Shown here one piece after another: positions 1-64,000 of a stretch of 64,000 nt of DNA. Numbering within the stretch: position 1 is the first letter of the stretch; every line of letters begins with the position of its first letter. The position numbers were made by a program, and so were the translations under genes. The notes under the pieces are model-generated. The model had not been told where the DNA came from. It saw nothing but the letters and a program-made list of their open reading frames with translations, and did no database searches. Source of the DNA: Mageeibacillus sp. (GTDB lineage Bacteria > Bacillota > Clostridia > Saccharofermentanales > Saccharofermentanaceae); NCBI GenBank assembly GCA_022484595.1, contig JAKVLB010000004.1, positions 1 through 64,000 of the forward strand. Direction: 5' to 3'.

Positions 1-1014
1 CTCATTCTGCTGCGTGAGAAGTTTATCAATACTCCAGTCACCATTTTCCTCAATTTCTTCCTGCATTGCGAAGGTATCTTCGCTAATAGTCATCTTTTCA
101 ACCGGGCCACGCTTGGTCTTACGATCTGCAGCCTCATATTTACGAATTACAACATCCTCAGTCCGGCCAGCTGCAACTGTGATCAAGTAAGTCTTAATAC
201 CAGTATTCTGAAAAATACCGTCCGGAAGTTCTGCGATCATCTCCAGCTTATACATCTGTGTCACAAACTTCCTCAGATCATTTACATGTCCACCCGCGAA
301 AGTGATACGGCCCGGTAATACAATAGCCAACTCGCCAACCGCAGAAAGATGCAGTAACAGATTTTCCAGAGCTACCATATCAGTCTCACGGCACATAAAG
401 TTTTCCGCGTCCTCGGCCAGGTCTCGACCACCGAAGATTGGAACAGAGAGTATACGGTCAAATTTTTCATTCAGGAAGCCATAGGTATATATGTTGGTCT
501 CCTGAATCGTCACATTATCGTAACCTTCAAAAATCCGACTCAGCACTTTTGCATAGAGCATATTCTGGGTGGTGATTGTAAAGTTACAGTCCAGGTGAGC
601 ATCTACAGTCGATCTCAGATTCGGCACGAACTTCTCTCCCTCAGCGATCAACACCGTAGTAGCGCCTTCAATATGCTCGGCCATTTCTTTCATAAGTGGA
701 AAAGGAACAAGTAATGAGCCGTACCGCTCATATTCGATGCTCTGATACAGAAGTTTCTCCCAGTCAGGATTTTCATCTACCTGCAGGTATGCCTGATAGA
801 AATCATCTGCACCTTTAAACGGATTGACTTCACGCATCTTGCCCGACACGATCAGCATTGCTTCATATGCTTCTTCCTTATTTAATTCCTTACCCTTATT
901 CTCAGCTTTGGTTTCAGCTACAAGCATTGCGCCTGTAATCATTTGGTCTACGCTCATCGCGCCACGCAGTCTGCTGTAATATGCCCACATTCTATCTTCC
1001 TGTACTGTATTCAT
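1..1014 (-). CDS. HsdM-like N6-adenine DNA methylase fold protein, catalytically degenerate (partial, 3' end off window)
   Basis: The first 338 codons are present; the gene runs off the left edge. The ATG at 1014 follows AAGGAG by 7 nt, and that SD overlaps the stop of the upstream SymE-like gene, so the two are probably translationally coupled. The second half matches the HsdM / N6_Mtase fold: an AIVLPGRITFAGG stretch and an ELPDGIFQNTGIKTYLI stretch correspond to the family's VLP...LF..G and LP...F..TGI.T..L segments. The catalytic NPPF position reads V191-P-I-F194, so the catalytic Asn is Val. The SAM-binding glycine-rich loop reads LIAEGEK near residues 122-128 instead of D.A.GTGG. Family knowledge predicts no methyl transfer. 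It may be a DNA-binding or regulatory pseudo-methylase. The family call is firm; the role is unknown. Confidence 0.7.
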   Translation of the reverse strand, partial: MNTVQEDRMWAYYSRLRGAMSVDQMITGAMLVAETKAENKGKELNKEEAYEAMLIVSGKMREVNPFKGADDFYQAYLQVDENPDWEKLLYQSIEYERYGSLLVPFPLMKEMAEHIEGATTVLIAEGEKFVPNLRSTVDAHLDCNFTITTQNMLYAKVLSRIFEGYDNVTIQETNIYTYGFLNEKFDRILSVPIFGGRDLAEDAENFMCRETDMVALENLLLHLSAVGELAIVLPGRITFAGGHVNDLRKFVTQMYKLEMIAELPDGIFQNTGIKTYLITVAAGRTEDVVIRKYEAADRKTKRGPVEKMTISEDTFAMQEEIEENGDWSIDKLLTQQNE

Positions 1015-1025
1015 CTTCGTTCTCC

Positions 1026-1223
1026 TTATAACTCAACGTGTGAATCATCGGTAGCCTTGGTAACAACCAACTTTCCATCTTCGCAGTGAATGTCAACATT
1101 GTCGCCGGCCGCGAACCCGAACTGTTCCAACCATTGTCCTTTTAATATGATTGTGGGAGTCGGCTTGTAGTGGTAGCCGCTACTCTCATACACTTTCAAC
1201 GCTCTGTTGGCTTTGACTTTCAT
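1026..1223 (-). CDS. SymE-like / AbrB-fold small protein (toxin-antitoxin type)
   Basis: 65 residues. The core PTIILKGQWLEQFGFAAGD followed by DNVDIHCEDGKLVV is the typical SymE family pattern (P.I.LKG.WL...GF..G..V.V....GKL.I). This is an AbrB-like swapped-hairpin fold, found in SOS-induced toxins and in proteins encoded next to type I restriction loci. It lies 11 nt upstream of the degenerate methylase, whose SD overlaps this gene's stop codon. A near-consensus promoter lies about 60 nt upstream. No antisense RNA gene could be proven. It could be a transcriptional autoregulator of the pair rather than a toxin. The family call is good; the activity is inferred. Confidence 0.75.
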   Translation of the reverse strand: MKVKANRALKVYESSGYHYKPTPTIILKGQWLEQFGFAAGDNVDIHCEDGKLVVTKATDDSHVEL

Positions 1224-1279
1224 TTCCGTATCCTCCGCAAGTGCTCTCGAAATTGATCCCTTGATTAGCTTCTAAAAAG

Positions 1280-1308
1280 AATATACACCGTTCGCGGTAA
1301 TTTGTCAA
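1280..1308 (-). promoter_or_regulatory. Promoter of the symE-like/methylase operon
   Basis: Minus strand: TTGACA (1303-1308), 17-nt spacer, TATATT (1280-1285). The spacer holds a short ACCG...CGGT dyad, a possible operator. Confidence 0.8.
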
Positions 1309-1321
1309 GCATTATTCTTAT

Positions 1322-1341
1322 TTTGGTATTCGCATACCAAA
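1322..1341. promoter_or_regulatory. 8-bp perfect inverted repeat upstream of the symE-like promoter
   Basis: TTTGGTAT and ATACCAAA flank a 4-nt centre, 14 bp upstream of the -35 box. It could be an operator for the SymE-like protein or another regulator. No regulator is identified. Confidence 0.45.
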
Positions 1342-1370
1342 TTATATGATTTGACTTGAAATAGGTCAGA

Positions 1371-1431
1371 AAAATAAAGGACCCTGTGCCGTCACTCGAA
1401 TTGTCCGAGTAACAAGCTACAAGAGCCCTTT
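1371..1431 (-). terminator. Two-tier intrinsic terminator after the 92-residue ORF
   Basis: On the minus strand AAAGGGCTC pairs with GGGTCCTTT (two wobbles). An inner ACTCG/CGAGT hairpin lies within, and a run of Ts follows. It separates the small ORF from the symE-like operon. Confidence 0.65.
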
Positions 1432-1445
1432 TTAATAATACACAA

Positions 1446-1724
1446 TCAATTATTCATAGGTCTACCTGCCATCTGGAACTCATCGTGCTGTTTTATGTTC
1501 TTAAGTGCCATCATAATTGATGGACACTCTCGCTGCTTATGATAGTCCTGATCCTGGTAGTGTTTATGCCGTAAAAAAATCTTTCCACCTTTTACTTGGA
1601 TCATCCAGCAGTGCCCAGTACACTTTGATTTTAACTCGACGTAGTCCTCATCATAATCCTCTAACAATTTCAGAACCTGAAAATACGGGTCCAGCATCGC
1701 TTCCTTATCTTTTCTAATTAACAA
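1446..1724 (-). CDS. Small protein of unknown function
   Basis: 92 codons from a TTG at 1724, which has AGGAG 6 nt upstream; an internal ATG at 1697 would give 83 residues. I do not recognise the family. Its features are an acidic N-terminal half (LLEDYDEDYVELK), a C-x3-C pair around KCTGHC, and a His/Tyr-rich stretch HKHYQDQDYHKQ. It has its own downstream terminator and sits in the accessory locus beside the SymE-like pair. Its start region lies in imperfect 30-bp tandem repeats that duplicate the ribosome-binding region. Coding status rests on frame length, SD and terminator placement, so it is moderately supported. Confidence 0.5.
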   Translation of the reverse strand: MLIRKDKEAMLDPYFQVLKLLEDYDEDYVELKSKCTGHCWMIQVKGGKIFLRHKHYQDQDYHKQRECPSIMMALKNIKQHDEFQMAGRPMNN

Positions 1725-1805
1725 CTTTATCTCCTCGGCCTATCTTCATAACAATTTTGTCTCTTCGGCCCATTTTAATAATAATATTGTCAACTCAGGC
1801 CCGGC
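1725..1805 (-). repeat. Imperfect tandem ~30-bp repeats carrying SD-like sequences
   Basis: On the minus strand, units starting GGCC(G/T)(A/G)AG are followed by GA(C/T)AAA(A/G)TTGTT. Two units are well matched and an upstream third is more diverged. Each holds an AGAG/AGGAG motif about 6 nt before TTG. The unit nearest the small ORF provides its ribosome-binding site. Confidence 0.45.
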
Positions 1806-1870
1806 CTTTTAACAAAGCTATCAACACAACCTTTCATTATAAAGCACTGTTCCTGAAGCCATTTCTCAAG

Positions 1871-1933
1871 AAAAAAGCAAAGCTTATCAGTAAGCAGGAT
1901 TATCTGAAAATAATCGTTGTTCGCTGATAAGCC
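1871..1933 (-). terminator. Intrinsic terminator of the fchA-folD-rlmD operon
   Basis: On the minus strand GCTTATCAG (1924-1932) and CTGATAAGC (1882-1890) enclose a smaller GATTAT/ATAATC hairpin, with TTTTTT just downstream. Confidence 0.7.
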
Positions 1934-1957
1934 TTGTTGGGAGGGCTTCCCAGACCT

Positions 1958-3133
1958 TTATGCGTTTTGGCGCGACATCAAGACAACGGTCTCGACGTGT
2001 TCCGTCCACGGGAACATATCCACCGGCACTGCTCTTTCCGGAATGAATCCCATGGAAGCGAATAACTTCAGGTCGCGCGCCAAAGTATCCGGAGCGCACG
2101 AGACGTAGATTACTTTTCGAGGTGAGGCGACGGCGCAGGCTGCGACAAACTCAGGAGTCGTACCGAGCCTGGTAGGATCAAGAATGACAACATCGGGCTT
2201 GGTTCCTTCCGCGGCGCATCGCTCCATGTAATCAGTCGCATCGGTACAAATGAATTCTGCGTTCTTTATGTTGTTTATGCGCTTGTTCTTGTTCGCGTCT
2301 TTGACCGCTTCGGGGTTGTTCTCGACGCCGATGACGTGACCTGCAATCTTTGCTGTGCAAAGCGTTATTGTGCCGATTCCGCTGTAGCAGTCGAGTACCG
2401 TCTCATCGCCCTTCAGGCCCGCAAGCTGCAGTGCCGTTGAATACAGCCGGGCGGTCTGGGCGCTGTTGACCTGATAAAAAGAGGACGGCGAGATGGAGAA
2501 CTTCAGTCCGAGAAGCGTATCTGTGATGAATCCCGGCCCGTATTCGGTTCGTGTAGCGTCGCCGAGAATCATCGAGTCACGCCTTGTGTTGACGTTCACA
2601 AGAACCGTCGTGATTTCCGGGTGCATTGCTGTCAGTCTGTGCACGAAAAGCTTTTTCGCAGTGAAATATTTCTTTCCGATAACGAGCACAACCATGATTT
2701 CTCCGGTACTCTCGGCGACACGGACGAGAACCCGGCGGAGTTCACCGGTTCCGCTGACCTCGTTATAGATATTCATGTGAAGCTGCCCGGCGATTGCCGC
2801 ACAGTCTCGAACTATTGCGCCCGCCGTCCGGTTCTCGAGCAGACATTCGTCACAATCTATCATTCTGTGCGAACCTCGCTGATAAGGACCGCACAGAACG
2901 CGGCCGTTCTTAAGTCTCTTGAATCCTGAATGTACCTTGTTGCGGTAGTAGAAGGGGTCTTCACATTCAATAATGTCATCGACCCTGCAGATGCCGCCTA
3001 TCAGGCTGTCAACCAGTGCCTTTTTCTTTGCCGCCTGCTCGGAATACGCTGTGCCGGCGTATTCACAGCCGCCGCAAAGTTTTGCGTATCTGCAGTTATT
3101 GCGCTTCCTGTCCGGAGTCTTTCCCCTGTTCAT
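1958..3133 (-). CDS. rlmD: 23S rRNA (uracil-C5)-methyltransferase, RlmD/RumA family
   Basis: 391 residues of the TrmA/RumA family, which makes 5-methyluridine in rRNA (or tRNA) using SAM. The N-terminus has the cysteine cluster for a 4Fe-4S centre (C14, C20, C23, plus a Cys in DECLLEN), with no TRAM domain before it. The Rossmann part shows VLDCYSGIGTITL (SAM loop), GVENNPEAV, and the catalytic SCAPDTLARDL with the nucleophilic Cys. The usual DPPR motif reads DPTR. The gene starts 6 nt after the folD stop, so it is the last gene of a folate/RNA methylation operon. The exact target uridine cannot be told from sequence; RlmCD-type dual specificity occurs in Gram-positives. Confidence 0.88.
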   Translation of the reverse strand: MNRGKTPDRKRNNCRYAKLCGGCEYAGTAYSEQAAKKKALVDSLIGGICRVDDIIECEDPFYYRNKVHSGFKRLKNGRVLCGPYQRGSHRMIDCDECLLENRTAGAIVRDCAAIAGQLHMNIYNEVSGTGELRRVLVRVAESTGEIMVVLVIGKKYFTAKKLFVHRLTAMHPEITTVLVNVNTRRDSMILGDATRTEYGPGFITDTLLGLKFSISPSSFYQVNSAQTARLYSTALQLAGLKGDETVLDCYSGIGTITLCTAKIAGHVIGVENNPEAVKDANKNKRINNIKNAEFICTDATDYMERCAAEGTKPDVVILDPTRLGTTPEFVAACAVASPRKVIYVSCAPDTLARDLKLFASMGFIPERAVPVDMFPWTEHVETVVLMSRQNA

Positions 3134-3139
3134 CGCTGC

Positions 3140-3997
3140 TTACCGCTTGCTCGCGCTTTGTCTCACGCAGTTGTCCACAACGTGCTTGAGCAGAATTGAA
3201 GTTGTGACTGAACCTACTCCGCCCGGAACAGGTGTAATAGCGTCAACAATCGGTGCCACTCCATCATAGTCCACGTCCCCGCAAAGCTTCCCGTCACTAT
3301 CAACGTTCATTCCTACATCGACGACTGTCTGACCTTCACGGACATAATCCGCAGTAACCATTTTCGCGACTCCGCAGCACGCCACCACTATATCCGCCGC
3401 GCGGCACTCCTTCCGGATATCTTCCGTCTTCGTATGGCAGACCGTCACTGTCGCATTCTCGGTGATGAGCATCAGCGCCGCAGGCTTGCCTATGACGAGG
3501 CTGCGGCCGAGCACCACGGCTTTCCGCCCGCGAAGCTCAATTCCGTAATGCCTGAGCAGACTTATCACGGCCTCGGCGGTGCACGGCGCCGCGCTGTCTC
3601 TCTTCCCCGAAAGCACGCCTGACATATTGCGTATATCCATGAAATCGCTGTCCTTCCCGGGGTCAATCGCAGCAATCATATGCTCATCGCTAAGGTGACT
3701 CGGCAGCGGTCTGAACACCAGAATTCCATGAATTCCGTCATCTTCATTCATCTCGTCGAAAAGCCTGTCCAGCTGCTCCTGCGTGCAGTCCGCGGGCAGC
3801 GTATTAACTCTGACATCCGCTTCGGCAGCCCTGAATTTCTTGAGCAGTCCTCTCTCATATGCCAGGTCGTCCTCGCGCTCGCCGACCCTCAATACTCCTA
3901 ATAAAGGCGTCACTCCCGACGCCTTAAGCGCGTCAACAGCCGGTTTCAAATTCTGCACTATCTCATCAGAGACTTCTTTTCCGCCTAGTCTTCTCAT
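3140..3997 (-). CDS. folD: Methylenetetrahydrofolate dehydrogenase, FolD family, cyclohydrolase lysine missing
   Basis: 285 residues. The C-terminal half has GRSLVIGKPAALML (NADP-binding) and the family signature TPVPGGVGSVTTSILL, so the fold is clear. It oxidises 5,10-methylene-THF and, in typical members, also hydrolyses methenyl-THF. The active-site segment reads Y47-ERG-L51-L52-K53. In E. coli and B. subtilis FolD the position four residues after this Tyr is the Lys required for cyclohydrolase activity; here it is Leu. The next gene upstream, 7 nt away, encodes a separate cyclohydrolase-type protein. I infer a dehydrogenase-dominant enzyme with the hydrolase step moved to the partner. Confidence 0.88.
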   Translation of the reverse strand: MRRLGGKEVSDEIVQNLKPAVDALKASGVTPLLGVLRVGEREDDLAYERGLLKKFRAAEADVRVNTLPADCTQEQLDRLFDEMNEDDGIHGILVFRPLPSHLSDEHMIAAIDPGKDSDFMDIRNMSGVLSGKRDSAAPCTAEAVISLLRHYGIELRGRKAVVLGRSLVIGKPAALMLITENATVTVCHTKTEDIRKECRAADIVVACCGVAKMVTADYVREGQTVVDVGMNVDSDGKLCGDVDYDGVAPIVDAITPVPGGVGSVTTSILLKHVVDNCVRQSASKR

Positions 3998-4004
3998 AAT
4001 ATCC

Positions 4005-4622
4005 TCACTTAATTATCAAGCCGTTCTTTACTGTCCGGTATGCTTCACTGCAGCGGGTTCTTACTTCTTCAACCGCCGACTCGGTATCCTTATTGAGACC
4101 GAGCGCATATCCGGTGTCCTTCATCAGTTTTGTGTTGATATAGACATTCATCGCCGCGCCCTCGGCAGCCGCAATACACATCGTCGCCGCGACTCCTACA
4201 TCGCTTATTGCAAGTCTTGAACCGATTACCGCAAGACGTTCGATTATCAATGACACCTCGGCAGCCTTGCAGACCATCTCGTACGGTGCGCCGGCAGCAG
4301 TCTTCAGACAGGCTTCAAGTGTCTCCTCTCTTCCTGGTTCATCCTTTGGAATTCCGTACGCTTCTGCCAAAGGCCCGAAAACCTTCGCATCCTTCTCCAC
4401 CAGTGCCTTGAACTCCTCTGTGAGCTTTGCAGTCTTCGCCAGAACTGTATCAATCTCGTCCTGGTATTGAGCGTATTTCTTTTTCCCTGTCGTAAGATTC
4501 GCCACCATCGAGGCGAGAGCCGCTGACATCGCGCCCGCTGCTGCCGAAGCTCCTCCGCCGCCCGGAACGGGAGCACCCGAAGACAATTCTTCCAGAAACA
4601 AATCAATACTTTTCTCAGTCAT
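4005..4622 (-). CDS. fchA: Methenyltetrahydrofolate cyclohydrolase / cyclodeaminase family (FchA-like)
   Basis: 205 residues matching the FTCD_C (formiminotransferase-cyclodeaminase C-terminal) family. Visible are an N-terminal LFLEELSSGAPVPGGGG motif, a helical core, and the C-terminal DVGVAATMCIAAAEGAAMNV segment with conserved small residues. In acetogens and purine fermenters, FchA converts 5,10-methenyl-THF to 10-formyl-THF. The start has GAGGTGA upstream. It is the first gene of fchA-folD-rlmD. With a FolD lacking the cyclohydrolase Lys, this protein is the likely hydrolase. A formimino-THF cyclodeaminase role is the alternative, but no formiminotransferase is nearby. Confidence 0.82.
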   Translation of the reverse strand: MTEKSIDLFLEELSSGAPVPGGGGASAAAGAMSAALASMVANLTTGKKKYAQYQDEIDTVLAKTAKLTEEFKALVEKDAKVFGPLAEAYGIPKDEPGREETLEACLKTAAGAPYEMVCKAAEVSLIIERLAVIGSRLAISDVGVAATMCIAAAEGAAMNVYINTKLMKDTGYALGLNKDTESAVEEVRTRCSEAYRTVKNGLIIK

Positions 4623-4708
4623 ATAGTCACCTCACCGGATTTTTACCTTTTTATTTTACCCAATTATGTAATTTCCCGCACTATTATATTCGATGGCATA
4701 TTGAACAA

Positions 4709-4746
4709 TAAAAAAGTTGAAACATCCCTGCCGGTCTGCTTCAACT
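4709..4746 (-). terminator. Intrinsic terminator after the NlpC/P60 gene
   Basis: On the minus strand a 10-bp stem AGTTGAAGCA / TGTTTCAACT encloses a 12-nt loop and is followed by TTTTT. Confidence 0.85.
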
Positions 4747-4774
4747 CTTGTATGTAATTCTGTCTGAACAAGGG

Positions 4775-6112
4775 CTACGATATCATTCGCTTGATTGCTC
4801 TTATGCTCATCATATCGACGTTGCCGTATCGTACATTTCCCGCTGAATTGGACGCGTGGATGACCTGGCCGCCGCCGACATAGATTGCGACATGTCCGCA
4901 GTAACTTCCGTAGTCGTAACACACCACATCACCTAACTGAATGTCGCTTCTCGATACCGACGCGCCGTAACTGTTGCATATGGCATTGGCTCCGTGCGGG
5001 AGTGATATTCCTACCTGCGCGTAACAATACATTACAAGTCCCGAACAGTCGATTCCGTTTCTCGATGCACCCGCGAAAACATATGGTACACCGAGCATGG
5101 ACTGCGCGATACTGACGATACTCTCGCCGTTGCATCCCGTAACTGTAGGTGTGATCGTGCTTCCGCCAAAGCTCCTCGACGATCCGCCCGAACTGCTGCC
5201 CGAGCTTCCGCCTGAACGCCTTGAAGGGCGCGGCGTCGGTGTCGGAGTAGGTGTCGGCGGCGGTGTCTGCGTAGTATAGGATATATAAACATATCCGGTG
5301 ACGCCGCCCTCTGTCGTAACTTTATACCATTTATCACCTACTACCGCGCTGCAGACGAGTTTGTCTTCATCATTTACCACTGCTACCTGCTCGGCCTGAG
5401 TGGATGCTTCTGAACGGACTATCAGGCTGTCTGTATCAACCCATACTGTACGGTCAACTGTAATCTCAAGCATGGTGTCCTGAATAGTAGTAGTCAGCAC
5501 ATAGCCTTCTGAACCGTCTTCCGTCTGAATCTTCGACCATGTATCGCCGATTCCTACTCTCGTAACCTGCTGTCCCAGATGGAGCGATTCTACCGTAACA
5601 GAATCCATTGCAGGCTCCTGTTTAAGAATAGATTCATTTGCCTTTATATAATAAGTGGTGTTGTCAGCTGCGAAATACTGAGCGTCAAGAAGCTCTATCG
5701 GCAGATCGGACTGATCATATTCCTGATACACGATATATTTCGAAACATCTGAATAATCTTCGCTTCCGGAAGCGACTGCGCCGTCCGTCGCAGGCTGGGT
5801 ATCTGCTGCCGTGCCGGTGTCCGTACCGGCGTCTGCGGTCGTACCCGCATCTTCTGTCGTGCCGTCACCTGCACTCTGCGTACTTGCGTCAACAAGCTGA
5901 CTGTCATCGCTCACAAGAGCCCAGTCCTCGATTACTACATCTCCGGTTGCCGCGTCACTCACTCCGAAGACCTGTGCATACGCCTTGGCCAGTACCATCG
6001 CCGGAGATATACCCGCTCGCACTCCGATAGGAAGGCATATAAGCGGGATCGCCGCGCAGAACGCAACGACTATGGCAAGTATATGTTGTTTACGGTTATG
6101 CTTAAAAACCAT
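4775..6112 (-). CDS. Secreted SH3-domain NlpC/P60 peptidoglycan hydrolase
   Basis: 445 residues. An N-terminal hydrophobic segment (about 10-33) acts as signal or anchor. A Thr/Asp/Ala-rich spacer (70-118) follows, then two bacterial SH3-like repeats (about 152-208 and 222-280), a Pro/Thr linker (283-297), a Ser/Gly linker, and a C-terminal NlpC/P60 domain. The catalytic Cys is in GIDCSGLVMYC (C356) and the His in CGHVAIYVGGG (H407); H419 may complete the site. The family cleaves stem-peptide bonds such as gamma-D-Glu-diaminopimelate in the wall. It is monocistronic, with an extended -10 promoter upstream and its own terminator. Likely role: cell separation or wall remodelling. Confidence 0.9.
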   Translation of the reverse strand: MVFKHNRKQHILAIVVAFCAAIPLICLPIGVRAGISPAMVLAKAYAQVFGVSDAATGDVVIEDWALVSDDSQLVDASTQSAGDGTTEDAGTTADAGTDTGTAADTQPATDGAVASGSEDYSDVSKYIVYQEYDQSDLPIELLDAQYFAADNTTYYIKANESILKQEPAMDSVTVESLHLGQQVTRVGIGDTWSKIQTEDGSEGYVLTTTIQDTMLEITVDRTVWVDTDSLIVRSEASTQAEQVAVVNDEDKLVCSAVVGDKWYKVTTEGGVTGYVYISYTTQTPPPTPTPTPTPRPSRRSGGSSGSSSGGSSRSFGGSTITPTVTGCNGESIVSIAQSMLGVPYVFAGASRNGIDCSGLVMYCYAQVGISLPHGANAICNSYGASVSRSDIQLGDVVCYDYGSYCGHVAIYVGGGQVIHASNSAGNVRYGNVDMMSIRAIKRMIS

Positions 6113-6140
6113 TAACTGTTACCTTTCACAATTATGCCCT

Positions 6141-6149
6141 ATTATAACA
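6141..6149 (-). promoter_or_regulatory. Extended -10 promoter of the NlpC/P60 gene
   Basis: The minus strand reads TGTTATAAT (TG-n-TATAAT), about 30 nt upstream of the start. There is no good -35 box. Confidence 0.6.
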
Positions 6150-6213
6150 CCCTGTCAGGATCAATCCATAACCAAAGCTGTGGCAATAGTGCAGAAATTA
6201 TTCTGTCCGGCGC

Positions 6214-6251
6214 ACAAAAAAACGCCGAAGGTGTATATACCCTCCGGCGTT
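6214..6251 (-). terminator. Intrinsic terminator of rpoBC
   Basis: On the minus strand AACGCCGGAGG / CCTTCGGCGTT forms a stem with a 9-nt loop, followed by a run of Ts. Confidence 0.92.
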
Positions 6252-6301
6252 ATTATAGTCTTTGATACCAGTGTTATGCTTTACAATTACGTGTCAAAGG
6301 C

Positions 6302-9300
6302 TTATCTTCTGTCATTCTCCTTGGCTGCGTTCTCTCTTGCCTGTTCGTCAAGAATCTCATCTCTCTCTTCGACCTGCTCAAGATAATCGTTGCTGAACAG
6401 CTCCTCATCCGATTCACCGGCGCCGAAGCTGTGGCCCGTGATAATCTCAGCGTTCTGCTTGATAACAGGAACAGCCGTTATATCGTTGTGCGCCTTGATG
6501 CCTGTGCCGGCAGGAATAAGTGAACCGATGATAACGTTCTCCTTGATACCGAGAAGCGGATCGACCTTACCCTTGATAACAGCGTCAGTAAGTACCTTTG
6601 CTGTCTCCTGGAACGATGCGGCAGACATGAACGAGTCAGACGCGCTCGCAGCCTTGGCGATACCGAGAAGAATCGTATTGCCCTTTGCCGGAACAAGACC
6701 CTGTTCTTCACAGTCTCTGTTTCTTGATATGAAGTTGTACCAGTCAACAGTAGTACCTGTCATGAAGCCTGTGTCACCCGGTTCGTCAATCTTGACACGG
6801 CGCATCATCTGCTTTGTGATTGTCTCGATATGCTTATCGTTGATGTTAACACCACCGCCGCTGTAGTAGACCTTGGTAATCTCGCTGATGATGTACTTCT
6901 GTACGGCACGGATATCCTTAACCTTAAGAATTTCCTTAGGATCGATCTTACCGTCGATAATCTGGTCTCCTGCTTCGATGACCTGACCGTTTGTAACAGT
7001 CAGTGTAGCATGTGAAGGAACCTTGTATTCCATCTTCTCGATAGGATTGCCCTTTGCATCAAGAATCGGCGCATTGTAAGCATCATAGGCAGGTGTTACC
7101 GTGATAGTCTTCTGCTTGTTCTTCTCATTCTCTGTAATTCTGACAGTACCCGGAACAGACGATATGATACCGTGGCCCTTAGGATCTCTGGCTTCGAAAA
7201 TCTCCGTAACACGAGGGAGACCTTGCGTGATATCCTCACCTGAAGCAGCGATACCGCCTGAGTGGAACGTTCTCATTGTGAGCTGTGTACCAGGCTCTCC
7301 GATTGACTGAGCTGCAATGATACCGACAGCTTCACCGACTGCAACAGGACGTCCTGTCGCAAGGTTGATGCCGTAGCACTTGGTGCAGACACCGCGTCTT
7401 GAGCGGCAGTCAAATACTGATCTGATCTTGATCTTGCCGAGGTCTTCAATCTGCTGCTCGGTAAGAACCTTGCCTGCAGTCTCTGCATCGCTGAGCTTTG
7501 CCTCTTCCTTGGCTGACTTCTCGGCGATCTTCTCCGGAGTCATCTCGCCGCTGATCTTAACGGTCTCGCGTACAGCCGCACGTGCAGCTCTCGCGTCTTC
7601 CTTGGCCTTATCAACTGAATTGCATACATCTTCAGCCTTAAGTGCGTCGATAAGATCGTTTCTCTTGACGATAATCTCACCTGTCTGGAGGTTCTTGATG
7701 TCTTCGGCAGCGAAACGGCCGTAGAGCCTGTCATAGAGTGACTTGATGACATTGGTATGGTTGTTGGATACCTCTGTAATCTCCTTGACCCATGTAAAGT
7801 CATCAGTACCGCAGTCTTCTTCGGTTACAACGACTGACTGTGCAACATCAACGAGTCTTCTGGTAAGATATCCGGATTCTGCCGTCTTGAGCGCCGTATC
7901 TGAAAGAGCTTTTCGGGCACCGTGCGATGAGATAAAGAACTCGAGCACGTTCATGCCTTCACGAAGGTTTGACTTGATAGGAATCTCAATGGTGTTACCG
8001 GTTGTATCCTGCATAAGTCCACGCATTCCGGCAAGCTGCTTAATCTGGTTGTTTGAACCACGCGCTCCGGAATCAGCCATCATACGAATAGGATTGTAAA
8101 TGTCGAGGTTGTCCATGAGGGCCTGTGTGATATTGTTTGTCGTATCACCCCAGACCTTGACAACTTCGTCGTGACGCTCCTTCTCGCTGTAGAAACCTGC
8201 CTGTGCAGCCTCATTGATTTCTTCAACCTGAACGTCGCCCTCTGCAATCATCTTATCCTTGATGTCAGGAATAATCATGTCTTCGATACCGATAGAGATA
8301 CCGGAGATTGTTGAATACTTGTAGCCCATTGCCTTGACGTCATCGAGGAAAACAGAAGTTCTCTCAAGTCCGTGTACTGCGATACATCTCGCAATAATCT
8401 TCTCAAGCTTCTTCTTGCCCATGGCGAACTCAAGCTTTGCATCTTTTGCATGGCTTGACTCGGCCTTTGCCTTCTGGTCTGCAATCTTAGGAAAATCAAC
8501 CTCAAGCTTAAGGTGGTTCTCCGGAACAGATCTGTCGACAAATCCAAGATCCTGAGGAACAATCTCATTGAAAATAAATCTTCCGAGTGTTGACTCTACA
8601 AGACCTGTCTCAGACTTGCCGTTAATATCTCTGGTAATACGGATCTTAATCATCGCGTGCAGTGTAAGCTGATGCTCGTTATAAGCCATCATAGCCTCAT
8701 CTATGGACGTGAATACCATTCCCTCGCCCTTGTCGCCCTGAATCTCCGAAGTCAGATAGTATCCGCCGAGAATCATATCCTGTGTAGGAACTGTGACAGG
8801 CTTTCCGTCCTGAGGCTTAAGGAGGTTATTTGTCGAAAGCATGAGGAATCTTGCCTCTGCCTGCGCTTCAGCGGAAAGCGGTACATGTACAGCCATCTGG
8901 TCTCCGTCGAAGTCGGCGTTGAAGCCTGTGCATACGAGCGGATGAAGCTTAATTGCGCGACCCTCAACAAGTACAGGCTCAAATGCCTGAATCGAAAGTC
9001 TGTGAAGTGTAGGCGCGCGGTTAAGAAGAACAGGATGATCTCTGATTATGTCTTCAAGGATATCCCAGACTTCAGGAGCTCTTGTATCAACTTCCTTGCG
9101 CGCGGTCTTGATATTAAGTTTCTCGTTGGTCTCAACGAGCTTCTTTATGACAAAAGGCTTGAACAGCTCAAGCGCCATCTCCTTAGGAAGACCGCACTGG
9201 TGCATCTTAAGCTCAGGACCGACGATAATAACCGAACGGCCTGAATAGTCTACACGCTTGCCGAGAAGGTTCTGTCTGAATCGGCCCTGCTTACCCTTGA

Positions 9301-10285
9301 GCATATCCGACAAAGACTTGAGCTGTCTGTTGGATGTGGCAGAGGTTGAACCCTTTACCGGCGTTCCGTGACGTCCGTTATCGATAAGCGCATCGACGGA
9401 CTCCTGAACCATTCTCTTCTCGTTTCTCACGATAATCTCAGGCGCGCCGAGATCAAGGAGCTTCTTAAGACGGTTGTTTCTTCCGATAACTCTTCTGTAA
9501 AGGTCGTTAAGATCTGATGTCGCATAGCGTCCGCCATCGAGCGGAACCATAGGACGAAGCTCAGGAGGAAGCACAGGGATAACGTCAAGAATCATCCACT
9601 CGGGCTTGTTCCCGGATGCCTTGAATGACTCGCAGATCTCAAGTCTCTTGTCAATCTTAAGTCTTCTCTGCGTGCTGATGGAACCTGACTTCTCTGCGCT
9701 CAGCTCTTCAATAATCTTGTCGACATCGACTTCCTGAAGCAGTATCTTGATTGCCTCAGCGCCCATTCTTGCGTCAAAGCTGTTCTTACCGCACTTTGTT
9801 CTAACCTGCTTGTACTGGTCTTCCGTTATGATGTCCATCTTGTTAAGACCGGTCTCTTCAACATTACCCGGGTCAAGTACTATGTACTTTGAGTAATAGA
9901 GAACGTTCTCAAGCTGCTTGATTGTAAGGTCAAGAATCGTGCCGATCTTCGACGGCTGTGTCTTGAAATACCAGATATGTGACACCGGGCAGGCCAGCTC
10001 GATGTGTCCGAGTCTTTCACGACGAACAGTGTTCTTCGTTACTTCAACTCCGCACTTGTCGCATACCATTCCCTTAAATCTGATTTTCTTATACTTGCCG
10101 CAGCGGCATTCCCATGATCTTGTAGGTCCGAAAATCTTCTCGCAGAAAAGTCCGTCAACCTCCGGTCTCTGTGTACGGTAATTAATCGTCTCCGGCTTCT
10201 TAACTTCGCCGTGCGACCAGCCCTTTATAACCTCGGGTGAGGCAAGCTGGATGCTGATTTTCGTAAGATGATTTGTCTCGTTCAT
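6302..10285 (-). CDS. rpoC: DNA-directed RNA polymerase subunit beta'
   Basis: 1327 residues. The ATG at 10285 is chosen because AAGGAG lies 11 nt upstream and the product then starts like other beta' subunits; an in-frame extension to 10345 would add 20 unlike residues. Zinc site 1 has C60, C62, C75 and C78. The catalytic loop [12 protein letters not shown] binds the active-site Mg. Zinc site 2 has a Cys in EEDCGTDD and the [11 protein letters not shown] cluster. The spacing between these parts is 135 residues versus 74 in E. coli, so about 60 Lys/Glu/Ala-rich residues are inserted. rpoC follows rpoB by 91 nt in the same transcript and ends at a strong terminator. Confidence 0.98.
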
Positions 10286-10312
10286 ATATTTGAAGTCTCC
10301 TTCCAATTCGCG

Positions 10313-10324
10313 CCGGCGCGCCGG
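10313..10324. repeat. GC-rich 12-bp palindrome in the rpoB-rpoC gap
   Basis: CCGGCGCGCCGG, inside a GC-rich stretch between rpoB and rpoC. In the transcript it would form a hairpin about 30 nt before rpoC. It has no T run, so it is not a terminator; it may be a processing or stability element. Confidence 0.4.
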
Positions 10325-10376
10325 ACAGCGGCGGGTCAGCGGCAAAGCCTGTATGTTTGTCAGTCAGAACAGCACG

Positions 10377-13300
10377 TCAGGTGTCTTCTTCATCTCCGTC
10401 CTCACCTGCATCAAAGAAACCGTCGTCTTCCTTGATATTGCCGTTCTCGTCAGCCTCAACGAAACAATCGCTCAGGATATCTGATGACATGGCTGCGTCA
10501 TCACCGTCAAGAGAAGCACGTGTGCGCTCATCCATCTCGTTATAAGACTCGAATGACTCTTTGTTCTCGGCAACATATTCCTTGTTGTCCGTATAAGTGC
10601 GGACATCAAGAGCCAGAGCCTTAAGTTCGTTTACAAGAACGTTGAATGACTCCGGGATACCAGGCTCAGGTATGTTCTTGCCGCGGATGATTGCATCATA
10701 GGTCTTGGAACGGCCTTCGATATCATCTGACTTAACGGTAAGGATTTCCTTGAGTGTATGAGCCGCGCCGTAAGCCTCAAGAGCCCAGACTTCCATCTCT
10801 CCGAATCTCTGTCCGCCGAACTGGGCTTTACCGCCCAAAGGCTGCTGTGTAACCAGAGAGTAAGGTCCGGTTGATCTCGCGTGCATCTTATCATCTACAA
10901 GGTGGTGGAGCTTCAGGTAGTACATAACGCCTACCGTAACTCTGTTCTCAAACGGTTCTCCGGTACGGCCGTCGTAAAGAACAGTCTTACCGTCAGAATC
11001 AATTCCTGCAAGCTTGAAGGCATCTGCAATATCATTCTCGTTCGCGCCGTCGAAAACAGGCGTTGCTATCTTCCAGTTAAGTGCTCTGGCTGCTCTTCCG
11101 AGGTGAACCTCGAGGAGCTGTCCGATATTCATACGTGAAGGAACGCCGAGCGGGTTGAGTACGATATCAAGCGTTGTGCCATCCGGAAGGAACGGCATAT
11201 CCTCTTCAGGAAGAACTCTCGATACAACACCCTTGTTTCCGTGGCGTCCTGCCATCTTGTCTCCGACAGACAGCTTGCGCTTCTGGGCTACATAAACACG
11301 AACTCTCTTGTTTACGCCGTTCTTAAGGTTGCCGTTGGTCTCCTTTGTGGAAACAACAACATCGACAACTACACCGGAACCGCCGTGCGGAACACGCTTG
11401 GATGTGTCTTTAACTTCTCTTGCCTTCTCACCGAAAATTGCCTTGTACAGTCTCTCTTCAGCGGTCTGATCCGTCTCTCCCTTCGGCGATACCTTACCTA
11501 CAAGGATATCTCCGTCCTTGACCTCGGCACCAACCATTATGATACCGTTCTCGTCAAGGTTGGAAAGCGCGTCATCACTGACGTTCGGAACCTCTCTTGT
11601 AATCTGCTCGGCACCGAGCTTTGTCTCACGCGCCTCACATTCATGTTCTTCTATGTGGATTGAAGTATATACATCGTCTCTGACGATTCTCTCATTGACA
11701 AGTACAGCATCCTCGTAGTTATAGCCTTCCCATGTGGTAAAGCCGATAAGTACATTTCTTCCTAAAGCAAGCTCGCCCTTATCTGTTGCAGGGCCGTCCG
11801 CGATTGTATCGCCCGCGTTTATCTTCTCGCCGATGGCGACGATAGGACGCTGGTTGATACATGTGCTCTGGTTGGATCTCTGATACTTCGCGAGCAGATA
11901 GCTGTCTACGCTTCCGTCCTTTGTGGTAATCTCAATCTTATCCGCGCCTACAAACGATACGACGCCCTCATGTGAAGCGACGACGCATACTCCGGAATCC
12001 TTGGCAGCGCGATACTCCATGCCTGTACCGATGATAGGTGCTTCAGGCTTGACGAGAGGCACGGCCTGACGCTGCATGTTTGAACCCATGAGCGCACGGT
12101 TGGCATCATCGTTTCCGAGGAACGGAATAAGGCTTGTTGATACGGATACCAGCTGCTTCGGCGATACATCCATGTAATCGACCTGCTCAGGATCAAGCTG
12201 GAGGAACTGGTCCAGATGACGGCAGACTATCTTTGCATTCTCAAACTTACCGCTGTCGTCAATAGGCTCATTTGCCTGGGCGATATTATAATCGTCCTCT
12301 TCGTCAGCTGCCATATATCTGACTTCATCTGTAACAACGAGATTATCCTTGTCGAATCTGCGATAAGGCGTCTCGATGAACCCGTACTTATTGATACGCG
12401 CGTATATGGCAAGTGAGTTCATAAGGCCGATGTTCTGACCTTCCGGTGTCTCAATCGTGCACATACGGCCGTAGTGTGTGGGGTTGATATCTCGGACTTC
12501 CATTGAAGCTCTCTCTCTTGAGATACCGCCCGGGCCCAAAGCTGAAAGTCTTCTCTTGTTCGTAAGCTCTGCCAGAGGATTGTTCTGATCGGCAAACGCA
12601 GACAGCTGTGATGAACCGAAGAATTCTCTGAATGACGCGCTGAGCGGCCTTGTGTTGACAAGACTGCCGGCCGTAATGTCCTCGCCCTCTTTGCTTGAAA
12701 TCTGTGAGATTCTGTCGCGTGTGTTCTTCTCTACACGGGCAATACCTGTGCGAAGCTGGCTCTGAAGCAGCTCGCCTACGGATCTTACACGACGGTTGCC
12801 GAGGTGGTCGATATTATCAATCTTGCCGACGCCTCTGTGGAGTCCGATATAGTAGGAAACGAAAGCATAAATATCATCAATGGTTAAGTTCCTTGGCATG
12901 AGGTCAGCCTTGCGTTCTTCAAGAGCCGACTCAAGCTTTGCGGCATAATCGGCCTTGTCGGCGTTGGCTCTTATATCCTCGATTATCTCGCGGAGAACAG
13001 AAACTCTTACCTTCTCGTTAACAGGCGTGTTGTTGATGTCGAAGCCCTTAAGCTCCTTCTTGGGGAAGCTGTTCCTTATGAACAGATCCGCGTCCACTCT
13101 TCCGTTGCCGATAACCTTGAGAGGAATCTCTTCAAAATCATCTTCATCGGCAGCCTTTACAAGCTTCTTCGGATAGATTGTGCATACGCTTACGCCCGCG
13201 TCTTCAATCTTCTTCGCGATTTCCGCCGTAATAACGGTACCCTTCTTGACGATGACCTCGCCATCTTCCGTTGTAATATTCTCAGCCATTTTGTGACCGA

Positions 13301-14312
13301 CAATTCTCGCGGACAGGGCAAACTTCTTGTTTACCTTGAAGATTCCGACTCTCTCAAGATCATATCTGAGCGAATCAAAATATGTCTTGTTGAGTATGCT
13401 CTTTGCATTATCGACAGAGAACGGTTCATTGTTGCGGATCTTCTTGAAGAACTCTGCGAGAGCCGCGACCTGCGGATCTTCAGCATCCTTTGTCTCATCC
13501 TTCTCAAGTGTCTTTCTCAGGCACTCTTCATCACCGAACATATTGATGATATCTTCATCGGTAACCAGGCCGAGACATCTCAGGAATACAGAAAGTGAAA
13601 TCTTGTGAGACTTGTCCACGACAATATACATAAGGTTGTATTCTTCGGACTCGTCGGTTGCCTTGTCGCCAAGAGCAAGCTTCTCTTTGGCCGTAAGCTT
13701 TGTCTCCTTCTCATCCTCTTCGATGAGAATCCATGAACCCCTGTACGGGATCAGCTCGGCTGAAAGAAGGCGGTTGCCCATCTTTGATCTTGACTCGCCG
13801 TAGTAAGCTCCCGGAGATCTTACAATCTGGTTGATTACTACACGCTCAGCTCCGTTTATAATAAACGTTCCCTGATCGGTCATTATAGGAAATTCACCGA
13901 CATAAGCTGTCTCGTCGGTTACTTTGTTGTCTACCTTGTTGCGAAGACGGATTCTGATGCTGAGACGTGCAGCATAGTTGCTGTCGTTCTTCTTGCACTG
14001 ATCGATAATATAAGACTTGGAGATCTTCGCCGTACCCTTTGGCTTCTCCTTCTTGTCCCTGGCTTTATCTTCCTTTCCCGAAGGATCACAAGGGCTGTCG
14101 GGGTCAAAGATTTTATCAATAAAATAAATCTCATATTTACCCTGCTCATCAGTAATCGGAGAAACTTCATCGAAAATCTGCTGCATACCCTCATCAATAA
14201 ACCACTGATAGGATTGCTTCTGATTCTCAATAAGGTTTGGTACTTCAATTACTTCGTTGATCTTGGAATAAGACTGGCGTTCAGTCTTGCCTTGTTTAAC
14301 GGAATGGACCAT
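10377..14312 (-). CDS. rpoB: DNA-directed RNA polymerase subunit beta, altered rifamycin pocket
   Basis: 1311 residues. The ATG at 14312 follows GAGGTGAT. Conserved blocks include the region around [12 protein letters not shown], the [18 protein letters not shown] block and the C-terminal [20 protein letters not shown]. The rifamycin cluster (residues 567-590) reads [14 protein letters not shown] then [10 protein letters not shown]. Relative to E. coli, Q513 is Ala (A572), M515 is Ala (A574) and H526 is Asn (N585), while D516, R529 and S531 are kept. Changes at 513 and 526 are classic resistance positions. The C-terminus ends in a long acidic tail. The gene has its own promoter; rplJ and rplL are not upstream. 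Confidence 0.98.
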
Positions 14313-14458
14313 ATTTAACGAATCACCTCACAAAAAGCTTATGAACCCTGCGGTTCCAAGCAGTCTTACGGTTGAAGGCGCATTTATAATGCATAAAAGC
14401 AGCCTCCCGTCAAGAGAAAAGAGCAAAATACCCCTAACCCATTACGACGCAGTAAAGA

Positions 14459-14487
14459 ATTATACAAGGAAATTCAAATAAAGTCAA
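14459..14487 (-). promoter_or_regulatory. rpoBC promoter and leader
   Basis: Minus strand TTGACT (14482-14487), 17-nt spacer, TATAAT (14459-14464). The predicted start leaves a leader of about 140 nt before rpoB, containing a short GGAACC/GGGTTC-type hairpin at about 14342-14358. The rest of 14313-14672 shows no gene. Confidence 0.88.
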
Positions 14488-14672
14488 CAGTACTTTCCGG
14501 ACAAACAAATTCCGCAATACTGTCAGACCAATAACTACGGGAAATTATAGCACGTTTCCGGAGTTTGGCTACCCCTTTTTTCCTTTCCGTGACACAAGCC
14601 GGATTAAGTTCATAGTAAAACTTCCCGGAAGGAAAGACGCTGTATGGCGTGCTTCCGGAAGATTGCAAAAGC

Positions 14673-14710
14673 AAAAAAAGCGGCGCAGCCCTTCTCAAAA
14701 AGGCTGCACC
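14673..14710 (-). terminator. Intrinsic terminator after the foldase-like gene
   Basis: On the minus strand GGTGCAGCC pairs with GGCTGCGCC, followed by TTTTTTT. It insulates rpoB from the upstream unit. Confidence 0.88.
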
Positions 14711-14786
14711 GAAAGTTGAAATTCATCTTCTGCCCGGAACCGCTTGATTGAGCGCGGTATCCGTTGAACCGGCAGCTGCTTTATCA

Positions 14787-16325
14787 TCAATAAGCAAGTC
14801 TCTCGATAAGACCCTTATTGATTGTATACTGCGGGTTGGTTGACTTGATTGAGTCAGACCATGTGTTGACCGAAGCATTGATAAGGTTGTTGCGCGCCGT
14901 GTTCTGCCATGCGGGCATCGAACCTTCAAAATAATAGACGCTGATGGTGCTGTTGTCTTCAGACAGCGAGACCATGTAGTCACCCTGCACTCTTGAAGCA
15001 TCGAAAAGCCATTCTCCTGCAGCAACAACATCTGATGTGAGCTGGTTGTCATCCGTAGAAGTAAACTTATCAATTGTAATTCCTGAATTATAGCCGCCGT
15101 CGATAATTGCGTCTGTATCGGTCGAATTTGCTTTAACCAGATTGTAGAATCCGAGTGAATCAACCGGTGCCGGCATGAGTGCCGCTACCTGAGCCTCAGC
15201 GTCTGCCTGTATCGAGGCCTGATCTGCAGTTGTCAGATCAAGAGTCGTGTTGTTATCAAGAGTAAGGATTCTGTAAGCAACTGTTGTTGAATCATCCGTG
15301 CCGCGGTCGTTAAGGATTGCCACATAAGCGCCGTTGTCAGAAGGAATAACGATCGTATCGCCGACCTTTGTGTCATCACCGAAAATAAAATCCGTGAGTC
15401 CTGCTGCCATGCTGTCTGTGTATGAAGATGTGTAATTCTCGCACAAAGTCGGATCTGCGTCGTCCGCAAAAGAATCAAGTGCCGTATCATCACCGGACTG
15501 TGTGAGATAATCCATAACAGCCTGGCGGAAGCTTGCTGAATCCGTTGAAGCGTCGGCGATAGCCTGAGCCTGAGCCTTTGCATCGTCAAGACCGGTTACG
15601 TTGCCTGAATCATCGGTTGCCGCCGTTACAAAATAATAGTTGAAATCAGCCTGAATATATTCTGAACTGTTGGCATCGTACTCGGCCTGAATCGCGTCTG
15701 CTGCAGGCATATATGTAAACTGTCTGATGTACTGCTCATATTCATTCGTGAGAACTTCACGCGTCATAAACTTCTTGTAATCGCGAAGTGTCATTCCTGT
15801 GCCATACTGTGCAGACAGGAACTGGTCTGCCGTCTGATAGCCGTAAAGCGTTGCCATTGATGAGATCTGATCGGATGAGAGCTCGGCGTAGCGCGCTGCC
15901 TGTGAGTAATCCATGAATCCGTTTGCAACAGCAGAACGGTTTACCATGATGCAGTTCATGAGTTCATTCGCAGCCTCCTGGAAAATCATGTCACGGTAAG
16001 TCGTGCCCTCACCTGTGGTTGCATCAGTTGATGCAGTCTCGTCAAGGTTATCTTCGGTAACTCCGTAATAATTTGAGAAAGAACTGAATACCTCTTTGAA
16101 CTTGAAGTTGGCCTCAAGCACCGAGATATTCTCGACAGACTGCGTGGATGTACCGTCTGCCGCAGTCTCTGTTATGGAGATTCCCGTCAGCACCTTCGGA
16201 AGAATGCCTGTTATGTATACGAACCAGCAAACAATGCATAAGATGATGACAACCATTGCTGTGGTTATAATGAACTTTGCCTTGCGGGCGCTGCTCTTCT
16301 GCGGTCTGATATTGGTCTGTGCCAT
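14787..16325 (-). CDS. Membrane-anchored extracytoplasmic foldase-like protein (SurA/PrsA-like)
   Basis: 512 residues. A basic N-terminus (to 16) precedes one transmembrane segment (about 17-40). A large Ser/Thr/Asp-rich extracellular part follows, with a helical SurA-N-like segment around 85-215 containing QEAANELMNCIMVNRSAV and a conserved C-terminal stretch AAGEWLFDASRVQGDYMV. A complete parvulin active-site motif is not obvious. The C-terminal stretch resembles EFEDWAYDPARTEGEMAVV in the protein encoded at 21808-23373, so the two look like paralogues. It lies 52 nt downstream of the HAD gene with no clear promoter between, so it may be the last gene of the gatCAB transcript. Chaperone or holdase function for secreted proteins is inferred. 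Confidence 0.6.
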   Translation of the reverse strand: MAQTNIRPQKSSARKAKFIITTAMVVIILCIVCWFVYITGILPKVLTGISITETAADGTSTQSVENISVLEANFKFKEVFSSFSNYYGVTEDNLDETASTDATTGEGTTYRDMIFQEAANELMNCIMVNRSAVANGFMDYSQAARYAELSSDQISSMATLYGYQTADQFLSAQYGTGMTLRDYKKFMTREVLTNEYEQYIRQFTYMPAADAIQAEYDANSSEYIQADFNYYFVTAATDDSGNVTGLDDAKAQAQAIADASTDSASFRQAVMDYLTQSGDDTALDSFADDADPTLCENYTSSYTDSMAAGLTDFIFGDDTKVGDTIVIPSDNGAYVAILNDRGTDDSTTVAYRILTLDNNTTLDLTTADQASIQADAEAQVAALMPAPVDSLGFYNLVKANSTDTDAIIDGGYNSGITIDKFTSTDDNQLTSDVVAAGEWLFDASRVQGDYMVSLSEDNSTISVYYFEGSMPAWQNTARNNLINASVNTWSDSIKSTNPQYTINKGLIERLAY

Positions 16326-16377
16326 AATTGAGGAACCTGCCTTAAATTAATTATTTTTGTCAAAAAAGCATTGATTA

Positions 16378-17055
16378 TTATAATTCGCCTGCACCGATAA
16401 TGCAAGAAAGCTCTTTCATATCGCTGATGAAGTATTCGGGTGACTGCCTGTCCAGATCAGCCCGCGGCATACGCGTCCATGAGACTGCCGCCATATCGGC
16501 CCCGCAGTCGTGGGCGCTGAGAATATCGGCAACAGCATCACCAACGTAAAGAACACGCGACATATCGCTGATTCCCAGCCTTGAGGCAGCTGCAACAAGA
16601 GGCTCTCCGTGCGGTTTTGCAAGCTCGCAGTCCTCGCGGTAAATCGCAGTGTCGAAAAACTGACCTATGTCAAGCAGATCAATGGTAATCTTTGCGGCCT
16701 CACGCCTTTTCGATGTGACGACGCCCTGCATTACGCCGGCACGGTTAAGGCAGGCAAGTTCGTCCATGACGCCCGGAAACAGCCGGATTACGCCCTTTCG
16801 CATCTCCGTCTCGTTATAGTCGATGTACGCGTCGAAAAGTTTACGGGCAGTATCGCTGTCATGCATCTCAAATGTCTGCATAAGCGGCCTGCCGATGTAG
16901 GTCATCAGGTCGGCATCGGTTCTGTCGCAGCGACCGAAGACACGCTCGTACGCCTTGTGGAAGGACTCTACAATCAAAGGAACGGAATCCTGAAGCGTTC
17001 CGTCAAGATCGTACAGCACAAGGTCGTATTTATTCTCTGGATGCTTCTTCGCCAT
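16378..17055 (-). CDS. HAD-superfamily phosphatase, phosphoglycolate phosphatase-like
   Basis: 225 residues. Motif I is DLDGTLQDS with the nucleophilic Asp near residue 16. Motif II is VTSKR, the Lys of motif III is in ELAKPHGEPL, and motif IV is LYVGDAVADILSAHDCG. A helical cap domain lies between motifs I and II. Family members dephosphorylate small phosphates such as 2-phosphoglycolate or pyrophosphate (Gph/PpaX type); the substrate is not determined by sequence. The start overlaps the 3' end of the CNNM gene by 26 nt, indicating coupled translation in the gat operon. Confidence 0.85.
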   Translation of the reverse strand: MAKKHPENKYDLVLYDLDGTLQDSVPLIVESFHKAYERVFGRCDRTDADLMTYIGRPLMQTFEMHDSDTARKLFDAYIDYNETEMRKGVIRLFPGVMDELACLNRAGVMQGVVTSKRREAAKITIDLLDIGQFFDTAIYREDCELAKPHGEPLVAAASRLGISDMSRVLYVGDAVADILSAHDCGADMAAVSWTRMPRADLDRQSPEYFISDMKELSCIIGAGEL

Positions 17056-18379
17056 TATCGCCGTCTTCCGAAGTTATAACCGGGTTCTTGTGGATCATTA
17101 CCTTGGCAATCGCATTCTCGGCGACCTTCAGTACCTTGATGTCAATGTTTTTGTAGTGAACAACAGGTTTCTCGCGTTCTTCCGGCACGCGGTCGAGCAG
17201 TGAGATGACAAGACCGGCGATTGTATCATACTCATCGTCTGTCAGCTCTATTCCGATAACATCTTCGAGATCGCTCAGAGTCATGTCTCCGTCAACAATG
17301 TAATCTCCGTTGGACAGTTTCACAAGCTCCTGTTCCTCATCATCGTACTCATCGGTAATGTTGCCGACAAGTTCTTCGAGCATGTCTTCAATAGTGCATA
17401 TACCCATCGTTCCGCCGTACTCGTCAACAATTACAGCCATCTGCATGCCGGAAGTCTTCATCTCGCCGAACAGCGATGATATCTTGCGGGTCTCGTGAAC
17501 CACAAGCGGATCTCTGATAATATTCGCGAGAATGAACGGGCGTTCAGTGTCCGGAGCCTCTATACCGAGAAGGTCCTTGATATTGAGTATTCCGACAATA
17601 TCGTCAATCGTGTCGCGGTAGACCGGAATTCTTGTGAATTTCTCATCCATTGCAACTTTCATGACTTCTTCATATTCAGAATCTATCGGAAGTGACACGA
17701 TTCTTTTGCGGTGGGTCATAATCTCGGAGACTTCCTTGTCGTTGAACTCGAAAACATTCTCTATCATTTTCTTCTCGGTGTCTTCGATATTTCCGCTCTC
17801 CGAGCCGACATCGACCATCATCCTTATTTCTTCTTCGGTAACCGCCTTATCATTGTCGTCCGGGTCTATCCTGAACAATCTGAGTACCGCGTTTGTCGAA
17901 GCTGTAAGCAAAATAACAAACGGCTTAAGAATAACGCTGAAGAAATTGACTATACCGGTTACACCGAAAGACCATTTCTCCGGATATGTCTGAGCAATCC
18001 TCTTTGGAACAAGCTCTCCCAGAACGAGAGAGAAATACGACAGAACTATAGTGATTATCACGGTCCACAGGGTCACCATCCACGGGTACTTGCCGTCAGG
18101 GTCACAAAGCACGGCCAGCTTCTCGGCAAAATTGCTCGCTGCGAATGCCGATGACAGGAATCCCGCAAGCGTTACGCCTACCTGGATTGTGGCAAGAAAA
18201 TTGCCCGGATTGTCAAGAAACCTCACTATTCTGCGTGCCTTGCGGTCGCCTTCCTCCGACATTTTGCGCATTTTCGCGTCATTAAGCGTAATAACCGCCA
18301 TCTCCGTACCGGAGAAGAACGCGTTAACAAACACGAAGAAGAAAACTATCAATATATCTGCAATTGTCTTTCCCATCAT
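17030..18379 (-). CDS. CNNM/CBS-domain membrane protein (HlyC/CorC family)
   Basis: 449 residues. The N-terminal DUF21/CNNM transmembrane domain (about 1-190) includes FFFVFVNAFFSGTEMAV and the LVLGELVPKRIAQTYPEKW signature. A tandem CBS pair (about 210-340) has IPVYRDTIDDIVGILNIKDL and VDEYGGTMGICTIEDMLEE. A C-terminal CorC_HlyC domain follows (about 355-435). Family members are linked to Mg or Co efflux and ion homeostasis; the hemolysin name is historical. The start overlaps the gatB stop by 4 nt (ATGA), so it is co-translated with gatB. Confidence 0.9.
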   Translation of the reverse strand: MMGKTIADILIVFFFVFVNAFFSGTEMAVITLNDAKMRKMSEEGDRKARRIVRFLDNPGNFLATIQVGVTLAGFLSSAFAASNFAEKLAVLCDPDGKYPWMVTLWTVIITIVLSYFSLVLGELVPKRIAQTYPEKWSFGVTGIVNFFSVILKPFVILLTASTNAVLRLFRIDPDDNDKAVTEEEIRMMVDVGSESGNIEDTEKKMIENVFEFNDKEVSEIMTHRKRIVSLPIDSEYEEVMKVAMDEKFTRIPVYRDTIDDIVGILNIKDLLGIEAPDTERPFILANIIRDPLVVHETRKISSLFGEMKTSGMQMAVIVDEYGGTMGICTIEDMLEELVGNITDEYDDEEQELVKLSNGDYIVDGDMTLSDLEDVIGIELTDDEYDTIAGLVISLLDRVPEEREKPVVHYKNIDIKVLKVAENAIAKVMIHKNPVITSEDGDNGEEASRE

Positions 18380-19815
18380 TTCATCTTTCCGAGCAGCTTC
18401 TCAAGCGCCGCTCTGACTGCCTGCGGATCAGCTTTGCCTCTGAGAGCCTTCATAGACTGTCCGACAAGGAACTGGAAGTTCTTCTCTGAACCTGCCAGAT
18501 ATTCACTGACAGCCTTCCCGTTTGCCGCCAGCACATTCTCGATTACAGGCTCAATTGCCGAACTGTCGGACACCTGCGCCAGATTATGAGACTTCACATA
18601 TTCTTCGGGGTCGCCGCCGTTCGAGTATATTTCGGCAAGCACTTCGCGGCCCGTCTTACGGTTGATTTTGCCGGCATTCACCATGTTGATGATTGTTCCG
18701 AGCCTGCCGCCGTCAAACGTCATATCCTCGGCAGCCGTTCCTTCGTCCTTGCAAAGCTTAAGCAGATCTGTCATCAGCCAGTTCGATACATCTTTCGGCT
18801 GATTTGTGACTGCTGTCGCCTTTTCGAAAATCTTTACAAGAGAAGTGGCTCCCGTTATGATGTCCGCATCGTATTCCGGCAACCCGAACTCACGCACATA
18901 GCGTTCCCTCTTGGCATCGGCAAACTCAGGCAAAGAAGCCCGCACTTCTTCAAGATACTCATCAGATATCTCGACGGGCATAAGGTCGGGATCAGGAAAA
19001 TACTTATAATCCTGCGCATTCTCCTTCGATCTCATGCAGTATGTGTACTCCTTGTCGTCATCCCAGCGGCGCGTCTCCTGAGTTATGCTTCCGCCTTCCT
19101 CAATCACGTCAATCTGACGCTCGCGCTCATACTCTATGGCGCGTTCGATTGCCCTGAGACTCGCGATATTCTTCATCTCGGTTCTCGTTCCGAACTCTTT
19201 TTGTCCTTCCGGTCTTACCGAAAGATTGACATCACATCTCATAGAACCTTCCTGCATCTTGCAGTCTGACACGCCTAAATACTGCATGGTGTCCTTAAGC
19301 TTTGTAAGGTATGCGATAACCTCTTCCGCACTTCTGAAATCAGGTTCGGAAACTATCTCAAGCAAAGGCACGCCGCAGCGGTTGAAGTCGACCATGGTCA
19401 TTCCCGTAACAGGGTCATGGACGAGTTTGCCGGCGTCTTCTTCCATGTGTATCTCATGGATTCCGATTGTCCTGCCGCCGTTCGCGGTTCTGATATCAAC
19501 ATGACCGTTTCTGCAGATAGGGTAATACAGCTGCGATATCTGATATGCCTTCGGCAAATCAGGATAGAAATAATTCTTACGGTCAAACTTGTTCTTTCTC
19601 GTTATCTCGCAGTTCAGCGCAAGCCCTGCCCTTACCGCATAGTTGACCACTTTTCTGTTAAGCGTAGGCAACGTTCCCGGCATTCCCGAACAGACTTCGC
19701 AGACATGCGTATTGGGCTCACCTCCGAATTTTGCGGAACAGCCGCAGAAAATCTTGGACTCTGTCGCAAGCTCACAATGAACCTCAAGTCCTATAACCAT
19801 CTCGTAATCTCTCAT
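18376..19815 (-). CDS. gatB: Asp/Glu-tRNA amidotransferase subunit B
   Basis: 479 residues from ATG 19815, which has GGGAGG 8 nt upstream; a TTG two codons earlier is too close to the SD. The opening YEMVIGLEVHCELATESKIFC is typical of GatB, as are the SGMPGTLPTLNRK and PDFRSAEEVIAYL segments, and a C-terminal YqeY-like helical tail follows (EYLAGSEKNFQFLVGQ). GatB is the kinase/transamidation subunit that amidates Glu-tRNA(Gln) or Asp-tRNA(Asn) in organisms lacking GlnRS or AsnRS. It follows gatA by 14 nt. Confidence 0.97.
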   Translation of the reverse strand: MRDYEMVIGLEVHCELATESKIFCGCSAKFGGEPNTHVCEVCSGMPGTLPTLNRKVVNYAVRAGLALNCEITRKNKFDRKNYFYPDLPKAYQISQLYYPICRNGHVDIRTANGGRTIGIHEIHMEEDAGKLVHDPVTGMTMVDFNRCGVPLLEIVSEPDFRSAEEVIAYLTKLKDTMQYLGVSDCKMQEGSMRCDVNLSVRPEGQKEFGTRTEMKNIASLRAIERAIEYERERQIDVIEEGGSITQETRRWDDDKEYTYCMRSKENAQDYKYFPDPDLMPVEISDEYLEEVRASLPEFADAKRERYVREFGLPEYDADIITGATSLVKIFEKATAVTNQPKDVSNWLMTDLLKLCKDEGTAAEDMTFDGGRLGTIINMVNAGKINRKTGREVLAEIYSNGGDPEEYVKSHNLAQVSDSSAIEPVIENVLAANGKAVSEYLAGSEKNFQFLVGQSMKALRGKADPQAVRAALEKLLGKMK

Positions 19816-19829
19816 AAGCAATACCTCCC

Positions 19830-21308
19830 TCAGCCAACGTCCGGCGTCTGCTTCTCATACGCCCTGTCCGCCGTCGCGCGCTGGTAATCGGAAGCAAATC
19901 CCAGAATCGTCTGCTCATCAAAATGCTTTCCGATGATCTGCATTCCGACCGGAAGTCCTTCGGTAAAACCGCAGGGAACCGACACAGCCGGAACTCCGCA
20001 GATATTAATCAGAACAGTGCAGATATCTCCGAGATACATCTTAAGCGGGTCAGACAGACTCTGCCCTGCCTTGAGCGCCGGCGTCGGCGCAACAGGGCCT
20101 ATTACGACGTCATATTTGGCGAAAGCCTCATCAAAGGCCTTCTTGATAAGATTCTTTGCCTGCAGCGCCTTGTTATAGTATGCGTCATAATATCCGGACG
20201 ACAGAACGAAATTTCCCAGCATAATTCTTCTCTTGACTTCAAGCCCGAAGCCCTCGCTCCTCGACCTTATGTACAGTTCGGTCAGATCGTCGATTCCATC
20301 CGGTCTGAAGCCATACTTGATTCCGTCATATCTTGACAGATTCGAACAGGCCTCGGCGCACGCGATGATGTAGTACGTCGGGATTGCGTAATCCATTATC
20401 GGCATGGGGAAACGCTCTACCGTAGCGCCCTCGCTTACGAAAACGCTGACCGCGTTCATAACGCATTCCTTTACGCCGCTGTCGATTCCCTCACCAAAGT
20501 ACTGTTCCGGAATGCCGATCTTCCTGCCCTTGACGCTGTAACCGGCAAGCTGCTCCATATCAATCTTCCGGCTGTTGACAGACGACTGGTCCCGTTCGTC
20601 AATTCCGCTTATAACATTGAACATTGCCGCAACATCCATGACATCTCTTCCGATAGGTCCTATCTGGTCAAGCGACGATGCAAATGCAACAAGACCGTAT
20701 CTTGATACACTCCCGTATGTCGGCTTGAGCCCCGTAACACCGCAGAATGATGCCGGCTGTCTTATTGACCCGCCGGTATCAGATCCGATTGAAAGCGGCG
20801 CGAGCCTTCCCGCCACGGAAGCGGCAGAACCGCCGGACGAGCCGCCAGGAACACGGCTGTGTCCCCACGGGTTTATCGTCGGTCCGAAATATGAAGTCTC
20901 GGTGGTTGAACCCATCGCAAATTCATCCATATTGGTCTTCCCGAGAATTACCATTCCGGCTTCTTTGATTCTTCTCACAACTGTAGCATCATACGGAGGA
21001 ACGAAATCACTGAGCATCTTTGACGCGCAGGTTGTCTTTATTCCTCTTGTACAGATATTATCCTTTATGGCAACCGGAACTCCCGCCAGAACACCTTTCA
21101 GTTCTCCGGAAGCAATTGCACGGTCGGCTTCGCGCGCCTGCTCAAGGGCTTCCTCGCGGCACACTGTGATATATGAGTGGTATTCCCGATCTTTCGCCTC
21201 AATCGCATCGAGAAACGCTTTTGCGGCTTCAAACGAAGTCAGTCTTCCGTCTTTTATTGCCGCCCCGATATCGATGGCGGACATTCCTGTAATTGTATCT
21301 TCTGTCAT
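19830..21308 (-). CDS. gatA: Asp/Glu-tRNA amidotransferase subunit A
   Basis: 492 residues of the amidase signature family. The catalytic Ser-cisSer-Lys triad is visible: Lys in VPVAIKDNICTRG, and the two Ser in the GGSSGGSAASVAG and SIGSDTGGSIRQPASFCG segments. GatA releases ammonia from glutamine for GatB. It is preceded by gatC with 19 nt between and followed by gatB. Confidence 0.97.
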   Translation of the reverse strand: MTEDTITGMSAIDIGAAIKDGRLTSFEAAKAFLDAIEAKDREYHSYITVCREEALEQAREADRAIASGELKGVLAGVPVAIKDNICTRGIKTTCASKMLSDFVPPYDATVVRRIKEAGMVILGKTNMDEFAMGSTTETSYFGPTINPWGHSRVPGGSSGGSAASVAGRLAPLSIGSDTGGSIRQPASFCGVTGLKPTYGSVSRYGLVAFASSLDQIGPIGRDVMDVAAMFNVISGIDERDQSSVNSRKIDMEQLAGYSVKGRKIGIPEQYFGEGIDSGVKECVMNAVSVFVSEGATVERFPMPIMDYAIPTYYIIACAEACSNLSRYDGIKYGFRPDGIDDLTELYIRSRSEGFGLEVKRRIMLGNFVLSSGYYDAYYNKALQAKNLIKKAFDEAFAKYDVVIGPVAPTPALKAGQSLSDPLKMYLGDICTVLINICGVPAVSVPCGFTEGLPVGMQIIGKHFDEQTILGFASDYQRATADRAYEKQTPDVG

Positions 21309-21327
21309 ATATTAATCCCCTCAGTAA

Positions 21328-21615
21328 TCAGTCAAAGGTCTTAGGCACAAGTATGCTGCCGTCAGCGGATTCCGGAGCATTCGAGAGAACCTCGTCTCTC
21401 ATGTCGCCGTTTGTGATAATATCCTCCCGCATGACGTTGGTAACTCCCGAGCTGTGGCTCAGCGGCTCAACTCCCGCAGTATCAAGCTCATTAAGCTTAT
21501 CGATATATCCGAGAATATCTCCCAGATCCTTCTGTGTCCTAATCTCATCCCCCTGTTCAAGCCTGATGCGCCCGAGCGCTTCAAGGTACAAAACGAGATC
21601 CTTTGTGATTTCCAT
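21328..21615 (-). CDS. gatC: Asp/Glu-tRNA amidotransferase subunit C
   Basis: 95 residues from the ATG at 21615, with AAGGAG 6 nt upstream. Upstream in-frame codons to 21783 cross the promoter and the neighbouring terminator and are not used. The YLEALGRIRLEQGD helix and the VEPLSHSSGVTNVMREDI segment match GatC, the small linker that wraps around GatA and GatB. It is first in gatC-gatA-gatB. Confidence 0.93.
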   Translation of the reverse strand: MEITKDLVLYLEALGRIRLEQGDEIRTQKDLGDILGYIDKLNELDTAGVEPLSHSSGVTNVMREDIITNGDMRDEVLSNAPESADGSILVPKTFD

Positions 21616-21659
21616 ATATAACTCCTTCAAGCCCATATCAGTGGGCATTCTAAACTTGA

Positions 21660-21688
21660 ATTCTAACATGCGGAACAGTTTAAGTAAA
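21660..21688 (-). promoter_or_regulatory. gatCAB operon promoter
   Basis: Minus strand TTTACT (21683-21688), 17-nt spacer, TAGAAT (21660-21665) preceded by TGT (extended -10). Confidence 0.65.
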
Positions 21689-21689
21689 T

Positions 21690-21730
21690 AAACACACCTC
21701 CCACAACAGTTTCTCCTGCCGTGAGAGGTG
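21690..21730 (-). terminator. Terminator after the second foldase-like gene
   Basis: On the minus strand CACCTCTCAC pairs with GTGGGAGGTG around a 16-nt loop, followed by a T-rich TGTTTATTTA. Confidence 0.75.
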
Positions 21731-21807
21731 CATGTAAAAATCAGATAAATCGCGCTTAGGCGCTCGCAATCAGGCCTTGACACTCCGATGCGTCAGATTC
21801 CCCGCAT

Positions 21808-23373
21808 TCAGTTGTCGTCTGAGCTGTCTTCAGACTCATCCGGAACCGGTTTATCCGTGATATCTGATGCTTCTGAAGCATTTGAACCTTCAGAATCATC
21901 GGAAGCCTTCGCTGAAGATGCATTGTCTTTCTCGGCAGCATCGCCGTCTTCTGACTTGTCAGACGAAGAGCCGTCTTTCTTTCCGTCCTTGTTTCCTTTG
22001 ACAACGAACACGATCAGGATTGTAACTACAGCAACAATCGCGACTACGCCGACAATAGCCAGAACTGTAAGGATAATGGCTGCGGTCCCTGTACGTACTG
22101 AAGGTGCGACGGCTGCTGCTGCGGTGGTGTCCGCAGTTGATGTGTCGCTGGCTGTGACCGAAGCATCCGTAGATGCAGCATCGGCAGCTGCAGTCGGAAC
22201 TGCCACTGCAGGCGCGTATGTGTCATCTGTATGGAAATCATATGTTCCGGCATCCATGATATCGGACACTTCCTTGCTCAATGCGGCAAGGGCTATGGAG
22301 TTAAGCTGATCATCAGTTGCCGCGGTGGTTCCGAGATAGCCGACGACAAAGTATCCGTAATCTTCCGACTTGACAACAGCCATCTCGCCTTCGGTTCTTG
22401 CCGGGTCATAAGCCCAGTCTTCAAACTCCTGTACAAAATCGCCCTTTGTTACAGCGATATCATTTGTCTCGGCTACAGTTCCGGCATCAACAAGTGCCGC
22501 AGCCTTTGTGGACAGATCGTCCGTGCTTGTACACTGTGAGAGAAGATCGTTGGCAGCGGACTCTGCTGATTCCAGAGTAGCGTCATCTGAACCTGAAGGG
22601 GCCTTGAAGAGCGCATATCTGACATTCGGAATGTTCTTGTCGGAATCGGTATAAGCATAGTCGCTGCAATAGTTCTTTGAATACAGATCGGACAGATAGT
22701 AGTAGTAAAGCGTATCACGGAAGGCCGCCTCGTCCATATTAGGTCCGTAGTAGAGCTTAAGGTAATCATCGATACTCATTCCGGCAGGCTGCGCCGTGTT
22801 GGTATTAAGATTGTCAATCATTGTATCAATCTGGGTATAAGTATCGTCTGAAAGTTCAAGACCTTCAGATGCGGCCATATCGCAGATAATGCATGTGCTC
22901 TCCAGCATGTTCTCGGCATAGTCGACGTAGAAATCCGCATATGTGGAATAGGTGTCTCCGTCATATGATGCCGCCAGATCAAGATAGCCTTCGGACGTTG
23001 TCGGATAGTATCCGTTGTACGCATAATTGCTTAGTTCGAGAAAGGCATTGATAAAATAGAAGTTGGATTCATAGATCGGAATGTCTTCGCCGTTGAATGA
23101 ATACTGATGATTGAGAAACGCACTTAACTGACTCCCATACATGGTATCGAAAGAAAGGTTCGACAGATCTATGGTGGAAGGGGTTGACGTCTCAGATGCA
23201 GTCTCATCCCCTGAAGTCTCTGATGTTACGGCAGCACCCGAAGTCTCGGTTGTCTGTGTGGTCGCGGTCGTATCAGAACTCGATGTCGTCTCATCCGCAT
23301 ATACAGACGCGACAGGTACCATAAGCATTGCCGCAACACACGTCGCTGCAACTGCCTTTTTAAAATCAAACAT
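21808..23373 (-). CDS. Secreted foldase-like protein with C-terminal membrane anchor
   Basis: 521 residues from the ATG at 23373 (AAGGAG 9 nt upstream). A signal peptide covers about 1-26 (MFDFKKAVAATCVAA, cut near SVYADE). A Ser/Thr-rich spacer leads to a long helical SurA/PrsA-like segment (about 65-220) and a C-terminal domain with EFEDWAYDPARTEGEMAVV and DYGYFVVGYLGTT. A transmembrane helix (about 425-455) and a very acidic Ser/Glu/Asp cytoplasmic tail end the protein. It is thus a type I membrane protein, the reverse topology of its paralogue at 14787-16325. Function is inferred as extracytoplasmic protein folding; an intact parvulin motif is not clear. Confidence 0.6.
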   Translation of the reverse strand: MFDFKKAVAATCVAAMLMVPVASVYADETTSSSDTTATTQTTETSGAAVTSETSGDETASETSTPSTIDLSNLSFDTMYGSQLSAFLNHQYSFNGEDIPIYESNFYFINAFLELSNYAYNGYYPTTSEGYLDLAASYDGDTYSTYADFYVDYAENMLESTCIICDMAASEGLELSDDTYTQIDTMIDNLNTNTAQPAGMSIDDYLKLYYGPNMDEAAFRDTLYYYYLSDLYSKNYCSDYAYTDSDKNIPNVRYALFKAPSGSDDATLESAESAANDLLSQCTSTDDLSTKAAALVDAGTVAETNDIAVTKGDFVQEFEDWAYDPARTEGEMAVVKSEDYGYFVVGYLGTTAATDDQLNSIALAALSKEVSDIMDAGTYDFHTDDTYAPAVAVPTAAADAASTDASVTASDTSTADTTAAAAVAPSVRTGTAAIILTVLAIVGVVAIVAVVTILIVFVVKGNKDGKKDGSSSDKSEDGDAAEKDNASSAKASDDSEGSNASEASDITDKPVPDESEDSSDDN

Positions 23374-23466
23374 AAAAAATAACTCCTTAAAAAATGGATA
23401 CGCAATAAATAATACGCCTGTCTTCTCCAAAAGAATGTGTTAATTTAGCGGTATTTATTACAGATT

Positions 23467-24573
23467 TTATTTGGTAATTCGCTTGAAATCCGCCATAGCG
23501 TCAAGAATGGTGTCATCCATGTCGTAGTACCTGTACTTGCCGAGACGGCCTCCGAATTCAACATGTATGTCGTTCTCGCCGAGCTCGCAATAATCAGCGT
23601 AGCGTTTGTTGTTCAATTCGTTGTTTAGCGGGTAGTACGGCTCATCTCCCCGTTTCCACTCAGCCGGATACTCGCGCGTAACAACTGTTCCCTTGCCGGT
23701 GCCGAATTCAAAATGCTTGTGCTCGATGATTCTGGTATAAGGTGTCTCGGAGTCAGTGTAATTGATTACCGCGTTGCCCTGGAAATCGTCAATCTCCGGC
23801 ATGAGCTCAGTCTCGAATCTGAGACTTCTGTACCCGAGCTCGCCCAGGCAGTAACCGTAGAATTCATCAATCATTCCGGAGTAGATTATCTTCTCCGATA
23901 TTGCCGAGAGTCCGTCTCTTTCCTTAAGAAAATCAGTGCCGGTGCGGACTTCGATTCCTTCGAGCATATTCTCTATCCAGCCGGTATAGCCCCCTATAGG
24001 TATGCCCTGATAACTGTCGTTGAAATAATTATTGTCGTATGTCAGACGAACCGGAAGACGCTTGATAATAAACGCCGGAAGCTCCGTTGCCGGTCTGCCC
24101 CACTGCTTCTCGGTATAGCCTTTGATAAGCTTGTTATAGATGTCCGGGCCGATGAGTGAGAGCGCCTGCTCTTCAAGATTTGAAGGCGTTCCTGTGAATC
24201 CTTCGGCTATCTGCTCATCAAGCTTTGCGCGGGCCTGAGCCGGAGTAATGACGCCCCACATCTTGTTAAAGGTATACATGTTGAACGGCATTGAATAAAG
24301 CTCGCCCTTGTAATTTGCCACGACCGTATTTGTATACCTGTTGAACTGCGCAAACCGGCAGGCGAAGTCCCACGCCGTCCTGTCACTTGTATGGAAAATG
24401 TGCGCACCGTATCTGTGTACGTTGATTCCGTTGACAGCTTCCGTATATATGTTGCCGCCTATGTTGTTTCTTCTGTCAACAACAAGGCATCTGTAGCCTT
24501 TGTCTGTTGCTGTTCTCGCGAACGTCGCGCCGTAAAGTCCTGCCCCGACAATAAGAAAATCAAAATTCTTCAT
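23467..24573 (-). CDS. glf: UDP-galactopyranose mutase
   Basis: 368 residues. An FAD-binding Rossmann motif opens the protein (FLIVGAGLYGATFA), followed by NIGGNIYTEAVNGINVHRYG and HIFHTSDRTAWDF, typical of Glf. The C-terminal part has EHKHFEFG, REYPAEW and a conserved GRLGKYRYYDMDD segment near the flavin. Reduced Glf converts UDP-galactopyranose to UDP-galactofuranose for surface glycans. GGAGGG precedes the start. It follows a HAD phosphatase gene by 25 nt, probably in the same transcript. Confidence 0.95.
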   Translation of the reverse strand: MKNFDFLIVGAGLYGATFARTATDKGYRCLVVDRRNNIGGNIYTEAVNGINVHRYGAHIFHTSDRTAWDFACRFAQFNRYTNTVVANYKGELYSMPFNMYTFNKMWGVITPAQARAKLDEQIAEGFTGTPSNLEEQALSLIGPDIYNKLIKGYTEKQWGRPATELPAFIIKRLPVRLTYDNNYFNDSYQGIPIGGYTGWIENMLEGIEVRTGTDFLKERDGLSAISEKIIYSGMIDEFYGYCLGELGYRSLRFETELMPEIDDFQGNAVINYTDSETPYTRIIEHKHFEFGTGKGTVVTREYPAEWKRGDEPYYPLNNELNNKRYADYCELGENDIHVEFGGRLGKYRYYDMDDTILDAMADFKRITK

Positions 24574-24598
24574 TTATCAGCCCTCCGCTAATAATATA

Positions 24599-25273
24599 TC
24601 ACTGTCCAACCCCGAAAAGCTGCGCAATTTCCATTGGCGTATCATAATATCCTACGTGCGGCCACTCATTTATATCCTCGCCTCCGAACCGGCCGAAACC
24701 GAAGCCGTATGACACCCCGCAGAATTTCACTCCGGCCTTAAGCGCTCCGTTGGCATCGTGTTTCGAGTCCCCCACCATGAGAATGGAATCGCGCGAACCG
24801 GCTCCGAGCTTCGCTATGCAAAGTTCTATTATGTCCGCCTTGGTAAGTTTGCCCTCGTAATCCGAACCGTAAATCAGATCAGTGTACTCGCCGAACCCGA
24901 ATCCTCTGCATATTCGCTCGGCATAATCCTGCTTCTTGTATGTCGCTATCGCCGTCGGTATGCCGCGTTCTCTCAGGAAAGCAAACAGATCGTAGATACC
25001 GTCATAGGCAGATGCCTCCATCAGATTGAATTTGGCATAGCGCTCGCGAAAATATCCTACAACCTCTTTGAGCCTGTCACCTGTTATTCCGAAATGATTC
25101 TCCATGCTCCACTCCATCGGCGGTCCGATGAATTTAAGAAGTTCTCCTTCGGACGGCATTGCAAGCCCGTACTTTTCGATCGCTTCCCTGCACGAATGAA
25201 CGATTCCCGAAGATGTGTCCAGAATCGTGCCGTCAACGTCGAACAAGACTGCCTCAAAGCTCTGTCTTTCCAT
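24599..25273 (-). CDS. HAD-superfamily phosphatase, phosphoglycolate phosphatase-like
   Basis: 224 residues. The N-terminal DVDGTILDTSSG holds the nucleophilic Asp; ATYKK is the motif II region; LTKADIIELCIAKL carries the Lys; MVGDSKHDANGALKAGV is motif IV. The helical cap includes FIGPPMEWSMENHFG, common in Gph/PhnX-like proteins. The substrate is unknown. The start has AGGAG and lies 2 nt after the stop of the GH3 gene, so it is translationally coupled. It is a paralogue of the HAD protein at 16378-17055 but not a close copy. Confidence 0.85.
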   Translation of the reverse strand: MERQSFEAVLFDVDGTILDTSSGIVHSCREAIEKYGLAMPSEGELLKFIGPPMEWSMENHFGITGDRLKEVVGYFRERYAKFNLMEASAYDGIYDLFAFLRERGIPTAIATYKKQDYAERICRGFGFGEYTDLIYGSDYEGKLTKADIIELCIAKLGAGSRDSILMVGDSKHDANGALKAGVKFCGVSYGFGFGRFGGEDINEWPHVGYYDTPMEIAQLFGVGQ

Positions 25274-25275
25274 AA

Positions 25276-27543
25276 TTATCTACTCCTGTATCTGCTGCAT
25301 AAAGCCATAAAATCAGGAAAATCCGCGCAATCCGGAAATGCCTTCGTCACTCTGTCAAACGGTGAATACCGCAGGCAGCTTATAAATGGCTGGAACGATT
25401 TTCCCGCACATTCTACATCTTTTGCAAGCGCCTGTACAAGTTCAGGGACTTCGTTAATCTGCCCGCAGGTCCAGCGCGGTCCGCATGCAAGCTCCGGCGA
25501 GCAGTTCTCAACATAAATCGTCGAGACGGCTCTTATGTCTTCGCAGCTCAGACCCAGTTCAACAGCGTATTCGCCCTGCTCAAGCAGAAACTTGCCGTAA
25601 TCTTCATCAAAATATTCAAGCCTGTGGATGTCGAAAACGAGTTCGCAGTTCTTTGCATCACCTGCAGCAATGCTGTATTTTCCGAAGGCGGCAAGCTCTC
25701 GAACGGGTCTGTTTTTCGCCGTAAAGACCTTATGAACATAGACCTGAACCGTTGCCTTTCCTTCGCGCCTGCCGGTGTTTTTCACTTTGAAACCCACCCT
25801 GATCTCATTGCCCGACAGACCGGCGCAGGCTCCCGCAATATCAAACGAGGTGTATGACATCCCGTAGCCGAAAGGAAACAGCGGCTCTGTCCGACGTTTC
25901 TGATAACCGCGATAACCTGCGAAAATTCCTTCACCGTAATTGCAGTGAAAAGAATCCGGATAGCTCAGATAACCCGGCGTGTCTTCATATTTTACGGGAA
26001 ACGTCACCGGAAGAGCGCCCGACGGATTGACTGTGCCCGCCATTATGTCCGACAGCGCCCGTCCGCCCATCATACCGGGATAGAACACCGCAAAAAGCGC
26101 ATCGATACTGTTCTCAAATTCTCCGAGCTCCACCGGTCCGGAAGTGTTCAGTATCAGGCATATTTTTCCGCTGCCGCGATTATCTGTCAGCTGTTTCAGA
26201 AGTTCGCGGGTTCCGGCGGTAAGCTTTATATCAGCCCGGTCTGTTCCTTCCCTCGCCTGCACTTTCTCTACAACAACGGCAGTATCGCCGTTTCTGAACC
26301 TGTCATAATCATCAAATGATACCCTGATGCCGTGCCTGTCCGCGAGTTCACGCGCGAAATTCGTGGTTCTCGGTGTAAACACCTGCGCGCTGCCGCCGCC
26401 GTAATCACTCATGCTGCCGTCGCCGCCCATAATCACCAGACCCTGCCCTTCGCTCACAGGAAACAGTCCGTCTCTGTTAATCAGCATGACAATACCCTCG
26501 CACGCCGCGCTGTACGCTGCCATATCGCCCATCTCCATATATTGTTGATTGGTAATTGCTTCTGAGAATCTGACGCCTGAGTGTCTCCTGATAAGTCTTG
26601 TCAGTCTGGCGGCCGCTTCGTCAAGATGACTTGCGCTCAGACGGCTGTCCCGGACAGCAGCCTCAATATCTTCGTGCGGCCACGGTCCGGGCATGATAAC
26701 ATCGACTCCGGCCTCTATGCAGTCACCTGCAGGTCCTGTACAGGCGCTCCAGTCCGTCATCACCACGCCGTCAAACCCCCATTGCCCGCGCAGTTTATCC
26801 CTGATAAGCCATCTGTTCTCCGTGCACTTCACTCCGTTTATCGAATTGTATGCGACCATAACTGTCGAGCATACCCTGCTGCACGCTTTGAATGCCGGAA
26901 AATAGAGTTCCTCGAGTGCCCCCTCAGATATTGTCTCGTCTATTCCGACACGGTTTATCTCCTGATTGTTAGCTGCAAAATGTTTGACATTCGACGCTGT
27001 TCCCTGCGACTCGACGCCCTCGCACATCCGGGGTGCCATCTCGGCGCAAAGCACCGGGTCCTCCGAATAGCCCTCGAAGAACCTTCCGTTTCTGGGTTCT
27101 CTCAGAAGATTCACGTTTGGGGTTCCCAGCAGTACGTCTATCCCATACACCTTCGCCTCAAGTCCCAATGCCCTGCCGCATTCTTCGACAATATCCGGAT
27201 TCCATGTCGCGCCGAGAAGAATTCCGGGCGGATAACATCCCGGCGCAACCTCTATCGCGCCGCATCTGTCCTTAAGTCTCGCATATATAGCGCTGCGGAG
27301 TTCCAGCTCACGTCCGGTAAGTTCCCCCTCACGGAAGAACTTTCTGGATACATTATCAAACTCTTCAGGTGTATAGCCTTTTCCTTCGTCACGATACAGC
27401 TCGTCAAACAGCTGTTCAAAGTTAATACCGGTTCCGCCGTCCTGCATAAGTATCTCGGGAATACCGTTCTCAGGCTGATTTCCGATTCCAAACGGCCCGG
27501 AGCCGCACACAAGACGCGCCTTGTCTTCAATTGTCATATCCAT
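25276..27543 (-). CDS. Glycoside hydrolase family 3 (beta-glucosidase-like)
   Basis: 755 residues with no signal peptide, so probably cytoplasmic. The N-terminal TIM-barrel domain contains KHFAANNQE (residues 187-195) and the catalytic nucleophile in GVVMTDWSA (D264). The alpha/beta sandwich domain follows (about 360-560), and a C-terminal fibronectin III-like domain ends the protein, with GYGMSYTSFDI and RELAAFGKYSIAAG. Family members remove beta-linked glucose, xylose or N-acetylglucosamine; the linkage cannot be fixed here. The ribosome-binding site is weak for either of two close ATGs (27543, 27537). It is the first gene of GH3-HAD-glf. Confidence 0.9.
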   Translation of the reverse strand: MDMTIEDKARLVCGSGPFGIGNQPENGIPEILMQDGGTGINFEQLFDELYRDEGKGYTPEEFDNVSRKFFREGELTGRELELRSAIYARLKDRCGAIEVAPGCYPPGILLGATWNPDIVEECGRALGLEAKVYGIDVLLGTPNVNLLREPRNGRFFEGYSEDPVLCAEMAPRMCEGVESQGTASNVKHFAANNQEINRVGIDETISEGALEELYFPAFKACSRVCSTVMVAYNSINGVKCTENRWLIRDKLRGQWGFDGVVMTDWSACTGPAGDCIEAGVDVIMPGPWPHEDIEAAVRDSRLSASHLDEAAARLTRLIRRHSGVRFSEAITNQQYMEMGDMAAYSAACEGIVMLINRDGLFPVSEGQGLVIMGGDGSMSDYGGGSAQVFTPRTTNFARELADRHGIRVSFDDYDRFRNGDTAVVVEKVQAREGTDRADIKLTAGTRELLKQLTDNRGSGKICLILNTSGPVELGEFENSIDALFAVFYPGMMGGRALSDIMAGTVNPSGALPVTFPVKYEDTPGYLSYPDSFHCNYGEGIFAGYRGYQKRRTEPLFPFGYGMSYTSFDIAGACAGLSGNEIRVGFKVKNTGRREGKATVQVYVHKVFTAKNRPVRELAAFGKYSIAAGDAKNCELVFDIHRLEYFDEDYGKFLLEQGEYAVELGLSCEDIRAVSTIYVENCSPELACGPRWTCGQINEVPELVQALAKDVECAGKSFQPFISCLRYSPFDRVTKAFPDCADFPDFMALCSRYRSR

Positions 27544-27578
27544 ATCACAACACCGGCTTTCATAATGATTGTGATTTG

Positions 27579-27584
27579 ATTATA
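27579..27584 (-). promoter_or_regulatory. Candidate -10 box for the GH3-HAD-glf unit
   Basis: TATAAT on the minus strand, 35 nt upstream of the GH3 start. The -35 region is poor, so this is a tentative call. Confidence 0.4.
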
Positions 27585-27622
27585 CATAAACAGAAGCTAA
27601 AGGTACCGGGATATCTGCGTTA

Positions 27623-29380
27623 TCAGAACTTTCTGAAACGCTGATACCGCTCCGTGCATATTTTCGCGGCATCACAATCTTTATTGTCCGCGACAAATCC
27701 TTTGATCTGCTCTGAGAGCTGCGATGTAACATCACCGATGCTTTTGATGTTCAAGACTTCCGGCTCTGATATCACCCTGTCGATAATTCTGAGACTGAGC
27801 ATATCATCCGCGGTCAGTTTCATCTCCGAAGCTGCCTCGCTCGCGCGCTTGGAATCTTTCCAGAGAATGCTCGCGTAGCCTTCCGGCGAGAGAATTGCAT
27901 AGATGGCGTTCTCGAGCATCCATACCTGATCCGAGACCGCCAGGGCAAGAGCTCCGCCGCTGCCGGCTTCACTGATTACTATCGAAAGGATCGGTACCTT
28001 AAGTGTCGACATCTCGAACAGGTTGCGGGCAATTGCTTCGCCCTGTCCGCGTTCTTCCGCCTCAAGACCGCAGTAGGCGCCCGGTGTGTCAACTATGCAG
28101 ATGACGGGGCGGGCAAACTTTTCGGCCTGGTGCATAAGGCGCAGAGCTTTGCGATAACCGTCCGGAGACGGCATGCCGAAAGAGCGCGCTATATTCTCGT
28201 TTGTGTCATGACCCTTTGATTCCGCGATAACCGTCACGGGCTGTCCGTCAACTGTCGCGATTCCCGCCATGATTGCCTTGTCGTCACGGACCAGACGGTC
28301 GCCGTGAAATTCAATGAAGTCCGGAAACATTGAGGAGATATAATCCTCTGCGACCGGCCTGTCTTTGCCTCGTGAAACTGTAACCTTATCCCATGCACTG
28401 AGTGCCGGCTTCTTCCTGCTGCGGTCGGAAGATGTCGCGGCGCAGGCGGAATGACGGCTTGCATCTGAAACGACAGGCGTTTCCGGATTGCTGCCCGTTT
28501 TTCCGGAAAGCCCCGGTCTGCGGTGCATTGAGAGTACTCTTGTGAGGTAATTCTTCATTTCAGGTCTTGCGACAATATCATCGACAAAGCCATGCTCCAG
28601 GAGAAATTCACTTCTCTGGAAGCCCTCCGGAAGCTTCTGCCCGATGGTCTGCTCAATTACACGCGGGCCGGCAAAACCTATGAGTGCTCCCGGCTCAGCG
28701 AGAATGATATCGCCGAGCATTGCGAAGCTCGCTGTCACGCCTCCCGTGGTAGGATCCGTAAGAACCGATATGTACAGAAGTCCCGCGTCGGAATGAAGCT
28801 TAAGCGCCGCGGAAGTCTTCGCCATCTGCATAAGTGATACGATTCCCTCCTGCATGCGGGCGCCCCCCGATGCCGTAAAAATTATGACCGGAAGTCCCGA
28901 TTCAGTTGCACGTTCCACCGCGCGGGTTATTTTTTCGCCGACTACGGAACCCATCGATGCCATCATGAACCGGCAGTCCATTACGCATAATACCGCAGGA
29001 TGTCCGCCAATCAGGCATTTGCCGGTAATGACGGCTTCGTTAAGCTGCGTCTTCTCTGACAGCCTGCGGATTTTATCCTCATAGCCGGGCGTACCAAGCG
29101 GATTGGCGGACGGCATGACTCTGTCCCATTCCTCAAAGGTATCTCTGTCCGCCACATCTTCAATTCTGGTTCCCGCGTACATGCGAAAATACGCGCCGCA
29201 TGTAGGACAAATGAAATCGTTCTTGCGCAGTTCCTCGGAGAAAATCGTCTCGCCGCATGAACCGCACTTGTGGAACAGACCTTGAGGCGCGGAAGGCCCG
29301 TTCTGTTCCTGAGTCTGAAGCTCGTCAGGATTCTGATCCTCCGGCGTCTGTGTCTTCTTAAAAAAGTATCTCAGCTCCAT
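27623..29380 (-). CDS. accDA: Acetyl-CoA carboxylase carboxyltransferase, fused beta-alpha subunits (AccDA)
   Basis: 585 residues in one frame. The AccD half (about 1-285) has a zinc finger (C39, C42, C58, C61) and the crotonase-fold core [17 protein letters not shown] Ser/Lys/Arg-rich linker spans about 287-345. The AccA half shows [16 protein letters not shown] and [15 protein letters not shown]. The enzyme transfers the carboxyl group from biotin to acetyl-CoA, giving malonyl-CoA. Separate accD and accA genes are commoner; the fusion fixes 1:1 stoichiometry. It is the last gene of the fab-acc operon, starting 24 nt after accC. Confidence 0.95.
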
Positions 29381-29404
29381 ATGCCTTGCACCTGCCCTTC
29401 CTCA

Positions 29405-30748
29405 TCAGTCTCTTGACAGCTTGTCAATAAAATCAATATCTGTTTTACCGGCCACAAAATCCGGGTTGGTAATTATTCCGTACTGATAGTCTACGTTGTT
29501 CTTTATGCCCGTGATTATTACTTCGCCGAGAGCGGTCTGTGCCTTCTTGATAGCCTCGTCGCGCGTCGGTGCCCATACGGACAGCTTGGCGAGCATAGAG
29601 TCGTAATAAGGCGGTATCTCAAGACCGCTGTATACAGCTGAATCTATCCTTACGCCTTTACCTCCGGGAAGGTAAACCGATTCGATTTTTCCCGGACACG
29701 GCCTGAATTTATGTTCGGGATCCTCGGCATTAATTCTGACCTCTATCGAGTGTCCGTTGATAACCACGTCTTCCTGTGTGTAGGCCAGTTTCTCGCCGGA
29801 CGCTATTTTGATCTGCTGCTTGATCAGGTCGATTCCGGTAACCCACTCCGTTATGGGATGCTCGACCTGAATTCTTGTATTCATCTCCATAAAATAGAAA
29901 TGTCCGTCAGGTTCCAGAAGGAATTCCACAGTACCGGCATTCTCATATCCTACGGCTTTGCAGGCATTAACCGCCGCACTGCAGATAGACTCGCGAAGCT
30001 CCGGCGACAAAGACTCGCACGGTGTCTCTTCAACAAGCTTCTGGTGATTTCTCTGAATGGAACAGTCTCTCTCTCCGAGATGTATAACATTGCCGTACTT
30101 GTCGGCCAGAAGCTGAACCTCAATATGCTTCGGGTGCTCAACGTAATGCTCGATATACATCGAATCGTCTCCGAAAGCGTTATGTGCCTCCGTCTGAGCC
30201 GTCAGAAACGCCTGCTCAAAAGTTTCTTTGTTTCGCGCGACACGCATACCCTTGCCGCCGCCGCCCAAAGATGCCTTGATCATTACAGGATATCTCGCGA
30301 CTTCGGCGAGCCTCAGCCCGTCCTTTACCGACACTACCGCCTCTGCGCTTCCGGGAATCGTCGGGACTCCGGCATCCATCATTGTTTTCTTTGCCTGGGC
30401 CTTGTTTCCGGAAGCCGCAATCATATCGGAATTCGGCCCGATGAAAGTAATATTGCACCGCTCACAGATTCTGGCAAACTTTGAGTCTTCCGACAGAAAA
30501 CCGAAACCGGGATGAATCGCGTCCGCGCCTGAAGTGATCGTCGCGCTGATAATTCTTCCTATATTGAGGTAGCTCTCCGACGACTGCGCCGGTCCGATGC
30601 AGATGGTCTGGTCTGCGAGCATCGAATGCAGAGCGTTTCTGTCAGCCTCCGAGCACACGGCTACTGTCTGTATTCCCATCTCGCGGCAGGCGCGGATAAT
30701 GCGTACCGCTATCTCGCCTCTGTTTGCTATCAGGACCTTTTTAATCAT
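29405..30748 (-). CDS. accC: Biotin carboxylase subunit of acetyl-CoA carboxylase
   Basis: 447 residues, normal family length. An N-terminal biotin carboxylase domain opens with KVLIANRGEIAVRIIRACRE. The ATP-grasp domain has SLGGGGKGMRVARN, and the active-site stretch FYFMEMNTRIQVEHPITE is intact. It carboxylates the biotin on AccB using bicarbonate and ATP. GGAG precedes the start. It lies between fabZ and accDA in the operon. Confidence 0.97.
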   Translation of the reverse strand: MIKKVLIANRGEIAVRIIRACREMGIQTVAVCSEADRNALHSMLADQTICIGPAQSSESYLNIGRIISATITSGADAIHPGFGFLSEDSKFARICERCNITFIGPNSDMIAASGNKAQAKKTMMDAGVPTIPGSAEAVVSVKDGLRLAEVARYPVMIKASLGGGGKGMRVARNKETFEQAFLTAQTEAHNAFGDDSMYIEHYVEHPKHIEVQLLADKYGNVIHLGERDCSIQRNHQKLVEETPCESLSPELRESICSAAVNACKAVGYENAGTVEFLLEPDGHFYFMEMNTRIQVEHPITEWVTGIDLIKQQIKIASGEKLAYTQEDVVINGHSIEVRINAEDPEHKFRPCPGKIESVYLPGGKGVRIDSAVYSGLEIPPYYDSMLAKLSVWAPTRDEAIKKAQTALGEVIITGIKNNVDYQYGIITNPDFVAGKTDIDFIDKLSRD

Positions 30749-30767
30749 TTTCGATATCTCCGGATAA

Positions 30768-31202
30768 TTATTGAATAATTGCGAACTTAAGCGTTGCCTG
30801 GACTGCCACCTTGCCGTCCACGGTAGCTATTCCTTCGCCGATTCCGACCGGGCCTCTTACCGCCGTAATTCTGGTCTCAAGTCTCACGGTGTCTCCCGGA
30901 ATAATCGGTTTCTTGAACTTGCACTTGTCTATGCCGGCGAAAACGGCAATCCTGCCCTTGAACTCTTCCTGTGAAAGTATCGCAACCGCTCCGGCCTGCG
31001 CCAGAGCCTCAACCGTCATGACACCGGGAACAATCGGCATGTCCGGAAAATGTCCGCGGAAGAAATACTCATCGTAAGTGAAATTCTTATATGCGATTGT
31101 GTACTCGCCGGGAACAAAGTCCTCTACCTTATCGAGCAGCAGAAACGGGTGTCTGTGCGGGATTATCTTCATTATTTCCTGAATAGTAAGTGAATTGGCC
31201 AT
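30768..31202 (-). CDS. fabZ: 3-hydroxyacyl-ACP dehydratase FabZ
   Basis: 144 residues from the ATG at 31202 (AAGGAG 7 nt upstream). The longer frame to 31289 overlaps the accB coding end and is not used. The hot-dog fold signature is clear: IIPHRHPFLLLDKV (catalytic His) and GHFPDMPIVPGVMTVEALAQ (catalytic Glu). It dehydrates 3-hydroxyacyl-ACP in every elongation round. No fabA or fabM is seen nearby, so how unsaturated fatty acids are made is open. Confidence 0.95.
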   Translation of the reverse strand: MANSLTIQEIMKIIPHRHPFLLLDKVEDFVPGEYTIAYKNFTYDEYFFRGHFPDMPIVPGVMTVEALAQAGAVAILSQEEFKGRIAVFAGIDKCKFKKPIIPGDTVRLETRITAVRGPVGIGEGIATVDGKVAVQATLKFAIIQ

Positions 31203-31221
31203 TTTATAGTTCTCCTTGCAG

Positions 31222-31707
31222 TTAGTTAATCTTAAACAGCGGCTGTCCGAATTCAACGGCCGCTCCGTTGTCCGCGAGCACAGCGGCAACCGTGCCGTCG
31301 CAGTCGGACTCTATCTCATTCATCATCTTCATAGCTTCCACTATCGCCAGAACCTGACCTTTCTTCACTCTGTCGCCGATCTTGACGAACGGTGCCGCGT
31401 TCTGCGCCGGAGACGAATAGAATGTTCCGACCAGAGGTGACTTGATGATAAATCCTTCATCATCATCTTCCTCCGCGCCGCTGGCCGCCTCTGCCGCCGT
31501 GGCCATCGCCATGGACAGGTCAGGAATCGTAAGACCGGTAACCGGGCTTGCCGCAGGTGCGCTGACATAACTCTTTGCGCCGTGAAGCGTAATAGAGAAC
31601 TCGCCTTCTTTATAGTCAAAACTCTCAAGTCCCGACTCCGACACAGCCTTGATAAGCTCTGTCATCTCACTCAGACTCATGCCTGCTCTTGTGTTTTTCT
31701 CTGCCAT
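31222..31707 (-). CDS. accB: Biotin carboxyl carrier protein of acetyl-CoA carboxylase
   Basis: 161 residues. An N-terminal helical segment (MTELIKAVSESGLESFDY) and an Ala/Pro-rich linker lead to the biotinyl domain (about 85-161), with the modified Lys in VEAMKMMNEIESD. AAGGAGG lies upstream of the start. It carries biotin between AccC and AccDA. It lies between fabF and fabZ. Confidence 0.95.
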   Translation of the reverse strand: MAEKNTRAGMSLSEMTELIKAVSESGLESFDYKEGEFSITLHGAKSYVSAPAASPVTGLTIPDLSMAMATAAEAASGAEEDDDEGFIIKSPLVGTFYSSPAQNAAPFVKIGDRVKKGQVLAIVEAMKMMNEIESDCDGTVAAVLADNGAAVEFGQPLFKIN

Positions 31708-31732
31708 ATAATCCGCCTCCTTGCCTCAGGCT

Positions 31733-32965
31733 TTATTCTTCAAACTTCTTGACTATCAGCGACGCGTTGTGCCCGCCGAACCCCAGGTTGTTCGTCATGG
31801 CGTATGTGATATTGCGGTGCTTCGGTTCGTTGAATGTGTAATCCAGATCCATCTCGCCTTCGGTTTCCTTTGAACCGGCCGTAACATGTACAAACGAGTC
31901 TTCGATTGCCTTTACGCACACGATGAACTCCACTGCGCCGGCGCCTCCCAGAAGGTGACCGGTCATTGACTTTGTGGAATTGATCGCAATGTTCTTTATA
32001 TCCTCTTTGAAAGCGTATTTCATGGCTCTTGTCTCGAAAAGGTCATTATGATGAGTTGACGTTCCGTGCGCGTTGATGTAATCGACCTGTGAAGGCGCGA
32101 TTCCCGCTTCCTTCATCGCGATAATCATAGCCATTCCGGCGCCTGAACCGTCCTCCGCCGGCGACGTGATGTGATACGCGTCGCATGTGGCTCCGTAGCC
32201 GGCAACTTCCGCATAGATATGAGCGTTTCTCGCTTTGGCATGCTCGAAATCTTCAAGAACAAGAACTCCGGCGCCCTCACCGATAACAAAACCGTCGCGG
32301 TTTCTGTCGAACGGTCTTGATGCAGTCTGCGGATCGTCATTCTGCGTAAGTGCAGTTAATGCCGTAAAGCCCTGGACTCCGGACGGACAGACCGCGGCTT
32401 CGCAGCCGCCCGCGAACATCACGTCGCTGTCGCCGTACTTGATTGCCTTGAACGCATCACCGATTGAGTGCGCGCCTGTCGCGCATGCTGTCACAATACA
32501 GGTGTTGATACCTTTCATTCCGTACTTTATGGCTATGTTTGCCGAAGCCATGTTGGCAATCATCATAGGAATATAAAGCGGAGCGATCTTGCCGGTTTTG
32601 GCAAGCTTGACCTGCTCTCTCTCATGCGCCTGCATGGAACCTACTCCGGAGCTTACGATAACGCCTACGCGGTAGGGATCTTCATTCTCCATGTTTATCC
32701 CTGAATCCCTGAGTGCCTCGTCAGCCGCTGCTATGGCGAAATGCGAGAACTCCTCCATCCTTTTCGCGGACTTGAAATCCATGTACTTTGTGACGTCGAA
32801 TCCCTTGACCTCGGCGGCAAGCTTTACCTTAAAGTCTGTCGTATCAAATTTGGTAATCGGGCCGACTGCCGTCTCGCCTTTTCTGATGCCTGCCCAAAAG
32901 CTGCCGACGTCGTTTCCGAGCGGAGTAACAGCTCCCATGCCTGTAATTACAACTCTTCTTGCCAT
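31733..32965 (-). CDS. fabF: 3-oxoacyl-ACP synthase II
   Basis: 410 residues from the ATG at 32965; an ATG at 32989 is rejected because the AAGGAG lies inside that extension. The Cys nucleophile is in CIVTACATGAHSIGDAF, and the two His are in INAHGTSTHHND and KSMTGHLLGGAGAVE. It condenses malonyl-ACP with growing acyl-ACP. It is the only KAS I/II-type gene in the operon (no fabB). Confidence 0.96.
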   Translation of the reverse strand: MARRVVITGMGAVTPLGNDVGSFWAGIRKGETAVGPITKFDTTDFKVKLAAEVKGFDVTKYMDFKSAKRMEEFSHFAIAAADEALRDSGINMENEDPYRVGVIVSSGVGSMQAHEREQVKLAKTGKIAPLYIPMMIANMASANIAIKYGMKGINTCIVTACATGAHSIGDAFKAIKYGDSDVMFAGGCEAAVCPSGVQGFTALTALTQNDDPQTASRPFDRNRDGFVIGEGAGVLVLEDFEHAKARNAHIYAEVAGYGATCDAYHITSPAEDGSGAGMAMIIAMKEAGIAPSQVDYINAHGTSTHHNDLFETRAMKYAFKEDIKNIAINSTKSMTGHLLGGAGAVEFIVCVKAIEDSFVHVTAGSKETEGEMDLDYTFNEPKHRNITYAMTNNLGFGGHNASLIVKKFEE

Positions 32966-33010
32966 ATTATCCTTCTCCTTTACATACACTTTGTTGACAT
33001 ATGTTTAAGT

Positions 33011-33757
33011 TCACATACACATTCCGCCGTCTACGCACAATACCTGACCGGTGATGTACGAAGCCTGCTCCGAGCACAGAAATCCGACCGCGTTGGCGAT
33101 GTCCTCAGGTCTGCCGTAACGTCCGAGCGGAATAGCCGTCAGCATCTGCTCTTTGATCTTGTCCGGAAGCACAGCCGTCATCGCCGTCTCGACATAACCC
33201 GGAGCAACCGCATTGACCGTAACTCCGCGCGAAGCAAACTCTCTGGCGCAGGACTTGGTCACGCCGATTATTCCCGCTTTGGAAGCGGAATAGTTCGCCT
33301 GTCCGGCATTGCCCATGACTCCGACGACAGAAGAAATATTCACGATTCTCCCTGTTCTCTTCTTCATCATATAAGGAAAAACTTCATGGATGAAATTGAA
33401 TGTGCCCTTAAGATTGACCGCGATTACAGCGTCAAAATCTTCCGGCTTCATTCTCAGCACGAGCCCGTCTCTGGTGATTCCCGCGTTGTTTACAAGGATC
33501 CCTATGCTTTCGAAATCCGAAGCGATGTTTTTGACCGTATCCTTGACCTGATTAAAGTCAGAGACATCACATATGTACGCGCGGCATGAGACGCCCAGCG
33601 CCTTGATCTCGGCGACAGTGCCGTCAAGTGATTCATCTGCTTTTGAACATACGACCGCGATGTTATGCCCCGCAGATGCAAGCTTCACGGCTATTGATTT
33701 GCCTATTCCGCGCGACCCGCCTGTAACAACCGCCACATCTCCGTTTGCCTCAATCAT
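33011..33757 (-). CDS. fabG: 3-oxoacyl-ACP reductase
   Basis: 248 residues of the short-chain dehydrogenase family. Visible are the NADPH-binding VVTGGSRGIGKSIAVKLA, NNAG in ILVNNAGITRDGLV, and the catalytic Ser/Tyr/Lys in NISSVVGVMGNAGQ and ANYSASKAGIIG. It reduces 3-oxoacyl-ACP. The start overlaps the fabD stop by 4 nt (ATGA), so translation is coupled. Confidence 0.96.
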   Translation of the reverse strand: MIEANGDVAVVTGGSRGIGKSIAVKLASAGHNIAVVCSKADESLDGTVAEIKALGVSCRAYICDVSDFNQVKDTVKNIASDFESIGILVNNAGITRDGLVLRMKPEDFDAVIAVNLKGTFNFIHEVFPYMMKKRTGRIVNISSVVGVMGNAGQANYSASKAGIIGVTKSCAREFASRGVTVNAVAPGYVETAMTAVLPDKIKEQMLTAIPLGRYGRPEDIANAVGFLCSEQASYITGQVLCVDGGMCM

Positions 33758-34689
33758 GATACATGCTCCTTTATGCTTATTGCTTCAAGAACCTTGTCTA
33801 TGTCCCCGACGCAGCCTACACTTACGACTTCTGTCTCAGGACAGGTCTTTTTGCAGAAGCCCGCGATGGTTTTCCCCGGGCCAATTTCCACAATAAGACC
33901 GACGCCTGATTCCTTAAGTCTGAGCAGCGTCTGTTCCCAGCGGACAGGACTCGCCACCTGCTTTTGAAGTAAAGGTCTTATTTCTTTCCCGTCGGTTACA
34001 ATCTGAGCCGTGACGTTTGCGATATAGGGTATCTCCGGCTTTTTTATGCTGATTTCCACAAGGGCCTTCCCGAGTTCTTCACCGCATTTTTTGAGCAGCG
34101 GTGAATGAAAAGGTCCGGATACATTGAGCGGAACAACTTTTCTGGCACCTGCCCCGGTAAGGCGGACCATGGCCTCTTCAACCGAAGCCTTTCTGCCTGT
34201 AATCACAATCTGTCCCGGGCAGTTATAGTTCGCGATATAACATCCTTCAATATCTTTTATCGCCTGCTCGATGACGCCGCTTTCCAGTCCGATAACCGCC
34301 GCCATAGCGCCCTCTCCGGCAGGAACCGCGCCTGCCATAAGCCGTCCCCTGATTCTTGTGATTCTGACCGCATCCTCAAAACTCATGGCTCCGGCAACCG
34401 TCAGCGCGCAATACTCTCCGAGCGACAGTCCCGCCGCAATATCAGGCCTGACGCCTTTTGCCAGCAGGCTCTCCGTCATTATCATGCACGCCGTGACAAG
34501 CGCGGGCTGCGTATACTCGGTTATATTGATCTTTTCATTCTCTTCGAAAAGCAGTGCCCGCATATCGAGTTCCGCCGCCGCAGACGCTTTGTCCAGCATC
34601 AGACCGGCGCGGCTGTCCGACAAAACGAAGTCCTGCGCCATTCCTGTCTTCTGTACACCCTGACCCGGATAACAAAATGCAATTTTCAT
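33754..34689 (-). CDS. fabD: Malonyl-CoA:ACP transacylase
   Basis: 311 residues. It opens with IAFCYPGQGVQKTGMAQDF. The nucleophilic Ser is in AAGLSLGEYCAL, and the catalytic His is in LNVSGPFHSPLLKK. It loads malonate onto acyl carrier protein. It overlaps fabK by one base upstream and fabG by four bases downstream. Confidence 0.96.
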   Translation of the reverse strand: MKIAFCYPGQGVQKTGMAQDFVLSDSRAGLMLDKASAAAELDMRALLFEENEKINITEYTQPALVTACMIMTESLLAKGVRPDIAAGLSLGEYCALTVAGAMSFEDAVRITRIRGRLMAGAVPAGEGAMAAVIGLESGVIEQAIKDIEGCYIANYNCPGQIVITGRKASVEEAMVRLTGAGARKVVPLNVSGPFHSPLLKKCGEELGKALVEISIKKPEIPYIANVTAQIVTDGKEIRPLLQKQVASPVRWEQTLLRLKESGVGLIVEIGPGKTIAGFCKKTCPETEVVSVGCVGDIDKVLEAISIKEHVS

Positions 34690-35621
34690 CAGACTTCCAG
34701 CTTTCTTCCGACAAGTTCATCAGCCTTCACGAACATCTGCTCTATAATAGTCTTTACCGGACGCTGTTCATTGACCATTCCGGCAATCTGTCCTGCCATG
34801 AATGTTCCTTCCTTTGTATCGCCGTCTACGACGGCGCGTCTTAAAGAACCTACGGTAAACTTTTCAAGCTCCTCAAGTCCCGCGCCCTGTGCCTCAAGCT
34901 CAAGATATTTGCTGGTGAGCCGGTTTCTTATCTGGCGGACGGGATGACCGGTTGATCTTCCCGTTACCTTTGTCGATGTATCATTTGCCTTGAGAACCAT
35001 GTCTTTGTAATTCTGATGAATGTGAACCTCATCGCTCGCGCAGAAAACAGTTCCGCACTGAACGGCTTCGGCACCGAGCATAAAGCTTGCCGCTACGCCT
35101 CTTCCGTCGGCGATACCGCCTGCGGCCACAACAGGAATGCTGACAGCGTCAGCCACCTGCGGTACAAGAACCATTGTCGTTGCCTCACCGATATGGCCGC
35201 CTGATTCAGTGCCTTCCGCTACAACCGCGTCTGCGCCGCAGCGTTCCATTCTCTTCGCGTATGCGACTGAAGCAATAACCGGTATAACTATAATTCCGGC
35301 ATCCTTCCACATTTTCATATATTTCTCAGGTGACCCCGCGCCGGTTGTAACCACCTTTACCTTCTCCTGCGCGATAACTTCCGCAATTGCATCCGCACGC
35401 GGATTCATAAGCATGAGATTGACGCCGAACGGTTTGTCCGTGACTTCGCGGCATTTCGCGATCTGGTCTTTGAGCCATACCTCGTCGGCTCCGCCTACTC
35501 CGATAATTCCGAGACCGCCGGCCTCAGATACCGCGGAAGCGATATGATAGTCCGCAACCCAGGCCATGCCTCCCTGGAAAATAGGATACTTGATTCCCAA
35601 TAAGTCTGTAATTCTTGTCAT
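34689..35621 (-). CDS. fabK: Enoyl-ACP reductase II (FMN-dependent)
   Basis: 310 residues of the nitronate monooxygenase-like FMN fold. Characteristic pieces are GIKYPIFQGGMAWVADYHIA, GVNLMLMNPRADA, EGTESGGHIGEATTMVLV and AAGGIADGRGVAASFMLGA. FabK replaces the triclosan-sensitive FabI in many Firmicutes, so fatty acid synthesis here should be triclosan-tolerant. AAGGAG precedes the start. It follows fabH by 32 nt; in many relatives acpP sits in that gap, but here there is no room. Confidence 0.95.
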   Translation of the reverse strand: MTRITDLLGIKYPIFQGGMAWVADYHIASAVSEAGGLGIIGVGGADEVWLKDQIAKCREVTDKPFGVNLMLMNPRADAIAEVIAQEKVKVVTTGAGSPEKYMKMWKDAGIIVIPVIASVAYAKRMERCGADAVVAEGTESGGHIGEATTMVLVPQVADAVSIPVVAAGGIADGRGVAASFMLGAEAVQCGTVFCASDEVHIHQNYKDMVLKANDTSTKVTGRSTGHPVRQIRNRLTSKYLELEAQGAGLEELEKFTVGSLRRAVVDGDTKEGTFMAGQIAGMVNEQRPVKTIIEQMFVKADELVGRKLEV

Positions 35622-35653
35622 TTTACTGTCTCCTTGTATTCATGATGCCTGTA

Positions 35654-36628
35654 TTAGAATTCTATGTAGTTTGCGTCCCACGTCAGTCCGGCACCAAAGC
35701 TTGCCATTACGAGCTTCATTCCTGATTTAAGCCTTCCGCTGTCCTTAAGCTCCTTCATGAGTATCGGGATGCTCGCCGATGATGTGTTTCCTGTGTACTG
35801 TATGTTCATAGGAAATTTCTCTATAGGAATCTTGAGCTTCTTTGATGTTGCTTCAATTATTCTTGCATTTGCCTGGTGAAGGACAAACATGTCGACATCG
35901 TCCAGACTGAAGTTATATTTGGCCGACAGGTCTGTGATTATCTTCGGAACCTCGGTCACCGCGAATCTGAAAACCTCACGTCCGTTCATATTGAATGTCG
36001 TGGCTTTCTCAAAGCCCTCCTCATCCCTGCGGTACGGCTGTCTCGCGTTCTCGCACCGTAGACATCTGCCCCTTATGCAGGATGTTCTCATTATGAATTC
36101 ATTGCGCTTTCCGTCTGATGCCTTAAGAACCGCGGCTCCGGCTCCGTCACCGAAAAGTATGCAAATTCCTCTGTCCGTCCAGTCCAGAAAATTCGACGGG
36201 CATTCAGCTCCTACAACGAGAACGAGCCCGGCATTTCCGGACTCAATAAAAGATTCTGCCGCATTGAAAGCTGCGACCCAGCCGGGACATGCGGAGTTTA
36301 CATCGAAACACCCGCACTCCTCGGTAGCGCCGACAGCTTCCTGAACTGTACAGGACAACGACGGAAATACCAGGTCGGGCGTCGTCGATGCCGTTACTAT
36401 TAAATCTATGTCATGAGGATCAATTCCCGCGTCTTTAACTGCCATAACGGCAGCCTTGCACGCCATAATTGAAGTTTTTTCGTTGACCGGATCAGAAATA
36501 TGTCTCTGGGTAATTCCGGTTCTCTCACGAATCCACTCGTCATTTGTCTCAACAAACTGCGCAAGATCATCGTTTGTAAGTATCTTCTCGGGCAGGAACG
36601 AACCCAGCCCAATAATTCTGCCTGTCAT
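35654..36628 (-). CDS. fabH: 3-oxoacyl-ACP synthase III (initiation)
   Basis: 324 residues from the ATG at 36628, where the family N-terminus (GRIIGLGSFLPEK) begins; the upstream frame to 36700 covers the operators and is not used. The SD is weak (AGAGG). The Cys nucleophile is C114 in VNSACPGWVAAF; His lies in MFVLHQANARI and Asn in YTGNTSSASIP. It primes fatty acid synthesis with acetyl- or branched acyl-CoA. It is the first gene of the fab-acc operon, directly behind the FabT-like operators. Confidence 0.96.
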   Translation of the reverse strand: MTGRIIGLGSFLPEKILTNDDLAQFVETNDEWIRERTGITQRHISDPVNEKTSIMACKAAVMAVKDAGIDPHDIDLIVTASTTPDLVFPSLSCTVQEAVGATEECGCFDVNSACPGWVAAFNAAESFIESGNAGLVLVVGAECPSNFLDWTDRGICILFGDGAGAAVLKASDGKRNEFIMRTSCIRGRCLRCENARQPYRRDEEGFEKATTFNMNGREVFRFAVTEVPKIITDLSAKYNFSLDDVDMFVLHQANARIIEATSKKLKIPIEKFPMNIQYTGNTSSASIPILMKELKDSGRLKSGMKLVMASFGAGLTWDANYIEF

Positions 36629-36702
36629 CTCTTTCGCCTCTTTGTCTTCCTCGCAATGCCTGTAATGTCTGCCGGGGTAGGTCAGGCAAAGCATTGACAT
36701 TT

Positions 36703-36732
36703 ACTTTGACTATCAAAGTTTTGATTATCAAA
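36703..36732. promoter_or_regulatory. Two tandem FabT-like operators
   Basis: Box 1 is ACTTTGA-CTA-TCAAAGT (36703-36719). Box 2 has TTTGA-TTA-TCAAA arms (36720-36732), centred 15 bp away. Both match the TTTGATTATCAAA type of site bound by the MarR regulator FabT in streptococci and lactococci. Box 2 touches the -10 box of the fab promoter. No fabT gene is in the window. Confidence 0.75.
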
Positions 36733-36760
36733 GTATTGCACAGGATGCCGTGTTAGTCAA
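36732..36760 (-). promoter_or_regulatory. fab-acc operon promoter
   Basis: Minus strand TTGACT (36755-36760), 17-nt spacer, AATACT (36732-36737). The start site would lie inside the FabT-like operators, fitting repression by steric block. Confidence 0.7.
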
Positions 36761-36831
36761 TAGAACAGAATGGCGTTTTTAGGCAGAACTCGTGCGGAAC
36801 AAAAGGACAGATTGTGATTACAGCGCATAAT

Positions 36832-36861
36832 AAAAGTCCGCAGGTATAATGCCTGCGGACT
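36832..36861 (-). terminator. Terminator of the tRNA-Ser gene
   Basis: On the minus strand a perfect GTCCGCAGG / CCTGCGGAC stem with a 7-nt loop is followed by TTTTATT. Confidence 0.92.
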
Positions 36862-36863
36862 TC

Positions 36864-36954
36864 TGGCGGAGACGGTGAGATTCGAACTCACGTGCCGGTT
36901 ACCCGACAAACGCATTTCGAGTGCGCCCCGTTATGACCTCTTCGATACGTCTCC
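36864..36954 (-). tRNA. tRNA-Ser (anticodon CGA)
   Basis: 91 nt with a long variable arm, as expected for tRNA-Ser. The acceptor stem is GGAGACG / CGTCTCC, discriminator G, with encoded CCA. The anticodon loop reads ACTCGAAAT, giving anticodon CGA for UCG codons. The T arm GTGAGTTCGAATCTCAC is intact. Confidence 0.95.
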
Positions 36955-36964
36955 ATGCCGTACT

Positions 36965-36992
36965 ATTATAACAACTTTAGTATTCGTGTCAA
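36965..36992 (-). promoter_or_regulatory. tRNA-Ser promoter
   Basis: Minus strand TTGACA (36987-36992), 16-nt spacer, TATAAT (36965-36970) with TG extension. The start site is about 3-5 nt before the tRNA 5' end. Confidence 0.9.
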
Positions 36993-37018
36993 AACACTTT
37001 TTTCCCGTTGCCATGGAC

Positions 37019-37047
37019 TTGACAATTACAAAAATCGAGATTATTCT
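37019..37047 (+). promoter_or_regulatory. Promoter of the T-box/acyl-CoA synthetase transcript
   Basis: TTGACA (37019-37024), 17-nt spacer, TATTCT (37042-37047). It is divergent from the tRNA-Ser promoter. Confidence 0.75.
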
Positions 37048-37053
37048 ATTCGG

Positions 37054-37338
37054 ACAATTAAACAACCAGACAAAGGCTGTGATGAAGAAAGTCCGCAAGG
37101 ATTCGGAATTTACAGAGAACCGCGATTTGCTGAGAAGCGGGTTTTCGAGAATTGCAATGGACTATCACTTCTGAGCCGGTACCCCGAACAAGCTTGCTTA
37201 AGTAGACAGTACCCGTTATACCGCGTTAAGGCAAAGGAGTTGTCAGACTTCGAAGAGGTGCACAATGGTGCACAAGTTGAGTGGTACCGCGATTTATTCG
37301 TCTCAACATCCGAATACAGGATGTTGAGATTTTTTTTG
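37054..37338 (+). ncRNA. T-box riboswitch, probable isoleucine specifier (AUC)
   Basis: The leader has the conserved T-box core TGGTACCGCG (37282-37291). GTTGAG (37276-37281) can pair with CTCAAC (37302-37307) to form an antiterminator. That excludes the terminator stem CTCAACATCC / GGATGTTGAG (37302-37328), which ends in a T run. Stem I is recognisable: GGCT/AGCC at its base, GATGA and CTGAG K-turn strands, GTCC/GGAC above the specifier loop, and AGAGAACCGC with GCTGAGA distally. The specifier-loop strand is TATCA; the triplet followed by the conserved A is ATC (37164-37166), giving Ile. TAT (Tyr) is the alternative if the register shifts. UGGU in the T-box fits a tRNA with discriminator A, which both have. 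Confidence 0.85.
37302..37338 (+). terminator. Regulated terminator of the T-box leader
   Basis: A 10-bp stem CTCAACATCC / GGATGTTGAG with a 7-nt loop, followed by TTTTTTTT. It is 51 nt upstream of the synthetase start codon. Confidence 0.92.
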
Positions 37339-37388
37339 GTTTTTTTCTCAGGCATCCGAGAAGCAATGCATTTGCAAGGAGGCAAAAA

Positions 37389-39752
37389 ATGGCAGACAAC
37401 ATGCAGACAAACGAAAGCAATGTTGAACTTAAGCTCGCAGAGGTCGCAGACCGCGTTAAAGGACTTAGAATGGACATGGGACTTTCTCCCGAAGAGACAG
37501 CTGCGAAGCTTGAACTGAGCGTAGATGAGTATCTTGCTTTTGAGTCCGGCAGGCAGGATTTTAATTTTACTTTCATTTACAAATTTGCAAATCTCGCAGG
37601 CGTCGAGATATCGGATATCATGGAAGGTTCTTCACCTTCTCTGACTGAGTATACGGTTACAAGAAGAGGACAGGGACGCGAGATTACACGCCGCACCGGT
37701 TACAAGTATCTTCGTCTGGCATCGCGCTTCAAGAACAAGCTCTGTGAACCTTTCCGCGTCGTCGTTCCTTATTCTGACGAGGCTCTCAACCCGCCTTACC
37801 ATCTTGTTACCCACAATTATCAGGAACTCAACATCGTAGTATCAGGCACGCTAAAAGTCATCATAGGTGATTCTTCCGAGGTTCTTCACGAAGGCGACTG
37901 CGTCTACTTCGATTCGACAAAACCGCACGGCGAGCTTGCTCTCGGCGGTGTGGATTGCGAATTCTACGCAATCATTCTGAATCCTGAAGCATGGGGCAAA
38001 GGAGAAGATTACAGTACACCATATAATTCTGAAGAACTTCGCACGGAAAATGTCACAAATGTTGACGCGGCGAACCTTGAGGATGCGGTATATACACACT
38101 ACCTCAACGGTGTTCTCGACAAAGACGGTCACCTCGTCGATGTTGATATCAACGTTCCCGCCTGTAAGAAATTCAATTTCGCCTATGACTGCGTAGACGT
38201 AATTGCCGACAAGAATCCTGACAAACTTGCAATGCTCTGGATTGCCAAGGACTGCGTGACAGAGCGTCGCTTCACATTCGGCGACATGAAAAAGTATTCC
38301 AACATGACGGCAAACTACTTCAAGTCCCTCGGAATCGGCAAGGGAGACAAGGTGATGCTCGTCTTAAAGCGTCACTACCAGTTCTGGTTTGCCATGATGG
38401 GTCTTGAAAAGCTCGGAGCTGTCGCGATTCCGGCAACTCATCTTCTCCGCGAGAAAGACTTCGAGTACCGCTTCAAGGCTTCCGGCGCAAAGGGTATCTT
38501 CTGCACCGCCGATGACGACGCGGCCGAAGAGGCTGAGAGAGCAGCGGCAACCTGCGGCATGAAGGTTCTTGTAATGGCTAACGGCAAGCGCGGCGGCTGG
38601 CGCGACTTCAACGAGGAATTCAAGTCCTGTTCCGATGTCTTCGAGCGCCCTGACGATTACGCGTGCGGTTACGACCCTATGGTAATGTTCTTCACTTCCG
38701 GCACAACCGGATACCCCAAGATGGCTCTGCATTCATATATGTACGCCATCGGCCATATCACAACCGCCAAGTACTGGCAGAACGTTGACCCTAACGGCAT
38801 ACACTTCTCCATCTCCGACACGGGCTGGGGCAAGGCGCTCTGGGGCAAACTCTACGGTCAGTGGCTCTGTGAAGCACCTGTCTTCACTTTTGATTTCGAC
38901 CGCTTCCATGCCGATGAGATTCTGCCGATGTTCGCCAGATACAATATCACCACCTTCTGTGCTCCGCCGACAATGTTCCGTTTCTTCATAAAGGAAGACC
39001 TGTCAAAGTACGATCTGTCTTCCCTCAAATACGCGGTAACTGCCGGAGAAGCTCTGAACCCTGAGGTATTCAACCGGTTTATGGCGGCAACCGGAATCCG
39101 CCTCATGGAAGGATTCGGACAGACGGAGACCACCCTTGTTATAGCAAACCTTGTAGGCTCCAAACTGAGAATCGGTTCCATGGGTCGTCCTAATCCGCTC
39201 TATGATGTCAAGATTCTTGATAATGACGGCAATGTCTGCAAGCCCGGTGAGACCGGAGAAATCTGCATCAACACTCAGAACTACCAGCCAAAGGGATTGT
39301 TCCTCCAGTACTACCTCGCGCCTGATCTCACAAACGATGCATGGCACGACGGCTGGTATCACACCGGCGACACCGCATGGGCCGATGAGGACGGATATAT
39401 CTGGTATGTCGGTCGTATCGACGATGTTATCAAGTCATCCGGATACCGTATCGGACCGTTTGAGATTGAGAATGTCATCATGGAACTTCCGTATGTTCTC
39501 GAGTGTGCGGTAACCGGCGCGCCGGATCCTAAGGGCGTACGCGGAATAGTCGTCAAGGCAACAATAACGCTTGTCAAAGGCACCGAAGGAACGGACGAAC
39601 TCAAAAAAGAAATTCAGGAGTACGTCAAGGAGAAGACCGCGCCGTACAAGTATCCGCGTATCGTCGAGTTCGTCGATGAACTTCCGAAAACAATATCCGG
39701 AAAGATTCGTCGTACCGAGATTCGTGAGAACGACTGCAAAGCAGACGAATAA
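37389..39752 (+). CDS. HTH-cupin-acyl-CoA synthetase fusion protein
   Basis: 787 residues from the ATG at 37389 (AAGGAGG 6 nt upstream). Domains in order: an XRE-type helix-turn-helix (about 10-68); a cupin (about 95-190) with HNYQELNIVVSGTLKVIIG and KPHGEL; and an AMP-forming acyl-CoA synthetase (about 225-780). The synthetase has the P-loop MFFTSGTTGYPKMALHS, EGFGQTET, HTGDTAWADEDGYIWYVGR, and the acylation Lys in TISGKIRRTE. This half resembles acetyl- and medium-chain acyl-CoA synthetases; the acid is not fixed by sequence. An Ile-type T-box in the leader suggests a carbon skeleton related to isoleucine, such as 2-methylbutyrate. The HTH-cupin part could sense the acid or acyl-CoA, or repress target genes. 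Confidence 0.9.
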   Translation: MADNMQTNESNVELKLAEVADRVKGLRMDMGLSPEETAAKLELSVDEYLAFESGRQDFNFTFIYKFANLAGVEISDIMEGSSPSLTEYTVTRRGQGREITRRTGYKYLRLASRFKNKLCEPFRVVVPYSDEALNPPYHLVTHNYQELNIVVSGTLKVIIGDSSEVLHEGDCVYFDSTKPHGELALGGVDCEFYAIILNPEAWGKGEDYSTPYNSEELRTENVTNVDAANLEDAVYTHYLNGVLDKDGHLVDVDINVPACKKFNFAYDCVDVIADKNPDKLAMLWIAKDCVTERRFTFGDMKKYSNMTANYFKSLGIGKGDKVMLVLKRHYQFWFAMMGLEKLGAVAIPATHLLREKDFEYRFKASGAKGIFCTADDDAAEEAERAAATCGMKVLVMANGKRGGWRDFNEEFKSCSDVFERPDDYACGYDPMVMFFTSGTTGYPKMALHSYMYAIGHITTAKYWQNVDPNGIHFSISDTGWGKALWGKLYGQWLCEAPVFTFDFDRFHADEILPMFARYNITTFCAPPTMFRFFIKEDLSKYDLSSLKYAVTAGEALNPEVFNRFMAATGIRLMEGFGQTETTLVIANLVGSKLRIGSMGRPNPLYDVKILDNDGNVCKPGETGEICINTQNYQPKGLFLQYYLAPDLTNDAWHDGWYHTGDTAWADEDGYIWYVGRIDDVIKSSGYRIGPFEIENVIMELPYVLECAVTGAPDPKGVRGIVVKATITLVKGTEGTDELKKEIQEYVKEKTAPYKYPRIVEFVDELPKTISGKIRRTEIRENDCKADE

Positions 39753-39774
39753 CATTGTTACAATTGCTTATTCA

Positions 39775-39816
39775 GGCAGCAGAAAGGGGAGCCTTCGGGT
39801 TCCCCTTTCTGCTGCC
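39775..39816. terminator. Long hairpin between convergent genes
   Basis: Left arm GGCAGCAGAAAGGGGA-GCC and right arm GGT-TCCCCTTTCTGCTGCC form a nearly perfect 19-bp stem with a tetraloop TTCG. It lacks a strict T run on either side but sits exactly where a bidirectional terminator is expected. Confidence 0.7.
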
Positions 39817-39834
39817 GTTATGTCTCATTTATTC

Positions 39835-40560
39835 TTAACACACCTCCCATAATCCGTTCTGCAAAGCAAACTTTGTCCCCGGCGCAGACCCGCAAAAACC
39901 ATCGCTTATGTGCGGCCATACTGACTCATATACTGTCAGGGCATTCATGACAGACGAGTTTATCAGCCGCCTCACATCCATAAGTCTGCCCGCGTCGCCA
40001 CTACGCTCCAGCAGTATGCAGTGATTGCGGTCATACAACAGCAGATCATCAACATCTTCTCTCCTAAGCACACTCCTGCTTATTATCGGCATTATAATAT
40101 TACGCGGACTGATTACCGCACAGCTGACATCCTTCTGTCTGGCAAACTCAATTCCCGGCAAAACACTCTGTGCTTCGCGATACAGATCAAGTACCGCTTT
40201 GCGAACCACCTTTACCGTCTCATCCGAATAGTTCTCGGCAATCGGCGCGCCGACACTGAGCGCCTTATAGATATAACGGTACAGTATCATCTCTTTGTCA
40301 GGATGACAGCAAAGGAAAAAATCCATTACCGTCTGCTGTGCCTCAACCGTCGCGACATCTGCAATTACAGAGAACAGATGACCGGCATCTTTATCAGAAG
40401 TTCTTACATGTTCATACTCATAACCCGCGCCCGGGTCTATACGGCTCATGACATATTCGGGAATAATCTCTGCCGGTGTCCTGTGCCTCCTGAAACACAG
40501 CACCGCAGCGGTAAGAAAACCTCCGAACGTTCCGTCATATGTATATCTGTCAGTCATCAT
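39835..40560 (-). CDS. Divergent DUF4130 / TIGR03915-like putative DNA repair protein
   Basis: 241 residues from the ATG at 40560. The start is supported by a promoter at 40598-40626, which places the transcript start inside any longer frame. The opening YTYDGTFGGFLTAAVLCFRR matches the family start YDG.F.G.LTA.....R, and the end has DVSCAVISPRNIIMPIISRS and DLLLYDRNHCILL, weakly like the uracil-DNA-glycosylase-type C-terminus. In relatives this protein is encoded beside a radical SAM DNA-repair protein; none is here. Family assignment is moderate and function is unproven. Confidence 0.6.
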   Translation of the reverse strand: MMTDRYTYDGTFGGFLTAAVLCFRRHRTPAEIIPEYVMSRIDPGAGYEYEHVRTSDKDAGHLFSVIADVATVEAQQTVMDFFLCCHPDKEMILYRYIYKALSVGAPIAENYSDETVKVVRKAVLDLYREAQSVLPGIEFARQKDVSCAVISPRNIIMPIISRSVLRREDVDDLLLYDRNHCILLERSGDAGRLMDVRRLINSSVMNALTVYESVWPHISDGFCGSAPGTKFALQNGLWEVC

Positions 40561-40597
40561 ACCTGTACAATTCTCCCTCCGGCTTCCTGATGCGATA

Positions 40598-40626
40598 ATT
40601 CTATCACCCGGCAGAATACATTTCAA
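40598..40626 (-). promoter_or_regulatory. Promoter of the DUF4130-like gene
   Basis: Minus strand TTGAAA (40621-40626), 17-nt spacer, TAGAAT (40598-40603) with TG extension. A CAAAC-n4-GTTTG palindrome (40624-40637) overlaps the -35. The rest of 40638-40740 shows nothing further. Confidence 0.7.
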
Positions 40627-40743
40627 ACATTTGTTTGTTTTATTTGCAGGCTTGCGTGCCTTTTATGGTACTCATCCCTGCATGCCCTGTCCTCCCCTTA
40701 CCCTCACCTTCATTTGCCTCGTCCTTTGCCTTCCCCGAAGCAC

Positions 40744-40784
40744 AAAAAAAGGGCCCGGGCGCAACAATGCCGCGTCCGGTACCC
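40744..40784 (-). terminator. Terminator after the lipoprotein gene
   Basis: On the minus strand GGGTACCGGACGC pairs with GCGCCCGGGCCC (small internal mismatches), followed by TTTTTTT. Confidence 0.85.
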
Positions 40785-40869
40785 GTTAAATTATCAAACC
40801 TTCTCAATACACCGGAATCCGCGATCCTGCGGATACGCAATACCGCAAATCGCAGGGGTCCGTCAGTCC

Positions 40870-41412
40870 TTAAATCCTTGGAAGTTTGAGCGTCTTGACG
40901 AAGTCATCGACATCTGCCTTCTTGCTCTTTCCTGAACTGTCTGTATATATGGAAATAACAACATTGTCCCTGAGATAGATTCCGCCGTAATAATGACCGT
41001 CACTGTAATCAGAGGAGTCGTCACCGTCTATATCGCCGTCAAGAAGAACATAGCCCTGGGAATCAGTCAGCATAAGCTTGCTGCTTCCTTCAAACTCATC
41101 ATCATCTTTAAGATCTGAGACGTCATCATACATGTCTTCAAAATAATCATGAGCATCCTCGGCATCCTCAAAACGGATGTACACATAAGATACCTTATCG
41201 TAGTAATAAAGCTCATACTCGGTGTCACTTCCGTCAACTTCATCGCCGTCGTCATAGACAATGCAGTCGTCCTCATCGATACCTGCAACAGAATCAAGAG
41301 CATCAATAAAAACATCCTCGTCGTCAATCAGAGGCACACTGGAGCATCCCGAGACCGACAAAAGCATAACGCCTGTCATGGCACAGGCAAGAACCATCTT
41401 AAACTTCTTCAT
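40870..41412 (-). CDS. Acidic lipoprotein of unknown function
   Basis: 180 residues. A lipoprotein signal peptide (MKKFKMVLACAMTGVMLL) ends in a lipobox LSVSGC with Cys at 23. The mature part is very rich in Asp, Glu, Ser and Tyr (for example EDAEDAHDYFEDMYDD) and should be strongly negatively charged at the cell surface. No domain is recognised; the acidic repeats could bind cations. It is monocistronic, with its own promoter and terminator. Location outside the membrane is well supported; function is not. Confidence 0.8.
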   Translation of the reverse strand: MKKFKMVLACAMTGVMLLSVSGCSSVPLIDDEDVFIDALDSVAGIDEDDCIVYDDGDEVDGSDTEYELYYYDKVSYVYIRFEDAEDAHDYFEDMYDDVSDLKDDDEFEGSSKLMLTDSQGYVLLDGDIDGDDSSDYSDGHYYGGIYLRDNVVISIYTDSSGKSKKADVDDFVKTLKLPRI

Positions 41413-41447
41413 AATTACCCTTCTTTCATATAAATAGTTGTTTTCTT

Positions 41448-41476
41448 ATATTACGGTAAATCAGCCTTTAATTCAA
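41448..41476 (-). promoter_or_regulatory. Promoter of the acidic lipoprotein gene
   Basis: Minus strand TTGAAT (41471-41476), 17-nt spacer, TAATAT (41448-41453), in the gap just after tyrS. Confidence 0.5.
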
Positions 41477-41486
41477 CAAATTATGC

Positions 41487-42719
41487 TTATAAGACCTTGA
41501 TTCTATAGTAATTTTTCTTGCCCTTGCGCAGAATCGCCTCGTCCGAAGCGTCAAAATCAGATTCCCTGAGAGCATAGAACGGGTCTTCGACAACCGCGTC
41601 ATTGAGGTAAACACCCTTCTGCTGAATCATTCTCTTCGCCTCGCCCTTTGACTTGACTATTCCGGCGGTAACCATCAGATCTGCAATCGCAAGGCCGTCA
41701 GCCAGCTGCGACGCCTTAATCTCGGTCGTCTTCATATCATCTGATCTTCCGGCATTCTCGAAAATGTCCTGTGCGGTTGTCTGCGCTATCTCGGCAGCCT
41801 CACGCCCGTGAATAATTGCCGTAACCTCATAAGCGAGGCGTTTCTTTGCCTCGTTGATTGCAGAATCCTTAAGCTTCGCATAGTCCTCAATCTCATCCAT
41901 GTCAAGGAAAGTAAGAAGCTTCATGCACTTGATGACATCAGCGTCGTCAACGTTACGCCAGTACTGATAGAAATCGTAAACAGAGAATTTGTTCGGGTCG
42001 AGCCAGACGGCACCCTTGGCGGTCTTGCCCATCTTCTTGCCCTCGCTGTTTGTAAGAAGAGTGAAGGTGAGTCCGTATACCGACGCCTGATCCTTACGGC
42101 GTATGAGTTCCATTCCTGCCAGAATATTGGACCACTGGTCATCGCCGCCGAATTCCAGACTGCAGTTGTAATTCTTGTGAAGATAGTAGAAATCGTATGC
42201 CTGAAGAAGCATATAGTTGAATTCGATAAACGACAGGCCCTTCTCGAGACGCTGCTTGTAGCACTCGGCCGTGAGCATCTTGTTGACGGAGAAATGCGGT
42301 CCTATGTCACGCAGGAAATTGAGGTAGTTCAAATCGCGAAGCCAGTCCGCGTTGTTGACTATAAGTGCGCGGTCGTTTGTAAAATCAACAACCTTGCTCA
42401 TCTGTTTCTTGAAGCACTCGACGTTATGGTCGATAGTATCAAGTGTCAGAATCTGCCTCATGTCCGTGCGTCCGGACGGGTCTCCGATCATTCCGGTGCC
42501 GCCGCCCATTAGAGCTATCGGCCTGTGTCCCGCCTTCTGCATATGGCTCATGACCATCATCTGCACAAAATGTCCCACGTGAAGACTGTCCGCCGTCGGA
42601 TCAAAACCGATATAAAATGATACGCCCGGATTGCTGAGTAAATCGTATATCTCTTCCTTATGTGTAGCCTGCGAGAAATATCCTCTCTGTTCAAGCGTCT
42701 CGAAAACATTCTTAGCCAT
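41487..42719 (-). CDS. tyrS: Tyrosyl-tRNA synthetase
   Basis: 410 residues from the ATG at 42719 (GGAGG 5 nt upstream); a TTG at 42731 is rejected because the SD falls within it. The class I HIGH-like motif is in [13 protein letters not shown], the tyrosine pocket includes [12 protein letters not shown], and the KMSKS-like loop is [11 protein letters not shown]-terminal S4 RNA-binding domain (about 345-410) has [18 protein letters not shown]. It charges tRNA-Tyr. It follows trxB by 41 nt; no T-box leader is seen before it. Confidence 0.97.
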
Positions 42720-42760
42720 AACAGCCTCCAAATCATTTATATATAAGCCTTTGTATGATA

Positions 42761-43672
42761 TTACCCGAGCCTGATAAAGTCAATTGCAGCAAGCGCCGCG
42801 ACCGCGCCGTCCGCACATGCGGTGGTCAGCTGGCGGACCTTCTTCGTTCTGCCGTCACCTGCCGCAAAAATGCCTCGGACATCTGTCCTGCAATCCTCTC
42901 CGGCCTCAACATAGCCGCCGGACAGCTTAACGGTATCCCTGAAGTCCGCGGTCTTCGGTTCCTGACCTATGGCTACAAACAGACCGTCCGCTTCGAGCCT
43001 CTCAGTGCTTCCGTTTTCGCGATTCTCAAGAACCATCGAAGTGAGCTTTGGCGAGCCTTCAAGCGCAGTAATGACATACGGGGTTATAAGCTCCAGATTC
43101 GGCAGTGCCCTGCATGCCTTGAGGAGTGCGTCTTCAGCCCGGAATTCATTTCTTCTGTGAATAAGATAAACGTGACTTGCCATGGCCGCCAGATATATGG
43201 CATCCTCAACTGCGGTATTGCCGCCGCCGTAGACCGCAACACGTCTGCCTTTATAGAAAGAGCCGTCACAGGTTGCGCAGTAGGAGATCCCTTTTCCGAT
43301 CAGCTCATCTTCCCGCGGTATTCCCATATGGCGATTTGCCGCGCCGACTGCTAGAATTACGGCTTTGCACGTTGCCGTGGCATTCGACTCCAGCGAGACC
43401 GTAAAGCCATGCTCCGCATCGCCGCCGATAGATGTCACGCGGTCAAATACAACAGTCGCGCCGAACGCTGTTGCCTGATCATACAGGCTCTGGGCAAAAT
43501 CAAACCCCGATATGTGCGCAATTGCAGGATAATTCTCAACTTCAGGCGTATTGATTATCTGTCCGCCGTAAGCCATTGCCTCATAACAGACCGTATCCAT
43601 TCCTGCGCGCCTGGCATATATCGCTGCCGACAATCCGGCCGGACCTGCTCCAACAATAATAATGTCTGCCAT
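42761..43672 (-). CDS. trxB: Thioredoxin reductase
   Basis: 303 residues, normal for the low-Mr type. FAD motif [20 protein letters not shown]; redox-active disulfide in [13 protein letters not shown] motif [16 protein letters not shown]; and the C-terminal [13 protein letters not shown] region. It reduces thioredoxin. AAAGGAG precedes the start, 11 nt after the thioesterase gene, in a thioesterase-trxB-tyrS unit. Confidence 0.95.
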
Positions 43673-43683
43673 AACCGACTCCT

Positions 43684-44109
43684 TTAACTGTTTGAAATTA
43701 TTCTCTCAAGACGTTCATGAACCTCAGGCATCGCTCTCTTGAGCGACAGTATTCTGCCGTCGCGGCTGATAAAACAATGCTCGCTCGTTCCTGTACATCT
43801 GACTTCCTGAGTAGCCTTATCATATACTTTATACGTGACATCAAATCTCACGCCCGTATATTTTGTGATTTCCGCGCGAATGACAACGGTGTCGCAATAG
43901 TGCGCCGGTGATTTGTAGCGTGCCGTAACGGCAACCACCGGGCTCATCACACCCTCCTTCTCGACTCCGGCATAACCAAGTCCTATATCCTCGAAAAGCC
44001 TGGTCCTGGCCTCCTCGTACCATCTTATATAATTAGAATGATGCGCAACCCCCATCTGATCAGTCTCATAATACTGAACAAGATGTTCGCACTCCGTCAC
44101 TGCCGACAT
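43684..44109 (-). CDS. Acyl-CoA thioesterase, YbgC/4-hydroxybenzoyl-CoA thioesterase family
   Basis: 141 residues with a hot-dog fold. The active-site Asp and signature are in YYETDQMGVAHHSNYIRWYEEAR, characteristic of the YbgC/FcbC group. It hydrolyses acyl-CoA or acyl-ACP thioesters; chain length is unknown. GGAGG lies 8 nt upstream of the start. It is the first gene of the unit, behind an extended -10 promoter. Confidence 0.9.
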   Translation of the reverse strand: MSAVTECEHLVQYYETDQMGVAHHSNYIRWYEEARTRLFEDIGLGYAGVEKEGVMSPVVAVTARYKSPAHYCDTVVIRAEITKYTGVRFDVTYKVYDKATQEVRCTGTSEHCFISRDGRILSLKRAMPEVHERLERIISNS

Positions 44110-44138
44110 ACCATTTGCCTCCGGTAAACATTTGCTAT

Positions 44139-44147
44139 ATTATACCA
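44139..44147 (-). promoter_or_regulatory. Extended -10 promoter of thioesterase-trxB-tyrS
   Basis: The minus strand reads TGGTATAAT, 29 nt upstream of the ATG. The -35 is weak. Confidence 0.6.
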
Positions 44148-44155
44148 AAAGACAT

Positions 44156-44199
44156 TAAAAAGCTCCCGCCCGTCAATCGCGCGATTGACAGACGGAAGC
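44156..44199 (-). terminator. Terminator-like hairpin upstream of the thioesterase promoter
   Basis: Contains a perfect 18-bp palindrome GTCAATCGCGCGATTGAC (44172-44189) extended by GCTTCCGTC / GGCGGGAGC, with TTTTT after it on the minus strand. No minus-strand gene lies directly upstream. Confidence 0.6.
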
Positions 44200-44260
44200 G
44201 ACTTTCCGGAACGTCTACGGCATTAAGACAAATCCCGGCAGGACAAGTGTCAAAAAAGCA

Positions 44261-44304
44261 AAAAAAAGGGATAACGGCTTCCTTTAAGACTCCGTTGTCC
44301 CTTT
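44261..44304. terminator. Second terminator-like hairpin in the thioesterase/TRIC gap
   Basis: AAAGGGATAACGG pairs with CCGTTGTCCCTTT. The T run is strong on the minus strand (TTTTTTT) and shorter on the plus strand. What it terminates is unclear; it might end read-through from the asparaginase gene. Confidence 0.6.
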
Positions 44305-44352
44305 TGATTGCTAGATTATACTCCTTGGCTTTCATTATTGCAAATTAAAATT

Positions 44353-44358
44353 TATAAT
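44353..44358 (+). promoter_or_regulatory. -10 box immediately before the TRIC gene
   Basis: TATAAT ends 8 nt before the ATG, so the transcript would start at or within about 3 nt of the start codon. There is no SD, suggesting a leaderless message. Confidence 0.5.
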
Positions 44359-44366
44359 ACTCATCT

Positions 44367-45041
44367 ATGGATACAACTGTTTTTATCTACATCATGGACT
44401 TCATCGGCACCGCCGCTTTTGCGATATCCGGAGCAATCGCCGGGATCCGCAAGAATATGGATATTTTCGGCGTCAATATACTTGCCGTTCTTACTGCAAC
44501 CGGCGGCGGCATTATTCGTGACCTGATAATCGGCAGTACACCTCCGAAGGCTTTTACAAATCCTGTTTTCGTGCTCGTTGCCGCAATCACCGCGAACATC
44601 GTTTTCCTCACGGTCTTCTGGTCACATAAGTCAGGCGTAAAATTTTCCGGCAAGACGCGAGCAATATATGACAGGATTTTCTTCTGGTGCGACACCGTGG
44701 GGCTCGCCGCTTTTACCGTAGACGGCGTGCACGCCGGACTTGAGCCTTCACTCGTGTCGAACGCGTTTCTCATTGTTTTTCTCGGTGTTGTGACAGGCGT
44801 CGGCGGCGGTGTGTTCAGAGATGTTCTGTCACTTGAGATGCCCGTTATTTTCGTAAAGCATATTTATGCCTGCGCATCAATAGTCGGGGCAGTCGTAACC
44901 TATGTGTGGTACATGGCATCAAATTCAGGCGCGGCATCACTCGTTGCGGGTTTCTTCGTCACTGTCGTAATCCGTTACCTCGCGATGCATTTCGGATGGA
45001 ATCTGCCGAAAATTTCAAATAATGGAAAATCTGCCTGGTAG
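44367..45041 (+). CDS. TRIC-family (UPF0126/YicG) cation channel
   Basis: 224 residues with about seven transmembrane helices in two inverted repeats. The paired glycine signatures GGGIIRDLIIG and GGGVFRDVL are diagnostic of the trimeric intracellular cation channel family. Bacterial members conduct K or related monovalent cations. There is no ribosome-binding site before the ATG; a -10 box is only 8 nt away. It is convergent with the asparaginase gene, 28 nt apart. Confidence 0.9.
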   Translation: MDTTVFIYIMDFIGTAAFAISGAIAGIRKNMDIFGVNILAVLTATGGGIIRDLIIGSTPPKAFTNPVFVLVAAITANIVFLTVFWSHKSGVKFSGKTRAIYDRIFFWCDTVGLAAFTVDGVHAGLEPSLVSNAFLIVFLGVVTGVGGGVFRDVLSLEMPVIFVKHIYACASIVGAVVTYVWYMASNSGAASLVAGFFVTVVIRYLAMHFGWNLPKISNNGKSAW

Positions 45042-45069
45042 AAGCCGACGATATTAACGTCAGTCCGGC

Positions 45070-45963
45070 TCAATTAAGCAGCACTTCCGCCCAGCAGCCT
45101 TCAAGCGGGATTCCGGGGACCGGGATGGCGCCGGCCTCTTCCAGAACGCTTCTGCTCTCATAAATATTCCCGCCGGCCGGCACCGGCGCAAGGTAGCATC
45201 TGATTCCGTCCGAAGTCCACTCCCTGACCTTTTGCGGCAGAATCACGCTGTTTGCTGTTCCGGAATGATAGCAGCAGATGATGATATTCCTGTAATATCC
45301 CGCGTCTATAGCTTCGTAAGGGTATCCCGGAACAGCCGGTATCACCAGTATTCCGAGTCTGGAACCGGAACGGACGAATTTCTCCGCGCGCAATCTGTAA
45401 TTATCCCCGGAAAAATCAGTCTCACCGGCTCCATCACGGCCGCCTGGAAATCTGCCGTAATCGCCGTTGATGTCGGCGGCGGTAACAAGACTGCACGGAA
45501 TTGCTTCAATATCACCGCCGGAGCTTTTCGAGAAAACAACATGCGCGAGACGCTTCCCCGTTCTCAGAAGCTCTATTGAGCCTCTGACATTTGCGTAAGC
45601 GTCGGTGCCGTCCTGATCCGGCGGCAGCTTGGATCCCGTTATGACAAATGGAATGCCCGTATAAGACAGGCATCTGACTGCAAGCTGCGCGAAAAAAGAC
45701 ATCGTGTCGGTTCCGTGCAGCACAAGAACCGCATCGGGGCTTATGTCTCTGATATCTTCGGTAATCTGTCTGATTGCGTCCCGGAAAGTATCGCACGTTG
45801 CGTTTTCAGAAGAGTATTTCAGTCTGCTGCTGAAGATGAATTCAATATCTTTGAATCCGGAGGCAAGGTCTCCTGCCGGATTTTTGGAATCCAGACGTAC
45901 TATCCCGTCATCTCCGGTACATGAACCGATTGTCCCGCCAAATTGTTCAATAAGAATTCTCAT
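45070..45963 (-). CDS. L-asparaginase (type I-like)
   Basis: 297 residues, no signal peptide, so cytoplasmic. The first catalytic Thr lies in QFGGTIGS, and the second Thr-Asp pair is in VLHGTDTMSFFAQLAV, with Lys in ITGSKLPPDQDGTDA. It hydrolyses asparagine to aspartate and ammonia. CGGAG lies 8 nt before the start. It is shorter than the usual 325-340 residues, with a reduced C-terminal domain. Confidence 0.88.
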   Translation of the reverse strand: MRILIEQFGGTIGSCTGDDGIVRLDSKNPAGDLASGFKDIEFIFSSRLKYSSENATCDTFRDAIRQITEDIRDISPDAVLVLHGTDTMSFFAQLAVRCLSYTGIPFVITGSKLPPDQDGTDAYANVRGSIELLRTGKRLAHVVFSKSSGGDIEAIPCSLVTAADINGDYGRFPGGRDGAGETDFSGDNYRLRAEKFVRSGSRLGILVIPAVPGYPYEAIDAGYYRNIIICCYHSGTANSVILPQKVREWTSDGIRCYLAPVPAGGNIYESRSVLEEAGAIPVPGIPLEGCWAEVLLN

Positions 45964-46028
45964 TGGAATAACTCCGTCACACTTTTTATTGTAAAATGAT
46001 AGCAGTATTTTATAACATGAGGTTTGGT

Positions 46029-46796
46029 ATGAAAATAGTCAGCTGGAACGTAAACGGAATAAGAGCAATAGCCGGCAAAGGCTTTGCCGACACTGTTGCT
46101 TCAATGGACGCGGATATCATCGGGATTCAGGAGACCAAGGCTCAGCCGGATCAGCTGGGGCCCGGGATAACTGATCTTCCCGGCTACGAGAGTTTCTTTT
46201 GCTCGGCGGAGCGAAAGGGTTATTCCGGAACCGCCCTTTACACAAGAGTAAAACCGAAGTCGGTAACATTCGGACTCGGAACAGACAGGTTTGATCATGA
46301 AGGACGGACAATCTGCGCAGACTTTGAAGATTTTGTCCTCTTCAATATATATTTCCCGAACGGCGGACGCGGCGACGAATATGTGAAGTTCAAGCTTGAT
46401 TTCTATGACTGTTTTCTTAACGAGGCGGCGCGTCTTCAGGAGAACGGCAGGAACATAATCTGCTGCGGCGATGTCAATACCGCCCACAAAGAGATAGACC
46501 TCGCCAACCCGAAGGCCAATTCAAAGATATCGGGATTTCTTCCGGAAGAACGGGCGTATATGGACAAATTCGAACAGGCGGGGCTCAAAGACACCTTCCG
46601 GCTGCTTCACCCTGACGAACCGGACCGATACTCCTGGTGGTCATACAAGACAAAAGCGCGCGAGCGCAACGTCGGCTGGCGGATAGACTATTTTTTCGCG
46701 ACAGAGAAGCTGTGTCCTAAGATTGCCGAGTCTGACATGATGGATGAAGTGACGGGATCTGATCACTGCCCGATATACCTGAAGCTGAATCTATAA
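46029..46796 (+). CDS. xth: Exodeoxyribonuclease III / AP endonuclease
   Basis: 255 residues from the ATG at 46029 (GAGG upstream); upstream in-frame codons to 45996 are not family-like. Motifs: MKIVSWNVNGIRA, IIGIQETKAQ (metal Glu), CGDVNTAHKEIDL (Asp/Asn), and SDHCPIYLKL at the end (Asp/His). It incises abasic sites in base excision repair. It is convergent with the next gene, 5 nt apart. Confidence 0.96.
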   Translation: MKIVSWNVNGIRAIAGKGFADTVASMDADIIGIQETKAQPDQLGPGITDLPGYESFFCSAERKGYSGTALYTRVKPKSVTFGLGTDRFDHEGRTICADFEDFVLFNIYFPNGGRGDEYVKFKLDFYDCFLNEAARLQENGRNIICCGDVNTAHKEIDLANPKANSKISGFLPEERAYMDKFEQAGLKDTFRLLHPDEPDRYSWWSYKTKARERNVGWRIDYFFATEKLCPKIAESDMMDEVTGSDHCPIYLKLNL

Positions 46797-46801
46797 CCCT
46801 G

Positions 46802-49800
46802 CTACTCTACGTCCTGCACTATCATATGTCCATTCATATCGAGTCTCGAGCTGCTGTGGATAAGGTTGAACTGCATTCTCTGAACGCCGCCCGGAACATT
46901 GAGTTCTGTGCGGACCTTGCCTTCGATATGGCTGCTCGTGATGTTTATTCTGACTCTCTCATCGAGCCCTCTGAAGATTGCGGCGGTCTTGCCTTCGCAG
47001 TTAATGTTGACCGATGCATAGTCAATGACTATGTCGGTCGGCTTCGCCTGGAACGATCCGAAGACAACTCCGGATCTGCAGTTGAGTGACACCGTAACAT
47101 TTGTATTGTAGATATTGATTGCCGTATTGTCAGAAGACCTCGTGCCAAGAATAACAACGTCATTGCCGGTAAACACCCCGACAAACGATGAACGCTCAAT
47201 CATAATTGTGGCATTGCCGGAAATTGATCCGATTCCCACAACAGAAAGAGCAGTGCTTTGAATCTCGATCGCGCATGAAGTTATTACAGGCTCTATCGTC
47301 CCTTCAAAGGAACCTATTCCGACACATTCCTGACCTGACAGCCTTATAAGATAGCTGCCCTTCTGAATGTTGATTGCGCCGCCGAGACCGCTTCCTATTG
47401 CTGTTCCCTTGGTCGTATTGAGTGCAATCTCTATAGCGCCGTCCTGATCAAATCTTAAGTCGCCGTGTCCGGATCCGGAATCGTTGCCTATGCCAAATCC
47501 ATCAAGGCTGTTTACATTAATCGCCAGGTTGCCGTCGCCTTCGATATAAAGACTGGAATCTTCCGGTACCAGAATGCCCCCGCCTTCGAGAAGGTTCTCG
47601 CCCTTGAGCACCAGAGTCACGTCACAGCCGTGCCCGATAATGATTGATGCCGGCTTTTTCTTTCCGATAAGCGAGCAGGTCTCAAGTGTAATCTGACCCC
47701 TATAGCCGTCCTCTATCTCAATACAGGCAAAAGGCTCAAGTCCAGGGGCGCCGACAATTGTGACATCGCGGTAGGTTACCTGTCCGTTTGCTATTTTTAT
47801 CAGACGGCTTCCGTTCTGGCGCAGAACCGAAAGCATGATCCTTATCTCACGTCCGGCAGTATATATGCTGTTGTTTCGCGTCTCTTCCTCCGCCTGATTG
47901 ATCTGTATTATCTGCTCTCTGACAGACGGTTCTACCGTCTTTACAATCTTCTCCATAGGTCTTGCCGTGTAGTAGCCCTGGATGAGATCGATCCCAAGGT
48001 GTATGACCATCCTGAGTTCTTCTTCTGTCTCTACACCTTCGGCCAGAGCCATGATATCGTTATCGTGCGAAAAAGATATGATGTCCCTGACAAAGTGCTG
48101 CTTCTGCGGCGAATTCTGAATCTCCGAGATAAGCGACCTGTCTATCTTGACGTAGTTCGGCATGTACCTCAGAAGATTTGAGACATTCGAATATCCCGTG
48201 CCGTAGTCGTCGACGGCGGTCTGGACCCCGAGGTCTCTATATGCCAGCTTCATATCATTCAGATCCGCATCGTCAAGTTCTGTCTGTTCGGTAAGCTCGA
48301 CAACTATACGGTTTGAGTATCTGACAGCCATGTCGGCAAGCCTCTTGGCATCTTCACCCTTGAGCCTCTGACCCGGGATACTGTTTATGAATATTCGAGA
48401 GTTATCCTTAAAATCATTCGGTCTGGTGTCGATAATGTTTAAGACATTATTGAAAGTCGCGCTCTCGACATCATACAGTCTGTCAAAAGTCTCGGCATAC
48501 TTGAGGACTACCGGCGGCTGTATATAAGGCGTAACATCAACTCTCATAAGCGCTTCATAGGCGAAAATCTCGCCGTTATGAGCATCAACAATCGGCTGGA
48601 AATGATACTTAATCTTGTTCTTGTTAAGAATGTCATTTACCATTCTGGCTTCATTCTGGGCATTCGCATCGAGCCCGCCGCCGCCGGCACTCTTGAAGCT
48701 CATCTTCTGGGCATTCTTCTTAGACAGAGCTATCCCGACAAGTCTTTCAAACTCATCACCGTCCCGGGGCGCGCCATCGGACAATCCGTAATAGATATCA
48801 ACTGCCGTGCGTCCGGAACCGGCATTATACTCGTCCAGAAGTTTATTAAGAGTACCAAGGCCGTCTTCAAACGGCTTCATTCCGTTTACACCGAGGCCGT
48901 CAATCACGACCATCTCACCGTTGCCGAAGCAGAAAACAGAGCCCTCCGGGAATATTTTCGACAATATTCTGCTCATCGAAACAATAATTCTGTCTCCGGT
49001 CTCGCGCCCGTATGAATCGTTTATTTTGGCAAGATCCCTGATATCTATTGCCATGACGCCGACAGCCGTCTTGCCGTTGCTGCTGCACTGAGCAAGAAGC
49101 TGGTTCATCATCTGGGTGAATCCTCTGTAATTGTACAGACCTGTAAGCGGGTCTCTTATCAGACTTGACTCGAGGCGGCTGTTGATGCCGCGGAATTCTT
49201 CCTGCTTTCTGAAATATTCCAGTCCGCGCATAAGGCTTCTGAGCCACATTCTGTAGCTCTCGCTGTATGACTGCGGCTCAGTATAGGATACAACCGAGTA
49301 TCCGAAGCTCTTGGCTTCGAAAAACAGCGGCGTGAACACAAACGCTTCCGGCTTATCACGATCCTCGTTGAGCCTCGGAACAAGCTGCGACCTGTCGAAA
49401 AATACGTCCATCCCCATACGGTCCGCCGCAAGTTTCTCGGGCCGGCAGCTCATGACATTGATCATACGTTTGCTGTAGAACCTGTCGGTATCCCGCATCA
49501 TCTCCATATTGAGCTGTTCAGCCGGAGCTCCGTCGGAACTTTCTGTCCCTCCGGCCTTCTGCCAGTTCTCATTAAGCAGAATATTGAAGCTCTCGAATTC
49601 CCTTATCTGATAAACGTAAGAAAACAGAGTTGTCATCAGCCCGTAGAAATTGTTCTGTATGAGCATATCCTCGTCCATATGATTGAAAATCGAATAGACA
49701 CTGTTGCTCGATATATCGGTATCCCATACCTTGCGCTGTTCCTTGACAAGCATATCGGACGTTCTGTCGCATCCGCACGACTTTCCGTCGAACAGCTTTA

Positions 49801-50626
49801 CCGGAGGATTGAACTTCTCCGGATCCATCCCGTACATCATGTTGAAGACAGTCTTCGCCGCGTACATTCCGAACTCGACAGACGGCAGGATAACGGACGT
49901 AATCGGCACCGGCGCCATACGCGCCTCCTCCATGGAATCATATCCGACAACCGCGATATCCTGAGGAATCCTCAGTCCGTGAGACGTGAGAGATTTCGCA
50001 AGACCCACTGCCATGCAGTCATTAGCGCAGGCTATTGCCTGAGGAAGCTTCCCGCTCTTAAATAATCTGTCGCCGTAATTCTCACCGCTCGTATACCAGA
50101 AATCGCCGTAACAGACGCGGTCTTTGCCTACTGAAAGTCCATGTTCCTGCATGGTGTCAAGAAACGCCTGAAGTCTCTCCTTTGAATACGGATGCCACGC
50201 CTTTCCCGTAAGATACGCTATGTCTTTATATCCGTGATCTTCTATGAGATGGGTAATTATCGCCCTGACACCTTCGTAGTGATTGGGCGTTATCGACGTG
50301 AAATATCTGCTCTTCTTGTCTACCGAGATGACCGGGCATACGCATCTTTCATGCACGATAGCCTCTATATTGTCCGCCAGACCCGGAGTCTGCATAGTGT
50401 CAAGCATAAGCACAACACCGTCAAAACTCTCATACGGAATGAGCGAGAACACAGATGTGTCGCCGATTTCCCTCGGCGCGCTGCTCTGATACTTCTGAAA
50501 CATTGCGAAAACGCAAACATCGCAGTCATCTTCAAAGGCCTGCTTCTCGAAGCCGGTAATAAACTCAGCCTGATAGTATTCATCAGCCTGACCGACAAGA
50601 AGCGCGATTTTTTTGCGTATACCCAT
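46802..50626 (-). CDS. LacI-type sensor / degenerate GGDEF / EAL / beta-helix multidomain protein
   Basis: 1274 residues, no membrane segment. Residues 1-290 are a LacI-family periplasmic-binding fold without the HTH (DGVVLMLDT, YKDIAYLTGK, CANDCMAVGLAKSL). Residues 300-485 are an unassigned linker. Residues 491-640 are a GGDEF domain with DPLTGLYNYRGF but GNGEM (569-573 region) in place of GGDEF, so it is probably not a cyclase. Residues 668-895 are an EAL domain with YEALMR, FINSI, ELTE, VDDYGTGYS, KIDRSL and AEGVE all present, so it is probably an active c-di-GMP phosphodiesterase. Residues 950-1274 are repeated beta-strand stretches rich in Gly/Ile/Ser (GIGNDSGSG, AIGSGLGG), like a right-handed beta-helix. 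A sugar-like ligand sensor controlling c-di-GMP breakdown is inferred. Confidence 0.85.
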   Translation of the reverse strand: MGIRKKIALLVGQADEYYQAEFITGFEKQAFEDDCDVCVFAMFQKYQSSAPREIGDTSVFSLIPYESFDGVVLMLDTMQTPGLADNIEAIVHERCVCPVISVDKKSRYFTSITPNHYEGVRAIITHLIEDHGYKDIAYLTGKAWHPYSKERLQAFLDTMQEHGLSVGKDRVCYGDFWYTSGENYGDRLFKSGKLPQAIACANDCMAVGLAKSLTSHGLRIPQDIAVVGYDSMEEARMAPVPITSVILPSVEFGMYAAKTVFNMMYGMDPEKFNPPVKLFDGKSCGCDRTSDMLVKEQRKVWDTDISSNSVYSIFNHMDEDMLIQNNFYGLMTTLFSYVYQIREFESFNILLNENWQKAGGTESSDGAPAEQLNMEMMRDTDRFYSKRMINVMSCRPEKLAADRMGMDVFFDRSQLVPRLNEDRDKPEAFVFTPLFFEAKSFGYSVVSYTEPQSYSESYRMWLRSLMRGLEYFRKQEEFRGINSRLESSLIRDPLTGLYNYRGFTQMMNQLLAQCSSNGKTAVGVMAIDIRDLAKINDSYGRETGDRIIVSMSRILSKIFPEGSVFCFGNGEMVVIDGLGVNGMKPFEDGLGTLNKLLDEYNAGSGRTAVDIYYGLSDGAPRDGDEFERLVGIALSKKNAQKMSFKSAGGGGLDANAQNEARMVNDILNKNKIKYHFQPIVDAHNGEIFAYEALMRVDVTPYIQPPVVLKYAETFDRLYDVESATFNNVLNIIDTRPNDFKDNSRIFINSIPGQRLKGEDAKRLADMAVRYSNRIVVELTEQTELDDADLNDMKLAYRDLGVQTAVDDYGTGYSNVSNLLRYMPNYVKIDRSLISEIQNSPQKQHFVRDIISFSHDNDIMALAEGVETEEELRMVIHLGIDLIQGYYTARPMEKIVKTVEPSVREQIIQINQAEEETRNNSIYTAGREIRIMLSVLRQNGSRLIKIANGQVTYRDVTIVGAPGLEPFACIEIEDGYRGQITLETCSLIGKKKPASIIIGHGCDVTLVLKGENLLEGGGILVPEDSSLYIEGDGNLAINVNSLDGFGIGNDSGSGHGDLRFDQDGAIEIALNTTKGTAIGSGLGGAINIQKGSYLIRLSGQECVGIGSFEGTIEPVITSCAIEIQSTALSVVGIGSISGNATIMIERSSFVGVFTGNDVVILGTRSSDNTAINIYNTNVTVSLNCRSGVVFGSFQAKPTDIVIDYASVNINCEGKTAAIFRGLDERVRINITSSHIEGKVRTELNVPGGVQRMQFNLIHSSSRLDMNGHMIVQDVE

Positions 50627-50787
50627 CAGAATATGTCTCCGTTCCCTTAATTCACGTCAGGCATGTTACTGTCTGTCCCATAACACGTCAGCTACCTCAG
50701 TTTGATTTTACTTTGCAGATATAAGCTTTTCAAACTTAACGACGTAATTTAACATACTTTTTACAAAACGGTTATAATTTGTATTAT

Positions 50788-51744
50788 TTATACGGGCAGA
50801 ATGCGCTTAACCGGAGCATATCCCAGCGTTTTACGGAAATTCTCGTTGCACTCCATTGACGTCAGACAATCGGACGGATCGATCCTGTCGAAATTGATAT
50901 TCTCGAGCTGTTCCCTTTGTATTCTCACGGATACCAGCACAATCTCCTCGTCATTTCCCGTTGCTGTGTTAACAACAGAGTCAACGGCGTGGATCACGAC
51001 CGTCTTTACCGGAAGAAGAGCGAAGCTGTCCCTTGCGACGCGAAGTATCGTGCTTGACACATAGTCGCGGACCAGATCGTAATACTGGGTCTTAGGCATC
51101 TCTTTGACAATCAGTCCGCCATTGGAGCTGAGGCTGAGTTTGTTTTTCGGAACCGCCTCATCCGACCTGACCTTGAATTCCACTTCGAGGCATCCCGCGC
51201 CATCTGTCCCGATATCGAACTGTGAACCGTATTCCAGCAGGTCATCGAACGGTCCTGCCTCTTTTATCACTTTAAAATATGAATCAACGTCACCGTCGAG
51301 TATGCTCTGGGCAAACGGCGCCAGATTGCCGGTGCCGTCGGCTCTTACCTGTTCCCAGTCTATCTTTCCGTCAGACTGCCTGTGTATCGTTTTAAGCTCT
51401 TCCACCTTCTCTTCGTACTGTTTGACAGCGGCTGCCGCAGATGAAGCTGTATCACCGGAGGCTGTTCCGGAAAAAACCGATGCTGCCGCAGTGCACGATG
51501 TGCCTGATGCGGATCCGGAAGCATAACTACGGCTTCCGCCGTAACTTCCGGAATTCTTCAGATTGCCGGTCTTGGTATAATATATGCCTGTCCCGGGCAC
51601 TCCGACTGTGGTTCTTGTCCTGCCGTTCAGGCTGACCGACTTGCGCAGACCCCGTACGCCAAGAGAAAGGCTCGGCCCCGATTTGCTCAGATTAAGCCTG
51701 ACGCCTTTACATAAAGAGATTGATTTTCTGAAACAAAGACCCAT
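50788..51744 (-). CDS. DUF4236-containing protein
   Basis: 318 residues. The N-terminus carries the DUF4236 pattern (FRKSISLCKGVRLNLSKSG, then VGVPGTGIYYTKTG). A Ser/Ala/Gly-rich linker (about 68-105) and a helix follow, then a C-terminal alpha/beta region (about 160-318) that I cannot assign, with conserved-looking blocks VVIHAVDSVVNT and LVSVRIQREQLENI. The domain has no established function. It is 16 nt downstream of the sufB-like gene and so probably co-transcribed with it. Confidence 0.75.
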   Translation of the reverse strand: MGLCFRKSISLCKGVRLNLSKSGPSLSLGVRGLRKSVSLNGRTRTTVGVPGTGIYYTKTGNLKNSGSYGGSRSYASGSASGTSCTAAASVFSGTASGDTASSAAAAVKQYEEKVEELKTIHRQSDGKIDWEQVRADGTGNLAPFAQSILDGDVDSYFKVIKEAGPFDDLLEYGSQFDIGTDGAGCLEVEFKVRSDEAVPKNKLSLSSNGGLIVKEMPKTQYYDLVRDYVSSTILRVARDSFALLPVKTVVIHAVDSVVNTATGNDEEIVLVSVRIQREQLENINFDRIDPSDCLTSMECNENFRKTLGYAPVKRILPV

Positions 51745-51760
51745 GTGATTATCCCCTTTG

Positions 51761-52678
51761 TCATCTGAGGAAGCCTTCGATTATCTTGGCTTCCGCCTGT
51801 TCCTCCGTAAGTCCCAAAGTCATGAGTTTGGTAATCTGCTCTCCCGCGATTTTGCCTATTGCGGCCTCGTGAATCAAAGACGCGTCAACATTGCTCGCGG
51901 CAAGCTTAGGTGTCGCCACAATGACGCCGTGCTCCATGATAATGGAATCACAGGAAGCATGACCGCTGCATCTGCTGTTCCCGGCGATATCTATTACAAT
52001 ATCCTGCCTGGAACTGCCTTTGGCTACGCCTCTGCTTATGATATCGCACTTACTGCCGTCGCCGTCAAGCGAAACTACAATCTCGGCCTTCGCGGTCTGA
52101 TCCAGATTGGTCAGGATCTTATCATGCATGATAAGGCTCGCGCCGGGGCCTATAACCGCCCTTGTGATTCTGTATGTATCATTGATTCCGGCTATCTGCG
52201 ACGTATCCATCTCCATAACGGCTCCTTCGCCGAGATTAACCTCTGTGGTAGGGTTCATAAGTCTCTTTCCGGTTCCGGTTCCCTCGCCGTAATGCTTTTC
52301 GATGTATCTGACATGCGCATCCTTCTCAATATGGAAGGTGTGAATTCCGTCGTGGCGGCTGTCACGGCCTCCGCAGTTGCTTATTCCGCATCCTGCCACA
52401 ATCGTCACGTCACAGTCCTTCCCGACATAGAAATCGTTGTAAACGCACTCCTCAACGCCGGATTTGCTGATAATTACCGGAATATGGCATGACTCGTTCT
52501 TCGTGCCGTCCTTGATGATAATGTCTATTCCCGACTTGTCGGTCTTGCTCACAATCTCTATGTTCGCCGTAGAATTGCGCGCGGCGCTCTGACCGTTGCT
52601 TCTTATGTTAAATGCTCCGACAGGAAGGCTGTCAAGTTCCGCCACTTCCTTGAGCATTCTTTTCTCTATATCATCCAT
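51761..52678 (-). CDS. sufB: SufB/SufD-family Fe-S scaffold (SMS-type SmsB)
   Basis: 305 residues from the ATG at 52678, with AAAGGAG 9 nt upstream. It is shorter than classic SufB (about 460-495). The beta-helical SufBD core is recognisable, with NDFYVGKDCDVTIVAGCG and HTFHIEKDAHVRYIEKHYG early and MEHGVIVATPKLAASN, EAAIGKIAGEQI and LMTLGLTEEQAEAKII at the end, as in SufB/SufD. It overlaps sufC by 8 nt. With no SufS, SufU or SufD nearby, this fits the two-gene SUF-like minimal system for Fe-S cluster assembly. Confidence 0.88.
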   Translation of the reverse strand: MDDIEKRMLKEVAELDSLPVGAFNIRSNGQSAARNSTANIEIVSKTDKSGIDIIIKDGTKNESCHIPVIISKSGVEECVYNDFYVGKDCDVTIVAGCGISNCGGRDSRHDGIHTFHIEKDAHVRYIEKHYGEGTGTGKRLMNPTTEVNLGEGAVMEMDTSQIAGINDTYRITRAVIGPGASLIMHDKILTNLDQTAKAEIVVSLDGDGSKCDIISRGVAKGSSRQDIVIDIAGNSRCSGHASCDSIIMEHGVIVATPKLAASNVDASLIHEAAIGKIAGEQITKLMTLGLTEEQAEAKIIEGFLR

Positions 52679-53402
52679 TGCAGCTCTCTCCTTTCGCACC
52701 GTGCGCGCAGCTGCAGCTTCCGCCGTGGCGCAGCTCCAGTCCGGCCATAACCTTCTCGCCTTCCGCGTACTGTTCCACAACGCCGTCCTTGAGATATATA
52801 ATCTTGTCCGCTATCGCCAGAATCCTCTCCTGATGGCTTATTATGATAATGTTGCCGTTCGTGACGTTATGAAGGTTCATGAAAACATCTATCAGACTCT
52901 TGAAGCTCCACAGATCAATACCTGCTTCCGGCTCATCGAAAAGACTGAGCTTTCCGCCCCTCGCCGCCGCCATGGCGATCTCGATTCTCTTCATCTCTCC
53001 GCCCGAAAGCGTATCGTTGATCTCGCGGTCTATGTAATCTCTCGGACAAAGACCCACAGCTCTCAGATACGAGCAGTCCTTGTTGATGTTGACATCCTTT
53101 CCCGCTGCAATCGACAGAAGATCCCTGACCTTGAGGCCCTTGAATCTCACCGGCTGCTGGAACGCGAAGCTCATCCCGAGATTCGCCCTCTCGTTTACGG
53201 GCATGTCAGTGATATCCGTACCGTCGAAAATTATCCTTCCTGAAGTCGGCTTCGTTATTCCCATGATAATCTTAAGCAGCGTGGATTTACCGCTGCCGTT
53301 CGGGCCCGTTACAGCAACGAACTTGTCGCTTATCGTTATGTTTATATCCCGAAGGATATCCTTGCCGTCAGCACTGAAGCTGACATTCTGTAATTCCAGC
53401 AT
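52671..53402 (-). CDS. sufC: SufC-family ABC ATPase (SMS-type SmsC) with Cys-rich tail
   Basis: 243 residues. Walker A VTGPNGSGKSTLLKIIMG, Q-loop FAFQQP, signature NDTLSGGEMKRIEIA, Walker B LSLFDEPEAGID, and the H-loop IIISHQ. It drives conformational change in the SufB scaffold. The C-terminus adds a short tail with GGSCSCAHGAKGESC, four Cys and a His, not usual in SufC and possibly metal- or cluster-binding. GGAG lies 8 nt before the ATG. Confidence 0.92.
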   Translation of the reverse strand: MLELQNVSFSADGKDILRDINITISDKFVAVTGPNGSGKSTLLKIIMGITKPTSGRIIFDGTDITDMPVNERANLGMSFAFQQPVRFKGLKVRDLLSIAAGKDVNINKDCSYLRAVGLCPRDYIDREINDTLSGGEMKRIEIAMAAARGGKLSLFDEPEAGIDLWSFKSLIDVFMNLHNVTNGNIIIISHQERILAIADKIIYLKDGVVEQYAEGEKVMAGLELRHGGSCSCAHGAKGESCNG

Positions 53403-53457
53403 ATTATTGTCTCCGGATCAGCTTTTAGTTTATATTTCTTTTGCACCATTACTTTAG

Positions 53458-53485
53458 AGTATAACCCGACAATTAACAAGAGCAA
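53458..53485 (-). promoter_or_regulatory. Candidate sufC operon promoter
   Basis: Minus strand TTGCTC (53480-53485), 16-nt spacer, TATACT (53458-53463). The -35 is weak; the palindrome at 53485-53506 abuts it. Confidence 0.5.
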
Positions 53486-53506
53486 TTAGCGACATATGTC
53501 GTTAAT
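53485..53506. promoter_or_regulatory. 22-bp near-perfect palindrome in the sufC/glmS divergent region
   Basis: Arms ATTAGCGACAT and ATGTCGTTAAT, one mismatched pair. It is placed next to the sufC -35 box, so it may be an operator controlling Fe-S assembly. Confidence 0.6.
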
Positions 53507-53546
53507 TTTTTGTAAATCAGACCTGTGTCAACTTTTCGCACATTAT

Positions 53547-53575
53547 CTGACAGTGACACGCCACTGTGATAAAAT
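53547..53575 (+). promoter_or_regulatory. glmS operon promoter with dyad in the spacer
   Basis: CTGACA (53547-53552), 17-nt spacer, TAAAAT (53570-53575). An ACAGTG-n6-CACTGT dyad spans 53550-53567, between the two boxes. Confidence 0.7.
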
Positions 53576-53609
53576 AGTCGCAAAATAAACCATAAGGTGC
53601 AATACAAAT

Positions 53610-55460
53610 ATGTGTGGAATTGTCGGATATACAGGTAATAAGAAAGCTGCCCCCATTCTCCTTGACGGTCTTGCCAAGCTCGAATACAGAGGCTATGACT
53701 CCGCCGGACTCGCTGTCCGCGACGGTCAGACTGACCCTGTCGTAGTCAAAGCAAAGGGCAGGCTGAAGGTTCTGGCTGAGAAGACCGACGACGGTCAGGC
53801 TCTCAAAGGCACGTGCGGAATAGGGCACACAAGATGGGCCACGCACGGCGAGCCGTCGGAGAACAACGCCCACCCTCACATCACTGACGATTATAACGTC
53901 GTAGGCGTTCACAACGGCATAATCGAGAACTATCAGGAACTTCGCGACAAGATGATCCGCAAGGGATACAGCTTCTACTCTGATACCGACACCGAAGTAG
54001 CAATAAAGACAATCGATTATTACTACAAGAAATACACTCACGACCCCATCGAAGCTCTTGCGAAGACTATGGTACGTGTTCGCGGTTCATACGCGCTTGC
54101 CGTAATGTTCAAAGACCACCCCGGCAAGATTTTCGTTGCCAGGAAAGACAGCCCGATGATAATCGGAATATCTCCTGATGCCGCGTTCGTCGCTTCGGAC
54201 GTTCCGGCCATCCTCAAGTACACACGCAACGTCTACTATATAGACGATCTCGAGATGGCTTGTCTCGAGCCCGGCAAGGCGACTTTCTACAACCTCGACG
54301 GCGATGTCGTCGAGAAGAAGGCCGTTGAGATCGACTGGGATGCAAAGGCCGCCGAGAAGAACGGCTATGAGCATTTCATGATAAAAGAGATTCACGAGCA
54401 GCCGCGCGCGATCGCCGATACGCTCGGTTCAATAACGGTACCGGGCAAGAACTGCTACAAGATAGATCTGTCCTCCACAAAGTTTACTGACGATGATATA
54501 AGAGACATTGATCAGATTTACATCGTCGCCTGCGGGTCAGCTTATCATGTCGGTGTCGCGGCCCAGTATGTATTTGAGGAACTTTCAGGGATTCCGGTAA
54601 GATGCGAGCTCGCATCTGAATTCAGATACCGCACAATGCCGGTAAGTCCGAAGGCTCTTGTAATAATCATCAGCCAGTCCGGAGAGACGGCGGATTCACT
54701 CGCTGCACTTCGCTCATGCAAAAGCAAAGGCATAAAGACCCTCGCTATCGTAAATGTCATCGGCTCTTCGATAGCACGCGAAGCAGATCATGTGCTCTAC
54801 ACTCTCGCAGGTCCGGAGATCTCCGTGGCAACAACAAAGGCATACAGCGCACAGCTCTCCGCCACTTACGTTCTCGCGATCAAATTCGCTTCCGTTCGCG
54901 GTGCGATAGATTCGGACAAGGCATCCGCTCTTCTTGACGAAGTCATGACAATCCCTGACAAAATCGGTAAAATTCTCGATGATAAAGAGAGAATTCAGTG
55001 GTTCGCTTCCAAGCTTGCCGGCGAGAAAGATATTTTTTTCGTGGGGCGCGGAATCGATTACGCAACGTGTCTTGAAGGCTCCCTCAAGATGAAGGAGATC
55101 TCCTATATTCACAGCGAGGCTTACGCCGCCGGAGAGCTCAAGCACGGTACAATCAGTCTCATTGAAGACGGAACTTTTGTAATAGGCGTGCTTACACAGA
55201 GCAGACTGTACGAGAAGACTCTGAGCAATCTTGTCGAGACCAAGAGCCGCGGAGCATATATCATGGCACTTACGGACTTCGGCAACTACGCGATTGAGGA
55301 TACGGCCGATTTCGTCGTCTACGTACCTCGGATCTGCGAACTCTTTTCGGCATCTCTGGCGATAGTGCCGCTTCAGCTTCTCGGATATTATGTCTCGGTT
55401 GCAAGAGGTCTTGATGTCGACAAGCCGCGCAACCTGGCAAAGAGCGTAACAGTAGAATAA
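53610..55460 (+). CDS. glmS: Glutamine:fructose-6-phosphate aminotransferase
   Basis: 616 residues. The N-terminal class II glutaminase starts MCGIVGYTG with the catalytic Cys after removal of Met, followed by LEYRGYDSAGLAV and GHTRWATHGEPSENNAHPH. Two SIS domains follow with ACGSAYHVG, ISQSGETADSLAAL and GRGIDYATCLEGSLKMKEI. The end is LDVDKPRNLAKSVTVE. It makes glucosamine-6-phosphate for wall synthesis. AAGGTG precedes the start. A glmS ribozyme consensus was sought in the 5' region and not seen. Confidence 0.97.
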   Translation: MCGIVGYTGNKKAAPILLDGLAKLEYRGYDSAGLAVRDGQTDPVVVKAKGRLKVLAEKTDDGQALKGTCGIGHTRWATHGEPSENNAHPHITDDYNVVGVHNGIIENYQELRDKMIRKGYSFYSDTDTEVAIKTIDYYYKKYTHDPIEALAKTMVRVRGSYALAVMFKDHPGKIFVARKDSPMIIGISPDAAFVASDVPAILKYTRNVYYIDDLEMACLEPGKATFYNLDGDVVEKKAVEIDWDAKAAEKNGYEHFMIKEIHEQPRAIADTLGSITVPGKNCYKIDLSSTKFTDDDIRDIDQIYIVACGSAYHVGVAAQYVFEELSGIPVRCELASEFRYRTMPVSPKALVIIISQSGETADSLAALRSCKSKGIKTLAIVNVIGSSIAREADHVLYTLAGPEISVATTKAYSAQLSATYVLAIKFASVRGAIDSDKASALLDEVMTIPDKIGKILDDKERIQWFASKLAGEKDIFFVGRGIDYATCLEGSLKMKEISYIHSEAYAAGELKHGTISLIEDGTFVIGVLTQSRLYEKTLSNLVETKSRGAYIMALTDFGNYAIEDTADFVVYVPRICELFSASLAIVPLQLLGYYVSVARGLDVDKPRNLAKSVTVE

Positions 55461-55473
55461 AAGGTGAATCAGC

Positions 55474-56097
55474 ATGGATAAATCCTGTACAATCTCCGAG
55501 ATAGCACATGAACTGGCAGCGATAGCCGCTGCCGGAAAAAGCTACACCGGCAATAGATTTGATATTGAACATTACAACGATATTCTCGCGCTTTCGCAAA
55601 AGCTCCTTACCATAGGGACCGACATAACGCCCGAGCAGGCAAGCCTGCTTCTTGAAGGCAACGACGGATATCAGACTCCGAAGGTCGAGACGCGTGCTGT
55701 CATTTTCGACGACAGTGAGAGAATTCTTCTCGTGAAAGACATAGACGGCAAATGGAACGCTCCCGGCGGATGGTGTGAATTCAATCTGCCGGTGAAGGAC
55801 AACACCGTTAAAGAAGCTATGGAAGAGACCGGACTTAAGGTTGAGCCTTACAGACTTGCCGCGGTTTACGACCATCGCAGGAACAACAACCCGAATTCAA
55901 TGTTTTCTTCCTGCAAGTTCTTTGTACTGTGCAGAAATCTTGGCGGAAGCTTTGTGCCTAATATTGAGACGACAGAGGCCGGGTATTTTTCTCTTGACTC
56001 ACTTCCGGAGCTCAACACCCACAAGTGCACCCGAAGGCAGCTTGAGCTGTGTCTTGAGGCGTACAGGGCTGATTGTTGGGAGACATATTTCGATTAA
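55474..56097 (+). CDS. NUDIX hydrolase with N-terminal helical domain
   Basis: 207 residues. The N-terminal part (about 1-65) is helical, like the N-terminal domain of some ADP-ribose pyrophosphatase-like NUDIX proteins. The NUDIX box reads GGWCEFNLPVKDNTVKEAM then EETGLKV; the REUXEE core is KEAMEE, with the metal-binding Glu kept. The flanking NAPGGWCEF and FFVLCRN strands fit. It hydrolyses a nucleoside diphosphate linked to another moiety; the substrate is unknown. AAGGTGA lies upstream, 13 nt after glmS. Confidence 0.87.
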   Translation: MDKSCTISEIAHELAAIAAAGKSYTGNRFDIEHYNDILALSQKLLTIGTDITPEQASLLLEGNDGYQTPKVETRAVIFDDSERILLVKDIDGKWNAPGGWCEFNLPVKDNTVKEAMEETGLKVEPYRLAAVYDHRRNNNPNSMFSSCKFFVLCRNLGGSFVPNIETTEAGYFSLDSLPELNTHKCTRRQLELCLEAYRADCWETYFD

Positions 56098-56116
56098 ACG
56101 CATGAGGTTGATATAG

Positions 56117-57772
56117 ATGAGCGATTCGAACAGATACATTTTCGTTACCCAGAACAAGCTGGAAGATTTTGCCAGATATGATATCGGCATGTCAGATCTT
56201 GCGGAAGACGGTAACGATGATTCCCATGCCGGATATATGGAAGGCATAAGTGTCGAATGTGAGAACTCTTATCCGATACAGGTAACGGACCTCATAACCG
56301 CTGTGGAGAATTTTCGCGATGAGAACATAACCATATACGATTTTCTTTACGAATGGTGGTACCCTGTGATGGTTTATTTCTACCGCAGTCTCTGCCTCGA
56401 CTCGCTGATGCCGACACCTGAGGACGTTGGAAGAATGGAAGTTCCTCCGTTTCCCATAACCGAAGACGACATGATACTTACGATATTCAACATCATCGGC
56501 CGGATTGCCAACGATCCGCGATTCAATAAGGACACGGGGCGGCTGCTCAGCAGTGCGCTTGATCTTGACGCGATGATAGACATGATGAGTAATTTCCTTG
56601 AGGATCTCCCCCTGCCGCTTGACGAGCGCAGATATACCGATCCGCAGATGACAGCATTCATAAATCACTGGAACAACAATATGATGCTGGAAGACGCCCC
56701 GGATTACGTGAAGACGCTCTTCAGAAAATTCACCGACGAGATGAGTGACAAAGGCAATGTCGACGCAATGAAGGCAAAGGCCTACGCATGCTACGGCGGC
56801 AACTGCATATACAGCTGCGATTACAATGAAGCGGCAAGGCTTCTTGAGCTGTTATGGAAAGATTACGGCTTCGGTTATGCGGCAAACACTCTGGGTTACA
56901 TATATTACTACGGAATGACAGACAATTATAAGCCCGATTACGAGCGCGCGTTCTACTATTATTCGGTCGCTTCGAGCTTTGAGATTATTGAGGCGAAATA
57001 CAAAATCGCCGATATGTTTTTTTACGGCAATTTTGTCAAACCAAACCCTTCACTCGCATTCAACACATACACCAGACTGTACAGCGAGACCCGGGGATAT
57101 TTCCAGGATGGCGATTATTCCTGCGAATTTGCGGATTGCGCCTTAAGATTCGCAGCCTCACTGTCTATTGTTCCGAATCAGCTTCTAAACAGATACAAAA
57201 TACTGCTCGAAGCCAGATATGCGGTCAGCAAGCGCATCAACACGATGCATCACGGCTCCGACAGCACAATAGCGGATACGATTGAGAATAATATTGCTGA
57301 AACAAAGGAGAAGCTTCTGGCAAGTCCGGATTATTCCTTCGGCACTGCAACCAGGCCGGCTGCAGGCTATGACACAATGAAGGCTCTAGACGATTTCGTC
57401 AACGCTTTCCCGAATCAGAACTATTCGGCAAGCTGCAGACGAACAGGAAAGAACAGGCTTCGCCTCACAATCAGACGGCTCCCGGACGCGGTTTCCGTCA
57501 AGCCGAAGCTCTCTTTGAGCGTTCAGCCGTGGTGCAGTTTCGTAGGCTTTGTCAGTAAACTTACCATTACGGTAGACGACGGCGCAGGCTGCAAACTGCT
57601 GTCAAAGCTTGCGGACAGAAAAAGCGGTTCCAACCTGGATCTGATGTTTCCACGGGTTTACAGGCAGGATGACAAGAGTACAGGTTATATTTTCTGCAAT
57701 AAGTCCGATATAGCTTTCTCCCTGTTTACCGACAGGATATTCTTCAACAAACCGGTGGACGAAGCAGAATGA
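56117..57772 (+). CDS. Sel1/TPR-like repeat protein of unknown function
   Basis: 551 residues, no signal peptide. The N-terminal 200 residues are unassigned and acidic. The middle (about 215-360) looks like Sel1/TPR repeats: YNEAARLLELLWKDYGFGYA, ANTLGYIYYYGMTD, YERAFYYYSVASSFEIIEAK and YKIADMFFYGNF. The C-terminal 100 residues are basic and beta-rich. Sel1 repeats usually mediate protein-protein contacts in signalling. GAGG precedes the start, and the stop overlaps nnrE by 4 nt, so it belongs to the glmS operon. Confidence 0.75.
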   Translation: MSDSNRYIFVTQNKLEDFARYDIGMSDLAEDGNDDSHAGYMEGISVECENSYPIQVTDLITAVENFRDENITIYDFLYEWWYPVMVYFYRSLCLDSLMPTPEDVGRMEVPPFPITEDDMILTIFNIIGRIANDPRFNKDTGRLLSSALDLDAMIDMMSNFLEDLPLPLDERRYTDPQMTAFINHWNNNMMLEDAPDYVKTLFRKFTDEMSDKGNVDAMKAKAYACYGGNCIYSCDYNEAARLLELLWKDYGFGYAANTLGYIYYYGMTDNYKPDYERAFYYYSVASSFEIIEAKYKIADMFFYGNFVKPNPSLAFNTYTRLYSETRGYFQDGDYSCEFADCALRFAASLSIVPNQLLNRYKILLEARYAVSKRINTMHHGSDSTIADTIENNIAETKEKLLASPDYSFGTATRPAAGYDTMKALDDFVNAFPNQNYSASCRRTGKNRLRLTIRRLPDAVSVKPKLSLSVQPWCSFVGFVSKLTITVDDGAGCKLLSKLADRKSGSNLDLMFPRVYRQDDKSTGYIFCNKSDIAFSLFTDRIFFNKPVDEAE

Positions 57773-58431
57773 TAGACGTTGTATCGGTTGCAAACATGCG
57801 TGAGTCTGACAGTTATGCAGTTTCGCACCTCGTTCCTGCAAAAGAGCTTATGAGAAGGGCCGCCCAGGGAATTTTCCGCTGCGGTGCGCCATGGGCCGGA
57901 AAGACCACAGTCTTCACCGGCTCCGGCAACAACGGAGGAGACGGTTACGCTCTTGCATGGATACTCAGAAGCTACCATTTTGATGTGACCGTTGTCTCTG
58001 TATCTGACCATGTTTCTGAAACATCAGGGATTTTTCGAGATCTTTGCGAAAAATCAGGCGTCAGCATCACTTATTTCCCGGAGGATCTGTCATCGGATAC
58101 AATCGTTGACTGTCTTTTGGGAACCGGCAGCGGCGGCGCACCAAGAACCCCCTACTGTGAAGCCATAAGTGCAATCAACAGCTCCGGCGCGCGCATCATA
58201 TCGGCAGATATTAACAGCGGTATGAACGGAGATACGGGAGAGTATGAACTCTGCGTCAGATCTGACCTGACTGTTGCAATCGGTTATCTTAAATCCGGGC
58301 TTATAATGCCTGAAGCCAAAGCAGCAGTCGGATCTCTGGCGGTTGCAGACATCGGTATACCTCTTCTAAAAAAAGAGCGTGAGATTGACGAAGAGTCCCT
58401 TGGAATCAGAGTAATAAGCTCGCTTGATTAA
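57769..58431 (+). CDS. nnrE: NAD(P)H-hydrate epimerase
   Basis: 220 residues of the YjeF_N fold only; the dehydratase domain found in bifunctional Nnr is absent. Motifs are VFTGSGNNGGDGYALAW and DCLLGTGSGGAPRTPY, with a SADINSGMNGDTG segment carrying the catalytic Asp region. It epimerises damaged R-NADHX/NADPHX for repair. The NnrD partner is not in the window. The start overlaps the previous gene (ATGA). Confidence 0.9.
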   Translation: MIDVVSVANMRESDSYAVSHLVPAKELMRRAAQGIFRCGAPWAGKTTVFTGSGNNGGDGYALAWILRSYHFDVTVVSVSDHVSETSGIFRDLCEKSGVSITYFPEDLSSDTIVDCLLGTGSGGAPRTPYCEAISAINSSGARIISADINSGMNGDTGEYELCVRSDLTVAIGYLKSGLIMPEAKAAVGSLAVADIGIPLLKKEREIDEESLGIRVISSLD

Positions 58432-58508
58432 CAAAAAATTTATGTCTGAGTAAGTTCTTGAGTTCTATAATTAATTGTAAACTCAGATAACAGAGGCGTA
58501 TCTGCATA

Positions 58509-59642
58509 ATGAACTATGAAATTTACTACATAGAATCAACCGTCGTAAGCATCATTATTCTGCTTATGCTGCTTTTCAACGCCATGAGAAGCGCGGACAC
58601 CCAGATGCACAAGCGTTATCTCGCTTCATGCGTTTGCTTTGAATCACTCTATCTGATTATTGACGTCATATGGACGTTGACAGAGGACGGCCCAACCCGG
58701 CATATCATAGTATCCAACGTGCTGCTGTATATGATTATGAACATCATGGCATATGCCATGTTCCAGTATTCCCTGTCACTTCAGGGAAGAGTCTGCCTTC
58801 TGGTCAGCCGCATTCAGCTGTTCATGTACATACCGGCATTCATCAATCTTGTAATGATTTTTACCACTCCTTTTACACATCTTTTCTTCTATGTGGAGGA
58901 TGGGCGCGGTCTTGTAACAGGTCCTTTATATTACCTGATGATATCGCTCGCTATGGTCTATCTTGTGGCGGCCTGCCTTCTTTGGTTTCTGGCGGCATTT
59001 TTGGAAGACAACTATGCCGACAGAATGCTTAACGTTACGAGAGGTCTGGCATATCTGCCGACAATTGTGAGCGGCATACTTCAGTCGGCGTTCATCCATA
59101 TTCCTTTTGTATGCTTCGGAATTGTAATATCGATGCTCTTACTATATATGTCTTCAATGTCATCTTACATCTCGCTCGACCCGCTAACGCAGATAAATAA
59201 CCGCAATCAGTTCAGACGACACCTTGGAAACAAGCTCCGCGACAATGGTAATCTTGCCTTGATAATCATGGATATCGACCGGTTCAAGTCAATAAATGAC
59301 ACTTACGGGCATCTTGAAGGGGATGAGGCGCTTATCCGCGTCGCCAAAGCTCTCAAAATCATATGTTCTTCAAATCGCAGCAAATACTCCATATCGCGTT
59401 ACGGCGGAGATGAATTTGTCGTGCTCGTTTACGGCACATATGATGAGGCCGCAAAAACATGCGTACAGATACAAAAGACTCTGTCTGAGCTCGGCAGAGA
59501 GGCAAACGCCGAATATTCACTCACCCTAAGCTTCGGAATAGCCTGCAAAGGACCTGACACATCGACAATACCGTCAATCTTCGCCGCGGCAGACAAAAAA
59601 CTTTACGTTCAGAAGCAAATCAAGCACAATGCAAGAACATAA
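58509..59642 (+). CDS. Membrane diguanylate cyclase
   Basis: 377 residues. Residues 8-215 hold about seven hydrophobic helices, a membrane sensor of unknown ligand. The GGDEF domain (about 222-375) is intact: DPLTQINNRNQFRR, IMDIDRFKSINDTYGHLEGD and RYGGDEF (297-303). The inhibitory RxxD site five residues before GGDEF reads RSKY, so product feedback is probably absent. It makes c-di-GMP from GTP. A TATAAT lies 37 nt upstream. It complements the EAL protein encoded at 46802-50626. Confidence 0.92.
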   Translation: MNYEIYYIESTVVSIIILLMLLFNAMRSADTQMHKRYLASCVCFESLYLIIDVIWTLTEDGPTRHIIVSNVLLYMIMNIMAYAMFQYSLSLQGRVCLLVSRIQLFMYIPAFINLVMIFTTPFTHLFFYVEDGRGLVTGPLYYLMISLAMVYLVAACLLWFLAAFLEDNYADRMLNVTRGLAYLPTIVSGILQSAFIHIPFVCFGIVISMLLLYMSSMSSYISLDPLTQINNRNQFRRHLGNKLRDNGNLALIIMDIDRFKSINDTYGHLEGDEALIRVAKALKIICSSNRSKYSISRYGGDEFVVLVYGTYDEAAKTCVQIQKTLSELGREANAEYSLTLSFGIACKGPDTSTIPSIFAAADKKLYVQKQIKHNART

Positions 59643-59649
59643 GAACAAA

Positions 59650-61083
59650 TCAGCGTTCGAGTTTATTATATATCCACGGGTGATTCTCGAAGAAATTCTC
59701 GCTGAATCTCCCTCTTGAGTAAAGCTGGAACTGAACGGCATTTATGGTTCTCATAAACGGCTTGAGAGCCGAAGCAAGCACCGGAAACAATTCATCGACC
59801 TTGTTCTCCGGGCAGTCAATGACACAAACGTACGCCTTCTCGGACGGTTTGTCCTCCGGCGCGGTGACGAAAGCTGCTATTCTTGAAACATCCGGGTGTG
59901 AGTCTCCGAACTTCTTGATTGTTCCGGCAATGAATTTGAACTCACCGGCAAGCTCTGGCTGTGACACCACAAACTTCCTTACATTCTGAGGATTGCCTGC
60001 AAGCGGACCCACTGTAGCCTTTTCCGGGGAGAGAGACTCCATTCCTACACTGCTCGCCGCTGCTTCGCCGTAAGTATCTTTAAACAGACGTGTCTTAATC
60101 AGATCTTCTATGAGCTTCTTGGGGATCGATATTACAACCGGTCCGAAAGGATTGATTACAAAACCTGAATGGAGCTGGTCTCTCGATACTGCCGCCGTTC
60201 TTGCGAAGTTCATCGTGAGCGCGGTATAATTCCCGTCTCCCGAGAACTTGAATCCCGCCTTTCTTGCGCGATCCAATGTCTTAAGATCGGTAAATACAGG
60301 CAGAACTATAAGCTCAGGGTTCTTCTTGTCCTTTATTCCCGCGAATCCGACTCTCTTGCGGTCGGGATTGGCAGTATCATCCGATACCTGCGCCGGTACA
60401 AGGAAACTGGACCTTATAAGCGCGTTCATCATAATTCCGAAGAATTCCTGATCCTTTGCAAATCTTGAATACTCAAAAGTCATTCCGAGAAGCTGCGGAT
60501 TCTCAATGACAGCCTTCGCTCTGTCGCTTGTAACAGTCTGCGGGGCACTGTTCGTCAGCACGGAAAATCTTCCGAACGGCTTTGCCGCTCCGGCATCCGG
60601 CGTCGATGGAGCAGGAAAATCACCGCGTGTGACTTCAAGTTCAACTCTCTCGTTCTGTGCTTCCTCTATGCTGCTTCTTGATTCATTTATGATTCTGGCG
60701 ACTTTAACAGTGTTATATTTCCTGGTTCCGTGGTAGACATATATATCTTCGCCGACTTCTATTTTCCCCCGGAGATTGCCTGCTATTACGATATTCTCGG
60801 CATTCTCAGGCTCCCTCAGCGGCATCTCGTCAACCAGCAGATAAAATCTTCCGGAATCGACGCCGTCCGCATTAATGATGCTGTCGGCGGCTTTGGCCGC
60901 ATGTTCCTCGGCAAGTCTGACCTCAGCCTTTGCCTTCTCCTGCTCTTCCTCACGTTCACGGGCACGGATATCCTTTGCTTCCTGCTCTTCGGCTTTTGCT
61001 TCAAGAATGACCTTCATCTCTCCGGCAAATTCGTCATTAGGCTGTATATCTTCTTCGTTCTTCTTTTTTCCAAAAATTGCCAT
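59650..61083 (-). CDS. SseB-like protein with EF-Tu domain-2-like module
   Basis: 477 residues. The N-terminus (about 22-68) is a charged coiled coil rich in Glu, Lys and Ala. Residues 78-153 resemble the beta-barrel domain 2 of translation GTPases (FYLLVDEMPLREPENAENI then VIAGNLRGKIEVGEDIYVY). Residues 205-325 match the SseB N-terminal family (PELIVLPVFTDLKTLDRARK; INPFGPVVISIPKKLIEDL), and 365-475 the SseB C-terminal part. SseB is tied to serine sensitivity by old genetics; its biochemical role is unknown. An extended -10 promoter lies upstream. It converges with the GGDEF gene, 7 nt apart. Confidence 0.75.
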   Translation of the reverse strand: MAIFGKKKNEEDIQPNDEFAGEMKVILEAKAEEQEAKDIRAREREEEQEKAKAEVRLAEEHAAKAADSIINADGVDSGRFYLLVDEMPLREPENAENIVIAGNLRGKIEVGEDIYVYHGTRKYNTVKVARIINESRSSIEEAQNERVELEVTRGDFPAPSTPDAGAAKPFGRFSVLTNSAPQTVTSDRAKAVIENPQLLGMTFEYSRFAKDQEFFGIMMNALIRSSFLVPAQVSDDTANPDRKRVGFAGIKDKKNPELIVLPVFTDLKTLDRARKAGFKFSGDGNYTALTMNFARTAAVSRDQLHSGFVINPFGPVVISIPKKLIEDLIKTRLFKDTYGEAAASSVGMESLSPEKATVGPLAGNPQNVRKFVVSQPELAGEFKFIAGTIKKFGDSHPDVSRIAAFVTAPEDKPSEKAYVCVIDCPENKVDELFPVLASALKPFMRTINAVQFQLYSRGRFSENFFENHPWIYNKLER

Positions 61084-61123
61084 AAGCGGCCACCCCTTCG
61101 TTATCTGTTATTAATATCAGTCG

Positions 61124-61132
61124 ATTATATCA
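61124..61132 (-). promoter_or_regulatory. Extended -10 promoter of the SseB-like gene
   Basis: The minus strand reads TGATATAAT, about 41 nt before the start. It lies just after the glycosyltransferase gene. Confidence 0.6.
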
Positions 61133-61151
61133 TAAGATTCCTGTACAAGTG

Positions 61152-62723
61152 TCACCAGGTGGGAGCAACAACAATTACTTCGCCTTTGACATATGTCCAG
61201 AGAATTGAATAATAGACAACTGACATTATAAAGAATGCAAGCGCTATTCCTTTCACCAATTTGTGCGGGAATGTCTTCCTGTAAAACGGAAGCTCAAACT
61301 CACCGGCTCTCAGAAGAAAGAAAGTGCAGCACAGAATAAACGGCGTGCTGTATCTGAAATCCTGCGAACATATATGCGGATACTTAATCGCGAAAACAAC
61401 CACCGACACAGTCTCCGTCGCAAACATAACAAACATCGCAAGTTCTTCCCAGAATTTTCCGCGCCTGCTTAATGTGCCTGCCGTGTAAATCATTCCGGCA
61501 GCAACGAGCACCAGAAGCACAAGGAAAATAAGCAGGAGCCAGTATCCGGTCATGCTCATAAGAAAGTCATCTCTGCAGTTCTCGCCTCCGAACAGGCATG
61601 TCTTGACCTGCGTTATGAATATGTTGTAATCCTGAGTTCCGTCGGAACCCAGGTTGAGATAGAAGTCTTCTATCGGAAACCCGTAAAAATCAAACAGCCT
61701 CTGTACCGGCGTAAATCTGCTTATGTCCTGATACTCGGACGTTGCCGGAAGCACATAATTAATCGGAACGCCGAACTTTATAAGATTGTGCACCTGAAAC
61801 CACAGCCCGAGCGGAGCCGCCGTTACCGCGAAAATCACCAGCTGAAGAAACGTCCTTTTCCCCCGGTGTTCCGTTTTGTTCGAGATAAGATCCTTTATAA
61901 ATTTAACAACGAAAAGAAATCCAAGAGGAAAAGCGATAACTCCGACGGCGAGTTTTGTCATCATGCCGAACCCGACAGCAAGCGCGGAAATAACTATATT
62001 CTTGTATTTCCCCTCCCTGAACCAGAGAACGCCGTAATAGAATCCGGTGAAATACAGAAGAATGGAAAGGATATCATTATTGAGAGAAGCAGAGAAAAGA
62101 ATGAACATCGGAAATGCGGACAGAACCAGAGCCGCAGAGGTACGGCTCTCTGTCTTGATTCCCAGGAGCTTCAGGTTCTTATATACCATAACTGTCGTAA
62201 GCTGCGCCCAGAACAGCGACAGCGCCTGCCACGCCTCATAGTTGTGGGTTCCCTTTGGAAGAAACAGCTCGTAGATTCTCATAAAAACGGCATCAACAAA
62301 GTAGTGGAACGGCGGATGATAGTACTGTCCCCTGTTCCTTATGTCGAAGTCCGGTATCCTGAAGAAATCCTTCACATAGAGCAGATACCCGGCGTGCCAG
62401 TCGTTGTAATCTCCCTCCTTGAAAACTCCAAGATCGTCCTGTCTCTCGGACAGATCGGTATACAGGTTGTAGCAAAGCTTGAGCCAGAATCCGATTACGA
62501 AAATGAGCACTATAACCGCATCTTCGCTCAGCATCCCCCTGCGTCTCAGATAGAGTCCGTATACTATAACCGCCGCGTACCCGGCAAGCATAAGTCCGAA
62601 AGTAACCTTGTCATTATCAAGCTGCATCCCGGTGGTGACAAGCACAAGAAAGCACCCTATAGCCGTAAATGCCACAGGGTGCTTCTTAAGTAAACTTATG
62701 AATCTGCTCTCTTTAATTGTCAA
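61152..62723 (-). CDS. Multi-spanning membrane glycosyltransferase (ArnT/PMT-like, GT39/83 type)
   Basis: 523 residues with about 11-12 transmembrane helices. The first extracellular loop holds acidic residues (ERQDDLGVFKEGDYNDWHAG) and GQYYHPPFHYFVDA, as in the lipid-linked-sugar-dependent GT-C superfamily. It probably transfers a sugar from a polyprenyl phosphate donor to a surface acceptor. The start is a TTG at 62723 that overlaps the stop of the CAP-domain gene (TTGA), with AGGAG 8 nt before it, so translation is coupled. The acceptor is unknown. Confidence 0.8.
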   Translation of the reverse strand: MTIKESRFISLLKKHPVAFTAIGCFLVLVTTGMQLDNDKVTFGLMLAGYAAVIVYGLYLRRRGMLSEDAVIVLIFVIGFWLKLCYNLYTDLSERQDDLGVFKEGDYNDWHAGYLLYVKDFFRIPDFDIRNRGQYYHPPFHYFVDAVFMRIYELFLPKGTHNYEAWQALSLFWAQLTTVMVYKNLKLLGIKTESRTSAALVLSAFPMFILFSASLNNDILSILLYFTGFYYGVLWFREGKYKNIVISALAVGFGMMTKLAVGVIAFPLGFLFVVKFIKDLISNKTEHRGKRTFLQLVIFAVTAAPLGLWFQVHNLIKFGVPINYVLPATSEYQDISRFTPVQRLFDFYGFPIEDFYLNLGSDGTQDYNIFITQVKTCLFGGENCRDDFLMSMTGYWLLLIFLVLLVLVAAGMIYTAGTLSRRGKFWEELAMFVMFATETVSVVVFAIKYPHICSQDFRYSTPFILCCTFFLLRAGEFELPFYRKTFPHKLVKGIALAFFIMSVVYYSILWTYVKGEVIVVAPTW

Positions 62724-64000
62724 AGCCCGAACTCCTGTACCCAGTAGTATGTGTACGTTCCGTTCTGCACGGTATAAAGAGAAGCTCCGAAGGTTTTGTA
62801 GTCAGGATTAAGCATGTTCGCGAGATGACTCGGAGAGTTCTTCCATGCTTCGAATACTTCATCAACCGAAGTCTGTCCGTATGCCAGATTCTCCCCGTAC
62901 ATCAAATCACTGTTAAGCGTCCACCACTCAGAACCGTCAGGTCTGATATGCCCCATATTTGTAGAGTCAGGAAGGGTTGAAGCCTCCGCCGCTCTAACGC
63001 TCGCACACGAAGCAAGTGTATCACTCCAGGTCAGTGCTTGCAATCCGTTCTCAGCCCTCAGATTGTTAACCATATCAAGAAGTGCTTTAGCTTGGTTTAC
63101 ATCAGCCGAGCCGGGATATGCGGACAGGTCATATCTTGATTTTGCCTGTGTCGCGGCACTTGTCGTGTCGCTTGTCGCAGCTGCAGTACCGGATGTTGCG
63201 GAAGAACTTTCAGAATCCTGATTCGCCGTAGTCGATTGTTCGGATTGCTCCGCCGCCTGCTCTGCCTGTTCCTTTGTCTGAAGCAGCGTTCCCTTCATGT
63301 AATATGCGGCGCCTAGGTATTGAACCAGTGCCCATCCGTCGTCGCTTATCGCAGTAACCGTAACTTCAGTTCCGGCGTCGACATCAATTCTTCTGTCGTC
63401 TCCGGTATAAGGGCTGAATCTTGCGAGAGTGCTCTGTATAACGATGTACTGGGTTTTGTCTTCGAGCCTTGTAAAGAATTTGACTGCGTGCAGGTTGTCG
63501 TCGCTTACAACGGTGGAAATAACCGTTCCGTCAGCAATTTCTGACTCGCCTGCATGCTCCTGCGCCCAGTTATCGGGCTTATCGGTCTTAACAAGAATGT
63601 AGCTCGGAAGATACTGTATGTCTCCGGAAGAATCGACAGCCGCCCAACCGTCCTCGCTGAAACCCAGAACCTTTACAACAGTGTCACTGTTCAGATCTAC
63701 CTGTACATCCGCCATATCGTCGGGCAGCTTATAAGTACTGACCTTTTTCTTTACGTAATAATAACAATCATCTCCGGGAGTAAAGAACACTGTAACTTTG
63801 GCATCCTTGAGTGCCTCGTCTTCGGCAGTCGTCGACGCAAGTGTCGTGCCTGATGTCTCGGACTGCGAACTCCCGGCAGTTGTCTCCGATGACGATAAAG
63901 CGTCGGGACCGGGTTCTCTTGAAGCCGCGCTCGTAATTACATCAGCCTGTACATAGCTCGGATTGTAGTAGGCACTGTACGCACCGGCACCAAGCAGGAA
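62720..64000 (-). CDS. Secreted SH3/CAP-domain protein (partial, 5' end off window)
   Basis: 426 codons are present; the frame stays open to the right edge, so the N-terminus is missing. The visible start (FLLGAGAYSAYYNPSYVQAD) looks like the end of a membrane anchor. A Ser/Thr/Glu linker follows, then SH3-like repeats with YVKKKVSTYKLPDD and a VTVTAISDDGWALVQYLG segment. A Gln/Ser/Thr linker precedes a C-terminal CAP (SCP/PR-1) domain with GHIRPDGSEW, GENLAYGQTS and SPSHLANMLNP, which keep the His and Glu of the family cleft. Bacterial CAP proteins are extracellular, of uncertain activity. It overlaps the glycosyltransferase start. Confidence 0.88.
   Translation of the reverse strand, partial: FLLGAGAYSAYYNPSYVQADVITSAASREPGPDALSSSETTAGSSQSETSGTTLASTTAEDEALKDAKVTVFFTPGDDCYYYVKKKVSTYKLPDDMADVQVDLNSDTVVKVLGFSEDGWAAVDSSGDIQYLPSYILVKTDKPDNWAQEHAGESEIADGTVISTVVSDDNLHAVKFFTRLEDKTQYIVIQSTLARFSPYTGDDRRIDVDAGTEVTVTAISDDGWALVQYLGAAYYMKGTLLQTKEQAEQAAEQSEQSTTANQDSESSSATSGTAAATSDTTSAATQAKSRYDLSAYPGSADVNQAKALLDMVNNLRAENGLQALTWSDTLASCASVRAAEASTLPDSTNMGHIRPDGSEWWTLNSDLMYGENLAYGQTSVDEVFEAWKNSPSHLANMLNPDYKTFGASLYTVQNGTYTYYWVQEFGL

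Follow-up and report, generated by a model that had tools for sequence, protein, structure and literature searches.

A LacI-type GGDEF-EAL protein of Mageeibacillus sp. and its clostridial relatives with a predicted parallel beta-helix behind the EAL domain

Background

Cyclic di-GMP (c-di-GMP) is an established intracellular signal, and its enzymes are usually classed by the sensor placed in front of them. An active diguanylate cyclase carries the motif GG(D/E)EF, whose third residue is acidic. Among the closest described systems are Shewanella PdeB, Caulobacter CC3396 and Pseudomonas aeruginosa RbdA and RmcA, in which we know of no LacI-type sensor and no C-terminal beta-helix. According to PMC9061725, a cyclase-inactive GGDEF domain binds GTP and is needed for phosphodiesterase function, and CC3396, RbdA and RmcA are cited there as like cases. 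The protein described here resembles these four enzymes, as presented in that source, in having a cyclase-inactive GGDEF domain that retains nucleotide-contact residues and precedes an EAL domain with its motif residues. Two further systems are comparable at the level of single domains: the effector domains of the LacI/GalR regulators PurR, CcpA and LacI, and the Cthe_2159 family (PF14262, PDB 4phb) together with other parallel beta-helices.

The protein is encoded by a gut bacterium, Mageeibacillus sp., within a 64,000-nucleotide stretch of contig JAKVLB010000004.1, the whole of which is called the window below.

Data sets and alignments

From 543 confirmed matches, the 80 most similar to the query were kept as loci L038-L116, which biases the share of tails and LacI-type domains among them. 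A strong EAL match was present in 164 frames, and our 105-member set drawn from these comprises all 78 of L038-L116, the window protein, 20 separately fetched frames and six short complete frames; genus loci, frames cut at the locus edge and frames fetched twice were dropped. Alignment A1 contains the window protein and 18 of 29 relative loci. Of the 64 tails listed, 41 went into A2 together with the window tail, and of the 68 middle modules listed, 28 went into A3 together with the window protein; L034 was left out because of in-frame stops. The tree was built by a quick method with a distant three-row outgroup, and 47 of its 105 inner branches are open. A single-protein scan of named genomes gave 16 stretches that matched the pattern, none of which encodes a relative, and the alignment scan succeeded. 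Ruminant gut sites or horse faeces are named in 22 of 79 record titles, a raw count without background that serves as a lead only.

Results and discussion

The gene is complete and forms one uninterrupted open frame of 1274 codons on the minus strand, with the following parts.

46802..50626, minus strand: whole gene, with LacI-type sensor, GAF-like module, degenerate GGDEF, EAL and beta-helix; relatives have the same order
49775..50614, minus strand: LacI-type periplasmic-binding-protein fold without HTH, residues 5-284 (PF00532 and PF13377; PDB sequence matches)
49163..49750, minus strand: GAF-like module, residues 293-488 (AlphaFold, Foldseek and VIA; Pfam GAF_2 below cut-off)
48728..49156, minus strand: degenerate GGDEF domain, residues 491-633 (PF00990, 1.3e-15)
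48911..48925, minus strand: GNGEM replacing GG(D/E)EF, residues 568-572 (sequence)
47957..48640, minus strand: EAL phosphodiesterase domain, residues 663-890 (PF00563, 1.6e-49; nine motif residues)
46805..47950, minus strand: C-terminal tail, residues 893-1274, linker helix followed by a predicted parallel beta-helix (AlphaFold and VIA)
46970..47539, minus strand: Gly-marked rungs of the predicted beta-helix, residues 1030-1219 (Gly columns 27-31 residues apart in 91 aligned tails)

The sequence-only reading that preceded this work had the modules in the right sequence but counted four of them, overlooking the GAF-like one, and it did not recognise EAL plus beta-helix as a conserved unit. The five-module order is kept full-length in relatives at about 40-60% identity and is therefore more than chance. 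Among 24 five-module proteins the EAL domain is the best conserved (mean pairwise identity 64%), followed by the LacI-type domain (56%), the GAF-like module (45%), the tail (40%) and GGDEF (38%).

We consider it probable that the protein works in the cytosol as a c-di-GMP phosphodiesterase gated by a ligand. The LacI-type domain would close on a small soluble molecule, for which a sugar or sugar-like metabolite is the most likely candidate; closure would be relayed through the GAF-like module and, in the branch of the window protein, the catalytically dead and perhaps GTP-binding GGDEF domain, and would determine how actively the EAL domain cuts c-di-GMP. The beta-helix, fixed to the EAL domain, would offer an intracellular docking or self-assembly surface that brings the enzyme to a partner or into an oligomer. 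Our analysis establishes which domains are present, their folds as predicted, the conservation of the catalytic-motif and pocket residues and the EAL plus beta-helix core; enzyme activity, ligand class, direction of control and tail function are the parts of this scheme that we infer.

The sensor belongs to the LacI type, as had been read from the sequence. Pfam matched Peripla_BP_1 to residues 5-263 (3.7e-15, 56.6 bits against a cut-off of 22.2) and Peripla_BP_3 to residues 126-284 (8.2e-27, 94.8 bits against 26.5), and the effector domains of PurR, CcpA and LacI were found in the PDB by sequence. The match starts at residue 5 and the Pfam scan gave no HTH family up to E 1; thus, unlike these regulators, the protein lacks the N-terminal HTH of LacI/GalR transcription factors, and its effector-like domain is fused to GAF-like, GGDEF and EAL modules instead of DNA binding. 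Such a sensor is less unusual than had been claimed: according to PMC8846402, PBP-clan domains are prevalent in GGDEF, EAL and HD-GYP proteins and the LacI-type domain is listed among putative sensors without a known role, and LacI-type and GGDEF matches occur together in four other open frames of the same genome. The LacI-type sensor of c-di-GMP proteins is already known, not new.

Several pocket positions are shared with the LacI/GalR effector domains. Residues R151, W177, Y178 and N202 are kept in all 68 near relatives, H145 and E16 in 67 and D230 in 58; in the PDB sequence alignment, R151 and D230 lie opposite PurR residues that we take to be Arg196 and Asp275. The inducer residues of LacI are Arg197, Asn246 and Asp274. 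This pocket, being fixed in the near relatives, makes ligand finding practical. In the six most distant LacI-type sensors the signature is mostly gone (R151 in one, Y178 and H145 in none, W177 in four, N202 in three), which rules out one ligand for the whole family. PurR (1jft) is among the best PDB sequence matches (residues 5-266, 2.5e-19) and would favour a nucleobase or nucleoside over a sugar as ligand, but overall similarity does not tell effector class in the LacI/GalR family, and the PurR residues that we presume to be Arg190 and Thr192 align with His145 and Tyr147; we hold such a ligand to be unlikely.

Between sensor and GGDEF, residues 293-488 (AlphaFold pLDDT 85.8, pTM 0.81) are predicted to adopt a GAF fold. 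The top Foldseek match is the GAF domain 3ci6_A (E 1.4e-3, prob 1.00; none at or below 1e-3), and the VIA matches listed are mostly GAF-containing chains with Z 9.0-10.7, including PDE6 at 10.7. By sequence the module stays below the Pfam cut-off (GAF_2, 16.2 bits against 28.6; sub-cut-off in 7 of 29 rows) and has no PDB match up to E 1.

The GGDEF domain (residues 491-633, Pfam 1.3e-15) reads GNGEM and has no acidic third residue, which bears out its earlier description as dead. Of 44 aligned GGDEF domains, 27 carry Gly at the third position and 17 carry Asp; the metal residue Asp528 is kept in 40, Asn536 in 41 and Asp545 in 31. GTP binding by the relic, as proposed earlier, would fit these residues, but the relic is not essential, since a whole branch with 49 members is without the domain, a further difference from PdeB, CC3396, RbdA and RmcA. 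Presence was scored with a profile made from near relatives, and ten deep members whose GGDEF it missed were excluded from the count. Pfam applied to six of these found the domain above cut-off in L178 and L180, below it in L163 and L171 and not at all in L168 and L175, so that further losses are possible.

Behind the EAL domain, residues 893-1274 are nearly all beta in the AlphaFold model (pLDDT 90.2, pTM 0.86). Prediction and fold search of this tail, the check proposed earlier, point to a parallel beta-helix, as had been read, over about 380 residues rather than about 320: it begins with a linker helix and entry strands and continues in rungs that, across 91 aligned tails, are marked by conserved glycines at 1047, 1078, 1105, 1133, 1161, 1190 and 1219. 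The best structural matches in VIA are parallel beta-helix proteins, presumably right-handed; 338 of 415 aligned PDB chains score Z of at least 5, with 7akv_G on top (Z 24.9 over 316 residues). Foldseek alone gave a best E of 0.066, and the repeat is weak in the single sequence (top identity autocorrelation at lag 27, equalled in 42 of 1000 shuffles); the predicted beta-helix thus rests on the AlphaFold model and family conservation.

Similarity by sequence to known families is faint and confined to single members. Neither the window tail nor any of 42 tails exceeds a Pfam cut-off; PF14262 is approached by one of the 42 (E 0.036, not the window's) and by the tail of L171 (E 0.0028, 17.4 bits against 25.8). 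NCBIfam gave single-member matches to unrelated families (best E 0.003) and no plausible family, and the best PDB match by sequence has E 0.73. The tail shares its predicted fold with the Cthe_2159 family and differs from it in lying below the Pfam cut-off and in being joined to a presumably cytosolic enzyme. Could the beta-helix bind carbohydrate inside the cell, a storage polysaccharide or imported oligosaccharide, so that the enzyme reads a small sugar and a polymer? Cthe_2159, titled polysaccharide lyase-like, has the lowest rmsd and highest identity among the 50 matches listed (Z 20.2, 2.6 A over 217 residues, 18% identity), and besides the sub-cut-off match of L171 the tail profile weakly matches L144 and L145, whose proteins are of the Cthe_2159 or surface kind. 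Against this, the match list also includes adhesins, autotransporters and phage tailspikes with this fold, and 40 of the 47 tail columns conserved in at least 75% are Gly, Leu, Ile or Val. The other seven (Y922, D954, N983, N1011, P1021, C1118, S1134) form no evident binding row, and no adjoining gene family recurs across bacterial families among the groups listed. We judge carbohydrate binding rather improbable and retain docking or self-assembly as the preferred role; counting against the latter, no interaction surface was located among the conserved columns, and no neighbour conserved between families, among the groups listed, points to a partner.

The EAL domain (168.8 bits against a cut-off of 31.3) is intact, as stated earlier. 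The residues tested are the metal- and substrate-binding ones of the EAL, N, E, DD, K, E and Q motifs, and all nine (E691, R695, N748, E777, D806, D807, K827, E863, Q883) are present in 105 of 105 relatives; the domain would accordingly be expected, from sequence, to hydrolyse c-di-GMP. EAL plus beta-helix is the constant core of the family. Loci L117-L162 include 42 with any tail match and 36 at 80 bits or more; all 36, the window's own included, share a frame with EAL (L151 with its end only). The region before this core varies: it is LacI-GAF in some members and, in others, two hydrophobic helices, a short linker or sequence without assignment. The tail is absent from 8 of 105 relatives and reduced to its first third in some others, and is therefore dispensable in some members. 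Within the genus, 68 of 85 genomes have a match to the tail profile, in one of them a weak match, and the tail is also present in two other families of Clostridia; tail-bearing relatives include Ruminococcus flavefaciens FD-1, R. albus AR67 and Eubacterium ruminantium FB3002. Twenty-four genomes of other families gave partial matches and no whole-length relative of the same order, and our literature search found no description of an EAL plus beta-helix protein of such build.

Clustering the neighbours of 79 loci revealed, among the groups listed, synteny at genus level only (nine loci: DUF4236 gene, phosphodiesterase gene, convergent exonuclease III-like gene) and no neighbour family common to different bacterial families; a conserved operon partner was rejected on this ground. 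Another GGDEF or EAL gene lies within 300 bp in 11 of 78 relatives, a count without background control. Flanks of more than 600 bases on each side are present in only 60 of the 78, and in L071 and L062 the gene scored lies on the opposite strand. The EAL domain might instead be mainly a c-di-GMP-sensing trigger unit whose output the tail carries to a partner. The constant core would suit such a role and trigger phosphodiesterases are a described class (PMC5052742), but conserved catalytic residues alone favour neither sensing nor turnover and no conserved partner gene lies nearby among the groups listed; we regard this as distinctly improbable.

The Rfam scan of the window gave nothing at gathering score. 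A c-di-GMP-I riboswitch scan of the genome gave no match, as did the control genomes, and is no evidence of absence. PilZ was not found in the genome (control positive in 5 of 14). A promoter scan over 4.2 kb gave 12 sites where shuffled sequence gave 5.9; one of the 12 lies on the minus strand at 50733-50705, before the gene.

A cytosolic location, as proposed earlier, fits the window protein, in which no 19-residue stretch exceeds the hydrophobicity limit. In five relatives two hydrophobic segments lie close to the N-terminus, with EAL and tail both after them; four others have a single segment, which in L087, L096 and L176 lies close to where the stop-to-stop frame begins and in L059 within the frame, and L170 has a third segment at the tail end. 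No membrane span was found between EAL and tail in the window protein or the flagged members, which makes the surface or glycan target outside the cell suggested earlier unlikely, and a surface role was set aside on this topology. That the tail acts extracellularly, in spite of the S-layer homology domains of the weakly matched L145 protein and of the N-terminal segment of L087, L096 and L176 (a possible anchor, or untranslated), is very improbable indeed, c-di-GMP being intracellular.

Conclusions

A bolder proposal, which we consider improbable, is that EAL plus beta-helix is a core unit, so far undescribed, with which Clostridia break down c-di-GMP. Its helix, of glycan-binding type and otherwise found at the surface, would have moved into the cytosol and would tether the enzyme to a scaffold or carbohydrate inside the cell; breakdown would then occur at one place and be tuned by a soluble sugar. 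For the cytosolic ligand-gated phosphodiesterase that we prefer, the practicality of ligand finding would serve a sensor class without a known role according to PMC8846402. The recurring extra part of these proteins lies behind the enzyme and not in front of it, in several families of Clostridia, and if the beta-helix docks the enzyme, they would provide a testable case of local c-di-GMP control.

Domain architecture of the protein

The gene at 46802-50626 (minus strand) encodes 1274 aa in one open frame; five modules are arranged from the N- to the C-terminus:

Residues 5-284: LacI-type ligand domain (Pfam)
Residues 293-488: GAF-like module (AlphaFold model, Foldseek, VIA, weak GAF_2)
Residues 491-633: GGDEF domain (Pfam)
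Residues 663-890: EAL domain (Pfam)
Residues 893-1274: beta-helix tail (AlphaFold model, VIA realignment)

Pfam recovered the order LacI-type, GGDEF, EAL proposed by the sequence-only reading, which had left the GAF-like region unnamed. The AlphaFold model of this region (pLDDT 85.8, pTM 0.81) matched GAF domains in Foldseek (best 3ci6_A, E 1.4e-3, probability 1.00) and PDE6 in VIA (Z 10.7), in agreement with GAF_2 found below the Pfam cut-off in 7 of 29 rows.

The C-terminal beta-helix

The tail model is confident and nearly all-beta (pLDDT 90.2, pTM 0.86). Foldseek alone gave a best E of only 0.066; structural realignment of its candidates with VIA led to parallel beta-helices, up to Z 24.9 (7akv_G, 316 residues), which bears out the beta-helix first read from the sequence. 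Cthe_2159 (4phb) aligned over 217 residues (Z 20.2, 18% identity) with an rmsd of 2.6 A, the lowest among the 50 matches listed. Across 91 aligned tails, 47 columns reach at least 75% conservation, and 40 of these hold Gly, Leu, Ile or Val; rung glycines are spaced by 27-31 residues, and no charged-residue set suggestive of an enzyme was found among the conserved columns, a pattern as would be expected for a structural coil.

Sequence comparisons hint faintly that the tail is akin to Cthe_2159-type proteins: one tail out of 42 gave such a match (E 0.036), as did, below cut-off, the tail of relative L171 (E 0.0028). Among weak matches of the tail profile, L144 contains PF14262 (2.7e-21), L145 S-layer domains and PF14262 below cut-off, L150 Beta_helix_3 and L141 an Ig-like domain as sole Pfam match at 0.01; L143, L146 and L120 had no Pfam family at 0.01. 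The genome's one open frame over the Cthe_2159-family cut-off (G000:C6:29835-31043; 627 aa, two matches) may represent the tail fold's counterpart at the cell surface.

Distribution and history of the family

The window protein is not a one-off. Whole-length relatives are present within the genus, and none was seen in 24 genomes from other families of the same order. The named-genome scan yielded 79 loci (best of 543 confirmed matches), including Saccharofermentans MAGs, Ruminococcus flavefaciens FD-1, R. albus AR67 and Eubacterium ruminantium FB3002. Among the 78 family frames of these best matches, all five modules occur in 27, a few of which have a shorter tail. GGDEF is missing from 33 and the tail from 8; another 7 consist of EAL and tail only, and the remaining 3, at a contig edge or with a disrupted frame, are without the LacI part.

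Used by itself, the tail profile had matches in 68 of 85 genus genomes including the window's (G013 weakly), in 25 of 299 genomes of one other family (six weakly; other protein types, where inspected), in 40 of 197 of another (six weakly) and in 5 of 398 of a phylum sample (the window's genome, two strong, two weak). Within L117-L162, a module profile gave any tail match in 42 loci; 36 of these reached at least 80 bits, all with EAL in the same frame (EAL end only in L151); one of the six weak loci has EAL and five have none.

The region ahead of EAL is variable: LacI-GAF, a pair of hydrophobic segments close to the N-terminus (L163, L168, L170, L178, L181), other N-terminal regions, or a short linker alone (L103). 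A Pfam scan of seven non-LacI proteins named no sensor; a weak or divergent GGDEF is present in some of them, and some of their N-terminal regions look PAS-like by eye. On an EAL tree of 105 rows (relatives with a strong EAL match, window protein included) and 3 outgroup sequences, a branch of 49 lacks GGDEF (SH-aLRT 96). A single change accounts for the distribution of GGDEF in the 95 rows that remain once ten deep ones are set aside; the tail requires two changes over 105 rows and LacI five over 102. Since motifs close to the canonical form persist in distant LacI-type members (L166 RYGVDEF, L164 RFGNDEF, L174 RVGGDEF), decay of the cyclase followed by its loss would be the simplest history. 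Two branches are without beta-helix (L055, L056, L057, L059, L063, L068; and L062, L065), and L053, L058, L066 and L096 retain about its first third alone.

Genomic context

The stretch 51761-53402 (minus strand) holds a gene for a SufC-like ATPase and, after it, one of SufB/D type (PF01458); a DUF4236 gene (50788-51744) adjoins this pair directly ahead of the phosphodiesterase gene, an order found again in 9 of 79 loci. The frame at 58509-59642 (plus strand), which lies some 8 kb away from the phosphodiesterase gene, encodes a 377-aa protein with a canonical GGDEF motif and an N-terminal half hydrophobic by eye, likely an active diguanylate cyclase. In four relatives (L109:3223-8537, L087:7575-10943, L101:7191-12722, L074:1-4532), a GGDEF-containing gene on the same strand directly adjoins or overlaps the one for EAL-beta-helix; in L109 the product of this GGDEF-containing gene has a LacI-type and a middle module ahead of GGDEF. 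The genome totals 17 GGDEF and 7 EAL domains, and a domain search gave no PilZ match.

Functional implications

In the EAL domain, whose key residues had been read as intact from the sequence, the nine motif residues are invariant in 105/105 rows; the domain is therefore likely an active phosphodiesterase. The GGDEF relic has Gly at the third motif position in 27/44 and Asp in 17/44, while Asp528 is kept in 40/44 and Asn536 in 41/44, a pattern resembling that of GTP-binding regulatory GGDEF domains as described in PMC9061725. The 68 near relatives have fixed residues in the LacI pocket, which are mostly different in the 6 far relatives; this points to one ligand shared by the near set. According to PMC8846402, LacI-type domains may bind solutes including sugars, and SBP_bac_3 alone has been studied among PBP-clan families in c-di-GMP networks; PMC12268683 and PMC9540692 concern AI-2 receptors that carry other domains. 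Among the open-licence papers listed on LacI/PBP domains with GGDEF and EAL, on EAL with beta-helices, on c-di-GMP in the rumen, on Cthe_2159 and beta-helices, on degenerate GGDEF and on EAL in Clostridia, titles and abstract openings gave no account of a protein joining EAL to a beta-helix.

No membrane span was found between EAL and tail, which argues for a cytosolic tail. That it binds a glycan inside the cell would be a bold guess; our best guess is that it serves as a docking or assembly part.
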